From positions 1 through 40,235 of IMG/VR virus record IMGVR_UViG_3300009108_000022: a stretch of 40,235 nt of DNA; one strand, 5' to 3'. Below the pieces are notes generated by a model. The model searched no databases and was not told the DNA's origin. It saw only the letters and a program-made list of their open reading frames with translations. Positions within the stretch are counted from its first letter, which is position 1. Every line of letters starts with the position of its first letter. The DNA comes from a virus. Shown here in pieces: positions 1-40,235 of this stretch. The position numbers and the translations under genes were made by a program.

Positions 1-410
1 GCCATCAGTTTATCATACCCCTCAGGCGTTGCCCAAGACGTAGGTTTCCTAGAAGAATCAAAGGCTTGCGGGTAATACAAGTACCGCCCGATACCCCAAC
101 CTTTGGATGCACAACGCTTGAAGGCATCAGAAATTGATCCCTTCTCGCTCTCTATTCCAGTGTCACCAGCGCCATCAGATTTTGAAATCCACTTGCCTTC
201 ATGTAACACTGAGATAGTGCATATCTTCATCCCCGAATTGGTTTCGGTATACTCATCTTGCCAGTTAAACATGCCAACAACCTCATCCAACCTGTTAGCT
301 ACGTCCCTAGCATCAATGTAAACCAAATCCTTACCACCCTTAAAGCCTTTACGCCACTTTAATTGTGCAACAGGGAATGGTCGCTTTAACGCCATTTCTA
401 TGTAGTGCAT
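1..410 (-). CDS. Rad52/Rad22-family single-strand annealing protein (3' end cut by window edge)
   Basis: Phage recombinase that binds single-stranded DNA and anneals complementary strands during replication-coupled recombination. The first 136 residues are visible and the gene runs off the left edge. The diagnostic part is residues 91-112, GSISDAFKRCASKGWGIGRY followed by LY, which matches the Rad52-family pattern of a serine-aspartate-alanine pair, a KR-containing helix and GIGRYLY. The ATG at 410 has a GAGGAG Shine-Dalgarno 4 bases upstream and starts one base after the stop of the 67-residue gene before it, so the two are coupled. Last visible gene of the leftward early operon. A partner exonuclease of RecB/Cas4 type is encoded at 36809-37585. 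The family call is firm; the exact subfamily cannot be set from the N-terminal part alone. Confidence 0.88.
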   Translation of the reverse strand, partial: MHYIEMALKRPFPVAQLKWRKGFKGGKDLVYIDARDVANRLDEVVGMFNWQDEYTETNSGMKICTISVLHEGKWISKSDGAGDTGIESEKGSISDAFKRCASKGWGIGRYLYYPQAFDSSRKPTSWATPEGYDKLM

Positions 411-411
411 T

Positions 412-615
412 TTACTCCTCAACCTTTTCTTCTTTGATTGGTATGTATTTAATTGTACCGTCTTCTTCATATTTCACCATGTATTTCTTTTCTACCCACT
501 CGCCACGTACAATAACTGTACCATCAGCGGGGATAAAACTTTGTGTATAAGCATCACCCCACGATCTTGATGTGAGTCTGTCAGCCACCTTTAAAATATC
601 CATCATATTATTCAC
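412..615 (-). CDS. Small unknown early protein, 67 aa
   Basis: I do not recognise this protein. It is 67 residues, has no membrane segment, and has a charged, acidic C-terminus rich in Lys and Glu (ends KEEKVEE). A central stretch (VIVRGEWVEKKYMVKYEEDG) alternates hydrophobic and polar residues as in a small beta-sheet domain. It overlaps the end of the resolvase-like nuclease gene by 8 bases and its stop is followed one base later by the start of the Rad52-like gene. That tight packing supports its being real and suggests a role near recombination or replication, but no function can be assigned. Confidence 0.7.
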   Translation of the reverse strand: MNNMMDILKVADRLTSRSWGDAYTQSFIPADGTVIVRGEWVEKKYMVKYEEDGTIKYIPIKEEKVEE

Positions 616-949
616 CGTTTTCTCCTAATAAATTAACAAAATGTTTAGCGTCGATAACTACTAACGGGTCGCGCCTGTTCTTTTTCATAACGAGAACTGG
701 CTCGTAATTGCCTGAGTTATTTTCTGCTTGTTCATACGACTTCCATACGTTTATTGATTCCTGATTCTTACATTCGACAGAATAAGGAAACACACCTCTC
801 GCTTTAGGTGACAACATAATGTCCTCACCACCAGCGCCCATACTGCGGGACTGCACATCATCCTCTTCAAGATCGAAAGACTTAATTAACAGGAGCCGGA
901 ACCACTGTTGAAGTCTTCGCCCTTTGTTTTTTGCTGATGACGATTTCAC
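608..949 (-). CDS. PD-(D/E)XK nuclease, Holliday junction resolvase-like
   Basis: Small phage nuclease of 113 residues, likely acting on branched DNA intermediates of replication and recombination. The PD-(D/E)XK core is visible: SMGAGGEDIMLS (E42, D43) followed by FPYSVECKNQE (E59-C-K61), then a Trp-rich helix and the strand PVLVMKKNRRDPLVVIDA. The N-terminus SSAKNKGRRLQQW is typical of this resolvase-like phage family, so I accept the GTG start at 949 although it gives a 68-base overlap with the helicase gene. It sits between the helicase and the recombination genes, consistent with processing of replication intermediates. Substrate preference is inference. Confidence 0.8.
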   Translation of the reverse strand: MKSSSAKNKGRRLQQWFRLLLIKSFDLEEDDVQSRSMGAGGEDIMLSPKARGVFPYSVECKNQESINVWKSYEQAENNSGNYEPVLVMKKNRRDPLVVIDAKHFVNLLGENGE

Positions 950-1865
950 CTAATCCCACATCCTCTAGTTCACCCATTATACCACCGTTAGCAGGAATGT
1001 CAAACATTTTCTTCGGTAATTCATTCTCTGTATGGTAGTTCATTGAGGCCATATCCAAGTACAACTCTATCTCCCCCTCAGCACCATCAAAATGCCGCGC
1101 TTTACACAAGTTAAGGTAAGCATCAGGCGCATCAGGATTTTCAGCGAATGTCCGGCCCAACAGAATAACTGAGTCTGCTAAGTTGGTTATATCTGCCGAT
1201 CCAGCGATAGACCATTTATCCAGCCTATCCTTAACTGAGTTGCCCTTACGTGCATGGGCAACCAGAACAACATGGACCCCAAGCTGCCTAGAGACATTGC
1301 ATAGGGCTTGCACAACTTCTTTCTGCCCCTGCCAATCATCGCTGGCTGTACTCATGGTCATCAGGGAATCTACCAATATTAGATCCACCCCGAAGTTATC
1401 ATAAGCATAGCGTATAACAGATAACAGGGTAGCGCGATCAACGGCACCGTGCTGGTCATAGAACCACAGCTTATCCTTAGCCCACATCGTAAAGTCTATA
1501 CCAGCGTCCATCGTAGGCTCTGCTTGGAGCGTGGATTGCCGCCACATTCTAGCTAACTGAGCCTTAGGGGACATTTCTAAAGAGATAGATAGGCACTTAT
1601 ACCCCTGATTCATGGCACTTAGCATTATCTGACTAGCAAATAGGCTTTTACCCGCACCGTTTATGCCAGCTAACACCGTAGTTTCATCGGGTCTTAGCCT
1701 AAACTTCTTATCGAAGTAGGCAAACGGTAGCTTTATGCCCGTCATTTTCTCACCAGACATATAATAATCCATAACTTCCTGAGCAAAATCAGACGCTTCC
1801 CGTATCTTACGTTGCGCCGAAGTTATTTTGGAGTATTTTTGTAGGTCTTTTGCAGTGATTTCCAA
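882..1865 (-). CDS. DnaB/Twinkle-type replicative DNA helicase
   Basis: Hexameric RecA-fold helicase expected to unwind the phage replication fork. Walker A is GINGAGKS (residues 67-74). SLEM at 95-98 is the characteristic DnaB strand-2 motif. Walker B is LILVD (162-166). The later motif QLGVHVVLVAHARK matches DnaB H3. At 327 residues it is essentially a lone C-terminal ATPase domain with a short N-terminal arm and no primase domain, so primase must come from the host or from outside the window. The start is TTG at 1865, supported by AGGGA 8 bases upstream. The gene overlaps the unknown gene before it by 43 bases and the resolvase-like gene after it by 68 bases. The next good ATG would cut into the domain only slightly, so the start is moderately secure. 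Confidence 0.92.
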   Translation of the reverse strand: MEITAKDLQKYSKITSAQRKIREASDFAQEVMDYYMSGEKMTGIKLPFAYFDKKFRLRPDETTVLAGINGAGKSLFASQIMLSAMNQGYKCLSISLEMSPKAQLARMWRQSTLQAEPTMDAGIDFTMWAKDKLWFYDQHGAVDRATLLSVIRYAYDNFGVDLILVDSLMTMSTASDDWQGQKEVVQALCNVSRQLGVHVVLVAHARKGNSVKDRLDKWSIAGSADITNLADSVILLGRTFAENPDAPDAYLNLCKARHFDGAEGEIELYLDMASMNYHTENELPKKMFDIPANGGIMGELEDVGLGEIVISKKQRAKTSTVVPAPVN

Positions 1866-2284
1866 AGTTCTTCCCTCTCTTTTTTTGTGTAAATTTTCAC
1901 TGGCTTGGGCTTTGCCTCAGCCTCATTCCAGTATGGGTCTTTTTTCTTGTGGCCCTTAGGTGGTGCCACCATTGAGTTCCAATTCACTCTAGAATACCTC
2001 CCTCTCTGCATTTCTATTACTCTAGTAGGGTTGTCTACGGTATTGTCCATGAACTTGTGATTCACTCTACCAGACAACCGCTGTAAACGCAAGTAAATTT
2101 TCCACGCTTCTTCCATATAGACATCTATCTTCGCTGAACCGTCCCTAGACCGGCTAATGATTTCGATAGCCTTCATCGCTCTATTCATTAGGTGGTCTAT
2201 GTGGGCCGATCCCTGATGCCTCAGTGTCGCTACTATTTTCTTAGGTATATTCCTTAGAATTCTTATTGCTCTATCTTCTAACAT
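1823..2284 (-). CDS. Unknown basic protein upstream of helicase, 153 aa
   Basis: Not recognised. The 153-residue protein is strongly basic. The N-terminal half (about 1-70) is predicted-looking helix with hydrophobic repeats (IRILRNIPKKIVATLRHQG, then HLMNRAMKAIEIISRS). The C-terminal half is Lys/Pro-rich and extended. It lies directly upstream of, and overlaps by 43 bases, the DnaB-type helicase gene. By position it could be a helicase loader, primase-like or DNA-binding accessory factor, but no catalytic or zinc motif is visible and this is inference from neighbourhood only. ATG at 2284 has AAGG 4 bases upstream and lies 9 bases after the previous stop. Confidence 0.75.
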   Translation of the reverse strand: MLEDRAIRILRNIPKKIVATLRHQGSAHIDHLMNRAMKAIEIISRSRDGSAKIDVYMEEAWKIYLRLQRLSGRVNHKFMDNTVDNPTRVIEMQRGRYSRVNWNSMVAPPKGHKKKDPYWNEAEAKPKPVKIYTKKEREELWKSLQKTYKNTPK

Positions 2285-2292
2285 GCACCTTA

Positions 2293-2694
2293 TTACCGAT
2301 CAGGGCCTAAGCCCTTGTTTTCATTATACATCATACACCACTGAGCGTCGTTCTCAGCATGTAAATCGTCCAACTCCCTAAGCACCACCTCTAGGGCGGA
2401 TTTCAGTTTATCAGCCTGAGCTTCGGTGATGATCCATCCGCAACCCTCAACCTCTAGGATAACCTCATCCTGACCATTTAGGTATGCGTCTACCTTACTG
2501 GCCTCCAGTAAAGAGGAATCAAAATAGTCGTCTGCTGTCATAATCATTTCTGCTTCTCCATGCTCATTCAAAAAATCTTCCATCAGGGGGAACACTGGCC
2601 TACGATATTTCCCCTCTCTAAACCCGCTAAAGGGTGGCTCCAGCCGCATCGCGGCTGAAGACCCTAGCTTGTATGTTTTTCCGTATCTATCCAT
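2293..2694 (-). CDS. Unknown acidic early protein, 133 aa
   Basis: Not recognised. Acidic protein with a compact central region (VILEVEGCGWIITEAQADKL) and a helical, acidic C-terminus. The open frame extends to a TTG at 2706. I chose the ATG at 2694 because GGAG lies 6 bases before it; an adjacent ATG at 2697 is equally possible and changes one residue. The start lies just inside the end of the preceding 86-residue gene, so the pair is translationally coupled. Part of the leftward early operon; small acidic early phage proteins often act on host factors, but nothing here shows that. Confidence 0.72.
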   Translation of the reverse strand: MDRYGKTYKLGSSAAMRLEPPFSGFREGKYRRPVFPLMEDFLNEHGEAEMIMTADDYFDSSLLEASKVDAYLNGQDEVILEVEGCGWIITEAQADKLKSALEVVLRELDDLHAENDAQWCMMYNENKGLGPDR

Positions 2695-2947
2695 CATAAA
2701 CTCCAATGTATGTAGCCTTTTGCCCGTACTTGTCGGACACTTTAGCCTGACTCAACCGCCGCTTAGCGTGGTCAACAGACCAGACAGCTTGCCTTAACTT
2801 CACTGCTTCACTAAACCACACTTCTCCATCACACTCCATGAAAGAGTCGATGAAATCCGCGCTAATTTTGTGCAGTTCATTTAGCTTTTCTGTGGCATTC
2901 TCAACATCAGCCCTTACTTCTTTACTGGTCTTTTTGCGTGTTCTCAT
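2687..2947 (-). CDS. Unknown early protein, 86 aa
   Basis: Not recognised. The 86 residues are charged and mostly helical in character (ENATEKLNELHKISADFIDS), suggesting a small helical bundle or coiled coil. The start codon overlaps the previous stop in a TAATG junction at 2947-2949, strong support for coupled translation in the early operon. No membrane segment, zinc ligands or nuclease motif is seen. Confidence 0.72.
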   Translation of the reverse strand: MRTRKKTSKEVRADVENATEKLNELHKISADFIDSFMECDGEVWFSEAVKLRQAVWSVDHAKRRLSQAKVSDKYGQKATYIGVYDG

Positions 2948-3180
2948 TATGCCACCCTAAATGCGTTGCTGGTTATTTCACGGACATAGGTATCGCCATA
3001 TTCCCATGACCCGTAGGTGTAAGGTGTCTTCGCCGCAACAAACCATCTAGCGTTGGGGTTAGCCGCCTCTTTCTCAGGTCGTTGGTACTTTTTCAAAACG
3101 TGCCAAGTCCAGCCTGTACCATCTTCCCATACTTCGTAGGGATTGTCAACTTTTCTGGTTTTTCCACATTCGTTTTTCAT
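2947..3180 (-). CDS. Conserved early phage protein of unknown function, 77 aa
   Basis: Function unknown. The aromatic-rich sequence (CGKTRKVDNPYEVWED, GWTWHVLKKYQ, NPNARWFVAAKTPYTYG, WEYGDTYVREI) resembles a small conserved protein I have met in other phages and a few bacteria, without assigned role. The frame is open to 3198, but AGGAG lies 7 bases before the ATG at 3180 (MKNECGK), which I take as the start. The high Trp/Tyr content and absence of cysteine pairs argue for a small beta-rich fold rather than a zinc finger. Its stop is in a TAATG overlap with the next gene. Confidence 0.75.
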   Translation of the reverse strand: MKNECGKTRKVDNPYEVWEDGTGWTWHVLKKYQRPEKEAANPNARWFVAAKTPYTYGSWEYGDTYVREITSNAFRVA

Positions 3181-3212
3181 TGTCATTCTCCTGTCCAATG
3201 TTGCTATTTAAG

Positions 3213-3479
3213 TTATGTAGCGTGAGCGGGACCACTTGATAATCTTATCTCACTACCCGACGCACTGTCAAACCAATTTTCTGCTTCAGCGTAAGATTCA
3301 AAGTTTAGTGAACTCAAAAAATCTAGGTGTTTTACAAGTCCGCTAGATTCTAAGACTTCTGCCCGTTCATGGTCATCTAATCTATAATAGATATCCAGAA
3401 GACCGCCGCGATTGCTTGTGCGTGGCCGCCAGATTGCCTCAAAAGACCATTTAGACAATTTCGTAGGTGTTTTTTTCAT
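3213..3479 (-). CDS. Unknown first gene of the leftward early operon, 88 aa
   Basis: Not recognised. First gene behind the strong leftward promoter. AGGAG lies 6 bases before the ATG, and the ribosome-binding region (gacaggagattgaaATG) is nearly the same as that of the next gene (gacaggagaatgacaATG). The protein is 88 residues, with a basic N-terminus (MKKTPTKLSKW) and a helical acidic middle (YRLDDHERAEVLESSG). As the first-expressed early gene it is a candidate host-takeover protein, but that is position-based inference only. Confidence 0.75.
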   Translation of the reverse strand: MKKTPTKLSKWSFEAIWRPRTSNRGGLLDIYYRLDDHERAEVLESSGLVKHLDFLSSLNFESYAEAENWFDSASGSEIRLSSGPAHAT

Positions 3480-3506
3480 TTCAATCTCCTGTCTAGGTGA
3501 ATTACC

Positions 3507-3534
3507 ATTATACCGACAAATACCGGAAAGTCAA
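3507..3534 (-). promoter_or_regulatory. Strong leftward sigma70-type early promoter
   Basis: On the minus strand: TTGACT (3534-3529), a 16-base spacer, TATAAT (3512-3507). The predicted transcript starts near 3500, about 20 bases before the Shine-Dalgarno of the first early gene (ATG at 3479). This is a near-consensus host RNA polymerase promoter and explains the whole 3479-to-1 operon. The spacer contains GACAAATAC (plus strand 3515-3523), repeated at the divergent promoter. Confidence 0.88.
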
Positions 3535-3590
3535 CAATTATTTCATTATCCTTATAAATCAATGACTTAGGTAGTTATCGGTTATATTAG

Positions 3591-3618
3591 TAGACAAATA
3601 CAATTTTTGTGATATAAT
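3591..3618 (+). promoter_or_regulatory. Rightward sigma70-type promoter, divergent from the early promoter
   Basis: Plus strand TAGACA (3591-3596), 16-base spacer, TATAAT (3613-3618), giving a predicted start near 3625. One mismatch to the -35 consensus and a perfect -10. The second copy of GACAAATAC (3593-3601) overlaps this -35 box. No protein gene of convincing length starts within 250 bases downstream, so the product may be an RNA or the read-through transcript for the small gene at 3900. Confidence 0.65.
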
Positions 3619-3859
3619 TAATATCGAGTAGTTGACTCTTAAAATTATGTGGCCTGACCGTGCCACCATCAACTGAATAGCGGTTATCGAATTACGGGGG
3701 CTTAGGACGGCCCGGTAAACAGGCATAAATTGACGCATGGTGTGGGGTTTCGCCGCCTCATTGTTTAAATAAAATGGCACCTGATAAACCGTAACGATAA
3801 ACCCACGTGATAATGGCCACAAGAGCCTAGCGTGATTATAGCCGGTCAATTCGGTCTTA
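3619..3859 (+). ncRNA. Candidate structured noncoding RNA region
   Basis: No convincing gene in about 240 bases downstream of a perfect -10 box; only scattered reading frames of about a dozen codons or fewer on this strand. The segment can close on itself: TGTGGCC (3648-3654) pairs with GGCCACA (3815-3821), extended across an 8-base bulge by CTCT (3636-3639) with AGAG (3822-3825). Inside, GGTTATCG (3682-3689) can pair with CGATAAACC (3795-3803, one bulged A) or alternatively with GATAAACC (3783-3790). A minus-strand frame of 96 codons crosses it but has no ribosome site and low-complexity composition. Structure and strand are inference from hand-found complementarity. Confidence 0.4.
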
Positions 3860-3888
3860 TTGACAACTATGCCCAGAATAATTATATT
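3860..3888 (+). promoter_or_regulatory. Near-consensus rightward promoter next to the 54-aa gene
   Basis: TTGACA (3860-3865), exactly 17 bases, TATATT (3883-3888). Predicted start about 3895, only some 5 bases before the ATG at 3900, so a transcript from this promoter would be nearly leaderless with respect to that gene. It is one of the best promoter matches in the window. Confidence 0.75.
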
Positions 3889-3899
3889 AGAGTTTCCTA

Positions 3900-4064
3900 A
3901 TGGATAAGGACAAGCGACGGGTTAGACGTAACCTAGTAGCAAAACACGCGAGAAAGTACAACCGGTCAGAATACCATGAGCCAAGTGTGGTTTATAAGAG
4001 AAAGAATAAGCACCCTGTACGCGATTTTGATCCTTATGGTGGGGGTAGTACTGGTCGCTACTGA
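3900..4064 (+). CDS. Small basic protein, 54 aa (possible phage ArfA-like/RNA-binding miniprotein)
   Basis: Short gene directly downstream of a strong rightward promoter. The product is very basic: it begins MDKDKRRVRRNLVAKHARKY and has a second basic patch, VVYKRKNKHPVRD, then a Gly-rich tail ending STGRY. The arrangement NxVAKH...YNR...YKRKxKH resembles small basic phage proteins that have been grouped with alternative ribosome-rescue factors; I hold that only as a weak resemblance. Weak ribosome site (TAGAG) and a possibly leaderless mRNA. It is the only plus-strand gene between 1 and 5902 and converges on the terminator at 4125-4150. Other options: RNA- or DNA-binding accessory protein. 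Confidence 0.55.
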   Translation: MDKDKRRVRRNLVAKHARKYNRSEYHEPSVVYKRKNKHPVRDFDPYGGGSTGRY

Positions 4065-4124
4065 AAATTGCTTAGAGGCGCTGTGTGGCCCTCACGTGGC
4101 CGGTATAGAGTTACTCTAGACGTG

Positions 4125-4150
4125 AAAAAAAACCGCCCCTGAGGGCGGTT
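4125..4150 (-). terminator. Intrinsic terminator of the GP88/zinc-protein transcript
   Basis: On the minus strand an 8-bp stem AACCGCCC/GGGCGGTT (4150-4143 with 4138-4131) with a 4-base loop, followed by an eight-T run (4132-4125). It lies about 30 bases beyond the stop of the 64-residue gene, and on the plus strand it faces the small gene ending at 4064, where it lacks a T run and would be weaker. Confidence 0.9.
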
Positions 4151-4178
4151 ATCAGTAAATAAGGCTATTATTATTTAG

Positions 4179-4373
4179 TTACTTTATCATGGTGTTACAA
4201 TTAGCACACGATTCTGGTGCCATTACCTCATTGCATCCGTTCCAGCCATTGTAATTATCCCTACTGTGGTCCCTATGGCAAAAATCTGAGCAATAATAAT
4301 TAGCGTCTACCACGTCACCGGTGTGGTCTTCTATTAGGTGCGTGTGTACGGTTATATATGATTCTCTACTCAT
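4179..4373 (-). CDS. Cysteine-rich zinc-binding miniprotein, 64 aa
   Basis: Small protein with five cysteines and clustered histidines in the C-terminal two thirds: C28-x3-C32-H33, C47, then C56-x2-C59 (SCANC). The spacing suggests one structural zinc site (C28/C32 or H33 with C56/C59). Similar small zinc-ribbon-like proteins are common in phages without known role. Its ATG overlaps the stop of the GP88-like gene (ATGA, 4373-4370), so the two are coupled and probably work in the same process. A strong terminator follows. Function not assignable. Confidence 0.75.
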   Translation of the reverse strand: MSRESYITVHTHLIEDHTGDVVDANYYCSDFCHRDHSRDNYNGWNGCNEVMAPESCANCNTMIK

Positions 4374-4954
4374 TTGACGGCCTCCACTATTACGTTAATT
4401 CCTGAGTCTTTACGGTAGCAAGCTAGGCACTCTATACACTTTTTGCCGGTGCAATTCTGTGGCGTGTTGTCTGCCTGTACGTTATTAAAAACCTTATCGA
4501 AGCCACGCGGAACCGCTATAGGCTTATCAATGCGCGGATTGCTGAATATCAGGATGAGGTTTTTAGGCTGCTTGTAATGCTTATGATAATCGCGAATCAG
4601 TCCAGCGCGCTTAGTCCAGATAACCACGTTACAATGCGGATTTTTGAGCGCGATGGCATGGCAGTTTATTAGGTGTGTCATATTGATTAATTCGCCATGC
4701 CCATTGATTCTAACGAATGCATGGTTTAGCACTGGTAGATCGTCCCAACGAATGGGTCTTGAGAATGCTTCGGAATTACGCTCAAATGCTGGTACGCAGT
4801 TTTTACGGAACGTCGATAGCATCCGGTGAGAATAGCACTCACCACATATGGTGTCCGTGTCTTTCTGACGTATGCAAAATGGGTTGCTAGTGGTATTCGT
4901 GTTATAGGCTGGAATACCCTTTAACTTACCGCTCATTTTAGATAGCTGGATCAT
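4370..4954 (-). CDS. GP88-like phage protein with two cysteine clusters, 194 aa
   Basis: Resembles the phage GP88-type family (function unknown): an N-terminal KMSGKLKGIPAYNTNTTSNP motif with C27, then C37-x2-C40 (ICGECY), a conserved middle with INGHGELINMTHL and NVVIWTKRAGL, and a C-terminal cluster C168-x4-C173-x2-C176-x2-C179. The last cluster has spacing suited to an iron-sulfur cluster or zinc. Possible promoter TGGTACAAT at 4990-4982 and GAGG before the ATG. It forms a two-gene unit with the zinc miniprotein, bounded on both sides by intrinsic terminators, which is the layout of a self-contained accessory cassette. Redox or metal-dependent activity is inference. Confidence 0.72.
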   Translation of the reverse strand: MIQLSKMSGKLKGIPAYNTNTTSNPFCIRQKDTDTICGECYSHRMLSTFRKNCVPAFERNSEAFSRPIRWDDLPVLNHAFVRINGHGELINMTHLINCHAIALKNPHCNVVIWTKRAGLIRDYHKHYKQPKNLILIFSNPRIDKPIAVPRGFDKVFNNVQADNTPQNCTGKKCIECLACYRKDSGINVIVEAVK

Positions 4955-4981
4955 TTTAATATCCTCAGTTATTGATAATTC

Positions 4982-4990
4982 ATTGTACCA
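4982..4990 (-). promoter_or_regulatory. Possible extended -10 promoter for the GP88-like gene
   Basis: TGGTACAAT on the minus strand (TGn extended -10 plus TACAAT), immediately downstream of the terminator at 4992-5018 and about 28 bases before the ATG at 4954. No -35 box of quality is visible, as expected for extended -10 promoters. The GTACAAT core recurs at 5605-5599 ahead of the upstream gene trio. Confidence 0.45.
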
Positions 4991-4991
4991 T

Positions 4992-5018
4992 AAAAAAAGC
5001 CGCCCTAAAAGAGCGGCT
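4992..5018 (-). terminator. Intrinsic terminator after the three small leftward genes
   Basis: Minus strand stem AGCCGC/GCGGCT (5018-5013 with 5003-4998), 9-base loop, then a run of seven T (4998-4992). It lies 18 bases past the stop of the 59-residue gene and separates the trio of small genes from the GP88 cassette. Confidence 0.85.
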
Positions 5019-5035
5019 AATGAAAAAGACTGAAA

Positions 5036-5215
5036 TTAGTAGTTATTTGTTATTAAGCCCCCCGCCCGATTAGGCCACAATGAGCCTGATATATAGCTAG
5101 GGCGCGGGACCGGCTTAGGGCGCTTCTTTTGAATCTTAGTGCGCGGATCAGTAGGTTTTAGCACCTTGACCAGTGCGCCAGTTTCAGAGTCTAGATATGT
5201 GTAGATGATTTCCAT
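5036..5215 (-). CDS. Small basic Pro-rich protein, 59 aa
   Basis: Not recognised. The sequence begins MEIIYTYLDSETGALVKVL, followed by a Lys/Pro/Arg-rich middle (RTKIQKKRPKPVPRP) and a short aromatic tail. It is only 59 residues, but the TAATG overlap with the upstream gene's stop, a GGGAG sequence 8 bases before the ATG and a terminator right after its stop all support it. Third gene of the leftward trio at 5549-5036. Confidence 0.68.
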   Translation of the reverse strand: MEIIYTYLDSETGALVKVLKPTDPRTKIQKKRPKPVPRPSYISGSLWPNRAGGLITNNY

Positions 5216-5388
5216 TAGATTGTCTCCCTTTTGACGATGATATTATAACCAAGCTTCTTGATAGAATCAATAGTATGCTGAGTCAATGTGATAGTCCCTG
5301 CAATACTAGCGAATAGCTTGGCAGTTTCAGACACTGGATAAATGGTGCGGTTACCGTAGACGTTCTTAATTGATACTGTGATAGTCAT
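5215..5388 (-). CDS. Conserved small phage protein, 57 aa
   Basis: Opens MTITVSIKNVYGNRTIYPVS, then ETAKLFASIAGTITLTQ and a C-terminal IKKLGY segment. I recognise this N-V-Y-G-x-x-T-I-Y-P-V pattern, with a helix and a T-x-x-x-I-x-x-I-K-x-L-G-Y ending, as a small conserved protein seen in diverse phages and some bacterial genomes, with no known role. ATGA overlap with the 54-residue gene before it (5388-5385) and TAATG overlap with the gene after it. Confidence 0.75.
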   Translation of the reverse strand: MTITVSIKNVYGNRTIYPVSETAKLFASIAGTITLTQHTIDSIKKLGYNIIVKRETI

Positions 5389-5549
5389 TCCTTACCTCGA
5401 TCAATCCAGTTTTGGATAGCGTCTAACTTACCGTAAAACCGTTCGGATGCTGTCATTTTATCCCACTCTAACTGATACATTACATCCGATTGCTCTGATG
5501 CTGTAAGGTCATCCCATTCATCAGTATTGTATATCTCTTTATTAATCAT
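5385..5549 (-). CDS. Small acidic protein, 54 aa
   Basis: Not recognised. Acidic and helix-rich, with two copies of a T-A-S-E-(Q/R) sequence (residues 16-20 and 33-37, each following an acidic W-D segment), which looks like a short internal duplication: WDDLTASEQSDV and WDKMTASERFYG. First gene of the leftward trio; the ribosome site is weak (AAGAG 10 bases upstream). Stop overlaps the next start as ATGA. Confidence 0.62.
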   Translation of the reverse strand: MINKEIYNTDEWDDLTASEQSDVMYQLEWDKMTASERFYGKLDAIQNWIDRGKE

Positions 5550-5902
5550 TGGTAGTACTCTTTAGTTAAGGAAGTAATAGGATAACCGATGTTCTGATAT
5601 TGTACAGATAAATGTTTTTATGGGGTTATTAGTTCTATTGATGTTCCTACCCCAAACACACACGCCACTACTAGTAGTTCGATGTTCCATGGTTGTCGGT
5701 TTGCCTAGTTCCAGTTTAAACCCAAACTAATGTAGGGTTATTGGACCCCGATGCGTCTATCCTCCTTGTGCTTGATAGAAGAGGGTCGCTTGATGTGGCC
5801 GCTACGCCGACCCCACCCGGCCCCCTTTTTTTTCTATGATGTATGATTTTATTCTACCCACTCACCATCGGTAATATCCAACCTATATAAGAAAACGCTA
5901 AT
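5550..5902. promoter_or_regulatory. Noncoding leader between the leftward trio and the late operon, with several hairpins
   Basis: About 350 bases without a gene on either strand. Plus-strand hairpins in order: TGGGGT/ACCCCA (5621-5654), GTTCCA with AACCC/GGGTT inside and TGGAC (5708-5746), TCTATC/GATAGA (5756-5779), GGGTCG/CGACCC (5783-5813), then a C-rich stretch and T8 (5826-5833). GTACAAT on the minus strand at 5605-5599 may serve the leftward trio. No consensus sigma70 promoter for the late genes was found, nor a tRNA cloverleaf. It could hold the late promoter under phage control, a small RNA, or the packaging start; the sequence does not decide. Confidence 0.45.
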
Positions 5903-6274
5903 ATGGCTAACGGGAAAAAAGATTACCGCAAGAAGGTTATGCCTTATGACAGGGAGGCTAAAAAGAGGAATTTAACTTTAGGGCAGTTAAATGCGTTGCG
6001 ACATTTATGGCTGGTTCAAAAAATTGGAAGACCTTTGGCTGATGCTAGGGAAGGAAATAGAAGCACAAATATACCATTCCTAAAAGGGTTATTGACTAGT
6101 AATGATGATCCTATAGATTACTGGAATAATCGGGTTGCTGACAAATTTTTGGGGGGAGGCACTAGCTTGATGAGCCTACACCCAAGAAATTCTTTTCAGA
6201 GGGCTGCTGATAGTATAGAGTGGTTCCCTAGAATGAGAAATCCTCAATATAAATGGAAAATTACTGGAAGATGA
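5903..6274 (+). CDS. First late-operon protein, unknown, 123 aa
   Basis: Function unknown. Basic N-terminus (MANGKKDYRKKVMPYDREAK), then NALRHLWLVQKIGRPLADAR (residues 30-49) and DPIDYWNNRVADKFLGGG. The layout of Arg-His, a conserved acidic residue and a paired Asn (R-H ... E-G-N ... D-x-x-N-N-x-x-A) is reminiscent of DUF6973-type domains, but the match is distant and I do not rely on it. There is no signal peptide or membrane segment. It is followed by a membrane protein in an ATGA overlap. If enzymatic, it is one of the few unassigned candidates for a wall-active or lysis role in this window. Confidence 0.65.
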   Translation: MANGKKDYRKKVMPYDREAKKRNLTLGQLNALRHLWLVQKIGRPLADAREGNRSTNIPFLKGLLTSNDDPIDYWNNRVADKFLGGGTSLMSLHPRNSFQRAADSIEWFPRMRNPQYKWKITGR

Positions 6275-6450
6275 AACACCTACAAGATAGAAACACAAAC
6301 TACTTTAAACATCTATATTTTGCTTGGAAAACCAGCAGTCAGTTATTGGTTCTGGTTATTGTGGGCTTAATACATGGGCTGATACCTTGGGTTTTTCAAA
6401 CTCATGTATCGTCAGAAATTCACAGAATAAATGGGAAATTTGAAACATGA
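6271..6450 (+). CDS. DUF6356-like single-pass membrane protein, 59 aa
   Basis: The sequence MKHLQDRNTNYFKHLYFAWK, then a hydrophobic segment with LLVLVIVGLIHGLIPWVF, then S-x-E-I-H-R-I-N matches the DUF6356 pattern (HL...YF.HL..A, one membrane helix, HGLIPxxF, short helical tail). The frame is open from 6253, but the ATG at 6271 overlaps the previous stop (ATGA) and starts exactly at the family N-terminus. One membrane segment, residues about 22-42. Role unknown; small membrane proteins at the start of late operons can act in lysis or particle-membrane interaction. Confidence 0.72.
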   Translation: MKHLQDRNTNYFKHLYFAWKTSSQLLVLVIVGLIHGLIPWVFQTHVSSEIHRINGKFET

Positions 6451-6692
6451 TGAATCCACATATGGCACCTCCAATGCCTGAAGCAATGCCTGATCCAGCG
6501 CAGATGCAGCAAGCAGTTATTCAACGACTTGAGGAACTGGAAGCAGAGAAAGCTGAACTAATGGCTATCCTACAACAGATGGAGGGGCAAGCAGCACCTC
6601 AAGCGATGCCACCCGCTATGGCTCAAGCGGGTCCTGAAATGGCTGCTGGGCCACCTGTGGGCGGTCCTCCAATGGGCGGTCTGCTAGGTTGA
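6447..6692 (+). CDS. Met/Pro-rich coiled-coil protein upstream of terminase, 81 aa
   Basis: Not recognised as a family. Low-complexity ends (MMNPHMAPPMPEAMPDPAQM; PPVGGPPMGGLLG) flank a central heptad-like helix (QRLEELEAEKAELMAILQQM, residues 26-45). Start overlaps the preceding stop (ATGATG at 6447). Its stop TGA overlaps the TTG start of the small terminase (TTGA). The composition suggests an oligomerising linker protein; no function shown. Confidence 0.65.
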   Translation: MMNPHMAPPMPEAMPDPAQMQQAVIQRLEELEAEKAELMAILQQMEGQAAPQAMPPAMAQAGPEMAAGPPVGGPPMGGLLG

Positions 6693-7060
6693 CAGATAAG
6701 CAGGAATTATTCATAGAGCAGTATTGTCTTTCTGGTAATGCTGCACGATCCGCTGAATTAGCGGGTTATAGCTCTCCTAAACAGAGAGGTTATGAATTAA
6801 AAAACAAGTTTGCCTTTGAAATAGAAGAGCGAACACGCAAGCTGATACAGGATTGTGTGCCGGGTGCTTTATCCCAATTGAAATCCTTGTCAGAAGATGC
6901 AGAAAGCGAGAGCGTCAGACTAGGCGCAGTAAAGGATATTCTCGATAGGGCTGGGCTAAAGCCCACAGAGAAGGTCAGACAGGAAGTATCCCATGTGGAA
7001 ACTGCTTCCACTGATGAATTAAAGCGGGAATTGGAGGCTTTAATAGGAAATGCCCATTAA
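6689..7060 (+). CDS. terS: Terminase small subunit
   Basis: DNA-recognition subunit of the packaging motor. N-terminal helix-turn-helix region: KQELFIEQYCLSGNAARSAE followed by LAGYSS, typical of phage terminase small subunits. A central oligomerisation region ends in AVKDILDRAGLKPTEKV and an acidic C-terminal tail would contact the large subunit. 123 residues, immediately upstream of the large subunit. The start is an unusual TTG in a TTGA overlap with the previous stop; no good Shine-Dalgarno, so expression probably depends on coupling. Confidence 0.85.
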   Translation: MTDKQELFIEQYCLSGNAARSAELAGYSSPKQRGYELKNKFAFEIEERTRKLIQDCVPGALSQLKSLSEDAESESVRLGAVKDILDRAGLKPTEKVRQEVSHVETASTDELKRELEALIGNAH

Positions 7061-7208
7061 AAGGTGTACATTAAAGAGCGGTAAAAAGGGCTGGAAATGG
7101 GGTGATAGTGGTAAATGTTACTCTAATAAAAGCCAAGCAGAGAAACAAGCAAGGGCTATATATGCCAGCGGATATAAAAAAAGCGGTAGAAATAGCAAGA
7201 GAGCTTAA
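7050..7208 (+). CDS. Small basic protein overlapping both terminase genes, 52 aa
   Basis: Reads MPIKRCTLKSGKKGWKWGDS, then GKCYSNKSQAEKQARAIYAS, and ends in a Lys/Arg-rich tail. The pattern K-R-C ... K-x-G-W-K-W-G-x-S-G-K-C-Y ... A-x-x-Q-A-x-A-I is a small phage protein family commonly placed next to terminase or portal genes, of unknown function; C6 and C23 could pair or bind metal. It overlaps terS by 11 bases and terL by 47 bases in other frames. It explains why the large terminase should start at 7162 rather than further upstream. Confidence 0.72.
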   Translation: MPIKRCTLKSGKKGWKWGDSGKCYSNKSQAEKQARAIYASGYKKSGRNSKRA

Positions 7209-8613
7209 AAAGAGGGAGCGGTTTAACAAGATCGAATTTTATGATCCGTACCCTTATCAGCAAGAGTTTCACTCTACTGGAGCAAGTGCAAACCAGCGGC
7301 TACTAATGGCGGCAAACCGAATAGGGAAATCATATTCCGGTGCCGCAGAAATGGCTTACCATCTGACAGGACTATATCCTAAATGGTGGAAGGGTAGAAG
7401 GTTCGGCGGACCTATTACTGCATGGTGTGGTGGTGTATCGAATGAAACCACCAGAGACATTGTTCAGGCAGAGTTATTGGGTTCCCCAGACGATCCAGAG
7501 GCATTTGGTTCCGGTGCAGTTCCAAAACAATTAATAGTAAAAACGGAACGAAAGCCCGGTGTACCTAACGCTAAAGCGGTGGCTTTGGTTCGTCATATCA
7601 CAGGTGGGAACTCTTCTTTATTCTTCAAGGCCTATGAAATGGGTGTTGAGAAGTGGCAGGGTCGTTCAGTGGATTGTGTATGGTTAGATGAGGAACCGGG
7701 GCGAGATATATATAGCCAAGCTGTAACGAGAACCTTGGATAGACGGGGTATGGTTTATATGACGTTCACCCCTGAGTCTGGAATGACAGAAACAGTTGCG
7801 GCATTTATGAATAATATTCAGCCGGGACAATCCCTGTCAAACGCAACGTGGGATGATGCTTCCGAAAAGATACAGTCCATGAACGGAAAGGAAGGACATC
7901 TTTCTGAAGAGGTTATGACTCAGATTCTGTCTGCGTACTCTCCACATGAAAGAGAGATGCGTCGATACGGAAGACCATCTATAGGTTCTGGTTTAATCTT
8001 CCCAATACCAGAAGACAAGTTAATGTGTTCCCCTTTGATTATCGAGGATCACTGGCCCAGAATAGCGGCGGTGGATTTTGGTTGGGATCACCCGACAGCA
8101 GTAGTTTGGTGCGCTTTAGATAATGAAACGGAAACATTTTATGTGTATGATTGTTACAGAGAAAGTAAGGCAAGTCCTGCTGTCCATGCGGAAGTTATAC
8201 GCAGGAGGCCGCATTTTATACCCATAGCCTACCCGCATGACGGCAATCGCAGGGATAGCATGGGAAATCCGGGTCTTGCCGACCAGTATAGAAATTTAGG
8301 TTGTAATTTTTTATTAGAGCATTTTACCAATCCGCCAGCATTGGGGCAGAAGAAAGGTTCTAATTCTATAGAAGAGGGGATAATGGCAATGTATCAGGCT
8401 ATGGAGTCTGGCAAGTTTAAGGTATTTGATACACTAACAGATTGGTTTGAAGAGTTTAGAATGTACCACAGAAAGGAAGGTAAGGTGGTTCCTATTCGTG
8501 ATGATATAATGAGCGCAACTAGGTATGCTTTTCAATCAAAGAGGTTTGCACTGGCCGGGCATGATCCTTCGTGGACTAACGAAGTAGAGTACCGGCAATA
8601 TGGGATTATTTAA
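7162..8613 (+). CDS. terL: Terminase large subunit
   Basis: ATP-driven packaging motor and nuclease, 483 residues from the ATG at 7162 (AGGG 7 bases upstream); the frame is open to a GTG at 7102 but that stretch is better explained by the overlapping 52-residue gene. Walker A is AANRIGKS (about 50-57), Walker B CVWLDEE (172-178) with the catalytic glutamate, and the coupling motif FTPESG follows near 202. The RNase-H-like nuclease domain starts at AAVDFGWDHP (D305). The C-terminal residues HRKEGKVVPIRDDIMSATRYAF carry the last acidic nuclease position. The stop overlaps the portal start in TAATG. Confidence 0.95.
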   Translation: MPADIKKAVEIARELKKRERFNKIEFYDPYPYQQEFHSTGASANQRLLMAANRIGKSYSGAAEMAYHLTGLYPKWWKGRRFGGPITAWCGGVSNETTRDIVQAELLGSPDDPEAFGSGAVPKQLIVKTERKPGVPNAKAVALVRHITGGNSSLFFKAYEMGVEKWQGRSVDCVWLDEEPGRDIYSQAVTRTLDRRGMVYMTFTPESGMTETVAAFMNNIQPGQSLSNATWDDASEKIQSMNGKEGHLSEEVMTQILSAYSPHEREMRRYGRPSIGSGLIFPIPEDKLMCSPLIIEDHWPRIAAVDFGWDHPTAVVWCALDNETETFYVYDCYRESKASPAVHAEVIRRRPHFIPIAYPHDGNRRDSMGNPGLADQYRNLGCNFLLEHFTNPPALGQKKGSNSIEEGIMAMYQAMESGKFKVFDTLTDWFEEFRMYHRKEGKVVPIRDDIMSATRYAFQSKRFALAGHDPSWTNEVEYRQYGII

Positions 8614-10568
8614 TGGCTCAAAAAATTACTGAAGAAGAACTATTAACCAGAATAAAGGGCGAGATTACTGACGCTCTTGGATATAGTGATACTCTCTCTG
8701 TACAAAGAGAGAAGGCTATGGAGTATTATTACGCGCTCCCCTTTGGGAATGAGGTTGAGGGGCGTTCTCAGTTTGTTGACTCTACCGTTCAGGATACTAT
8801 AGAGTGGATAAAGCCGTCCTTGATGCGGATATTTGCGTCTGGCGACGAGATGGTGAAGTTTAATCCTGTAGGTCCAGAAGATGTTGAGATGGCTAAACAA
8901 GCTACTGATTACGTCAATCATGTGTTCACCAAAGACAATAAAGGTTGGGAAGTCTTATACTCTTGGTTTACTGATGCGTTAATGCAAAAGAATGGTATCG
9001 TAAAGGTATGGTGGGATGAGTACGATGATATCCAGAGAGAAGAGTATAGGGGTTTAGACGAGATAGGTTTTGAGGCGTTAATAGCTCCTGATGGGGTAGA
9101 GGTTATAGAGCATACAGAATATCCCGAAGGCGAGTATATGCTACATGATGTAGTTATTACAAGGGATACTTATGCTGGTAAAATTCGCGTAGAGAATGTT
9201 CCGCCTGATGAGTTTCTGATTGCCAGAGAATCTAAGAATATAGAAGATGCTAGATTTATTTGTCATAGGGTAGAGAAGACATTATCCCAGCTAAGGGAAA
9301 TGTACCCGGATCAGGATTTAGTCCCAGAAGAACTAGGCGGAGGTTTCAATGAGGATGAATACTCAGCAGAAAGATTAGCCAGATATGAATTCGATAAGTC
9401 TGCCAAGTATTGGAGCGGTTCTTGGAGTGGTAGTGCTGAGGCTGATGAATCCCTGAGAACCTATTGGCTGCACGAAAGTTTTATCAGAACAGATTATAAT
9501 GGCGACGGAATTGCGGAATTAAGGAAAGTATGTACAGTCGGAGATTACGTTTTAGCCAACGAAGAAATAGATGAGATTCCATTTGTTTCATTATGCCCGA
9601 TAAAAATACCGCATAAGTTTTTCGGATTGTCTGTTGCAGATTTAGTCATGGACCTTCAATTGATGAAGAGTACATTGATGCGAAATCTCATGGACAATAT
9701 GTACAACCAGAACTTCGGCAGATACGCTGTACTGGAGGGACAAGCGAACCTAGATGATTTACTGACACAACGGCCCGGTGGCGTAGTTCGCGTAAAATCC
9801 CCCAACGCTATCACGCCCCTCGCGACTCCGCCACTGGAGCCGTACACTTTCCAAATGCTTGAATACTTGGACGGTGTTAGAGAATCTAGGGCTGGCGTAT
9901 CGAGAATGTCTCAGGGGTTAGATCAAAACGCCCTGACCTCTCATACTACAGCAACTGCTGTCAACGCTGTTATGACAGCATCACAAAGTAGAGTAGAGCT
10001 AATCGCCAGAAACTTCGCAGAAACTGGCGTAAAAGAATTGATGGAACGTATCTACCAACTCCTCTTGAAAAACCAAGATAAAGAAAGAGTTGTTATGTTG
10101 CGTAATGAGTGGGTTCCCGTTAGACCTGATGCTTGGAACGACAAGTCTGACTGCACCGTTTCGGTAGCCTTAGGTAATGGGAACAAAGACCAGCAACTTT
10201 CGCATCTAACAGTGATGCTACAGTTTGCCGGTGATGCGATGAGAGGGGGGTTACCAATCGTCAATATGCAGAATATGTATAACATTGGTTCGGCTATGAT
10301 AAAGAATATGGGCTTTCAAAATGTTGATGACTTCTTAACTAATCCTGAAAACTTGCAACCAGAAGGGCCATCTCCAGAAGAGCAAATGGCGCAGATGGAA
10401 ATGCAAATAAAACATAAGGAATTAGAATTGAAGGCTGCCGATATTCAGGTCAAGCAAAATAAGATAGACCAAGTAGCAGCAGATGATGCTATGGATGCTA
10501 GACTAAAAATGGCAGAGCTTGAACTGGAACGAGAACAAAAGAGGGCAGTCGCAATAGGAGCAACATGA
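8613..10568 (+). CDS. Portal protein (head-tail connector)
   Basis: 651 residues, the size of large podovirus portals. Recognisable segments are TYWLHESFIRTDYNGDGIAE, a clip/stem region VADLVMDLQLMKSTLMRNLM, and GVSRMSQGLDQNALTSHTTA before the crown. The C-terminus (about 590-651) is a charged coiled coil (EEQMAQMEMQIKHKELELKA). Twelve copies would form the DNA channel, bind terminase and later the adaptor. Immediately follows terL and precedes the scaffold, as expected. The N-terminal wing starts within 20 residues of the ATG. Confidence 0.93.
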   Translation: MAQKITEEELLTRIKGEITDALGYSDTLSVQREKAMEYYYALPFGNEVEGRSQFVDSTVQDTIEWIKPSLMRIFASGDEMVKFNPVGPEDVEMAKQATDYVNHVFTKDNKGWEVLYSWFTDALMQKNGIVKVWWDEYDDIQREEYRGLDEIGFEALIAPDGVEVIEHTEYPEGEYMLHDVVITRDTYAGKIRVENVPPDEFLIARESKNIEDARFICHRVEKTLSQLREMYPDQDLVPEELGGGFNEDEYSAERLARYEFDKSAKYWSGSWSGSAEADESLRTYWLHESFIRTDYNGDGIAELRKVCTVGDYVLANEEIDEIPFVSLCPIKIPHKFFGLSVADLVMDLQLMKSTLMRNLMDNMYNQNFGRYAVLEGQANLDDLLTQRPGGVVRVKSPNAITPLATPPLEPYTFQMLEYLDGVRESRAGVSRMSQGLDQNALTSHTTATAVNAVMTASQSRVELIARNFAETGVKELMERIYQLLLKNQDKERVVMLRNEWVPVRPDAWNDKSDCTVSVALGNGNKDQQLSHLTVMLQFAGDAMRGGLPIVNMQNMYNIGSAMIKNMGFQNVDDFLTNPENLQPEGPSPEEQMAQMEMQIKHKELELKAADIQVKQNKIDQVAADDAMDARLKMAELELEREQKRAVAIGAT

Positions 10569-10804
10569 GTCGGGAAGACGATGCAAGAAGATTATTAGAA
10601 GATAAGTTATTTGTAGAAGCATTTGATACGTTGGGGGAGGAGTTGCAGAGTAGGTGGGCAGCTACCAGTGTAGAAGATGTAGCACAGCGAGAGTCAATCT
10701 GGCTGGCATTGAGACTGCTTGACAGAATCCAAGCACATATTACGTCCATAGTTGAAACTGGACACATGGCTAGGATAATGGAAAAGCAACATCCACACAT
10801 CTAG
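10565..10804 (+). CDS. Small helical protein between portal and scaffold, 79 aa
   Basis: Not recognised beyond its position. Helical, acidic then mixed (REDDARRLLEDKLFVEAFDT, SIWLALRLLDRIQAHITSIV). ATGA overlap with the portal stop. A small helical protein at exactly this position between portal and scaffold genes is common in related phages; it may be a minor head component or assembly factor. Inference from position only. Confidence 0.75.
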   Translation: MSREDDARRLLEDKLFVEAFDTLGEELQSRWAATSVEDVAQRESIWLALRLLDRIQAHITSIVETGHMARIMEKQHPHI

Positions 10805-10816
10805 GAGAAATTTAAA

Positions 10817-11872
10817 ATGGCGGACACGCAAGAAGCCCCGCAGTTAGTAGAAAAGGCAGGAATGCCGGGTAGTATTAGTGAAGCACAAGACGCGATACTT
10901 GGCTTATTGAATCCTGAAGAGGAAAAGCAAGAAGCACAAGAGGAGCAACCTTCAGAAGAAGAAGAGTCTATAGAGGAAACTCCAGACGAATCATCGGAAG
11001 AAGTCCCCGAAGAGGAAGAAGAATCCGAAGAGGAAGAATCTGAGGATGAAGAAGAATCTGAGGAGTTTGACGAGGAGGAAGAAGAGGCACTTTATGCTGT
11101 TCGCGTAGATGGCGAAGAGCAGGAAGTTACTCTTGAGGAACTTCTAAAAGGTTACAGCCGACAGTCAGACTATACCAAAAAGACGCAAGATGTTGCCAAC
11201 GAGAGGCGCGAAGTTGAGGCATTGCAAGAGCAATATAACTCCGAAGTAGCGCAGATTCAGGCGGAGCGTCAGCAGTACATGGAAGCACTGACCAATATTA
11301 TTCAAAATTCGAATATGGATCAGTTTGCGAATGTTGATTGGAATTCTTTAAAAGAGAACGACCCTATTGAGTACGTAACAAAACGTGAGGAATATAGGGA
11401 AGCTCAAGAGAGAATACAAGGACTTCAGCAGCAACAAGCACATGCTGCACAAAGGCAACAACATGAAAACCAATTAGCTCATCAAAGAACTATGCGGGAA
11501 GAATATGGTAAACTCGTTGAGGTAATACCGGAGTGGTCGGACGAAGAATACAGGAACAAACAAACAGCGTCCTTACGTTCTTACGCCACTAATAATGGAT
11601 TTACCCCAGAAGAGTTAAATAGCCTAGTAGACCATCGTTCAATTCTGGTTTTAATGAAAGCTCAGAAATACGATAGTCTTCAGAAAGCAGATGTGAAGTC
11701 TAAGAAATTAAAGAACAAGCCTAAAGTTATTCGATCTGGGACAGGTAATCCAGAAAGAAAGAAATCAGCAGCAAAGCAGAAACGTACTGAACAGATGAAG
11801 CGTCTTAAAGAGACAGGGCATGTTGACGATGCCGCAGGACTCTTTGAGGATTTTATAGACTTTGATACATAG
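10817..11872 (+). CDS. Head scaffolding protein
   Basis: 351 residues. The N-terminal third is extremely acidic (almost only Glu, Asp and Ser between about 30 and 92). Then comes YAVRVDGEEQEVTLEELLKG followed by YSRQSDYTKKTQ, a signature often seen in phage scaffolds of this type. A Gln-rich coiled coil runs from about 125 to 225, and the C-terminus is strongly basic (about 285-335, KSKKLKNKPKV and KKSAAKQKRTEQMKRLKE), which would bind the capsid protein. AGGAG precedes the ATG by 8 bases. The location between portal and capsid confirms the role. It should be absent from mature heads. Confidence 0.88.
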   Translation: MADTQEAPQLVEKAGMPGSISEAQDAILGLLNPEEEKQEAQEEQPSEEEESIEETPDESSEEVPEEEEESEEEESEDEEESEEFDEEEEEALYAVRVDGEEQEVTLEELLKGYSRQSDYTKKTQDVANERREVEALQEQYNSEVAQIQAERQQYMEALTNIIQNSNMDQFANVDWNSLKENDPIEYVTKREEYREAQERIQGLQQQQAHAAQRQQHENQLAHQRTMREEYGKLVEVIPEWSDEEYRNKQTASLRSYATNNGFTPEELNSLVDHRSILVLMKAQKYDSLQKADVKSKKLKNKPKVIRSGTGNPERKKSAAKQKRTEQMKRLKETGHVDDAAGLFEDFIDFDT

Positions 11873-11884
11873 GAGGTAAGCCTA

Positions 11885-12889
11885 ATGGCAGTACCAACTA
11901 ATACTCGACTACGCTACGGCGCTGTAGGTGTCCGCGAAGATTTGAGTAATATTATTTATAACATTAGCCCCACGGATACACCGTTCATGTCGGGCGCGGG
12001 ACAGGGATCGTGCGACAACACGCTCTTTGAGTGGCAGAAAGATATTCTAGCTGCCGCTGCTGCGAACCAACAGGTTGAAGGTAACAACCCGGATGCGCTG
12101 GAAGTTGTAGAACCCACAAGGTTAAGCAACTACACCCAAATCAGCTACAAAGCTGTCCAGAGTTCGGGAACTGCCGAAGCGGTAAATTTTGCGGGTAGAA
12201 AATCAACCCAAGCCTATCAACTTGCAAAGCGAGCTAAGGAAATTAAGCGTGATATGGAACTCATGCTTACTGGCGAAGACCTGAAAACAGATGGTGCTTC
12301 TCCTTCTCCCGGTCCTGCTGCTGCAAGGAAGACGGGTGCTTTTATGTCTTGGCTAGGTGAGTCACCAGCCGCTACTTCAAACATCATCGACGGTTCGGCT
12401 TCTCCGGTTGCACCTATTGCCAATGTTGGCACGGGTACTTCGGTAGCAACGCCTTCCGGTTCTGATGCTGTTTTGACGATGGCTATGGTAAATGATTGCG
12501 TAGAGCAGATTTACAAAGCCGGTGGCGGTGCAGATACCATCATGTGTGACGCTCCACTAAAAGTGAAGATGTCATCGCTTGCTGGTTCAACCGTTGCTGA
12601 TATTGTCAAGAACTGGGACAAAGACGCTCCAGCACATGCTGTAAATGCTGTTGATGTTATTGTCACAGACTTTGGCACTTTCCGCATTGTACCAAGTCGA
12701 TTCTGTTTGGCTAACCAGTTGTATTTCATTGATTTCGATTTCTGGTCAATTGACTATCTACGTCCGTTCCAGACCGAAACACTGGCTAAAACTGGTGATT
12801 CTGTTAAGCAGATGATGATTGCTGAATACGGCCTACGTGGTAAGAATGGTCAGTCTTCAGGCGCATTGATTGGCGTCAAAGATGCCTAA
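11885..12889 (+). CDS. Major capsid protein (HK97 fold, SU10-type)
   Basis: 334 residues. The N-terminus GVREDLSNIIYNISPTDTPF followed by MSGAGQG and the segment NTLFEWQKDIL match the SU10/DUF5309-type capsid proteins. The C-terminal SIDYLRPFQTETLAKTGDS and MMIAEYGLRGKN also fit. AGGAGG, the strongest Shine-Dalgarno in the window, lies 5 bases before the ATG, and the gene is followed by a very stable UUCG hairpin, both fitting the most abundant virion protein. There is no visible N-terminal delta domain, consistent with a separate scaffold gene. Confidence 0.94.
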   Translation: MAVPTNTRLRYGAVGVREDLSNIIYNISPTDTPFMSGAGQGSCDNTLFEWQKDILAAAAANQQVEGNNPDALEVVEPTRLSNYTQISYKAVQSSGTAEAVNFAGRKSTQAYQLAKRAKEIKRDMELMLTGEDLKTDGASPSPGPAAARKTGAFMSWLGESPAATSNIIDGSASPVAPIANVGTGTSVATPSGSDAVLTMAMVNDCVEQIYKAGGGADTIMCDAPLKVKMSSLAGSTVADIVKNWDKDAPAHAVNAVDVIVTDFGTFRIVPSRFCLANQLYFIDFDFWSIDYLRPFQTETLAKTGDSVKQMMIAEYGLRGKNGQSSGALIGVKDA

Positions 12890-12903
12890 TATGTGAGATA
12901 GGG

Positions 12904-12921
12904 GTGGCCCTTCGGGGCCAC
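12904..12921 (+). terminator. Very stable C(UUCG)G hairpin after the capsid gene
   Basis: Seven-base-pair stem GTGGCCC/GGGCCAC closed by the tetraloop TTCG, 15 bases after the capsid stop. There is no T run behind it (ACTCCGCCC), so complete termination is unlikely. It more likely protects the capsid message's 3' end or lowers read-through into the next gene, whose ATG at 12931 lies 10 bases further on. Confidence 0.7.
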
Positions 12922-12930
12922 TCCGCCCTT

Positions 12931-13659
12931 ATGTTTATATACAATAGTATACCTACAGTAGTTGTACAGGACAATGTTATTACTCCTGCCGAATGTAAAT
13001 CTATTATTAGTTTAGCTAAAGGTCTTGGGCTAAGAGAGCAGGAAGTAAATAAACAAGGAAAGACAAAATCCGATAGCCAACGGAGCAGTACAGGAATTGG
13101 CATAGATGTAAACTACAATGATTCGGTGCATGAAGTTACAGAAAGGTTGGCTGCTATTTGCAGGATGCCTCTGAGTCATTCGGAACCTATGAATATACAG
13201 AGGTATATTCCGGGGCAGAAGTATACACCTCATTATGATGCGGCTAGAGATAGCGAAGAGATGCCGCCTGAGTTCTATTTAAAGGAGTCTGGTAACAGGG
13301 CGGTAACAATGATAGCCTACCTGAATGATGTTGAAGGTGGGGGAGGTACGGGGTTTCCTAATCTTGGTTTTGTTGTCAAGGCATTTACCGGAAGAATTCT
13401 CATGTTCGGGAATTTAGATGAAAACAGTGATGCTCACCCATTGTCACTTCACATGGGTATGGAACCAAGCGGGGGAGAAAAATGGATGTTTACTTTATGG
13501 TTTAGAGAGAAAGAATATATGTCAACTAAAAAGGCTTTGGAGAGAAAGGGTAACAAAAAAGCTAAGAAAAAACCTAATGGGTTAGCAAGACAAAGTAATA
13601 GAGACTTGCATAGGGAAATAAAGAATATAGTAGATACTCCGGGTAGATTGCCGCTATGA
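12931..13659 (+). CDS. 2-oxoglutarate/Fe(II)-dependent oxygenase, prolyl-4-hydroxylase-like
   Basis: Auxiliary enzyme using 2-oxoglutarate, O2 and Fe(II) to hydroxylate a substrate. The facial triad is visible: H101-x-D103 in KYTPHYDAARD and H174 in PLSLHMGMEPSGGEKW; K184 in the same stretch is placed to bind 2-oxoglutarate. The jelly-roll strands AVTMIAYLNDVEGGGGTGFP and RILMFGNLDENS are typical of P4H-type proteins. After the domain comes a basic Lys-rich tail of about 45 residues. Start chosen at the ATG (242 aa); an upstream GTG at 12904 lies inside the hairpin. Placed between capsid and head-completion genes, so a virion protein is a possible substrate, but this is inference. Confidence 0.9.
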   Translation: MFIYNSIPTVVVQDNVITPAECKSIISLAKGLGLREQEVNKQGKTKSDSQRSSTGIGIDVNYNDSVHEVTERLAAICRMPLSHSEPMNIQRYIPGQKYTPHYDAARDSEEMPPEFYLKESGNRAVTMIAYLNDVEGGGGTGFPNLGFVVKAFTGRILMFGNLDENSDAHPLSLHMGMEPSGGEKWMFTLWFREKEYMSTKKALERKGNKKAKKKPNGLARQSNRDLHREIKNIVDTPGRLPL

Positions 13660-13964
13660 AAAAATTTGAAGCGCCCAGACCTTCTACCTTTGAGGATCAT
13701 GGAGATGGAACTTACAGTATAGTAACCCATCAAGATGTAGAACCTATCATAGAAGAAAATAAAAAATTCCTCAATGAATATGGTGATAAACTGACTCCCG
13801 GTAAACAAGTACATGGTCATAAGGTAGCATCTATACCATTCACTGTATGGGAGCAATGGATGACCGATACAAACGGGGCTATAGAGAAAGACCCTAAATT
13901 GTTAAAGAAATATTTAAATAACCCTGACAATAAGTTTTTCAGGACAACACCATCGAGGCTATAA
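13656..13964 (+). CDS. Conserved head-region phage protein, 102 aa
   Basis: Function unknown. The layout (a short DGTYSIVTHQDVEPIIEENK strand-helix, then HKVASIPFTVWEQWM, then KKYLNNPDNKFFRTTPSRL at the end) matches a small protein repeatedly found near capsid and connector genes in phages. ATGA overlap with the oxygenase gene. The C-terminal F-R-T-x-P-x-R-L is the most conserved-looking part. Role in head completion is inferred from position. Confidence 0.78.
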   Translation: MKKFEAPRPSTFEDHGDGTYSIVTHQDVEPIIEENKKFLNEYGDKLTPGKQVHGHKVASIPFTVWEQWMTDTNGAIEKDPKLLKKYLNNPDNKFFRTTPSRL

Positions 13965-13966
13965 CT

Positions 13967-14056
13967 ATGTGGCTATACAATCCCGGTCAACCCGGAGCGA
14001 CACAAACCAACTACGCAATTCTAAACAACAGCGTTTACTTTATCGCCCGTAGATAA
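13967..14056 (+). CDS. Possible 29-aa peptide between head genes
   Basis: An ATG two bases after the previous stop opens a 29-codon frame: it starts MWLYNPGQPGATQTNYAILN and ends VYFIARR. Its TAA overlaps the ATG of the adaptor gene (TAATG), the same coupling used throughout this operon, and it exactly fills an otherwise empty 90-base gap. No Shine-Dalgarno of quality. The peptide is neither strongly hydrophobic nor charged. Real but tiny gene, or a translated bridge that keeps ribosomes moving to the adaptor. Confidence 0.45.
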   Translation: MWLYNPGQPGATQTNYAILNNSVYFIARR

Positions 14057-14679
14057 TGGCAATTTCGACGTACACAGAACTGCAAACTGCGGTAGCTAAC
14101 TGGCTTGATAGGGATGACCTATCTGCTAGAATACCTGAGTTTATTACATTAACGGAAGCAAGATTTAATAGGCTGCTTCGCATCAGAGCTATGGAAGCTG
14201 AAGCAACACAGCTTTTATCGGCGGGAACGAGAGAATATAATTTACCTACCGATTACTTGCAGATGAGGACTGTGCATTTAACGACTGATCCAATAACGCC
14301 ATTAAGTTATATTACCCCTGAAATAATGGACAGGATATGGTCAGGAAGCACACAAGGGAGGCCAGCTAACTACACCATCAAGATAGGTAAGGTGTCGTTA
14401 GGCCCAGCACCTGACTCTGCTGATACGATGAAATTCCTTTATTACAAAAAAGTTCCAGCTTTAAGCGGTTCTGTAGCGACTAATAATATATTGACTGATA
14501 ACCCTGATATCTATTTGTATGGATCACTTCTGGAAGCAGAGCCTTTCCTGATGAATGACCAGAGGGTTCAACTATGGGCTACTGCTTTCCAACAGTCAAT
14601 CTCAGACATACAAACACAGGATGAAAAGGATCGTCATTCAGGTGATCTTAGAATCTTGAATACAGGTGGGTACTTCTAA
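14056..14679 (+). CDS. Head-to-tail adaptor protein (phage adaptor, DUF6682-like)
   Basis: Ring protein expected to dock below the portal and carry the tail nozzle. The opening STYTELQTAVANWLDRDDLS followed by IPEFITLTEARFNRLLRIR is characteristic of this adaptor family, as are REYNLPTDYLQM and the C-terminal helix with WATAFQQSISDIQTQDE. 207 residues, the usual length. TAATG overlap with the fibre gene that follows. Confidence 0.88.
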   Translation: MAISTYTELQTAVANWLDRDDLSARIPEFITLTEARFNRLLRIRAMEAEATQLLSAGTREYNLPTDYLQMRTVHLTTDPITPLSYITPEIMDRIWSGSTQGRPANYTIKIGKVSLGPAPDSADTMKFLYYKKVPALSGSVATNNILTDNPDIYLYGSLLEAEPFLMNDQRVQLWATAFQQSISDIQTQDEKDRHSGDLRILNTGGYF

Positions 14680-15845
14680 TGGCTTTAGAATCTGGCAATT
14701 ATCTCAATAATCTAGTAAAAACAAACCCAACAGCGGCTGATCCAGTATCAGAGGGTGAGGATCATCTTCAGCTTATCAAGAAGGTTTTGCAGCAGTCTTT
14801 CCCGTCTGTTAATCAGGGAACAAATGTAATACATGCTTCTTCTACGGCCCCATCATTAATAGTTGCCGATGGTACGCATAAAGGCTCTCAGGGCTTATTA
14901 TGGTATGATACCTCTACGAATACCCTAAAGATAAATAACTCAACAACTGCTGTTGCTAACTGGGTAACATTGGCGGTTAGCCCAGACACCAGTAATTCTG
15001 TAGACGTAAATGCGGGAACGATTGACGGTGCAGTTATTGGCGGAACTACACCAGCAGCGGTAACAGGCACTACACTAAAAGGTGATACCAGTCTAGAGTT
15101 AGCTACTGGAGCAACGGTAACAGGTATTGATAATGGTGCGTTAGGATCGAGTGCAACGCTACTGGCTACTCAGGGCGCTATAAAGACCTATGTAGATGCC
15201 CAGATAACCGCTGAAGATTTAGACTTTGAGGGAGATAGCGGTACAGGTTCGATAGACTTAGACAGTCAGACATTAGACATAGCTGGTGGCGCTAGTATTA
15301 CCACAAGCGCATCAGGGCAAACATTAACTGTAGCCGCTGATGATGCAACCACTTCAGCTAAAGGTGTAGCATCTTTTGACTCTAATCATTTCGATGTAAC
15401 GTCTGGCGCGGTATCCATAAAAGCCGACAGTATTGATGATACCTTGATTGACTTTGGCACTGGAACCAATCAGGTAAGCACGGCAGATGTACCGGAGCAG
15501 ACTAATCTTTACTACACAGATGGTAGAGCAGATGGAAGGATAGCGGCAGCAGATGTTGGCGATCTTAATAACGTAGACACCACTGGTGTTGCTGACGATG
15601 ACATTCTGAAGTATGACTCTGCTAGTGGCACTTTCAAAGTAGAGGCTGACAGAATAGCGAACCACCTTACAACTAAAGGTGACTTGCTTGCGTTCTCTAC
15701 TGAAGAGACAAGGATGGGGGTTGGTACAGACACTTACATATTAACAGCGGATTCATCTGCAACTCACGGGTTTGCGTGGACTGCCCCAGCAGCCGCTGGC
15801 GACCCTGCTGGCACCGCAGTCGCAATGGCAATTGCTTTAGGTTAG
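14679..15845 (+). CDS. Tail fibre protein with virion-attachment N-terminus, 388 aa
   Basis: Probable receptor-binding fibre. The N-terminus NYLNNLVKTNPTAADPVSEG followed by EDHLQLIKKVLQQSFP is the standard attachment module of many short-tailed phage fibres. The rest is Thr/Ser/Gly/Asp-rich repetitive beta-structure, including TSAKGVASFDSNHFDVTSGA and QTNLYYTDGRADGRIAAA, both common in fibre shafts. It ends in a short Ala-rich tail (AVAMAIALG) rather than a chaperone domain. First gene of a tandem fibre array that runs to 22040. Confidence 0.85.
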   Translation: MALESGNYLNNLVKTNPTAADPVSEGEDHLQLIKKVLQQSFPSVNQGTNVIHASSTAPSLIVADGTHKGSQGLLWYDTSTNTLKINNSTTAVANWVTLAVSPDTSNSVDVNAGTIDGAVIGGTTPAAVTGTTLKGDTSLELATGATVTGIDNGALGSSATLLATQGAIKTYVDAQITAEDLDFEGDSGTGSIDLDSQTLDIAGGASITTSASGQTLTVAADDATTSAKGVASFDSNHFDVTSGAVSIKADSIDDTLIDFGTGTNQVSTADVPEQTNLYYTDGRADGRIAAADVGDLNNVDTTGVADDDILKYDSASGTFKVEADRIANHLTTKGDLLAFSTEETRMGVGTDTYILTADSSATHGFAWTAPAAAGDPAGTAVAMAIALG

Positions 15846-15854
15846 GAGAAAATA

Positions 15855-16193
15855 ATGGCTAACGCATTTAAAAACAAAGCTAAAACACTGACTAATGATA
15901 CATTATCCACAGTGTTTACGGCGCACACATCTGGGGCAGCGGAGACAGTTATACACAGCCTGACTGTATGTAACACAGGAACGGCTGGAACGATCAACGC
16001 AGACATAGTGGTTACTGATTCAAGCCCTTCAGCAAGTTACTACATTGCTAAAGTGGCTCCAGTTCCAGAAGGTAGTTCTCTTGTATTTGCTGACATCAAA
16101 TTAAATCTAGAATCTGGAGACATACTAAAAGCTAAGTCTTCTCATGCTAGTGGACACTTGGATGTATTCGCTTCGGTGCTTGAGATAACATAA
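15855..16193 (+). CDS. Small virion/tail-associated beta protein, 112 aa
   Basis: Not named, but of a kind often found in aquatic phage structural clusters: a single beta-sandwich-like domain (TVFTAHTSGAAETVIHSLTV, GTINADIVVTDSS, YYIAKVAPVPEGSSLVFAD, then DILKAKSSHASGHLDVFAS). AGGAG lies 7 bases upstream of the ATG; the stop overlaps the next start (TAATG). Probably a head decoration or fibre-associated protein; the sequence cannot separate these. Confidence 0.75.
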   Translation: MANAFKNKAKTLTNDTLSTVFTAHTSGAAETVIHSLTVCNTGTAGTINADIVVTDSSPSASYYIAKVAPVPEGSSLVFADIKLNLESGDILKAKSSHASGHLDVFASVLEIT

Positions 16194-17224
16194 TGGCCTA
16201 TCTAGGAAAATACGAAACAAGGACTGCAAACTTTAAGGTATATACCAGTAGCACGGCTACTGCTACGCATACCTTATCGTGGACACCGACGAGCAAGCAA
16301 AGTCTTCGTATTACCATTAATGGTGTTGTCCAGCAAGACGATGCGTTTAGCCTTACAGGTAATACAGTAACATTAGATGCTGCAATCTTATCGACTGATG
16401 TTCTGGAGATTGTTGGTGTAAATGAATTAGGCGGACAAGTCCTAGTCCCTGCTGACGGAAGCATTCAAGCGGGTAAGTTAGCTTCTAACGCAGTCACCAC
16501 TGCAAAGATTGAAGATAATGCTGTAACCCTAGCTAAGATGGCAGATGGCACTCAGGGTGGAGTAATTCATTACGGTGCCGCTGGCGCTCCTGTAGAACTT
16601 GCCGCTGGAACTGATGGTTATTTCTTAAAGACTCAAGGTGCTGGTGCTAATCCAGCATGGGCCGCAGTATCAACAACATCAGATATTGAGTTGTTGAATA
16701 CTTACGAACCTAGTGGCGTTGCAGAGGTAGTAGTTGATACAGCATCTTATTTTTCTAGCACATACAAAGGACTCAAGTTTAAGTTCATAAACATGCACCC
16801 TGTTACAGATAACGTGCATTTGAGATTCCAACTGGGTATAGGAGCCACACCTGTATACACGGGTGCTAATTTTTATACAAACTTTGGAATTATGCAAAGT
16901 AATGGTAGTACCAACTGGTGGCAATATGAATCATCTTATGGAGGTTCTGGAAACTGGGCAAGTAACTTTGCCACTCTATTTAAGGAAATAGGTAATGACA
17001 CTGATGAAAGTGTTGGTGGGGAATTAGAACTTTTCAATCCCGGTTCAAGCACGTTTGAAACAGTTTATCAAAGCCTGTGTAGTGGGCATCTTTATCACGA
17101 CTATATGCTGACTTGTTTTGGTGGTGGGGGCTACAATGTGTCAGACGCAATAACTGGTATTCGATTTTACTTTAATAGCGGAAATATAGACTCAGGCATC
17201 ATAAAGGTTTATGGGTTACGATAA
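16193..17224 (+). CDS. Tail fibre/adhesin with short attachment domain, 343 aa
   Basis: N-terminal domain (1-80) has the pattern YLGKYETR...VYTSSTATATHTLSW... RITINGVVQQDDAFSL... DVLEIVGVNELG, shared with the gene at 19049. A linker with NAVTTAKIEDNAVTLAKMAD follows, then YFLKTQGAGANPAWA. The C-terminal domain (about 165-343) ends GIRFYFNSGNIDSGIIKVYG followed by LR. That C-terminal domain is homologous in layout to the 20082-20810 protein (ends STGNIATGTFQLWGYK). A modular receptor-binding protein. Confidence 0.8.
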   Translation: MAYLGKYETRTANFKVYTSSTATATHTLSWTPTSKQSLRITINGVVQQDDAFSLTGNTVTLDAAILSTDVLEIVGVNELGGQVLVPADGSIQAGKLASNAVTTAKIEDNAVTLAKMADGTQGGVIHYGAAGAPVELAAGTDGYFLKTQGAGANPAWAAVSTTSDIELLNTYEPSGVAEVVVDTASYFSSTYKGLKFKFINMHPVTDNVHLRFQLGIGATPVYTGANFYTNFGIMQSNGSTNWWQYESSYGGSGNWASNFATLFKEIGNDTDESVGGELELFNPGSSTFETVYQSLCSGHLYHDYMLTCFGGGGYNVSDAITGIRFYFNSGNIDSGIIKVYGLR

Positions 17225-17484
17225 TGGCGAGAACTAAATTACTTAATGGCGAGGTTGTTGCGTTAACTGCGGAAGAAGAAGCGGCAAGAGATGCAGAAGA
17301 ATCACAAGCTGCTGTAGAGAAGGCCGCACATGATGCCGATCATTCTTGGAAGCGATTATTAGAATACCCATCAATAGATGAACTAATCATAGCTCTCTGG
17401 GAGGGTGTAGTAGAAGAGCGCATGGCAGCAGTCACTAAACTAGAGGCGAAGAGACAAGCTGTTAAACTCAAGTATCCTAAGTGA
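17224..17484 (+). CDS. Small fibre-associated protein, paralogue of 20810-21022 at its N-terminus, 86 aa
   Basis: Begins MARTKLLNGEVVALTAEEEA, nearly the same as MARTKMVNGEVIPFTPEEEL at 20810, followed by an Ala/Glu-rich helix. The C-terminal YPSIDELIIALWEGVV resembles the Y-P-S-I-x-x-x-(L/I)-I-A-L-W motif of small phage tail proteins that accompany fibres. Probably an assembly helper or adaptor for the preceding fibre. Coupled by TAATG at 17224. Confidence 0.72.
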   Translation: MARTKLLNGEVVALTAEEEAARDAEESQAAVEKAAHDADHSWKRLLEYPSIDELIIALWEGVVEERMAAVTKLEAKRQAVKLKYPK

Positions 17485-17645
17485 GTTTCATAGTTGGAAT
17501 CGCAAGGATAGCCCATTGGTTTCTTATCCCGTTTATAGTCGTATGGATGAGCATAGCACCAGATGAAATGCTGCCTAACTGCTTAACAGAAGCGAAGGCA
17601 CACATCGCAGATAAATTTAGAGGATCGTACTTTGGCACTAACTAA
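17481..17645 (+). CDS. Single-pass membrane miniprotein inside the fibre array, 54 aa
   Basis: GTG start in a GTGA overlap with the previous stop (17481-17484), reading SFIVGIARIAHWFLIPFIVV and WMSIAPDE, then a polar tail with one Cys (LPNCLTEAKAHIADKFRGSY). One clear hydrophobic segment (about 2-24). Its stop lies 11 bases inside the next gene. It fills a gap of about 150 bases that would otherwise be unexplained in a region without gaps. Holin-like or membrane anchor are possible; no known family recognised. Confidence 0.6.
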   Translation: MSFIVGIARIAHWFLIPFIVVWMSIAPDEMLPNCLTEAKAHIADKFRGSYFGTN

Positions 17646-18345
17646 AATTGAAAAATCAAACGTAGCAGATGATGCAATTGACATTGCTCAACTAGGTGCT
17701 ACTGGAACCGCCGATGCAACGACGTTCCTTAGGGGGGATAATTCTTGGGCTTCCGCTGCCGCTGGATTTGCTGCTGTTACCTTCTACACAAACACATCAG
17801 GCGATACTTGGTCTAAATCTACGAATAATCCAACAAAAATAGTTGTTGAGGTTATTGGGGGAGGTGGTGGTTCTGGCGCGGGTGCGGGTTCAGGTGGATC
17901 AGGAGGCGCGGGATCGTATGGGATAGCGTTTATAGATGTTTCTACTGTAACTACAGCAACCGTCACCGTTGGTGCTGGTGGAACTGCTGGTTCTTCTGGC
18001 GCGGGAGGAACTGGTGGTACATCTAAGTTTACCTATGCAACTGGTACAGGATCTTTTACAGAAATGGAATGCCCGGGCGGAAATGGCGGTGGTCATGCAA
18101 ATCATACAGGTGGCTCGACAACAGCAACCCCTACAGGGCCGACAAATGGAGTATATATTGCTGGAAATGGGGGTGGTGGCGCATCTAACTCTGGAGGCGT
18201 AAGTCATGGATATGGCGCATCCCAAGTTGGCGGATATACATATAACTACGCTACAGGTTATGGATCAGCAAATGCAAGTACAGGTTCTGCTACAACTGGC
18301 AGGGCTGGCAATCAAGGAATGGTTGTTGTTTGGGAGTACAAATAA
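17632..18345 (+). CDS. Glycine-rich fibre-tip/adhesin protein A, 237 aa
   Basis: Starts with TTG (MALTKIEKSNVADDAIDIAQ), followed by an attachment segment ATTFLRGDNSWASAAAGF (about 29-46). Then comes a long Gly/Ser/Thr-rich domain with polyglycine runs (VVEVIGGGGGSGAGAGSGGS, GGNGGGHANHTGGS, GNGGGGASNSGG), ending GMVVVWEYK. Gly-rich domains of this kind form stacked polyglycine helices in phage adhesins; receptor specificity would lie in the loops. One of three paralogues (with 18345 and 21025) sharing the SWAS(A)AAGF block and the terminal (E)YK. Confidence 0.8.
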   Translation: MALTKIEKSNVADDAIDIAQLGATGTADATTFLRGDNSWASAAAGFAAVTFYTNTSGDTWSKSTNNPTKIVVEVIGGGGGSGAGAGSGGSGGAGSYGIAFIDVSTVTTATVTVGAGGTAGSSGAGGTGGTSKFTYATGTGSFTEMECPGGNGGGHANHTGGSTTATPTGPTNGVYIAGNGGGGASNSGGVSHGYGASQVGGYTYNYATGYGSANASTGSATTGRAGNQGMVVVWEYK

Positions 18346-19049
18346 TGGCATTAACTAAAGTAGACAAAACAGTCATAGAAGCCACTGGAACAGCGAGTGC
18401 GACTACATTCCTACGGGGCGATGGATCATGGGCTAGTGCTTCTGCTGGATTTCACCGTCAAGTCGTATACACGTCAAGTAGTTCTGCTGGCGGGTATTCT
18501 CCAGATACAGATGTTACAAAAATTGTAGTCGAAGTTTTAGGTGCTGGAGGTGGTGGATCACATTACTCTGCTCATGGCCCTGCGGTGAATAGTGGCGCTG
18601 GAGGGGGTTATGTTAGGAAGACACTTACTGTTGTAGACACCGACACAATGACAGTAACGATTGGCGCGGGTGGAACTGGTGGTGGATCAAACGCCAGTGG
18701 CGCAAATGGTGGAGATACAACTTTTGCTAGTGTATCAGGAACTAGTTTTACCACCCTTACGGCAGGTGGTGGCGGAGGAGGAACGGTGACCGACTATACG
18801 CCGGGAACATCTGGTACGGCGACTGGTGGCGATCTAAACATTGTAGGAGCGCCCGGAAGAACGCAGAACGCTGGCGGAGCAGAGGGTGGTAGTTCTCCCT
18901 ACGGTTATGGTGGTTCAACAAGTGCCACCGGGATAACAATTCCGGTAGAAAGTGGTACGGGTTATGGTGCAGGAGGTGGTGGCGCTTCTGATTCAGGTAC
19001 TACTGGAAGCGGCGCACCGGGTCTGTGCATTATCACGGAGTACAAATAA
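18345..19049 (+). CDS. Glycine-rich fibre-tip/adhesin protein B, 234 aa
   Basis: Start at the ATG of a TAATG overlap (MALTKVDKTVIEATGTASAT), although the frame is open 15 bases further upstream. It shares TTFLRGDGSWASASAGF with protein A and TFASVSGTSFTTLTAGGGGG with protein C at 21025. The Gly-rich domain spans about 65-225 and the end is GLCIITEYK. Likely a variant receptor-binding tip produced by duplication. Confidence 0.8.
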   Translation: MALTKVDKTVIEATGTASATTFLRGDGSWASASAGFHRQVVYTSSSSAGGYSPDTDVTKIVVEVLGAGGGGSHYSAHGPAVNSGAGGGYVRKTLTVVDTDTMTVTIGAGGTGGGSNASGANGGDTTFASVSGTSFTTLTAGGGGGGTVTDYTPGTSGTATGGDLNIVGAPGRTQNAGGAEGGSSPYGYGGSTSATGITIPVESGTGYGAGGGGASDSGTTGSGAPGLCIITEYK

Positions 19050-19477
19050 TGAGTTATCTAGGGAACGAGCCAAGATTCGGTACATATCCTGTACAGTTAA
19101 TCACTCCTAATGGTGTTGATTCAACCTTTACACTGAATGAATCTCCAACTTCAGAAGCATCGATCATCGTCACGATTGATGGAGTAAAGCAACAGACAGA
19201 TGCTTATAGCGTAAGCGGTACGACATTAGACTTTGCTGGCACTGTTCCTGCATCGACTACTCAGATAGAGGTTGTCTACTTAGGGTTGGCTTCTGACGGA
19301 ATCCCAACAGTAGACCAGACGCTAGGTACTAATGCGCTTATGAGAACTAACGCCCAGACCATCAACGAAGACATCACTATAGGCGCTACGACTAACGCAG
19401 TCAGTGGCGGACCTATTACTATAGCAGACACCAGAACAGTGACGATAACTACTGGTGGTAACTGGAGCGTCGTATGA
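19049..19477 (+). CDS. Short fibre attachment protein, 142 aa
   Basis: Starts at the TAATG junction (MSYLGNEPRFGTYPVQLITP). It is an N-terminal domain like that of the 16193 fibre (YLGxE..., TIDGVKQQTDAYSVSGTTLD, TQIEVVYLGLASDGIPTVDQ), then a short linker and no large C-terminal domain. It looks like a stand-alone attachment domain, possibly forming a heteromeric fibre with the next genes. ATGA overlap with the following gene. Confidence 0.75.
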   Translation: MSYLGNEPRFGTYPVQLITPNGVDSTFTLNESPTSEASIIVTIDGVKQQTDAYSVSGTTLDFAGTVPASTTQIEVVYLGLASDGIPTVDQTLGTNALMRTNAQTINEDITIGATTNAVSGGPITIADTRTVTITTGGNWSVV

Positions 19478-20082
19478 GTACATTAAAAGTCAACAAGCTA
19501 CAGAAGACTGTAAGCGGAGCGGCTACATTCACACTACCTACTGATGATGGAACTGCTGGACAGTATTTAAAAACTGATGGCGATGGAAACTTAACTTGGG
19601 GTACGCCACCAGACCAAAAGATAACCAATGCAAGCACTTGGAGATTGACTGCTACTTTAACGAATACAGCAGCAACTATCAGTTCTGATTTAGAGGCAGT
19701 AGATGCGCCAGACGGGTTTGCTAGTTTGGGCGATCCTATGACTGTAGATACAGGTATCTTCACATTCCCCACGACAGGGATATGGCAGATACGCGGACAC
19801 TTTTATTATTGGCAAAACGGAAACGGCGGTAGTTATTATGGAACGGGCCACCTTTGGACAACTATTAATAACAGCACCTATGTAGAAGCGGCTCAATGTA
19901 GAACAAGTGATTATTACAGTTCTTATGGTTCTATGACGGTAGATTATCTTTTTGATGTAACAGACACATCGCAACGAAAGTGTAAATTTGCTATTACACA
20001 AGGGAACTCTGCTGGACAACTTATAGGTGATACCAACATCAACAAAACGTATTTTACATTTGTCAGATTGGCGGATACATAA
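19474..20082 (+). CDS. Fibre protein with C1q/TNF-like jelly-roll C-terminal domain, 202 aa
   Basis: N-terminal 45 residues form a linker (STLKVNKLQKTVSGAATFTL, then GQYLKTDGDGNLTWGTPP). The C-terminal domain (about 50-202) has the strand pattern of small C1q/TNF-like trimeric heads (GIFTFPTTGIWQIRGHFYYW, MTVDYLFDVTDTSQRKCKFA, TYFTFVRLADT). Such heads are common receptor-binding tips. The fold call rests on sequence pattern only. Confidence 0.75.
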   Translation: MSTLKVNKLQKTVSGAATFTLPTDDGTAGQYLKTDGDGNLTWGTPPDQKITNASTWRLTATLTNTAATISSDLEAVDAPDGFASLGDPMTVDTGIFTFPTTGIWQIRGHFYYWQNGNGGSYYGTGHLWTTINNSTYVEAAQCRTSDYYSSYGSMTVDYLFDVTDTSQRKCKFAITQGNSAGQLIGDTNINKTYFTFVRLADT

Positions 20083-20810
20083 TGGCATCAAAAATAATAG
20101 TAGATCAAGTTCAAAAATCAGGCGGTACTGCCTTTACGCTTCCTAGTGCTGACGGAAGTAATAAGTCCGCAGTAATAACGGATGGTTCTGGTGCATTATC
20201 TTTTGCCACAGGAACACCAAGCGCGTCGAACTATCTTAGGGGCGATGGCACATGGAATGCTCCTGCTGAGTTTGACAGTATCTCTCTACTCTCATCTCAA
20301 GACGCTTCTACTTCTGCAAGCGTAAATTTTGATAATACACTCATTACATCAACATACAAGACTTACGAGTTAAGGTTTTTCAATGTCGTATCTGTAGATG
20401 ATGGGATTAATCTCAGGGTCAGGTTTAGCGATGATAATGGCTCGTCATTTTCTTCTTACCATACGGCTGGTTACGACGGAGCATACACTGGAGCAAGCGG
20501 TGCAGGTGCTGGTTACGACACAGCAAATGACGTTGTTGGGCAAGACTATATGAACGTAGCTAAGAATTCTTCGTGGGATGCTGGTGACTCTATCGGCGGT
20601 ACCATTTGGATTCAAGACCCAACAAATGCATCATTCATAACAACGTATCAATTTCTCACGTCAAATATCTCGCATGATGGAACTCCATACGTTTATCAAC
20701 TATGGGGTGGCGGCATGTGGGACAACCGAAGCGCTGTAAATTATATTCGGTTTTATATGTCAACAGGAAATATTGCTACAGGAACATTTCAGCTGTGGGG
20801 GTATAAATAA
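20082..20810 (+). CDS. Tail fibre/adhesin, paralogue of the 16193 C-terminal domain, 242 aa
   Basis: Linker with TAFTLPSADGSN and NYLRGDGTWNAPAEF, then a beta-rich domain (about 75-242) ending VNYIRFYMSTGNIATGTFQL followed by WGYK. The ending and strand order match the 343-residue fibre at 16193 (GIRFYFNSGNIDSGIIKVYG). TAATG at both ends. Another interchangeable receptor-binding module. Confidence 0.78.
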   Translation: MASKIIVDQVQKSGGTAFTLPSADGSNKSAVITDGSGALSFATGTPSASNYLRGDGTWNAPAEFDSISLLSSQDASTSASVNFDNTLITSTYKTYELRFFNVVSVDDGINLRVRFSDDNGSSFSSYHTAGYDGAYTGASGAGAGYDTANDVVGQDYMNVAKNSSWDAGDSIGGTIWIQDPTNASFITTYQFLTSNISHDGTPYVYQLWGGGMWDNRSAVNYIRFYMSTGNIATGTFQLWGYK

Positions 20811-21022
20811 TGGCTAGAACGAAAATGGTCAACGGTGAAGTTATTCCGTTTACCCCAGAAGAAGAATTGGCACGAGACGCAGAAGAGGCGCAAGCCGTTG
20901 TCGAGAAAGAAGCAGAAGAGGCGGAGAAATCTGCCAGTCAGGAAAGATTAGCTTCTGCAAAAGAAAAGCTAGAGGGATTAGGTCTAACAACAGAAGAAGT
21001 TAAAACAGCTTTCGGGATATAA
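20810..21022 (+). CDS. Small helical fibre-associated protein, 70 aa
   Basis: N-terminus MARTKMVNGEVIPFTPEEEL is paralogous to 17224. The middle is a Glu/Ala helix. The C-terminus LEGLGLTTEEVKTAFGI is shared with the protein at 21759 (LAALGLSEEEISAAFGI). It is effectively a bridge between two small protein types. Probably assists assembly or attachment of the preceding fibre; inference. Confidence 0.72.
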   Translation: MARTKMVNGEVIPFTPEEELARDAEEAQAVVEKEAEEAEKSASQERLASAKEKLEGLGLTTEEVKTAFGI

Positions 21023-21024
21023 TT

Positions 21025-21750
21025 ATGGTCGGAACAGTAATAGCAAAAATTAAAGGCTCCTCTGCTGGTGATGACTATACGATGCCAGCATCAGATGGAT
21101 CGTCGGGTGAATTCTTAAAGACAGATGGTAGCGGAAACTTATCCTTTGCTAGTGCTGCTGCTGGGTTTCATCAAATGGTTGTTAAGACGGCTTCAGATAC
21201 AACCTATTCTCCTGACACTGGTGTAACTAAGTTACTCGTAGAAGTGCAGGGTGCTGGTGGTGGAAGTGGAGATACAACTGGCCCTACAGGTACATCATCA
21301 GGTGCTGGTGGTGGTTATGCAAGGGTGCAATTAACCGTAACAAGCGCCGATGTAATGAATGTTCAGATTGGCTCTGGTGGGCAAAATGCAACAACCACAG
21401 GAGGAACAGGTGGTGCTTCTTCTTTTGCAAGTGTATCAGGAACCTCTTTTACGACTATAACCGCAAACGGTGGCGCTGGTGGTGGGCTTACAACTCAAGG
21501 GGCTTCTGGCGGTTCAGCAACAGGTCCGGCTGGTGGTCTATATATTCCGGGTGGTTATGGAAGTATGGAAAACCAAAACTCTAGCGGTGGTCATAGTTGG
21601 TTTGGCTACGGCGGTATGTCAACAGGAACAGGGAATCCACAGACTAGAGATGGTGTTGGTTATGGTTCAGGAGCCTCGCAAGCTGCTGCGAGTACAGGTA
21701 TTGGTGCTGATGGCGCTGATGGTTTAGTAGTTATATGGGAATACAAATAG
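21025..21750 (+). CDS. Glycine-rich fibre-tip/adhesin protein C, 241 aa
   Basis: Linker GEFLKTDGSGNLSFASAAAG (residues about 30-49), then VTKLLVEVQGAGGGSGDTTG and a Gly-rich domain to the end (ADGLVVIWEYK). Shares the FASVSGTSFTT block with protein B at near-identical DNA level, a sign of duplication or recombination. Starts 3 bases after the previous stop. Confidence 0.8.
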   Translation: MVGTVIAKIKGSSAGDDYTMPASDGSSGEFLKTDGSGNLSFASAAAGFHQMVVKTASDTTYSPDTGVTKLLVEVQGAGGGSGDTTGPTGTSSGAGGGYARVQLTVTSADVMNVQIGSGGQNATTTGGTGGASSFASVSGTSFTTITANGGAGGGLTTQGASGGSATGPAGGLYIPGGYGSMENQNSSGGHSWFGYGGMSTGTGNPQTRDGVGYGSGASQAAASTGIGADGADGLVVIWEYK

Positions 21751-21758
21751 GAGGCCGA

Positions 21759-22040
21759 ATGGCTAATTATGCAGTAGTTAAAAATGGTGTTGTAGAGAAT
21801 GTAGTGGTGTGGGATGGTGTGACAGAGTTCTCTGTAGAAGGTTCTGAGCTAATTGAAGCTACGGCTGACGCTCGTATCGGCGGATCATGGGACGGTAATG
21901 TGTTTACGTTTGTTGAACCCCCTGCCCCCGAACCTACAGCAGAACAGGTTGCACATGCTGAAAACAAAGCCAGTGCTAAGTCTAAGTTAGCTGCGCTAGG
22001 TCTATCTGAAGAAGAAATCTCAGCAGCATTCGGAATCTAA
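21759..22040 (+). CDS. Small tail protein with conserved C-terminal AFGI motif, 93 aa
   Basis: AGGAGG lies before the ATG at 21759 (MANYAVVKNGVVENVVVWDG). The frame is open further upstream but that part overlaps the end of protein C. The N-terminal domain (1-60) is a small beta fold found in phage tail proteins (YAVVxNGVVxNVVVWDG... GGSWDGNVF). The C-terminus LAALGLSEEEISAAFGI is shared with the 20810 protein. Likely a fibre assembly or hinge component. Confidence 0.74.
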   Translation: MANYAVVKNGVVENVVVWDGVTEFSVEGSELIEATADARIGGSWDGNVFTFVEPPAPEPTAEQVAHAENKASAKSKLAALGLSEEEISAAFGI

Positions 22041-23687
22041 ATGGCTTTAATCCCCCTTGAAAATGCTGGTCAAACTGGCATTGTTCAAGACATCCAGCCG
22101 TGGCAGCTTCCAATCAATGCTTGGAGTGATGGCAATAATGTAAGAATGGAACATGGCTCTGTTATGAAATGCAAGGGCTATACCTCTGTTATGGCTACTT
22201 GTCCAATTGCCCCCTACCATATAGTATACATAAAAGATGCCGCTGGAAACAAATACTGGATAGCTTGTGGTCTTACTGCTGTACATGCTTATGATGTTAG
22301 CGGGGCTACATGGACAGATATAACAAGATCGTCAGGAGCTTATACCGCAACATCCTCAGAAGGTTGGACCAGTTCTGTTATTGGCGGGGTTTTAATTTTA
22401 AACAACTTTAAAGATGCTCCTCAGTTCTGGGCTATCTCAGGAACTACTGGATTACCCAGCACTTCGACTGTCCTTGCTGACTTAACTAACTGGACATCTA
22501 CAGATCGTTGTAAATCAATGAGAGCGTTTCGCTCTTTCTTAGTTGCTCTTAATATAGAAGATAAATCTTCTGGAACACTTAGACAATCAAGGGTAGTTAA
22601 GTGGTCAACCGAAGCGGCTATACAAGCAGTTCCTACTTCTTGGGATGAAACAGATGCTACTGTAGATGCTGGTGAATATGAATTAGCTGATACTAAAGGA
22701 GATATATTAGACGGTCTTGCATTGCGTGATACCTTTATGATTTATAAGGAAGATGCGGTCTATTCGATGACTTATGTCGGTACACCTTTTATCTTTTCAT
22801 TTAGGCAGCTATCACCTTCAGTTGGGATTCTCTCTAAAAACTGTGTTGCCGAATTTGATGGAGGCCATTTTCTTTTCGGTAATGGTGACCTTTACTTAAA
22901 CGACGGTCAAAAGATTACATCATTGCTTCCGCATAAAATGAGAGATCATGTATTCTCTTTGTTAGATGGAGATTACATAGATAAATCTTTTGTGGTTGCT
23001 GACTACGGCAGAACAGAAATGTTGGCTTGTTTTGTTTCTACTAGCTCAGGCGCGGATAATCAATGCGATAAAGCCCTTATATGGAATTGGGTTAATAATA
23101 CTTTCTCCATTAGGGATATACCTGATTTAGCCCATATAGGTTATGGAAGTATAGCAAACCCTCTATCTTATACTACTTGGGCAGCTACTGCTGCATTATC
23201 CCCTTCCCCCTCTGGCCCTTCTTGGTCTTCTGCTACTGGAGCATGGGCCACTTCTTGGGACGATGTAGAAAATGTAATGGTCTTTGCTGACCCTGTAAGC
23301 ACAAAACTGTACAGGGATGGTTCTGGCAATAAGAAAGATACGGATAACATGACTGCCTTTATAGAGAGGACAGGACTTACATTTACAGCACAAAACAACC
23401 CAGATCAGTCAACAGTAAAACGCATAAAAGCTATCTGGCCCAAGATGACAATAACTAATTCTGATTCTGTAAACTTCTACGTTGCATCACAAATGTCTAC
23501 AGAAGAAGGCATTTCTTGGAGAGGGCCATTCGCGTTCAATCCTGATTCTCAATCTAAGGTTTCCTGTAGGATTTCAGGTAAATTGTATGGGGTAAAGATT
23601 GAGTCTACTACTGATACAGATTGGAGACTAGAGGGTCTGGAATTTGAACTGGACGATGCTGGTAGGCGCGGCTCAAGGAATTACTAA
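22041..23687 (+). CDS. Tail nozzle/hub-like protein, 548 aa
   Basis: Large beta-rich protein starting MALIPLENAGQTGIVQDIQP followed by WQLPINAWSDGNNVRMEHGS, a pattern seen in podovirus tail proteins that assign position-dependent data to a beta-propeller-like nozzle. Recurrent strand segments: RDTFMIYKEDAVYSMTYVG, LFGNGDLYLNDGQKI, ALIWNWVNNTFSIRDIPDLA. Its position after the fibres and before the ejection proteins fits the tail nozzle to which fibres attach. The functional name is inference from family-like pattern plus order. Confidence 0.78.
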   Translation: MALIPLENAGQTGIVQDIQPWQLPINAWSDGNNVRMEHGSVMKCKGYTSVMATCPIAPYHIVYIKDAAGNKYWIACGLTAVHAYDVSGATWTDITRSSGAYTATSSEGWTSSVIGGVLILNNFKDAPQFWAISGTTGLPSTSTVLADLTNWTSTDRCKSMRAFRSFLVALNIEDKSSGTLRQSRVVKWSTEAAIQAVPTSWDETDATVDAGEYELADTKGDILDGLALRDTFMIYKEDAVYSMTYVGTPFIFSFRQLSPSVGILSKNCVAEFDGGHFLFGNGDLYLNDGQKITSLLPHKMRDHVFSLLDGDYIDKSFVVADYGRTEMLACFVSTSSGADNQCDKALIWNWVNNTFSIRDIPDLAHIGYGSIANPLSYTTWAATAALSPSPSGPSWSSATGAWATSWDDVENVMVFADPVSTKLYRDGSGNKKDTDNMTAFIERTGLTFTAQNNPDQSTVKRIKAIWPKMTITNSDSVNFYVASQMSTEEGISWRGPFAFNPDSQSKVSCRISGKLYGVKIESTTDTDWRLEGLEFELDDAGRRGSRNY

Positions 23688-23965
23688 TGGCAATGGCAGA
23701 TGTAAAAAAGGTCAAGTCAGTAGTTCGTTATGAGCCGGGTCCATTACCAGACAATTCAGAAGACTTAGGTATCTACGTTGTTACGGAACTAAAAAGATTA
23801 GGAAATATACTATTCAACCAATCGGTATTAAGACTTGAGCAAACGAATACAGCACCAGCAAAGCCCCGACAAGGAGACATTAGAGAGGCAGATGGATCAA
23901 ATTGGAATCCGGGATCGGGCGCGGGAATTTATTGGTTCGATGGCACCACATGGAACAAGCTGTAA
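23687..23965 (+). CDS. Conserved small structural protein, 92 aa
   Basis: The C-terminal KPRQGDIREADGSNWNPGSG followed by AGIYWFDGTTWNKL is a well-conserved phage motif (x-P-R-x-G-D-I-x-x-A-D-G-x-N-W-x-P-G-x-G-x-G-I-Y-x-(Y/F)). The N-terminal half contains a helix (DLGIYVVTELKRLGNILFNQ). Common in tail regions, role unknown. TAATG junction with the nozzle-like gene. Confidence 0.8.
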   Translation: MAMADVKKVKSVVRYEPGPLPDNSEDLGIYVVTELKRLGNILFNQSVLRLEQTNTAPAKPRQGDIREADGSNWNPGSGAGIYWFDGTTWNKL

Positions 23966-23966
23966 G

Positions 23967-24377
23967 GTGGGCGTAGTACATCCAGAGGAGATTCCCAAGC
24001 TCTGGAAAAAAGTATTGCCTCAAATAGAACGGTGTGTTCCTCACTCAGAAGGGGAGATGGAATCCCCTGATTTCTATGTTGCTTTAATAGAAGGTGAGAT
24101 GCAGCTATGGATAGCAGTAGAGGATGAAGAGGTTATTGCCTCTATGGTTACTCAGGTTATACCTTATCCCAATAAAAAGGTTTTAAGAGTTATTGCTATA
24201 GCTGGTGGAGAGATGGATAAGTGGTTTCACTTTCAACCAGATTTAGAAGAGTTTGCAATCCTTATGGGTTGCTCATCTTTAGAAGCATGGGGTAGAAAGG
24301 GCTGGAAAAAGATATTGAAAGATTGGAAAGATTCTTATGTTGTCTACACAAAAGAACTAGATAGAAGGTTACACTAA
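23967..24377 (+). CDS. GNAT-like conserved tail-region protein, about 137 aa
   Basis: The core (HPEEIPKLWKKVLPQIERCV, FYVALIEGEMQLWIAVEDEE, VLRVIAIAGGEMDKWFHF, CSSLEAWGRKGWKKILKDW) matches a GNAT-like protein family often encoded among tail and ejection genes of phages; acetyltransferase activity has not been shown for the family as far as I know. The frame is open to 23835, inside the previous gene. I place the start at the GTG at 23967, one base after that gene's stop; ATG at 23940 is the alternative. No clear Shine-Dalgarno for either. Confidence 0.75.
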   Translation: MGVVHPEEIPKLWKKVLPQIERCVPHSEGEMESPDFYVALIEGEMQLWIAVEDEEVIASMVTQVIPYPNKKVLRVIAIAGGEMDKWFHFQPDLEEFAILMGCSSLEAWGRKGWKKILKDWKDSYVVYTKELDRRLH

Positions 24378-25958
24378 ATGGCTACAAAAAACGTAACAAT
24401 ACCCAAAAGTTATAAAGGACTAAAGGCAGTCTACATCACTCCTTCAGAGGAGGGATTGTTGCGTAGGACTTCTCACCCCAAAGGATCACCCCAACCCAAG
24501 AAGGGTCCGGGTGGTCTACTGATGATGGATGGTGAGGAAATGAGAGATCGGGATTTTGCTAAAAAGCATGGCCTAACATATAAAGAGGTCAACGCGGCTG
24601 GTGGCGCAACATCACGTAAGGCTGCAAGCTTAGCTGCGGCAAAAAAATCAGCCCCTAAAAAATCAGCCCCTAAAAAATCAGCCCCTAAAAAAGAAGCACC
24701 TAGAAAATCAGCAGCCCCTGCTCCAGCTTCATGGGGAGGAACTGAAGATTCTCCAGACACAAGAATGGGGTATGACCCTAGTGGTTCTGTAGACTACACT
24801 AATACCAACCCTGCTTATTGGGCATCTGCTGTAAGGTACTTCAAAGCGCATCCAGAAGGAAACCCAAACACTGGCGAATTAGGTATATGGATACCCAACT
24901 TAGAAAAGGAGGGTGCTGAACGTACTGCTTTAGCGGCTATCGCTGGAGGGGTGACAGCCCATGTAGATAGTAACTATTCTAACAGAACCGTTGATGACGC
25001 CAAAGCCAAAGCATTACACGCTGCTAGAGGCGATGCCGCTGGTGCTGCTGGTAGCTACAGGGGTGGCGCAGAAAAAGCAATTAGACTAGCTGGCACTCAT
25101 AGGGGTGGTGTTTTAACTGATACTGGTTATGCTATGGGTTCTACCGCCCCATCTGAGCATGGTGTTCATATTAAAGGTGGTAAGGTTGTAAAGGACGCTG
25201 GTGGAGACTATGTAAAGGGTGGTGGAGACTTTGGCGGCTTACTTAGCAGAGGAGATACCATAACAGGCGATTGGCTAACTGGTGTTCTTGGTCCTATGGA
25301 CAGCGATGGAATGAGGATTGGTGGAACGTACCCAACGGTAAAAGGCGCTACAGGATTCGGCGCAGGAGGCACCAAAACGTCCATAGGAGGGCTTTACTCA
25401 GGAGGGGCTGACCCCTTTGCTAAGATGCCCGGTGTTGCTGATTACACGGCTTATATGGACCCCAATTCTATATTTGGAGGTTTGAGTGATAATGCCGCAG
25501 TTAAGTCTGGTTTATTGTACCAGCCTACTGCTTCTGACTACGGTGCTAAAATGGAAGCCGCTGGTATGCCTTCATTCTCACCGGGATTACTTGACAGCTT
25601 TAGTGGTGCTGGCGCTCCAACATATAGCTCTGCTCCGGGTGGCTTTATGAAGCCAGCGACAGGTGGGACAACGACTGGTAGCGGGTCAAAAATAATAGGT
25701 GATCCAGCAGCAAAATATGACATACCAGACATGCTGTGGGGTTATAAATCTTCCTTGATACCAAGATTTGCCTCAAAAGCGGAAATGGATAAATACAGTC
25801 ATTCAGATGTTTATGGAGGAGTTGGACCATATAAAGGTTATTCTGGCACGGTGGGCGTTAAGCCAATGGGCGCTTTTGTAGGTGGTGATTTATATGAGAT
25901 GGTCGGCGGTGGCGGGGATGGATGGTCATTACACGCCAGTTACCCAGCAGTAACATAG
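24378..25958 (+). CDS. Virion/ejection protein with histone-like KKSAP repeats, 526 aa
   Basis: Not a named family. The N-terminal 75 residues are basic. Residues about 85-115 hold tandem KKSAP units (three identical 15-base DNA repeats and a diverged fourth, 24642-24701), very like the Lys/Ala/Pro tails of histone H1-type proteins. The rest is Gly/Ala-rich with little predicted helix (about 140-526). First gene after the nozzle region and before two giant proteins, so an internal virion or DNA-associated ejection protein is the likeliest role. The DNA-binding idea is inference. Confidence 0.7.
   Translation: MATKNVTIPKSYKGLKAVYITPSEEGLLRRTSHPKGSPQPKKGPGGLLMMDGEEMRDRDFAKKHGLTYKEVNAAGGATSRKAASLAAAKKSAPKKSAPKKSAPKKEAPRKSAAPAPASWGGTEDSPDTRMGYDPSGSVDYTNTNPAYWASAVRYFKAHPEGNPNTGELGIWIPNLEKEGAERTALAAIAGGVTAHVDSNYSNRTVDDAKAKALHAARGDAAGAAGSYRGGAEKAIRLAGTHRGGVLTDTGYAMGSTAPSEHGVHIKGGKVVKDAGGDYVKGGGDFGGLLSRGDTITGDWLTGVLGPMDSDGMRIGGTYPTVKGATGFGAGGTKTSIGGLYSGGADPFAKMPGVADYTAYMDPNSIFGGLSDNAAVKSGLLYQPTASDYGAKMEAAGMPSFSPGLLDSFSGAGAPTYSSAPGGFMKPATGGTTTGSGSKIIGDPAAKYDIPDMLWGYKSSLIPRFASKAEMDKYSHSDVYGGVGPYKGYSGTVGVKPMGAFVGGDLYEMVGGGGDGWSLHASYPAVT
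24642..24701. repeat. 15-base tandem repeats encoding KKSAP units
   Basis: Three identical copies of AAAAAATCAGCCCCT in tandem, then a diverged fourth (GAAGCACCT) and a fifth relic, inside the 526-residue virion protein gene. In frame, so copy number changes would add or remove 5-residue units of the basic tail. Confidence 0.85.
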
Positions 25959-25969
25959 AGGAATAAATT

Positions 25970-26776
25970 ATGTCAGGTGGATCAAGAGTAACTACACAAA
26001 CGACTGAGCCGTGGGATGCCCAGAAAGATTATCTGAAAGCTGGCTTTAAGCAAGCTGCTGATATCTACGGTAAGGGTCCAGCAGATTATTATACCGGAAG
26101 CACTTTAGCTGGATTTACTCCTGCGGAAGCTGCTGCTCAGAAAGGTATTGCTGGTTATGTTACTGGCCCAAGAGCCGCTGGTCAACAATCCTATGCAGAA
26201 GGAGCATTGACTAGAGGTTTATCGGGAGAAATTGATCTAAAGAAATTCAACCCAATGATGGATGCTTTATCCAACCAGATGAAGAGCCAGCTTACTGGCA
26301 GTGTACTACCGGGTATAAGACAATCCTTAGTTGAGTATCAGCCCGGAGGAAGCACAAGGGGTGATATAGTTCAGACACAGGCAATTTCCGCCGCTAATAA
26401 ACAAATGCTGGATAAGGCTGCTGAGATGTATGGTGGTGCTTATCAGGCTGCTCAGGACAGGGCTACAAAATGGGGTCAAATGTACCCATCAATCATGGCT
26501 GCTCCTGTTAGCACCTACGGCGCATTGGCGGATGTAGGAGCGCAGCAAAGGGGTATGCAGCAAGAAGCAATCAACAGAGATATGGCTAAGTACCAGTACG
26601 ATGTCAACAAACCACAAACCCAGCTTGCCAACTATATGTCCATGATTAGTGGAGACTATGGTGGTACGACTACTCAGGTGGCACCGGGACCAAGCCCACT
26701 TTCATCATTAGCATCTATTGCTTCGATAGTAGGCACTGGTGGGTTGGGCTTGCCAATAGGGGCTATGTTTACATAG
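25970..26776 (+). CDS. Probable ejection/internal virion protein, 268 aa
   Basis: Resembles a protein type common in podovirus ejection clusters. The N-terminus (GGSRVTTQTTEPWDAQKDYL) leads into ADYYTGSTLAGFTPAEAAAQ, then a long Gln/Ala-rich helical body with a charged middle. The C-terminal 30 residues are hydrophobic and Gly-rich (SSLASIASIVGTGGLGLPIG), suited to membrane insertion. GAGG lies 10 bases upstream of the ATG. The role in forming the trans-envelope DNA channel is inference from order. Confidence 0.76.
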   Translation: MSGGSRVTTQTTEPWDAQKDYLKAGFKQAADIYGKGPADYYTGSTLAGFTPAEAAAQKGIAGYVTGPRAAGQQSYAEGALTRGLSGEIDLKKFNPMMDALSNQMKSQLTGSVLPGIRQSLVEYQPGGSTRGDIVQTQAISAANKQMLDKAAEMYGGAYQAAQDRATKWGQMYPSIMAAPVSTYGALADVGAQQRGMQQEAINRDMAKYQYDVNKPQTQLANYMSMISGDYGGTTTQVAPGPSPLSSLASIASIVGTGGLGLPIGAMFT

Positions 26777-26786
26777 GAGTTATATA

Positions 26787-27341
26787 ATGGCATATAGCGA
26801 TTCTTGGCGCACTGCATTTGGTTCTCCTTATTCTGCTTCCAGTTCTGCGGGTTACTGGAGTTTGTTTAAGAAGAGGAAAGAACCATGGATGAGTCCTTCT
26901 CCTGCCTCGCACGGAGGTTACGTCTTTCCTAGAGAAGTGAATAGTATGGTTGATTACCCGGGCGGTGGTTATGTACCCGCCGCTGGAACTTTTACAAGCC
27001 ATGACAAGAATGATCGAATTATCAATTTTATGCGTCGGACGCAGAGAGAAGCCCCTACCGATGTAGCGCCCATGATACCAGTTCCCAATGAACCCTTCGA
27101 TCCTCCCCAATCTGAAGGTAATTCTCCAGATTGGAAAAACAAAGCAGCTTGGGAAGCCTTGTCTGAATTACAGTTCGGACAGGAAACATTTAAAAGTTTA
27201 GGAAGGGCTGGCGGGAAAGGTGGTGGACCGTATAAGGTTGCCCAACATAATATTGTACAAGACATTACACCATCTCAAGGTGTATTTGACCCAGAAAGAA
27301 AGAAACGATCTTGGAATCTAATGATGAGGGGTATGGTTTAA
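26787..27341 (+). CDS. Unknown protein of the ejection cluster, 184 aa
   Basis: Not recognised. Pro/Gly/Ser-rich and largely disordered-looking N-terminal half (GYWSLFKKRKEPWMSPSPAS), mixed C-terminal half ending in a basic segment (FDPERKKRSWNLMMRGMV). AGGAG is 9 bases upstream; its stop is directly followed by the next start. It may be a linker or minor internal virion protein. Confidence 0.72.
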   Translation: MAYSDSWRTAFGSPYSASSSAGYWSLFKKRKEPWMSPSPASHGGYVFPREVNSMVDYPGGGYVPAAGTFTSHDKNDRIINFMRRTQREAPTDVAPMIPVPNEPFDPPQSEGNSPDWKNKAAWEALSELQFGQETFKSLGRAGGKGGGPYKVAQHNIVQDITPSQGVFDPERKKRSWNLMMRGMV

Positions 27342-29321
27342 ATGGCTGATAACAATTATATTACCCCACGATATAATGCACAGACTACATACGCTGCTTA
27401 TATGGCAGAAATGGAGAAGTTAAAAGAAAAGCGCAAATGGGGAACTATATGGAATAATGCGGCAGCTTTGTTCGATCCTAATCATAGGGCTTCTGGTATG
27501 TTTGCGCAAAACCAGAAGAGAATAGACAGCATGAGTACGTCCGGTATGGGTACATCGCTGCAACAGATGAAGCTATTAAACGCCGCTGAAAAAGAACAGA
27601 TCAGTACCGAACTAAATGCTAGGCTTTTGTCAGTAATGCCGCAATTGCAATCTATGTCGGACTTTAACGCATGGATGGTTGACCAAGGACCAGCAGTTTC
27701 TGACTACTATAAAACCTTATTGGATACTTGGAAGTCAGTAGCAGGTGAAAGAAGGAGTGCTAGCGGAGAAGCGCGGGAAAAATTTAAACACGAAACGGAT
27801 GTACTTCTTCCATTATATGCTTCTCGAAAAGTAAATGAATTGATGATGCAGCATAGAGTTCCGTATCAACAGGCCGTTGCTGGTGGGACCGGTGACGAGT
27901 ATATAGAAAGTATATACGATCAAGTAGATGGGCTAGTTGAGGCTGGAGAATTAGATTTGGATGCTGCTTACCTTATTAAAGAAAGGTTGAGTAAAAAGCT
28001 CTCTACTAGAACAGAGCAATTCGATAAACTGACGAAGATTAGCGATAGAGCAGCCGAAAAGCAACGTAAAATAACTGAGCGAGATCAAAAGCGATCAGCT
28101 AAATCCACTATGGAAAGATATGCTGGAAGCATTGTAAAACAGTTTAATGCTTTAAGCCCCAAAGAAAGAACAGCAGACGCCTTAAGTTCGCTGATAGCTC
28201 AGGATATGGCTGAAACAGATTTATCTAATCCTTTCGTTACATATACAGGATTGTCTGATGTGGTCACTGCTAGGCTTGGTACTCCAGCGGAAGCTAGAGC
28301 TAAGATAAACCAGTTGTTTACAGTTAGCGAAAGGATTAGACAGGAAGCTCTTCAGAAAGCAGCGGTAGAATTCCATGCAGGAGATATGAGAGAGGTTCAA
28401 ACAGTAGTAAACGCCGTTTTAAACGAGCCAACACCTGAGCGTAGGCTTGCTCGATACAATGAATTGAAGCCGGGATTGATAGAGAGAATAACTAGAACCG
28501 TTTATGGTGATGATCCACTCATGACAAGAAAGCGAGTTCAATCTATAGGTGAAATTCTTGATGAGTCTCTTGGTACAGCAGTTCAGATGAGAGAGGCTAT
28601 TACGAAACAAAAGGAAGAAAGGCGAGGGGATAAGAAATGGTTGTGGGAGCTAGAGGACAGGCTTAAACATAACACTGACCGTATTAGGGAAGGTATATGG
28701 AGCGATGTTCTCAAAGGTATACCAATTCCAACATCTCGCGATGATTTTAATGAAAAGGAAAGAGACTTACATACAGAGTTAAAAAAGCCTCTGTATGGGT
28801 TAAGTTCTACACAGATACAGGCTGCCCTAAAAACATTTAGAGATAACACCCCCGCAAGATTCACTACTGTACGAGAAGACAAGGTTGGTCTTATTGGGCA
28901 GATGAAACGAGATTTTTCTGATGAGTTGCGTCCAGAACGGTATATGAAGGACGGCGTAGTAGATTTAGACCATCTAGAAGATAATATAGATGCAATATAT
29001 CGGTCATTAGATAGGGAGATAGTTGGTAAGAATTTATATTTGACTGAATATAATATAATGGGTAAGTCAAGAAGGACGGTGGTAAATGATGATATGTGGC
29101 ATATACTTAGATTATCTTATGATCGGCCCCAATGGAACGAAGCGATGAAGATTCTTAAAGAGGATGTAGGTGACATTGCTGGAGAGATGACCAAGCTGGA
29201 TGCAGAAACTATTAGTGCTTCACTTAGGAGTAAGGGTTTTGTCATACCAGCAGAGCTTATAGCCTTCAGGTACAATCAAAAAATGTGGTTAGAGAACTAC
29301 GTTGAGAGAAAGGATAAGTGA
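27342..29321 (+). CDS. Large helical internal virion protein, 659 aa
   Basis: Almost entirely helical and charged, with coiled-coil stretches (for example EKQRKITERDQKRSAKSTME at about 240-260 and an acidic/basic alternation through 330-560). No enzymatic motif such as a lysozyme or transglycosylase Glu motif was recognised. Size and position, just before a 940-residue protein at the end of the structural block, match podovirus ejection proteins that form the inner core. It overlaps the next gene through GTGA. Confidence 0.75.
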   Translation: MADNNYITPRYNAQTTYAAYMAEMEKLKEKRKWGTIWNNAAALFDPNHRASGMFAQNQKRIDSMSTSGMGTSLQQMKLLNAAEKEQISTELNARLLSVMPQLQSMSDFNAWMVDQGPAVSDYYKTLLDTWKSVAGERRSASGEAREKFKHETDVLLPLYASRKVNELMMQHRVPYQQAVAGGTGDEYIESIYDQVDGLVEAGELDLDAAYLIKERLSKKLSTRTEQFDKLTKISDRAAEKQRKITERDQKRSAKSTMERYAGSIVKQFNALSPKERTADALSSLIAQDMAETDLSNPFVTYTGLSDVVTARLGTPAEARAKINQLFTVSERIRQEALQKAAVEFHAGDMREVQTVVNAVLNEPTPERRLARYNELKPGLIERITRTVYGDDPLMTRKRVQSIGEILDESLGTAVQMREAITKQKEERRGDKKWLWELEDRLKHNTDRIREGIWSDVLKGIPIPTSRDDFNEKERDLHTELKKPLYGLSSTQIQAALKTFRDNTPARFTTVREDKVGLIGQMKRDFSDELRPERYMKDGVVDLDHLEDNIDAIYRSLDREIVGKNLYLTEYNIMGKSRRTVVNDDMWHILRLSYDRPQWNEAMKILKEDVGDIAGEMTKLDAETISASLRSKGFVIPAELIAFRYNQKMWLENYVERKDK

Positions 29322-32140
29322 CCACTGATATAAGAAGGTTTGAGGGAGAATCTTACCTTGATTTCAAGAAAAGATATTTAGCATCCTTAGCTGGCGAGGC
29401 TGTTCCAGAGGTCGTAAAGGATGTAGCCGGTAGTGGTATGCAAGGAGCCAAAGTAGTAGGCTCCAAGTTTATGGATATCTTAAATGAGCTTGATAGACCT
29501 AGAGGGTTCGGTGCTGGTATTTGGGACGAGCTTAGTCCCGGAGCCGGGGACAATGTTATGGATACTAGGAGCTTCGGTCAGAGGCTTTTAGAAGGTGGTA
29601 TTGAGGGATGGAAAGACCCCTCTTCAAAATCATATGGCGATGAGTTTACTAGTTACTACCCCAAATGGCTCACAGATATACCTTATCTTGGGGCAACCTT
29701 AAAAACAGGTACAGAAATAGGGGCTAACATAGGGGGCGATTTTTTAACCTATACCCCCGCTGGAGCAGTAACCGTTCCTTTTAAAATAATAAAGGGTATC
29801 TCCAACGCTGTAGCCGCATCAAAGGCTGGTTCAGCCGTGCTAAGAAGCAAGGCTGTTACCGACGTACTAGAAAGTTTTAATGTGTATACCGGAGACGCAG
29901 CCAAATCACACAAACTTGTTAATATGCTTCGGTTGGAAGACAGAGGCGCTGATATAAGCGCGATAAGAGAAGCAGCCGAATTAAATCTACGATTAGAACA
30001 AATAGCAAAAGAATCAGGAGAGACACTTCCAGATATAAAGAGGGCAATCCTAGATGCAATAGAAGCGGGAGAGACTGCGGGACTTGCAAGGTATGGCGAT
30101 GATGCTATAAAGTTTGCTGATGATGAGATAGACTTTTATAAGAAGCTGAAGGAAACAGAAAATGCACATGGCATAACTACAGCAGATTTGATGAGGTCTG
30201 TTGGCGAGGACGGAAAACAAATTCTAATACCGGGAATAGGTATGACGAGGGCTATGCAGATGGGTGTTGGCGGCTACGTACCTCATATCCTGCAAAGAGG
30301 AACTTTAGGATACAAGGTAAAAAGCCTTATGCATAGGGCTATGCCGTTTACTTCTCAAAGAAAGATAGCGGGAACAATAAGCGAAATAAATGCCAAGCAT
30401 GGTAGAAAGTTATTTATGGATGACCCCGTTGCCCTCCATGTGCTTAGGGGTATGTGGTCTGCAAGAGCTACAGCAGCAAGCAGGATGGTCAACAATGCTG
30501 GCGAAGAGTTCGGTATAAGGATAGGTAAGACGGCAAAAGATAAGAGCGGAAATACCGTCTACTATGATACCGCTGGAAACAAGATAGATGATACTGTCTT
30601 TGCTGATCCAATACCCGGAACATCGCAATATATGTTGCCATTAGATATGGCTAGGGTTATACAAAGACAACATAGAGTATTGTCTTCCCCAGAAGAAGTT
30701 AAAGGTATGTTGAAAACATACGACGAAATACAGAACTGGTGGAAAAAATACGCTCTAGCAACTAGACCAGCTTGGCATACTAGAAATGCCTTTGGTAACT
30801 TCTGGAACGCTTACTTCATAGGGGGGCTTACCGACCCAAGATTATACGGAGAAGCCGCCGCTATACAAAGAGCTATGAAGCAGGGTGATGATTTCCTGTC
30901 CAGTTACATAGGTAAGAGAACGGCCAAGGTCCATGTTGACCCCGCTGCGGAAGTTGCTGGAACAGGCATGACCAGACAAGAGATATTTGAAGAGGCAATG
31001 CGAAGAGGTGTATACGAGTCAGGAATGTACGGTTCTGATATAGGGCAAAGTATACTAAGACAATCCGGTAGGCAATCTAATATACCCGGAGCTACAGAGT
31101 GGAAGGGCATAAACAAAATGTTTGCCGCCGGTAAAACTCTTGAGAACAACGCTAGACTAGCTCTTTTTGTAGATGGTATAAAGAAGGGTAAATCATTAGA
31201 CGATGCGGCGTTAAACGTGCGTAAGTCCTTGTTCGATTATTCTGATTTATCAGAGTTTGAAAAAAGGGTAATGAAGCGGTTGTTCCCCTTCTACACTTGG
31301 ACTAGAAAGAATATACCCGCACAATTGGTAGCTATGGTAAAGCATCCAGATAGAGCCAACAAAATAAATATTATGGTGGACGCTCTGCAAGGGGATGTAA
31401 AAAAGGTAGATGAATCTGATATAGAAGATTGGGTAAAAGGCCAGTTTCCAATCATGCGGCCAGACACAGCAGAAGATACTTACACATTCATAACAACGAT
31501 GTCTTACATGCCAACTGCTGAATTGGGAAGGCTATTTCAAAAGCCGGAGCAAGTTCGTGATTTAGCTGGCGGAATGCTATCCCCCGTGTTAAAGGTTCCA
31601 CTTGAATTGATTATCAATTATGATACATTCAGAGGACAAAAGATTGATAAATCTCAACGTGGTATGTTTTTCGGTGATTTTGGTGAAAACTTTTTTGATA
31701 GCTATCCCGGACAAAGAACGACGGTAAAAGAATACGGGAAGGATAAGGATGTATTAGTCGGTTCGGAAAGTTTCTTGGGAATAAACATGACACCCAAGCA
31801 AAAGCATTTAGCACAATCCATAGTTCTCCTTGGGGAAGTAGATAGACTAAACCCAATGGGGATTTTTGGAGATGATGAAGGGAACAAGTCTTGGGCTGGA
31901 GCAGAGAGAAGGCATCACGATATACCAGAATCCGCTAGATGGATAAGGGCTATACTAGGCGCTAGGATATACAAAAGAAAGAAGGGGAAGACAAAGCATT
32001 CCAAGTATAGGCAGTTAGAGACTGATATACAGTTTCTTCAACGGGCGGTGGCTCAAGCAGCCAGACAAAATGATGACGTAAGGCTAAGGCATCTTAACCT
32101 ACAGTTGCAGAATGTATACAAGAGAGGGGGAGATTTGTGA
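29318..32140 (+). CDS. Largest internal virion/ejection protein, 940 aa
   Basis: GTG start in a GTGA overlap. The largest protein of the window, helical, with Gly/Ala-rich hydrophobic stretches (GTEIGANIGGDFLTYTPAGA, about 130-150) that could cross a membrane. A conserved-looking block WWKKYALATRPAWHTRNAFG followed by NFWNAYFIGGLTDPRLYG (about 470-505) occurs in large phage proteins of this position. The C-terminus is a short charged coiled coil (about 890-940). No peptidase or murein hydrolase motif is certain. Probably ejected with the DNA. Confidence 0.78.
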   Translation: MTTDIRRFEGESYLDFKKRYLASLAGEAVPEVVKDVAGSGMQGAKVVGSKFMDILNELDRPRGFGAGIWDELSPGAGDNVMDTRSFGQRLLEGGIEGWKDPSSKSYGDEFTSYYPKWLTDIPYLGATLKTGTEIGANIGGDFLTYTPAGAVTVPFKIIKGISNAVAASKAGSAVLRSKAVTDVLESFNVYTGDAAKSHKLVNMLRLEDRGADISAIREAAELNLRLEQIAKESGETLPDIKRAILDAIEAGETAGLARYGDDAIKFADDEIDFYKKLKETENAHGITTADLMRSVGEDGKQILIPGIGMTRAMQMGVGGYVPHILQRGTLGYKVKSLMHRAMPFTSQRKIAGTISEINAKHGRKLFMDDPVALHVLRGMWSARATAASRMVNNAGEEFGIRIGKTAKDKSGNTVYYDTAGNKIDDTVFADPIPGTSQYMLPLDMARVIQRQHRVLSSPEEVKGMLKTYDEIQNWWKKYALATRPAWHTRNAFGNFWNAYFIGGLTDPRLYGEAAAIQRAMKQGDDFLSSYIGKRTAKVHVDPAAEVAGTGMTRQEIFEEAMRRGVYESGMYGSDIGQSILRQSGRQSNIPGATEWKGINKMFAAGKTLENNARLALFVDGIKKGKSLDDAALNVRKSLFDYSDLSEFEKRVMKRLFPFYTWTRKNIPAQLVAMVKHPDRANKINIMVDALQGDVKKVDESDIEDWVKGQFPIMRPDTAEDTYTFITTMSYMPTAELGRLFQKPEQVRDLAGGMLSPVLKVPLELIINYDTFRGQKIDKSQRGMFFGDFGENFFDSYPGQRTTVKEYGKDKDVLVGSESFLGINMTPKQKHLAQSIVLLGEVDRLNPMGIFGDDEGNKSWAGAERRHHDIPESARWIRAILGARIYKRKKGKTKHSKYRQLETDIQFLQRAVAQAARQNDDVRLRHLNLQLQNVYKRGGDL

Positions 32141-32508
32141 TGAGGTTAATGATGGCGGTTCTTATGATGTTTAGTTTTAGTGCGGCAGCTATGAAGCCAT
32201 TCGCGCAAGTAGTACCTATGCAAGTGCTATGCACAAAGGGTGGTCCTGAGTATCTAATACTTGAGTTAATGGAGCGGTATAACGAGGTTCCAGCTTACAC
32301 TATGCAAATCTCTGTCGATCATCCACTTCCTTTAGCTATGATTATCACAGAGAATAAAAACAATCCATCCTCTACGGTTATCTTAGCCAACCCTAATCTT
32401 GGTATGTCCTGTATATTTATGACATCTAAAGATTCTCTGTTAGCAACAGAAGCAGAAAGTCTGCCAGCCAAACAACCTGAAGAGAAAGGCCCAAAGGTAG
32501 GAGTATAA
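32137..32508 (+). CDS. Exported protein with signal peptide, 123 aa
   Basis: Residues 1-20 are a signal peptide (MMRLMMAVLMMFSFSAAAMK: basic, hydrophobic, small residues before the expected cut near AAA). The mature part has two cysteines (VLCTKGGPEYLILELMERY and GMSCIFM) that could form a disulfide, and resembles a small exported protein found in phages and some proteobacteria, in which a C...Y-x-E-x-P segment and a C-terminal Cys are conserved. The C-terminal 20 residues are polar. ATGA overlap with the 940-residue gene. Periplasmic role is inferred. Confidence 0.72.
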   Translation: MMRLMMAVLMMFSFSAAAMKPFAQVVPMQVLCTKGGPEYLILELMERYNEVPAYTMQISVDHPLPLAMIITENKNNPSSTVILANPNLGMSCIFMTSKDSLLATEAESLPAKQPEEKGPKVGV

Positions 32509-32811
32509 ATGAACATAGACGCAAAATTTTTCGGGGCAATAATTTTTGTAATTGTACAGACATGCGGTGCAATCTGGTGGGCCTCTGGGCTGTCTGCTGA
32601 AGTAGAAAGATTAGCCGGTATACAAGGGACTGCTATCCCTGCGTTAGAGGCTGAAGCAAAGCAATGTGGGATAGAAATTCACAACCTTAAAAAATTGACA
32701 GGGGATCAAGAGAAGGTTGCGGAGTCCGTTAAGAATCTGGATGTTATGCTATATAGACTGCAAACTATAGAGACTATGCTGGATAAAATTCTAGCTACAA
32801 AGGTGCGCTAA
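32509..32811 (+). CDS. Membrane protein with periplasmic-type coiled coil, 100 aa (spanin/holin candidate)
   Basis: N-terminal membrane helix (about 7-28, FFGAIIFVIVQTCGAIWWAS), then a charged coiled coil (residues about 30-95, LSAEVERLAG and KVAESVKNLDVMLYRLQTIE). One membrane span followed by a coil is the layout of inner-membrane spanins, but of many other proteins too. Starts exactly after the previous stop and overlaps the next gene by one base. Lysis role is inference. Confidence 0.68.
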   Translation: MNIDAKFFGAIIFVIVQTCGAIWWASGLSAEVERLAGIQGTAIPALEAEAKQCGIEIHNLKKLTGDQEKVAESVKNLDVMLYRLQTIETMLDKILATKVR

Positions 32812-33077
32812 TGGAAGAGCAAAAGAACGGCTGGCACATGAGCAAGAGCCTCAGTGTATCACACTTACTTAGCACCATAGCTATTGCTGTCGGATTCTTT
32901 ACCTATGTTACTGGCATAGAGCAAGAGACAGTCGTTAATAAGATGGAATTAAAAAGCCTATCCGAAAGAATGGATAGAACAGACGAGAGACACAGCGAAC
33001 AATTCAGTGAAATAAAAGATATGTTGAAATCACTTACAATTAAAATTGATAACTTGGGGCATCGAAGTGTTCAATGA
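32811..33077 (+). CDS. Small membrane protein, 88 aa (holin-like candidate)
   Basis: Begins MEEQKNGWHMSKSLSVSHLL with one membrane segment (about 14-36), then a soluble charged helix (MELKSLSERMDRTDERHSEQ). Small proteins starting E-x-x-x-G-W-x-(L/M)-S-K with one hydrophobic helix are frequent near lysis genes of phages. TAATG at the start; the stop overlaps the Fe-S carrier gene (ATGA). Holin function cannot be shown from sequence. Confidence 0.66.
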   Translation: MEEQKNGWHMSKSLSVSHLLSTIAIAVGFFTYVTGIEQETVVNKMELKSLSERMDRTDERHSEQFSEIKDMLKSLTIKIDNLGHRSVQ

Positions 33078-33376
33078 CCATTACCCCGACAGCGGCAAAG
33101 AAGATAGAGGCGATCCTGACCGATTCAGAATGTTTAAGGATCGAAGTCAATGGCGGTGGTTGCAGCGGATTCACGGTTGGCTTGTCCAAGACGAGTGGGA
33201 GAGAAAAAGACGACACGCTATTGAGCGAGAATACGGTTATAGACTCCACCTCGGCGGCGTATTTAATGAACGCGACCCTAGACTGGATCGATGACCCATT
33301 CTCCCCTACATTCAAATTCGACATCCCCAACACTAAGTCATGTGGTTGCGGTAATTCATTTCAACTTGAACCATGA
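33074..33376 (+). CDS. A-type iron-sulfur cluster carrier (IscA/ErpA/SufA family)
   Basis: Carrier that receives and hands on Fe-S clusters. All three cluster ligands are present: C30 in RIEVNGGGCSGF and C90, C92 in NTKSCGCGNSF. The opening ITPTAAKKIEAIL and the helix before the C-terminal loop are typical. Length 100 residues, slightly short of bacterial IscA (about 107). It is embedded between membrane proteins of the late operon by ATGA overlaps on both sides, so it is a late gene rather than part of nucleotide metabolism. Late expression suggests maturation of a virion or late Fe-S protein; inference. Confidence 0.9.
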   Translation: MTITPTAAKKIEAILTDSECLRIEVNGGGCSGFTVGLSKTSGREKDDTLLSENTVIDSTSAAYLMNATLDWIDDPFSPTFKFDIPNTKSCGCGNSFQLEP

Positions 33377-34104
33377 CAGCTAGCGCATCGCCATTAGTAG
33401 GGTTGCTTGGGACGGCTTCTCCCCCACCTACTGGTCCGGGCGGTCTTCTACCAGAATCACCGACAGAAGACACGGGTATAGAATACTACCCACACGTAGG
33501 GGATGTCGTGCCAGAAAAGCTAGGTCCATACGACACCGTTAGATTACGCTATGGCCCCGGCGGTAGAACCAGTTCTGCTTTTAGCCCAGAAGCATATCGG
33601 GCTTATCTGGCCGAAGGCATAGATGCAGCACATGCGGTGATGGAAAAAACAGCACCGCCAGACCCCGATCCATCTTTATATAGTTCTATAACAGGCACGT
33701 TTGACCCAACAGCAGCCGAAATTATAGCCGCATTAAAAATGAGCGGGGGGAGCATCCCGCCGGGGATGGACCCAATAGCATATTCAAAGATGATGTCTGG
33801 AGGCCCAGTCGTTGCACCACCACCGATATCTATGCCAAGTCCATCTATGATGTCAGCGCCGACTGCAATGCCAACGTCTTCCCCCGCAGCTACCTTTGGA
33901 GCATGGGCTACCCCGACTACAGCATTACCACCTCCACCTGTAGCGACTACACCACTAGCCGCACCCGCGCCCATGCCACCAGTTATACCGAAAGCAGCTT
34001 TGCCTCGCACAGCAACAGCGGCTCCTAAACCACCAATCGTAAGAGGGGGAGGTGCTGGACCTTATATATGCGACCCAATCACGGGCAAATGCCCTCAGAG
34101 ATAG
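33373..34104 (+). CDS. Pro/Ala-rich low-complexity protein, 243 aa
   Basis: Not recognised. N-terminal third with a small ordered-looking stretch (YYPHVGDVVPEKLGPYDTVR, then YLAEGIDAAHAVM). From about 130 on, Pro, Ala and Met/Ser dominate (VVAPPPISMPSPSMMSAPTA, PPPPVATTPLAAPAPMPPVI). The end GAGPYICDPITGKCPQR has two cysteines that may form a disulfide loop. Such proline-rich proteins can be extended spacers or minor virion decorations. ATGA overlap with the Fe-S carrier gene. Confidence 0.65.
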   Translation: MTASASPLVGLLGTASPPPTGPGGLLPESPTEDTGIEYYPHVGDVVPEKLGPYDTVRLRYGPGGRTSSAFSPEAYRAYLAEGIDAAHAVMEKTAPPDPDPSLYSSITGTFDPTAAEIIAALKMSGGSIPPGMDPIAYSKMMSGGPVVAPPPISMPSPSMMSAPTAMPTSSPAATFGAWATPTTALPPPPVATTPLAAPAPMPPVIPKAALPRTATAAPKPPIVRGGGAGPYICDPITGKCPQR

Positions 34105-34108
34105 GAAA

Positions 34109-34537
34109 ATGTTAAATGGAATCATTAAAAAACTGGGTAAAAGAAAAACCCATCTACGCAGTAATAGTTGGTGCAATCTTGGTGTCTGTGCTTTACCACT
34201 TGTTCTAATAGGATGTACGAGCCTAAAAAAAGCAGCCATGATAGGCGGCGGCTCGTTAGGAGCGGGTGCGATTGCCTCGATTGCGACATCGGGGACTGCG
34301 CCTGTGTTACTGGCCTCAGCGGTAGGTGCATCTGCGACCAGTGTAGGTGCGGATATAATGACACCATCGAAGAAAGGAGGGGGTATGGCTACAGCAGCTA
34401 GTTGCGCTGAAACAAATTTTTGGGATGTTATCGGTAACTTAGTGGAGATGGGCGGATGGTTACTAATATTAGTAGTTTTGATTCCAATGGTTTTGGGGTG
34501 GATTCTCCCCGGCCCATTGGAGCGCAAGAAGAAGTAG
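34109..34537 (+). CDS. Lipoprotein-like membrane protein with C-terminal membrane helix, 142 aa
   Basis: The frame contains a lipobox-like LVLIGCTS (about 31-38), then small-residue segments (GGGSLGAGAIASIATSGTAP) and a C-terminal membrane helix (WLLILVVLIPMVLGWILPGP) with a basic end ERKKK. The C-terminal half resembles small phage membrane proteins with the same G-W-(L/I)-L-P-G-P-L ending. The ATG at 34109 is the only reasonable start in frame that keeps the lipobox, though its Shine-Dalgarno (AGGA) is only 2 bases away. The atypically long, basic signal region is a caution. Possible lysis or envelope protein. Confidence 0.6.
   Translation: MLNGIIKKLGKRKTHLRSNSWCNLGVCALPLVLIGCTSLKKAAMIGGGSLGAGAIASIATSGTAPVLLASAVGASATSVGADIMTPSKKGGGMATAASCAETNFWDVIGNLVEMGGWLLILVVLIPMVLGWILPGPLERKKK
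34116..34208 (+). CDS. 30-aa membrane peptide nested in another frame of the lipoprotein-like gene
   Basis: ATG at 34116 with AGGA 9 bases upstream, a better spacing than for the larger frame that starts at 34109. Product: MESLKNWVKEKPIYAVIVGA then ILVSVLYHLF, a short amphipathic start and one membrane helix. It lies entirely inside the N-terminal signal region of the neighbouring frame. The layout recalls nested lysis genes. Either this or the larger frame may dominate; both have sensible products. Confidence 0.5.
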   Translation: MESLKNWVKEKPIYAVIVGAILVSVLYHLF

Positions 34538-34791
34538 CATTTACATCCTATAAAATATGTCGCGTCAAGTGGCGTGACATACTTGCTTCCAACGAGTGGG
34601 AGAAGCATACGGACGTAAAGTGTCCTACACTAGAAAGTATAGGGTGGCATGTCTATGAAGACGATGACACCCTAAAGATAGCCAACACCCTAGATTATGA
34701 AGATTGGGAAGGTAAATCTACAGACAAGCCAGTACCCTATGGGATAACAGCGTTTCCCAAGGGGTGCGTCGTAGATGTAACCTACCTCTAA
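34456..34791 (+). CDS. Conserved small phage protein at the end of the late operon, 111 aa
   Basis: GGAG lies 8 bases before the ATG, giving an 82-base overlap with the lipoprotein-like gene in another frame. The conserved part begins near residue 30 (YKICRVKWRDILASNEW) and continues with CPTLESIGWHVYEDDDTLKI, ANTLDYED and ITAFPKGCVVDVTYL. This V-x-W-x-D ... C-x-(T/S)-x-G-(W/F) ... P-x-G-x-V-x-x-V layout is a common phage protein of unknown function. Last plus-strand gene; the next genes converge on it. Confidence 0.72.
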   Translation: MVTNISSFDSNGFGVDSPRPIGAQEEVAFTSYKICRVKWRDILASNEWEKHTDVKCPTLESIGWHVYEDDDTLKIANTLDYEDWEGKSTDKPVPYGITAFPKGCVVDVTYL

Positions 34792-34844
34792 CCTAAGAAA
34801 ATGAAAAGAGCAAGACCAAGCAACACCAAGCTAAGAGCGTCCAT
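34788..34844 (-). CDS. Possible 18-aa hydrophobic peptide at the operon junction
   Basis: GGGAGG sits 7 bases before an ATG that opens an 18-codon frame, MDALSLVLLGLALFIFLG, a nearly pure membrane helix. It starts one base after the stop of the 53/85-residue gene and its stop codon shares bases with the stop of the convergent late gene. The exact Shine-Dalgarno and complete hydrophobicity make it more than chance, but an 18-residue product is below what can be confirmed by reading. Confidence 0.45.
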   Translation of the reverse strand: MDALSLVLLGLALFIFLG

Positions 34845-34845
34845 G

Positions 34846-35103
34846 CTATTTCCTCCCTTTTATTCCGCATTCTCTGTCCTCTATATCTCTTAATATAGCC
34901 TCGTCTCTATGCTCTGGCGACCTAAACGGCCCCGGATTTATAGATAAATAATTACGTTCTGAGTTAGACAAGAGGTATCCATACTTAGCCCCCGGTCTTT
35001 TTCCCATCTTCTCCGCTCTCCAGTTTCCTATTCTCCCAAATTCCCTGTCCCACTCTATCTTGTTGCTGTATTTGCTCAAGTTTTCTTTGCCTCGCATATT
35101 CAT
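34846..35103 (-). CDS. Unknown small protein, up to 85 aa (53 aa from an internal start)
   Basis: Not recognised. The longest frame overlaps the 89-residue gene upstream by 119 bases, more than any other neighbour pair, so the true start may be the ATG at 35007 (MGKRPGAKYGYLLSNSERNY), which has GGAG close by and leaves a 23-base overlap. The common part has LLSNSERNYLSINPGPFRSP and an acidic EHRDEAILRDIEDREC ending. Basic then acidic, no membrane segment. Near the 3' end of the right leftward operon. Confidence 0.6.
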   Translation of the reverse strand: MNMRGKENLSKYSNKIEWDREFGRIGNWRAEKMGKRPGAKYGYLLSNSERNYLSINPGPFRSPEHRDEAILRDIEDRECGIKGRK

Positions 35104-35254
35104 CTAAAGATATTTTATACATCCTCTCAAACCATTCTCCCCATGTACCACCCTTAGGGCATGGCTTATATCGGTTTCTCCAACAGAACCTAGCAGAATG
35201 TAAAGTTATTAATTTCTTTTGTTCTTCTAGGTATTCCTTACTTGGGTTTAACAT
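34985..35254 (-). CDS. Conserved small phage protein with CWRNR...PCPKGGTW motif, 89 aa
   Basis: The core ITLHSARFCWRNRYKPCPKG followed by GTWGEWFERMYKISLDEYAR matches a conserved small phage protein (aromatic, with a C-W-(R/K)-N-R and a P-C-P-x-G-G-T-W-G-E-W-F signature). No function is known to me. It starts 17 bases inside the preceding 52-residue gene. The C-terminal region is Gln/Gly-rich and overlaps the next gene. Confidence 0.72.
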   Translation of the reverse strand: MLNPSKEYLEEQKKLITLHSARFCWRNRYKPCPKGGTWGEWFERMYKISLDEYARQRKLEQIQQQDRVGQGIWENRKLESGEDGKKTGG

Positions 35255-35396
35255 CTTCTGGTATCACCAGTACATAAATCCTACCCTCTATCCGCACTAT
35301 CCATTCTCCTCTTTCATCATGTAGTATACATTCAGCTACCTCTGTCTCGCAAAGGTGCTTCATTAGTAGATCAACCTCATCTAAATCACAATCCAT
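35238..35396 (-). CDS. Small acidic protein, 52 aa
   Basis: Not recognised. Reads MDCDLDEVDLLMKHLCETEV then AECILHDERGEWIVRIEGRI and YVLVIPEDVKPK: a short helix followed by what looks like a beta-hairpin. It fills the gap between the PD-(D/E)XK gene (11-base overlap) and the 89-residue gene (17-base overlap), so the region is continuously coding. No strong Shine-Dalgarno; coupling is likely. Confidence 0.65.
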   Translation of the reverse strand: MDCDLDEVDLLMKHLCETEVAECILHDERGEWIVRIEGRIYVLVIPEDVKPK

Positions 35397-35886
35397 TATC
35401 TAAGTCGCCTATCCTCATGTTCCACATATCAACAATTGTTTTGAAGTTGTTGCTCCAATCTACGCTACCCATCCTATGAAGGAATGCATTATCCATGTAC
35501 TCCTTAGCGCATTTATCACCGCATAACCAAACATTCTTTAGCCCGTAATACTTTCCCTTATCCTTCCTGTCAAACTCTAGGCTAATAAAAGCATATCTAT
35601 CAGGCTTCTGGTGTGTGCTTGTCGCAGCTACAGAAACATCATAGCTGTATTGCGGCGGAACAGTTCTCCTTTTTGTTTTTACCTCTATCTTTTCCCCATT
35701 ATACCACAAGTCATAGTCTTTGTCATCTTCAACACATACGCCTAGATGATTAGCTAAGGCAAGCTCACCCAATCTACCCGCTAGGTTCCCGCCCCCTTTA
35801 GTGATAGAGTTATTAATACTACCCAGATACTTGGCCCAATCTTGGGCCTTCTCTATCATCTTCTGATTGTATTCTAGCTGCTTCAT
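35386..35886 (-). CDS. PD-(D/E)XK nuclease-like protein, 166 aa
   Basis: Nuclease fold signature: GRLGELALANHLGV (E41), KDYDLWYNGEKIEVKTKRR (D59, E68-V-K70) separated by the typical 9-residue strand turn. This is the arrangement of restriction-endonuclease-like phage enzymes. The C-terminal third contains cysteines in VWLCGDKCAKEYM that may bind zinc. The first 20 residues overlap the zinc-finger/GIY-YIG gene by 68 bases; an ATG at 35859 is the shorter alternative. Could cut host or competing DNA or process replication intermediates; the substrate is unknown. Confidence 0.78.
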   Translation of the reverse strand: MKQLEYNQKMIEKAQDWAKYLGSINNSITKGGGNLAGRLGELALANHLGVCVEDDKDYDLWYNGEKIEVKTKRRTVPPQYSYDVSVAATSTHQKPDRYAFISLEFDRKDKGKYYGLKNVWLCGDKCAKEYMDNAFLHRMGSVDWSNNFKTIVDMWNMRIGDLDNGL

Positions 35887-36595
35887 GGTCTATAACCTTT
35901 TTAGCATATTCTAAATTTACCCTAAAGTGTTCGTTCCCTAAGCCTTCTTCAACGACCCTTCTGTGAAAGAGAACATCATGCACATTCTTTTCTAACAGCT
36001 TGCAATCTTCGGACATCTTGTAGTACAGGCATTTATATCTTCCCCAAGTTTGGGCAGCAGACAATCTCTTTCCAACATCATCTGTCTTTCCTATCTTTAT
36101 AGAGTCCATGTCATCGCTCTTGAAGATGTAAACATATCCTTCCTTTGGGTATATTATACTTTCTCTTGGCGGATTCTTATTAATCTCCTTGTAAATTTTA
36201 GGTAGCTTTTCTTTTTTCTTTTTTAGTAGCTTTTCTTTTTTCTTTTTTAACGGTACTACGTTGGTATGTTTTATATGCTCTTTCCATGCCTCCCCAGCCT
36301 GTTTAATACATTCTCTCCATACTGGACCGTCATGCCCCGGTTTGTCAGGCCTAACTCCGCCAAGAGATTGGGCGTACCTCCTCTTCCAATTCGATTTATC
36401 CATCCCGGTAACTGGATCAGGATAACGGTTTCGGAATTTATGCGCATGTTTTGTACATTTTTTACAAGGCCGCTGAAGCCCGTTTTTAACATTATTATCT
36501 ACTGAAAAATTCTCAAGTGGATTCATGTGATCTGGATATTCTTCCGCACACTCCCAATGACCCTTGTGACCACTACATCTTTTAAGAGTAGACAA
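35819..36595 (-). CDS. Zinc-finger plus GIY-YIG (T5orf172-type) nuclease-like protein, 258 aa
   Basis: N-terminal zinc module with C7, C16 and C44-x2-C47 (RPCKKCTKHAHKFRNRYPDP), similar to phage DNA-binding HNH-type fingers. The linker (116-131) is two copies of LKKKKEKL, encoded by a tandem 24-base repeat (36203-36250). The C-terminal GIY-YIG-like domain is GYVYIFKS (153-160), KIGKTDDVGKR (167-177) followed by a long helix, as in T5orf172/MUG113 proteins. A DNA-targeting finger joined to a nuclease half suggests a homing-type or DNA-processing enzyme; catalytic activity is not certain because the usual glutamate is not obvious. Confidence 0.78.
   Translation of the reverse strand: MSTLKRCSGHKGHWECAEEYPDHMNPLENFSVDNNVKNGLQRPCKKCTKHAHKFRNRYPDPVTGMDKSNWKRRYAQSLGGVRPDKPGHDGPVWRECIKQAGEAWKEHIKHTNVVPLKKKKEKLLKKKKEKLPKIYKEINKNPPRESIIYPKEGYVYIFKSDDMDSIKIGKTDDVGKRLSAAQTWGRYKCLYYKMSEDCKLLEKNVHDVLFHRRVVEEGLGNEHFRVNLEYAKKVIDHEAARIQSEDDREGPRLGQVSG
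36203..36250. repeat. Tandem duplication of a 24-base unit in the linker of the GIY-YIG protein
   Basis: Two adjacent copies of TAGCTTTTCTTTTTTCTTTT followed by TTAG or TTAA, differing only in the last base. It is an exact in-frame duplication of 8 codons and gives the doubled LKKKKEKL linker. Confidence 0.85.
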
Positions 36596-36812
36596 GATGA
36601 TCCCTCTCTTTTCTTTTCTCCATTTCTGCGTTCATCATATTTAATAAATGTAACCACATCTCCTCATGTAAAACAGTATCCGATTCTATCATTGATTTCT
36701 CTATCATTTGCCCCATCATATCACTGTCTACCAGATGATGCTCTACTAAATCAGTCATCATTTCTATAGCAGCGTTATAATGGAAGATCACAGTAGAGGG
36801 TAAGTAACTCAT
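36582..36812 (-). CDS. Unknown Met-rich helical protein, 76 aa
   Basis: Not recognised. Rich in Met, His and acidic residues (AAIEMMTDLVEHHLVDSDMM, ESDTVLHEEMWLHLLNMMNA) and predicted-looking all helix. It lies between the RecB-like exonuclease (ATGA overlap at 36812-36809) and the zinc-finger/GIY-YIG gene (14-base overlap). No function inferred beyond membership of the recombination/processing operon. Confidence 0.65.
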   Translation of the reverse strand: MSYLPSTVIFHYNAAIEMMTDLVEHHLVDSDMMGQMIEKSMIESDTVLHEEMWLHLLNMMNAEMEKRKERDHLVYS

Positions 36813-37585
36813 CTTAATTCTTTTATCCTCTTAAACAAAGTATACGCAGCCATAAACGCTTCAAAGTTTTTATCTATATCTTCAGACCTTACAGCCTCAA
36901 ATCTTCCCGTTGCCTTGTCGCACCTAAGGATGTAGGTTGCTTCAACTTCCTTACCATGTACGTCCTCAGCGGCCTTAGCATACGCCGCAACCTGTAAATG
37001 ATATTCCGGGTAAACCGCTTTACTCGTCTTCCAATCAATGACACAATACTCTCCGTTAATTGTTGCTCTGGCATCTAATGTGCCAGCATACTTATATTTC
37101 CTATGGTAAAGCTTCTCCTCTGCTGAGTGCCACTCTACCACATTCTGACCAACCCAATCCCTAAATGCCTCTATAGCATTGACCGCTTCTTCCTGTTGGG
37201 GAAGGGGCATTAAGTCCTCCTTTGTTATATCCCCAAGCTTAAAGCTAATAGCGTTCTCTACCCAATCGTGGGTAATGTTGCCAATGTTTAAAGCATCCGT
37301 TGACTTGCTTCTGTAAGCAGACTTGATGCCCTTCAATAAGGGTTCCATACCCATAGCTGACTTATAGATGTTTGTTTTCTTTGATGAAGATTCTTCATCG
37401 TGGAAAAAGTTTTTCTCCAGCCAGCCTACACCAACCTTTAAAGCCCAAGGGACTAAGGCGGGTTTAGATATGATATCAAGTATCCTAGTTGCACTAGGAA
37501 CTACTTCATCCTCTATTTTGTAGGAGTGCAGCCGCCGATCAAACCTTAGATCGACGGCCTCTCCATCGTGGTAGTTAATTTTCAA
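36809..37585 (-). CDS. PD-(D/E)XK exonuclease, RecB/Cas4-type
   Basis: DNA exonuclease of 258 residues. The RecB-like motifs appear in order: H106 (GNITHDWVE), D171 in KYKYAGTLDARATI, D184-W-K186 in YCVIDWKTSKA, and Q198 in YHLQVAAYAKA. This is the complete H-D-(D/E)xK-Q series expected for lambda-exonuclease/Cas4-like enzymes. It would resect double-strand ends so the Rad52-like annealer (1-410) can pair them. It overlaps a DUF736-like gene upstream (ATGA). No iron-sulfur cysteine cluster is visible, so a true Cas4 is unlikely. Confidence 0.9.
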   Translation of the reverse strand: MKINYHDGEAVDLRFDRRLHSYKIEDEVVPSATRILDIISKPALVPWALKVGVGWLEKNFFHDEESSSKKTNIYKSAMGMEPLLKGIKSAYRSKSTDALNIGNITHDWVENAISFKLGDITKEDLMPLPQQEEAVNAIEAFRDWVGQNVVEWHSAEEKLYHRKYKYAGTLDARATINGEYCVIDWKTSKAVYPEYHLQVAAYAKAAEDVHGKEVEATYILRCDKATGRFEAVRSEDIDKNFEAFMAAYTLFKRIKELR

Positions 37586-37824
37586 AACGGGACTTCATTG
37601 CTGACAGTATTTCTGGCGGATTTAGCAGAGCCATTATATGCGCCCTTCTCCTCAACCTTCCCCGAAAGGAAAGTGTTTCCACCTGCGCTTTGCTTTTTCC
37701 ACATAGCAACTCGCATTTCCGTACCGTCAATAAGGGCCTTACCAGTGTAATCTGGTCGTGCATCATTCCCCTCTTTGTCATTAACAAAGATAGAAATATC
37801 ACCCTCTTTCATTTCGTAAGCCAT
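37582..37824 (-). CDS. DUF736-like small protein, 80 aa
   Basis: The layout GDISIFVNDKEGNDARPDYT followed by GKALIDGTEMRVAMWKKQSA and GGNTFLSGKVEEKG fits the DUF736-type beta-barrel found in phages and mobile elements (x-S-I-F-x-N-x-K...P-D-Y-x-G...A-x-W-K-K...L-S). Often encoded next to exonucleases and annealers; a single-stranded DNA-binding role has been suggested in general but is not shown here. AGGAGA lies 6 bases before the ATG. Confidence 0.7.
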   Translation of the reverse strand: MAYEMKEGDISIFVNDKEGNDARPDYTGKALIDGTEMRVAMWKKQSAGGNTFLSGKVEEKGAYNGSAKSARNTVSNEVPF

Positions 37825-37833
37825 CTATATCTC

Positions 37834-38148
37834 CTATATAAGTTTAGTTTCTGCGCGACGAGTGGCTTGTTCTGTACGCCAAATATCAATCTCTAACTCG
37901 CAACGCTTCAGTTCCCATCTTAACTTCTCTTCCTTTTCGATTGCAACCGCGATACCATTAATTGTTTTGGTAACTTCCGGTCTTACCGAAACCCAATGCT
38001 CCTTGTCTGCTACAGTCTTCCCTACAGCTTGACCATACAACATGGCTCTTTGAGTCTTTTTGAACTCCTGCAACTGGTATGAATCAGCCTTAGCTTTAGC
38101 ATACTCAGGCGCAAGCGCATCAATTCTTTTTAAAACATCGTCCATCAT
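37834..38148 (-). CDS. Conserved coiled-coil phage protein, 104 aa
   Basis: Helical throughout: AKAKADSYQLQEFKKTQRAM, TVADKEHWVSVRPE, EKLRWELKRCELEIDIWRTE. It matches a recurrent small phage protein in recombination regions, in which a conserved A-x-x-x-T-V-A-(E/D)-(R/K)-E motif and a W-R helix near the end are seen. Function unknown. ATGA overlap with the HNH gene upstream at 38148-38145. Confidence 0.74.
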   Translation of the reverse strand: MMDDVLKRIDALAPEYAKAKADSYQLQEFKKTQRAMLYGQAVGKTVADKEHWVSVRPEVTKTINGIAVAIEKEEKLRWELKRCELEIDIWRTEQATRRAETKLI

Positions 38149-38450
38149 ATCTCTATTATACCTTCGTTAAATGCTTTGTCAAGTGTTTTTAAAATAAAAA
38201 TACCCTGCCAATCCATTAGCTCGTAGTCTCCCCTATGCATAGCGTCGTGGCATTCATGGCATAGTGGCATGGTTAGCCAATCACTAGCCTTGTATCCAGT
38301 TCCACCAGATAAGGGAGCTATCCTTCCTTTCAAGTGATGCGCCACTACAGTACCGTCAGCAGCGCCACACTCTATACAGGGTAGCGTAGCAACCCATTCA
38401 AGATACGCTTTACTCTCTACCCTCTTATTCTTCGGTATCGGTGCCCTCAT
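38145..38450 (-). CDS. HNH-type endonuclease/zinc protein (DUF968/Ref-like), 101 aa
   Basis: Zinc-binding HNH-like core: LEWVATLPCIECGAADGTVV (C-x2-C), AHHLKGRIAPLSGGTGYKAS, MPLCHECHDAMHRGDYELMD (C-x2-C-H...H). The AHH and the second C-x-x-C-H-x-x-x-H are the expected catalytic and structural residues of this family. The frame is open to 38471, but the ATG at 38450 removes most of the overlap with DUF3310 and begins MRAPIPKNKR. In E. coli P1 the related Ref enzyme needs RecA; the role here is inferred. Confidence 0.82.
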   Translation of the reverse strand: MRAPIPKNKRVESKAYLEWVATLPCIECGAADGTVVAHHLKGRIAPLSGGTGYKASDWLTMPLCHECHDAMHRGDYELMDWQGIFILKTLDKAFNEGIIEI

Positions 38451-38673
38451 GCTTGTTGATTTTATCCTCATTGTGTTGGTTAATTAGAATCTCAGCATAC
38501 CTGATAACCTTTCTTAGATCGCCAACAGGGTCGCCCTTAAATCTCCATCGTGAGGCATACTTGACAATGTTTGCGCTGCAAAAGTCTAGGTTATTAGACA
38601 TTATATACTCTATCGGCTCAATGTCAAGCATCCTGTAGTGTCTATCTAAATCCCGCATACGCCTGACAAACAC
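38425..38673 (-). CDS. DUF3310 protein, 82 aa
   Basis: The diagnostic series is visible: HYRMLDIEPIEYIMSNNLDF, then SANIVKYASRWRFKG and DPVGDLRKVIRYAEILI. DUF3310 occurs next to nucleotide metabolism and replication genes in many phages, and here it overlaps the end of the ribonucleotide reductase gene by 28 bases. No enzymatic activity can be assigned. A downstream ATG (38659) is also possible but the family N-terminus fits the longer form. Confidence 0.86.
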   Translation of the reverse strand: MFVRRMRDLDRHYRMLDIEPIEYIMSNNLDFCSANIVKYASRWRFKGDPVGDLRKVIRYAEILINQHNEDKINKHEGTDTEE

Positions 38674-40235
38674 TGTTCTTCACTGTTATCTTCATAAACT
38701 ACTCCCCTTTTTGCGTTAGCTTCCGTATAAGGTACTGGTGTTATAGGTTGACCGCCCCTCGCTCCATCAGGATATACGGTTAGACCCCTAAGGCCATGAG
38801 CATACTTGCGTATGATCTTAGCAAACTCCGACACCTTACTATCGTTGTTTAAATCGCTCCCCCATGCTGGCAGATTCAATGTAGAGCTTATCGCATGATC
38901 TACATATTTCTGTAGCTCAAACTGAAACTTAATCCTACGCTCTGGATCAGCCGCTAAATCAACAGCGGATTCAATCTTCTCAGGGTCTATTCCCGCGTTG
39001 ATGAGAGTTTCGGCTGTACCGTCAACGACAAACTGATGTTTCCATTTGACTCCATCTGCAAGGTAGCGTCTGCGGTATGCCACGGCGTAGATTGGTTCCA
39101 CACCTGAGGTTGTTCCCGCGATAATGCTAATAGTCCCTGTTGGAGCAATTGCTCTGTATCCCTTAGGACGACTGAGAAAAAGTCTGTCGCAATGCTCGTC
39201 AGCGGATCGCTTGCTTTCTGATTCATATACTTTCATCCATTGTTTTAATTCATCTGTCATTTCATAGCGGCATCCACGCTTCAACAACCATTCATGCATA
39301 CCCATTAAGCCAAGCCCTATACGACTGTTCTTTTGCCTAACCTCTGCTACCTTCTCGTAAGGCACTTGCGCCCGGATTAAACCGCATACCAAAAACTTAG
39401 AAGCAAGATTTACAACGCTCTTAAACTCGTCAATGGAATCAATGGCAGCCAAGTTGACGCTACCAAGATTACATACATCACTATCATCTTCAGAAGTGAT
39501 TTCAGTACAGGCGTTTCTAAGTGTTTCATTTTCATTTGCTCCAAAGTTAAAGGAGAATCCCGGCTCTCCCGTCATCATAGCTTGTCTTACGTTCTCATTG
39601 AATACCTCGCTACCATTACCATTAAGCCAATCAGAATCGTAATTTAATGACACGTTCATCATGTCTAACGGCGCTGGAAAGTTAAAGTCTGCCTTCTTAG
39701 CGTCAGCTAAACTAATATTAGTACCCGGCACGTTCATATCATGCCAGTTCTTTTCTTTTAATAGGTTGACAGCATCTTCATGTTGCCAATTCAAACTACC
39801 ATACAATGCAGATCGCCTACTGCCGCCCTGCATAACATTACGGCCAACCTCATTAAGAGTTTTCAATAAAGGGATGGGGCCAGAAGCTACACCACCCGTG
39901 CGCTTCAACTGTCTACCGGATGGTCTTGCTATAGATACATCTACACCGATCCCCCCTCCGGTCATTAAGCAAGACATTGCTCTTTGTGTAACTCCGGCCC
40001 ACTCTTCCCTAGTATCCTCCTCTAAACGCAACAGGTAGCAGTTATTATAGAACCTAGCTTCCTTACCAGCGTACCATAAGTATCTGCCGCCGGGAATAAA
40101 CTTGAATTCCGAAATGTAATGCGCCAACTGATCCCTGTCTGACTTAGCCATCAGATTATTTTTCTTACCATCCATATCACCACAAACACTATTGACTACA
40201 GTGTTAGACTTATCAGCCCATGTCTCGTAGGGATT
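38646..40235 (-). CDS. Ribonucleotide reductase, B12-dependent class II type (5' end beyond the right edge)
   Basis: Makes deoxyribonucleotides for phage replication. The frame continues upstream of the ATG at 40175 to the window edge (20 more residues, with PYETWADKSNTVVNSVCGD), so the N-terminus is outside. Visible motifs: FIPGGRYLWYAGKEARFYNN-CYLL with the first redox cysteine, NACTEI and CNLGSVNLA at the active site, the glycine-rich GTGTISI-like stretch APTGTISIIAGTTSGVEP, and the C-terminal EEQCLSGVCGI with its swinging cysteine pair. No R2 subunit gene accompanies it in the window, in line with a class II enzyme. Genes downstream overlap it, so it heads this operon as far as seen. Confidence 0.94.
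   Translation of the reverse strand, partial: NPYETWADKSNTVVNSVCGDMDGKKNNLMAKSDRDQLAHYISEFKFIPGGRYLWYAGKEARFYNNCYLLRLEEDTREEWAGVTQRAMSCLMTGGGIGVDVSIARPSGRQLKRTGGVASGPIPLLKTLNEVGRNVMQGGSRRSALYGSLNWQHEDAVNLLKEKNWHDMNVPGTNISLADAKKADFNFPAPLDMMNVSLNYDSDWLNGNGSEVFNENVRQAMMTGEPGFSFNFGANENETLRNACTEITSEDDSDVCNLGSVNLAAIDSIDEFKSVVNLASKFLVCGLIRAQVPYEKVAEVRQKNSRIGLGLMGMHEWLLKRGCRYEMTDELKQWMKVYESESKRSADEHCDRLFLSRPKGYRAIAPTGTISIIAGTTSGVEPIYAVAYRRRYLADGVKWKHQFVVDGTAETLINAGIDPEKIESAVDLAADPERRIKFQFELQKYVDHAISSTLNLPAWGSDLNNDSKVSEFAKIIRKYAHGLRGLTVYPDGARGGQPITPVPYTEANAKRGVVYEDNSEEQCLSGVCGI

Follow-up and report, generated by a model that had tools for sequence, protein, structure and literature searches.

A divergent GP88-like phage protein with two conserved cysteine clusters and a possible kinship to radical-SAM proteins

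GP88 (Pfam PF17338, the mycobacteriophage gp88 family) and DUF5131 (PF07505, the phage Gp37/Gp68 proteins) are common viral families for which the literature searched, under the names GP88, PF17338, DUF5131 and Gp37/Gp68, reports no function; literature matches to TcmP were set aside as a functional lead, being annotation mentions only. Canonical GP88 proteins have about 235-295 residues and contain a C-x6-9-C-x3-C motif, together with the R-x-N-x-x-S/G-D/E and TK motifs. DUF5131 proteins share a CxnCxxCY motif, a TKR motif after strand 3 and the pattern N-x3-G/F-x-S, and their C-terminal half is marked by GGESG and FFFKQWG.

Here we describe a GP88-like protein encoded by the window, which is the whole analysed stretch of 40,235 nucleotides, a 40-kb record of a marine-type phage. 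The R-x-N-x-x-S/G-D/E and TK motifs of GP88 are recognisable in this protein, and its gene probably heads an early module, as GP88 does in several phages. It differs from canonical GP88 in being shorter (194 residues), in the spacing of its first cysteine motif (C-x9-C-x2-CY) and in having a C-terminal Cys4 cluster, which canonical members lack. This second cluster defines a divergent subfamily of GP88.

Layout of the locus and its surroundings

The terminase, helicase and ribonucleotide reductase genes of the window were identified by profile, and its portal and capsid genes were assigned by reading of the ORFs. The ribonucleotide reductase (PF02867; 38646-40175, minus strand) shows a weak match to the class II (B12-dependent) insertion domain. 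The features of the GP88-like locus are listed in Table 1.

Table 1. Coordinates of the GP88-like locus within the window
Feature	Position	Strand	Basis
GP88-like protein gene, 194 aa	4954..4370	-	ORF call; 76 viral relatives; AlphaFold2 pLDDT 91.6; Foldseek viral matches; Pfam GP88 in 32/32
Five-cysteine miniprotein gene, 64 aa	4373..4179	-	29 related viral loci; Cys and WNGC kept; CSDxC...GWNGC...CxxC family
Cys cluster I codons, C27-x9-C37-x2-C40-Y41	4835..4876	-	Conservation
H86-G87-E88 codons, after the second main strand (80-83)	4691..4699	-	Putative counterpart of the GGE-motif position of radical-SAM enzymes
Cys cluster II codons, C168-x4-C173-x2-C176-x2-C179-Y180	4418..4453	-	Conservation; canonical GP88 without cluster II
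Intrinsic terminator upstream of the GP88-like gene, ending the preceding gene	4998..5018	-	9-bp stem, 6 GC, T-tract
Intrinsic terminator downstream of the miniprotein gene	4131..4150	-	8-bp stem, 6 GC, T-tract
Candidate extended -10 promoter, TGGTACAAT	4990-4982	-	Read from the sequence; directly after the first T-tract
Ribosome-binding site GAGGA, 7 nt before the ATG of the GP88-like gene	4962..4966	-	Sequence

An earlier note on this DNA had described a GP88-like protein with seven cysteines in two groups, coupled to a five-cysteine miniprotein and enclosed by two strong terminators, and these elements were confirmed. The spacings of C27, C37, C40, C168, C173, C176 and C179 are exactly as it gave them, the miniprotein contains five cysteines (C28, C32, C47, C56 and C59), and the two ORFs overlap via ATGA. 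Of the 13 terminator sites in 12 kb, where shuffles would give 9.3, the flanking pair ranks as the strongest two; the downstream one lies just outside the interval 4179-5018. Related phages likewise have strong terminators downstream, placed behind GP88 itself or behind GP88 and one small ORF. An operon-like unit of the two genes, closed by a terminator, is supported. The extended -10 that the note had placed at the first terminator is present after the T-tract, but the scanner accepted no -35 element for TGGTACAAT, and the extended -10 is not kept in relatives. More generally, the terminator and promoter flanks of the GP88-like gene are not kept in related phages.

In about 24 related phages, the gene occupies the same place, between the replication genes and the terminase. 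GP88 opens its module, or lies close to the module's first gene, in CRP-5, CRP-235, HMO-2011 and the mycobacteriophages Flux and Wizard007. In two contigs (L047 and L050), the GP88-like gene shares 4 nt with the gene behind it, whose product of about 620 aa resembles family A DNA polymerases as read from the sequence. The gene position, the placement at the module head and the polymerase overlap point to early expression.

Two other stretches near the locus were observed. At 3622-3872 (plus strand), a structured RNA candidate of about 250 nt is kept in related phages; it follows a strong promoter-like TAGACA-16-TATAAT site (3591-3618), precedes a small basic ORF (3900-4064) and matches nothing in Rfam at thresholds as lax as E<=5. 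Among 15 related phage sequences, 97.9% of the cells are paired. Double changes occur in 54 cells, whereas shuffles give 17.6 and slid versions no more than 5; these controls somewhat overstate the covariation because the helices were picked from the same alignment. Two of the helices (alignment columns 36-39/48-51 and 42-47/66-71) combine into an H-type pseudoknot in which pairing is 100%. From the aligned sequences, the double changes are hard to explain other than by a conserved structure. The second stretch, 5813-5912, is shared by a dozen related phages at 72-82% identity and is partly non-coding; it runs across a T-tract near 5822 and into the start of the ORF at 5903, and is possibly a late promoter or regulatory region.

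Family, conservation and fold of the GP88-like protein

The Pfam GP88 profile matches the window protein at E=5e-4 with 20.4 bits, below the cut-off of 24.4. The GP88 affinity proposed in the earlier note is carried by the relatives, since the profile matches all 32 aligned members at E<=1 (best 1.9e-10) and 13 of 22 records exceed the curated cut-off, reaching 38.7 bits. These matches support the assignment of the protein to the GP88 family.

A scan of viral contigs yielded 76 relatives, which were aligned in 76 rows. Some of the seeds of the scan were peptides from around the two Cys motifs, which biases it toward them. In this alignment, cluster I is kept at C27 in 73/76, and at C37, C40 and Y41 in 76/76, whereas cluster II is kept at C168 in 76/76, C173 and C176 in 75/76 and C179 in 74/76, the remainder being gaps. 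The cysteines outside the clusters (C53, C98 and C108) vary. Cluster I is also invariant in the family alignment used for profile comparison (A1). The conservation extends to H86 (75/76), G87 and E88 (both 76/76), and R82, N91, N97, W113-T114-K115, S138-N139, F152, F156, N167 and Y180 are invariant or nearly so. A genome scan that started from the HGE and FNN motifs recovered relatives from metagenome-assembled genomes of Woesearchaeota, Bacteroidetes and Bathyarchaeota, and the full-length ones keep both Cys clusters. All seven cluster cysteines are thus nearly or fully invariant among the 76 sequences, as the earlier note would lead one to expect, and the alignments support a functional constraint on the double cluster. 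Three phage records hold a relative (Roseobacter phage CRP-5, Pelagibacter phage Greip and a Methanomicrobiales virus), and many viruses of bacteria and archaea retain the protein.

The AlphaFold2 model (pLDDT 91.6, pTM 0.89) is a short alpha/beta barrel of six strands (residues 16-17, 80-83, 109-114, 133-142, 154-159 and 188-192). A Foldseek search of BFVD with this model returned mainly GP88 proteins, followed by DUF7227 and Gp37/Gp68 proteins. The best match is an unnamed protein (E=9e-10, TM 0.75), and the best named one is A0A514K2X2, a GP88 protein of a Nitrosopumilus virus (TM 0.69, E=4e-8); the others have TM values of 0.47-0.66. The predicted structure is accordingly that of known GP88 members, which establishes the fold class at the level of the model. 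There are also weak BFVD matches to viral proteins annotated as 'radical SAM' and '4Fe-4S single cluster'. Against the PDB, no solved structure was matched at E<0.001; TIM barrels lead the list, well ahead of the radical-SAM enzymes BtrN (rank 26) and NifB (rank 44). Sequence searches for solved structures gave nothing useful for the GP88-like protein or the miniprotein.

Relation to DUF5131 and radical-SAM proteins

HHalign of the family alignment with DUF5131 gave a probability of 91% (E=9e-7) in the register CxnCxxCY / TKR / S, in which cluster I aligns with C-x7-C-x2-CY of DUF5131. Pfam matches to DUF5131 were found in 21 of the 32 aligned members, the best at E=0.001; the window protein itself stays below the cut-off (E=0.04, 13.8 against 28.9 bits). 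These profile comparisons indicate homology to DUF5131 in the N-terminal half, from the cysteines to TKR. The C-terminal half of DUF5131, with its GGESG and FFFKQWG motifs, is absent from the window protein, which has cluster II there instead.

DUF5131 in turn aligns with SPL-like radical-SAM proteins (probability 73%, E=3e-5) in the register GCxxGCxYCYA / SMSD-SGxTD / LTKR-ITKN, and the SPL-like profile aligns with the generic radical-SAM profile at 99.8%. Direct HHalign of the family alignment with the generic or SPL-like radical-SAM profiles was not significant (E=0.06-0.08), and a Pfam scan of the 32 members gave no PF04055 match; the relation is therefore transitive. Through DUF5131, the window protein is in register with SPL-like, PA0069-type radical-SAM proteins (PF04055) over the Cys motif, the strand-2 motif and TK, whereas it has half their size and a CX9CX2C motif. 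Its three cysteines follow the first strand with a spacing of C-x9-C-x2-C, compared with the classical C-x3-C-x2-C. On this chain of alignments, a shared ancestry with radical-SAM proteins appears somewhat probable.

Neighbouring genes and possible roles of the protein

The earlier note had joined the GP88-like protein to the miniprotein as a metal- or Fe-S-dependent two-component system, and both to the phage's own Fe-S carrier as a metal-cofactor theme. The carrier at 33074-33376 (plus strand) is a genuine A-type Fe-S carrier (TIGR00049, 75.7 bits against a cut-off of 58.8). It is absent from 14 of 14 other GP88-like phage records, some being fragments, and the common theme is not borne out.

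The miniprotein belongs to a separate, widespread family of small phage proteins, with relatives at 29 viral loci, in which H10, C28, W44-N45-G46-C47, C56 and C59 are invariant and C32 is nearly so; no Pfam or PHROG family was found for these GWNGC proteins. The window member differs from the relatives in an 8-residue N-terminal extension and in its GP88-like neighbour, the relatives being mostly alone. Its model (pLDDT 81.7, pTM 0.62) found nothing in the PDB with Foldseek (best E=3.1). The protein probably binds zinc. That the two genes form a dedicated metal-dependent two-component system is suggested by the ATGA overlap and the shared terminator, but none of the 79 GP88-like relatives adjoins a miniprotein relative, including those of the contigs L004 and L005, whose GP88 proteins are 94% and 91% identical to that of the window. 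GP88 is detectable in 6 of the 29 miniprotein-relative records and not in the other 23, several of which are fragments. What follows GP88 is a hypervariable slot that holds unrelated ORFs and has no excess of CxxC proteins (5/21 versus 18/150, Fisher p=0.17). The pair is not co-conserved, and the comparison of gene neighbourhoods largely refutes the pairing; a dedicated system is very improbable. The miniprotein is an unrelated accessory gene, presumably co-transcribed with the GP88-like gene by chance. In L083 (2507-3425) and its near twin L084 (4007-4925), a miniprotein relative lies 34 bp before a canonical GP88, the sole such adjacency seen, and in L088/L090 and L110 the two are about 0.7-1.4 kb apart. 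Such proximity would favour a pairing, and a weak functional association with GP88 in a wider sense may exist; we read it as shared residence in early modules. What stands of the two-component proposal is a likely Fe-S site in a constrained double Cys cluster, and what falls is the partnership with the miniprotein.

Two further accounts concern the GP88-like gene itself. It might be a moron, a single gene that brings its own promoter and terminator and recently moved between phages as a cassette. The terminators on both sides and the extended -10 would suit this account, as would the DNA similarity to L004 (88%) and L005 (82%), which ends at the gene ends, and the GP88 identity of 91-94% in these contigs, which exceeds that of the terminase (80%) and of ORF 6689 (79%). 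However, the promoter and flanks are not conserved, and in the about 24 related phages with GP88 at the same position its identity is 61-69%, compared with mostly 78-83% for the terminase; the gene is therefore a resident early gene, and we consider a moron improbable. Alternatively, the protein could be a zinc or non-redox Fe-S binder, a degenerate radical-SAM-like barrel that has lost catalysis and binds a host protein or nucleic acid. Its small size, the departure from CX3CX2C and the lack of direct significant similarity to radical-SAM profiles agree with this, and many early phage genes act by binding. On the other hand, HGE, WTK, SN, FN and N167 vary little or not at all, beyond what a scaffold would be expected to need, and the C-x2-C-x2-C spacing of cluster II is usual for [4Fe-4S] clusters and unusual for zinc. 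We hold a degenerate barrel to be possible and rather doubtful.

Our preferred reading, in which our confidence is evenly balanced, is that the divergent GP88 is a minimal radical-SAM-like Fe-S protein with cluster I and an auxiliary cluster II, probably acting early. The protein would be a minimal six-strand (beta/alpha) barrel, kin to DUF5131 and thereby to SPL-like (PA0069/COG1533-type) radical-SAM enzymes. C27, C37 and C40, after the first strand, would most likely bind a [4Fe-4S] cluster in which one iron is left open, and H86-G87-E88, after the second main strand, would lie where radical-SAM enzymes bind the amino group of SAM. C168, C173, C176 and C179, between the fifth and sixth strands, would carry the auxiliary second cluster. 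Both clusters are likely to bind Fe-S, and either could bind zinc instead. Active radical chemistry is a tentative and rather doubtful proposal. The protein is probably made at the head of the phage's early leftward genes, and may act soon after infection begins by modifying nucleic acid or a protein of the host; a nucleic-acid substrate, taken separately, is unlikely.

With the tempting pairings with the miniprotein and the Fe-S carrier cleared away, the double cluster, the homology chain to SPL-like radical-SAM proteins and the early position give a concrete, testable biochemical prediction for two common viral families. In its fullest form, which is somewhat unlikely, the prediction is that alphaproteobacterial and archaeal viruses carry a minimal two-cluster radical-SAM-like subfamily that would serve as a host-takeover enzyme at the start of infection, modifying nucleic acid of either host or virus, or else a host protein.
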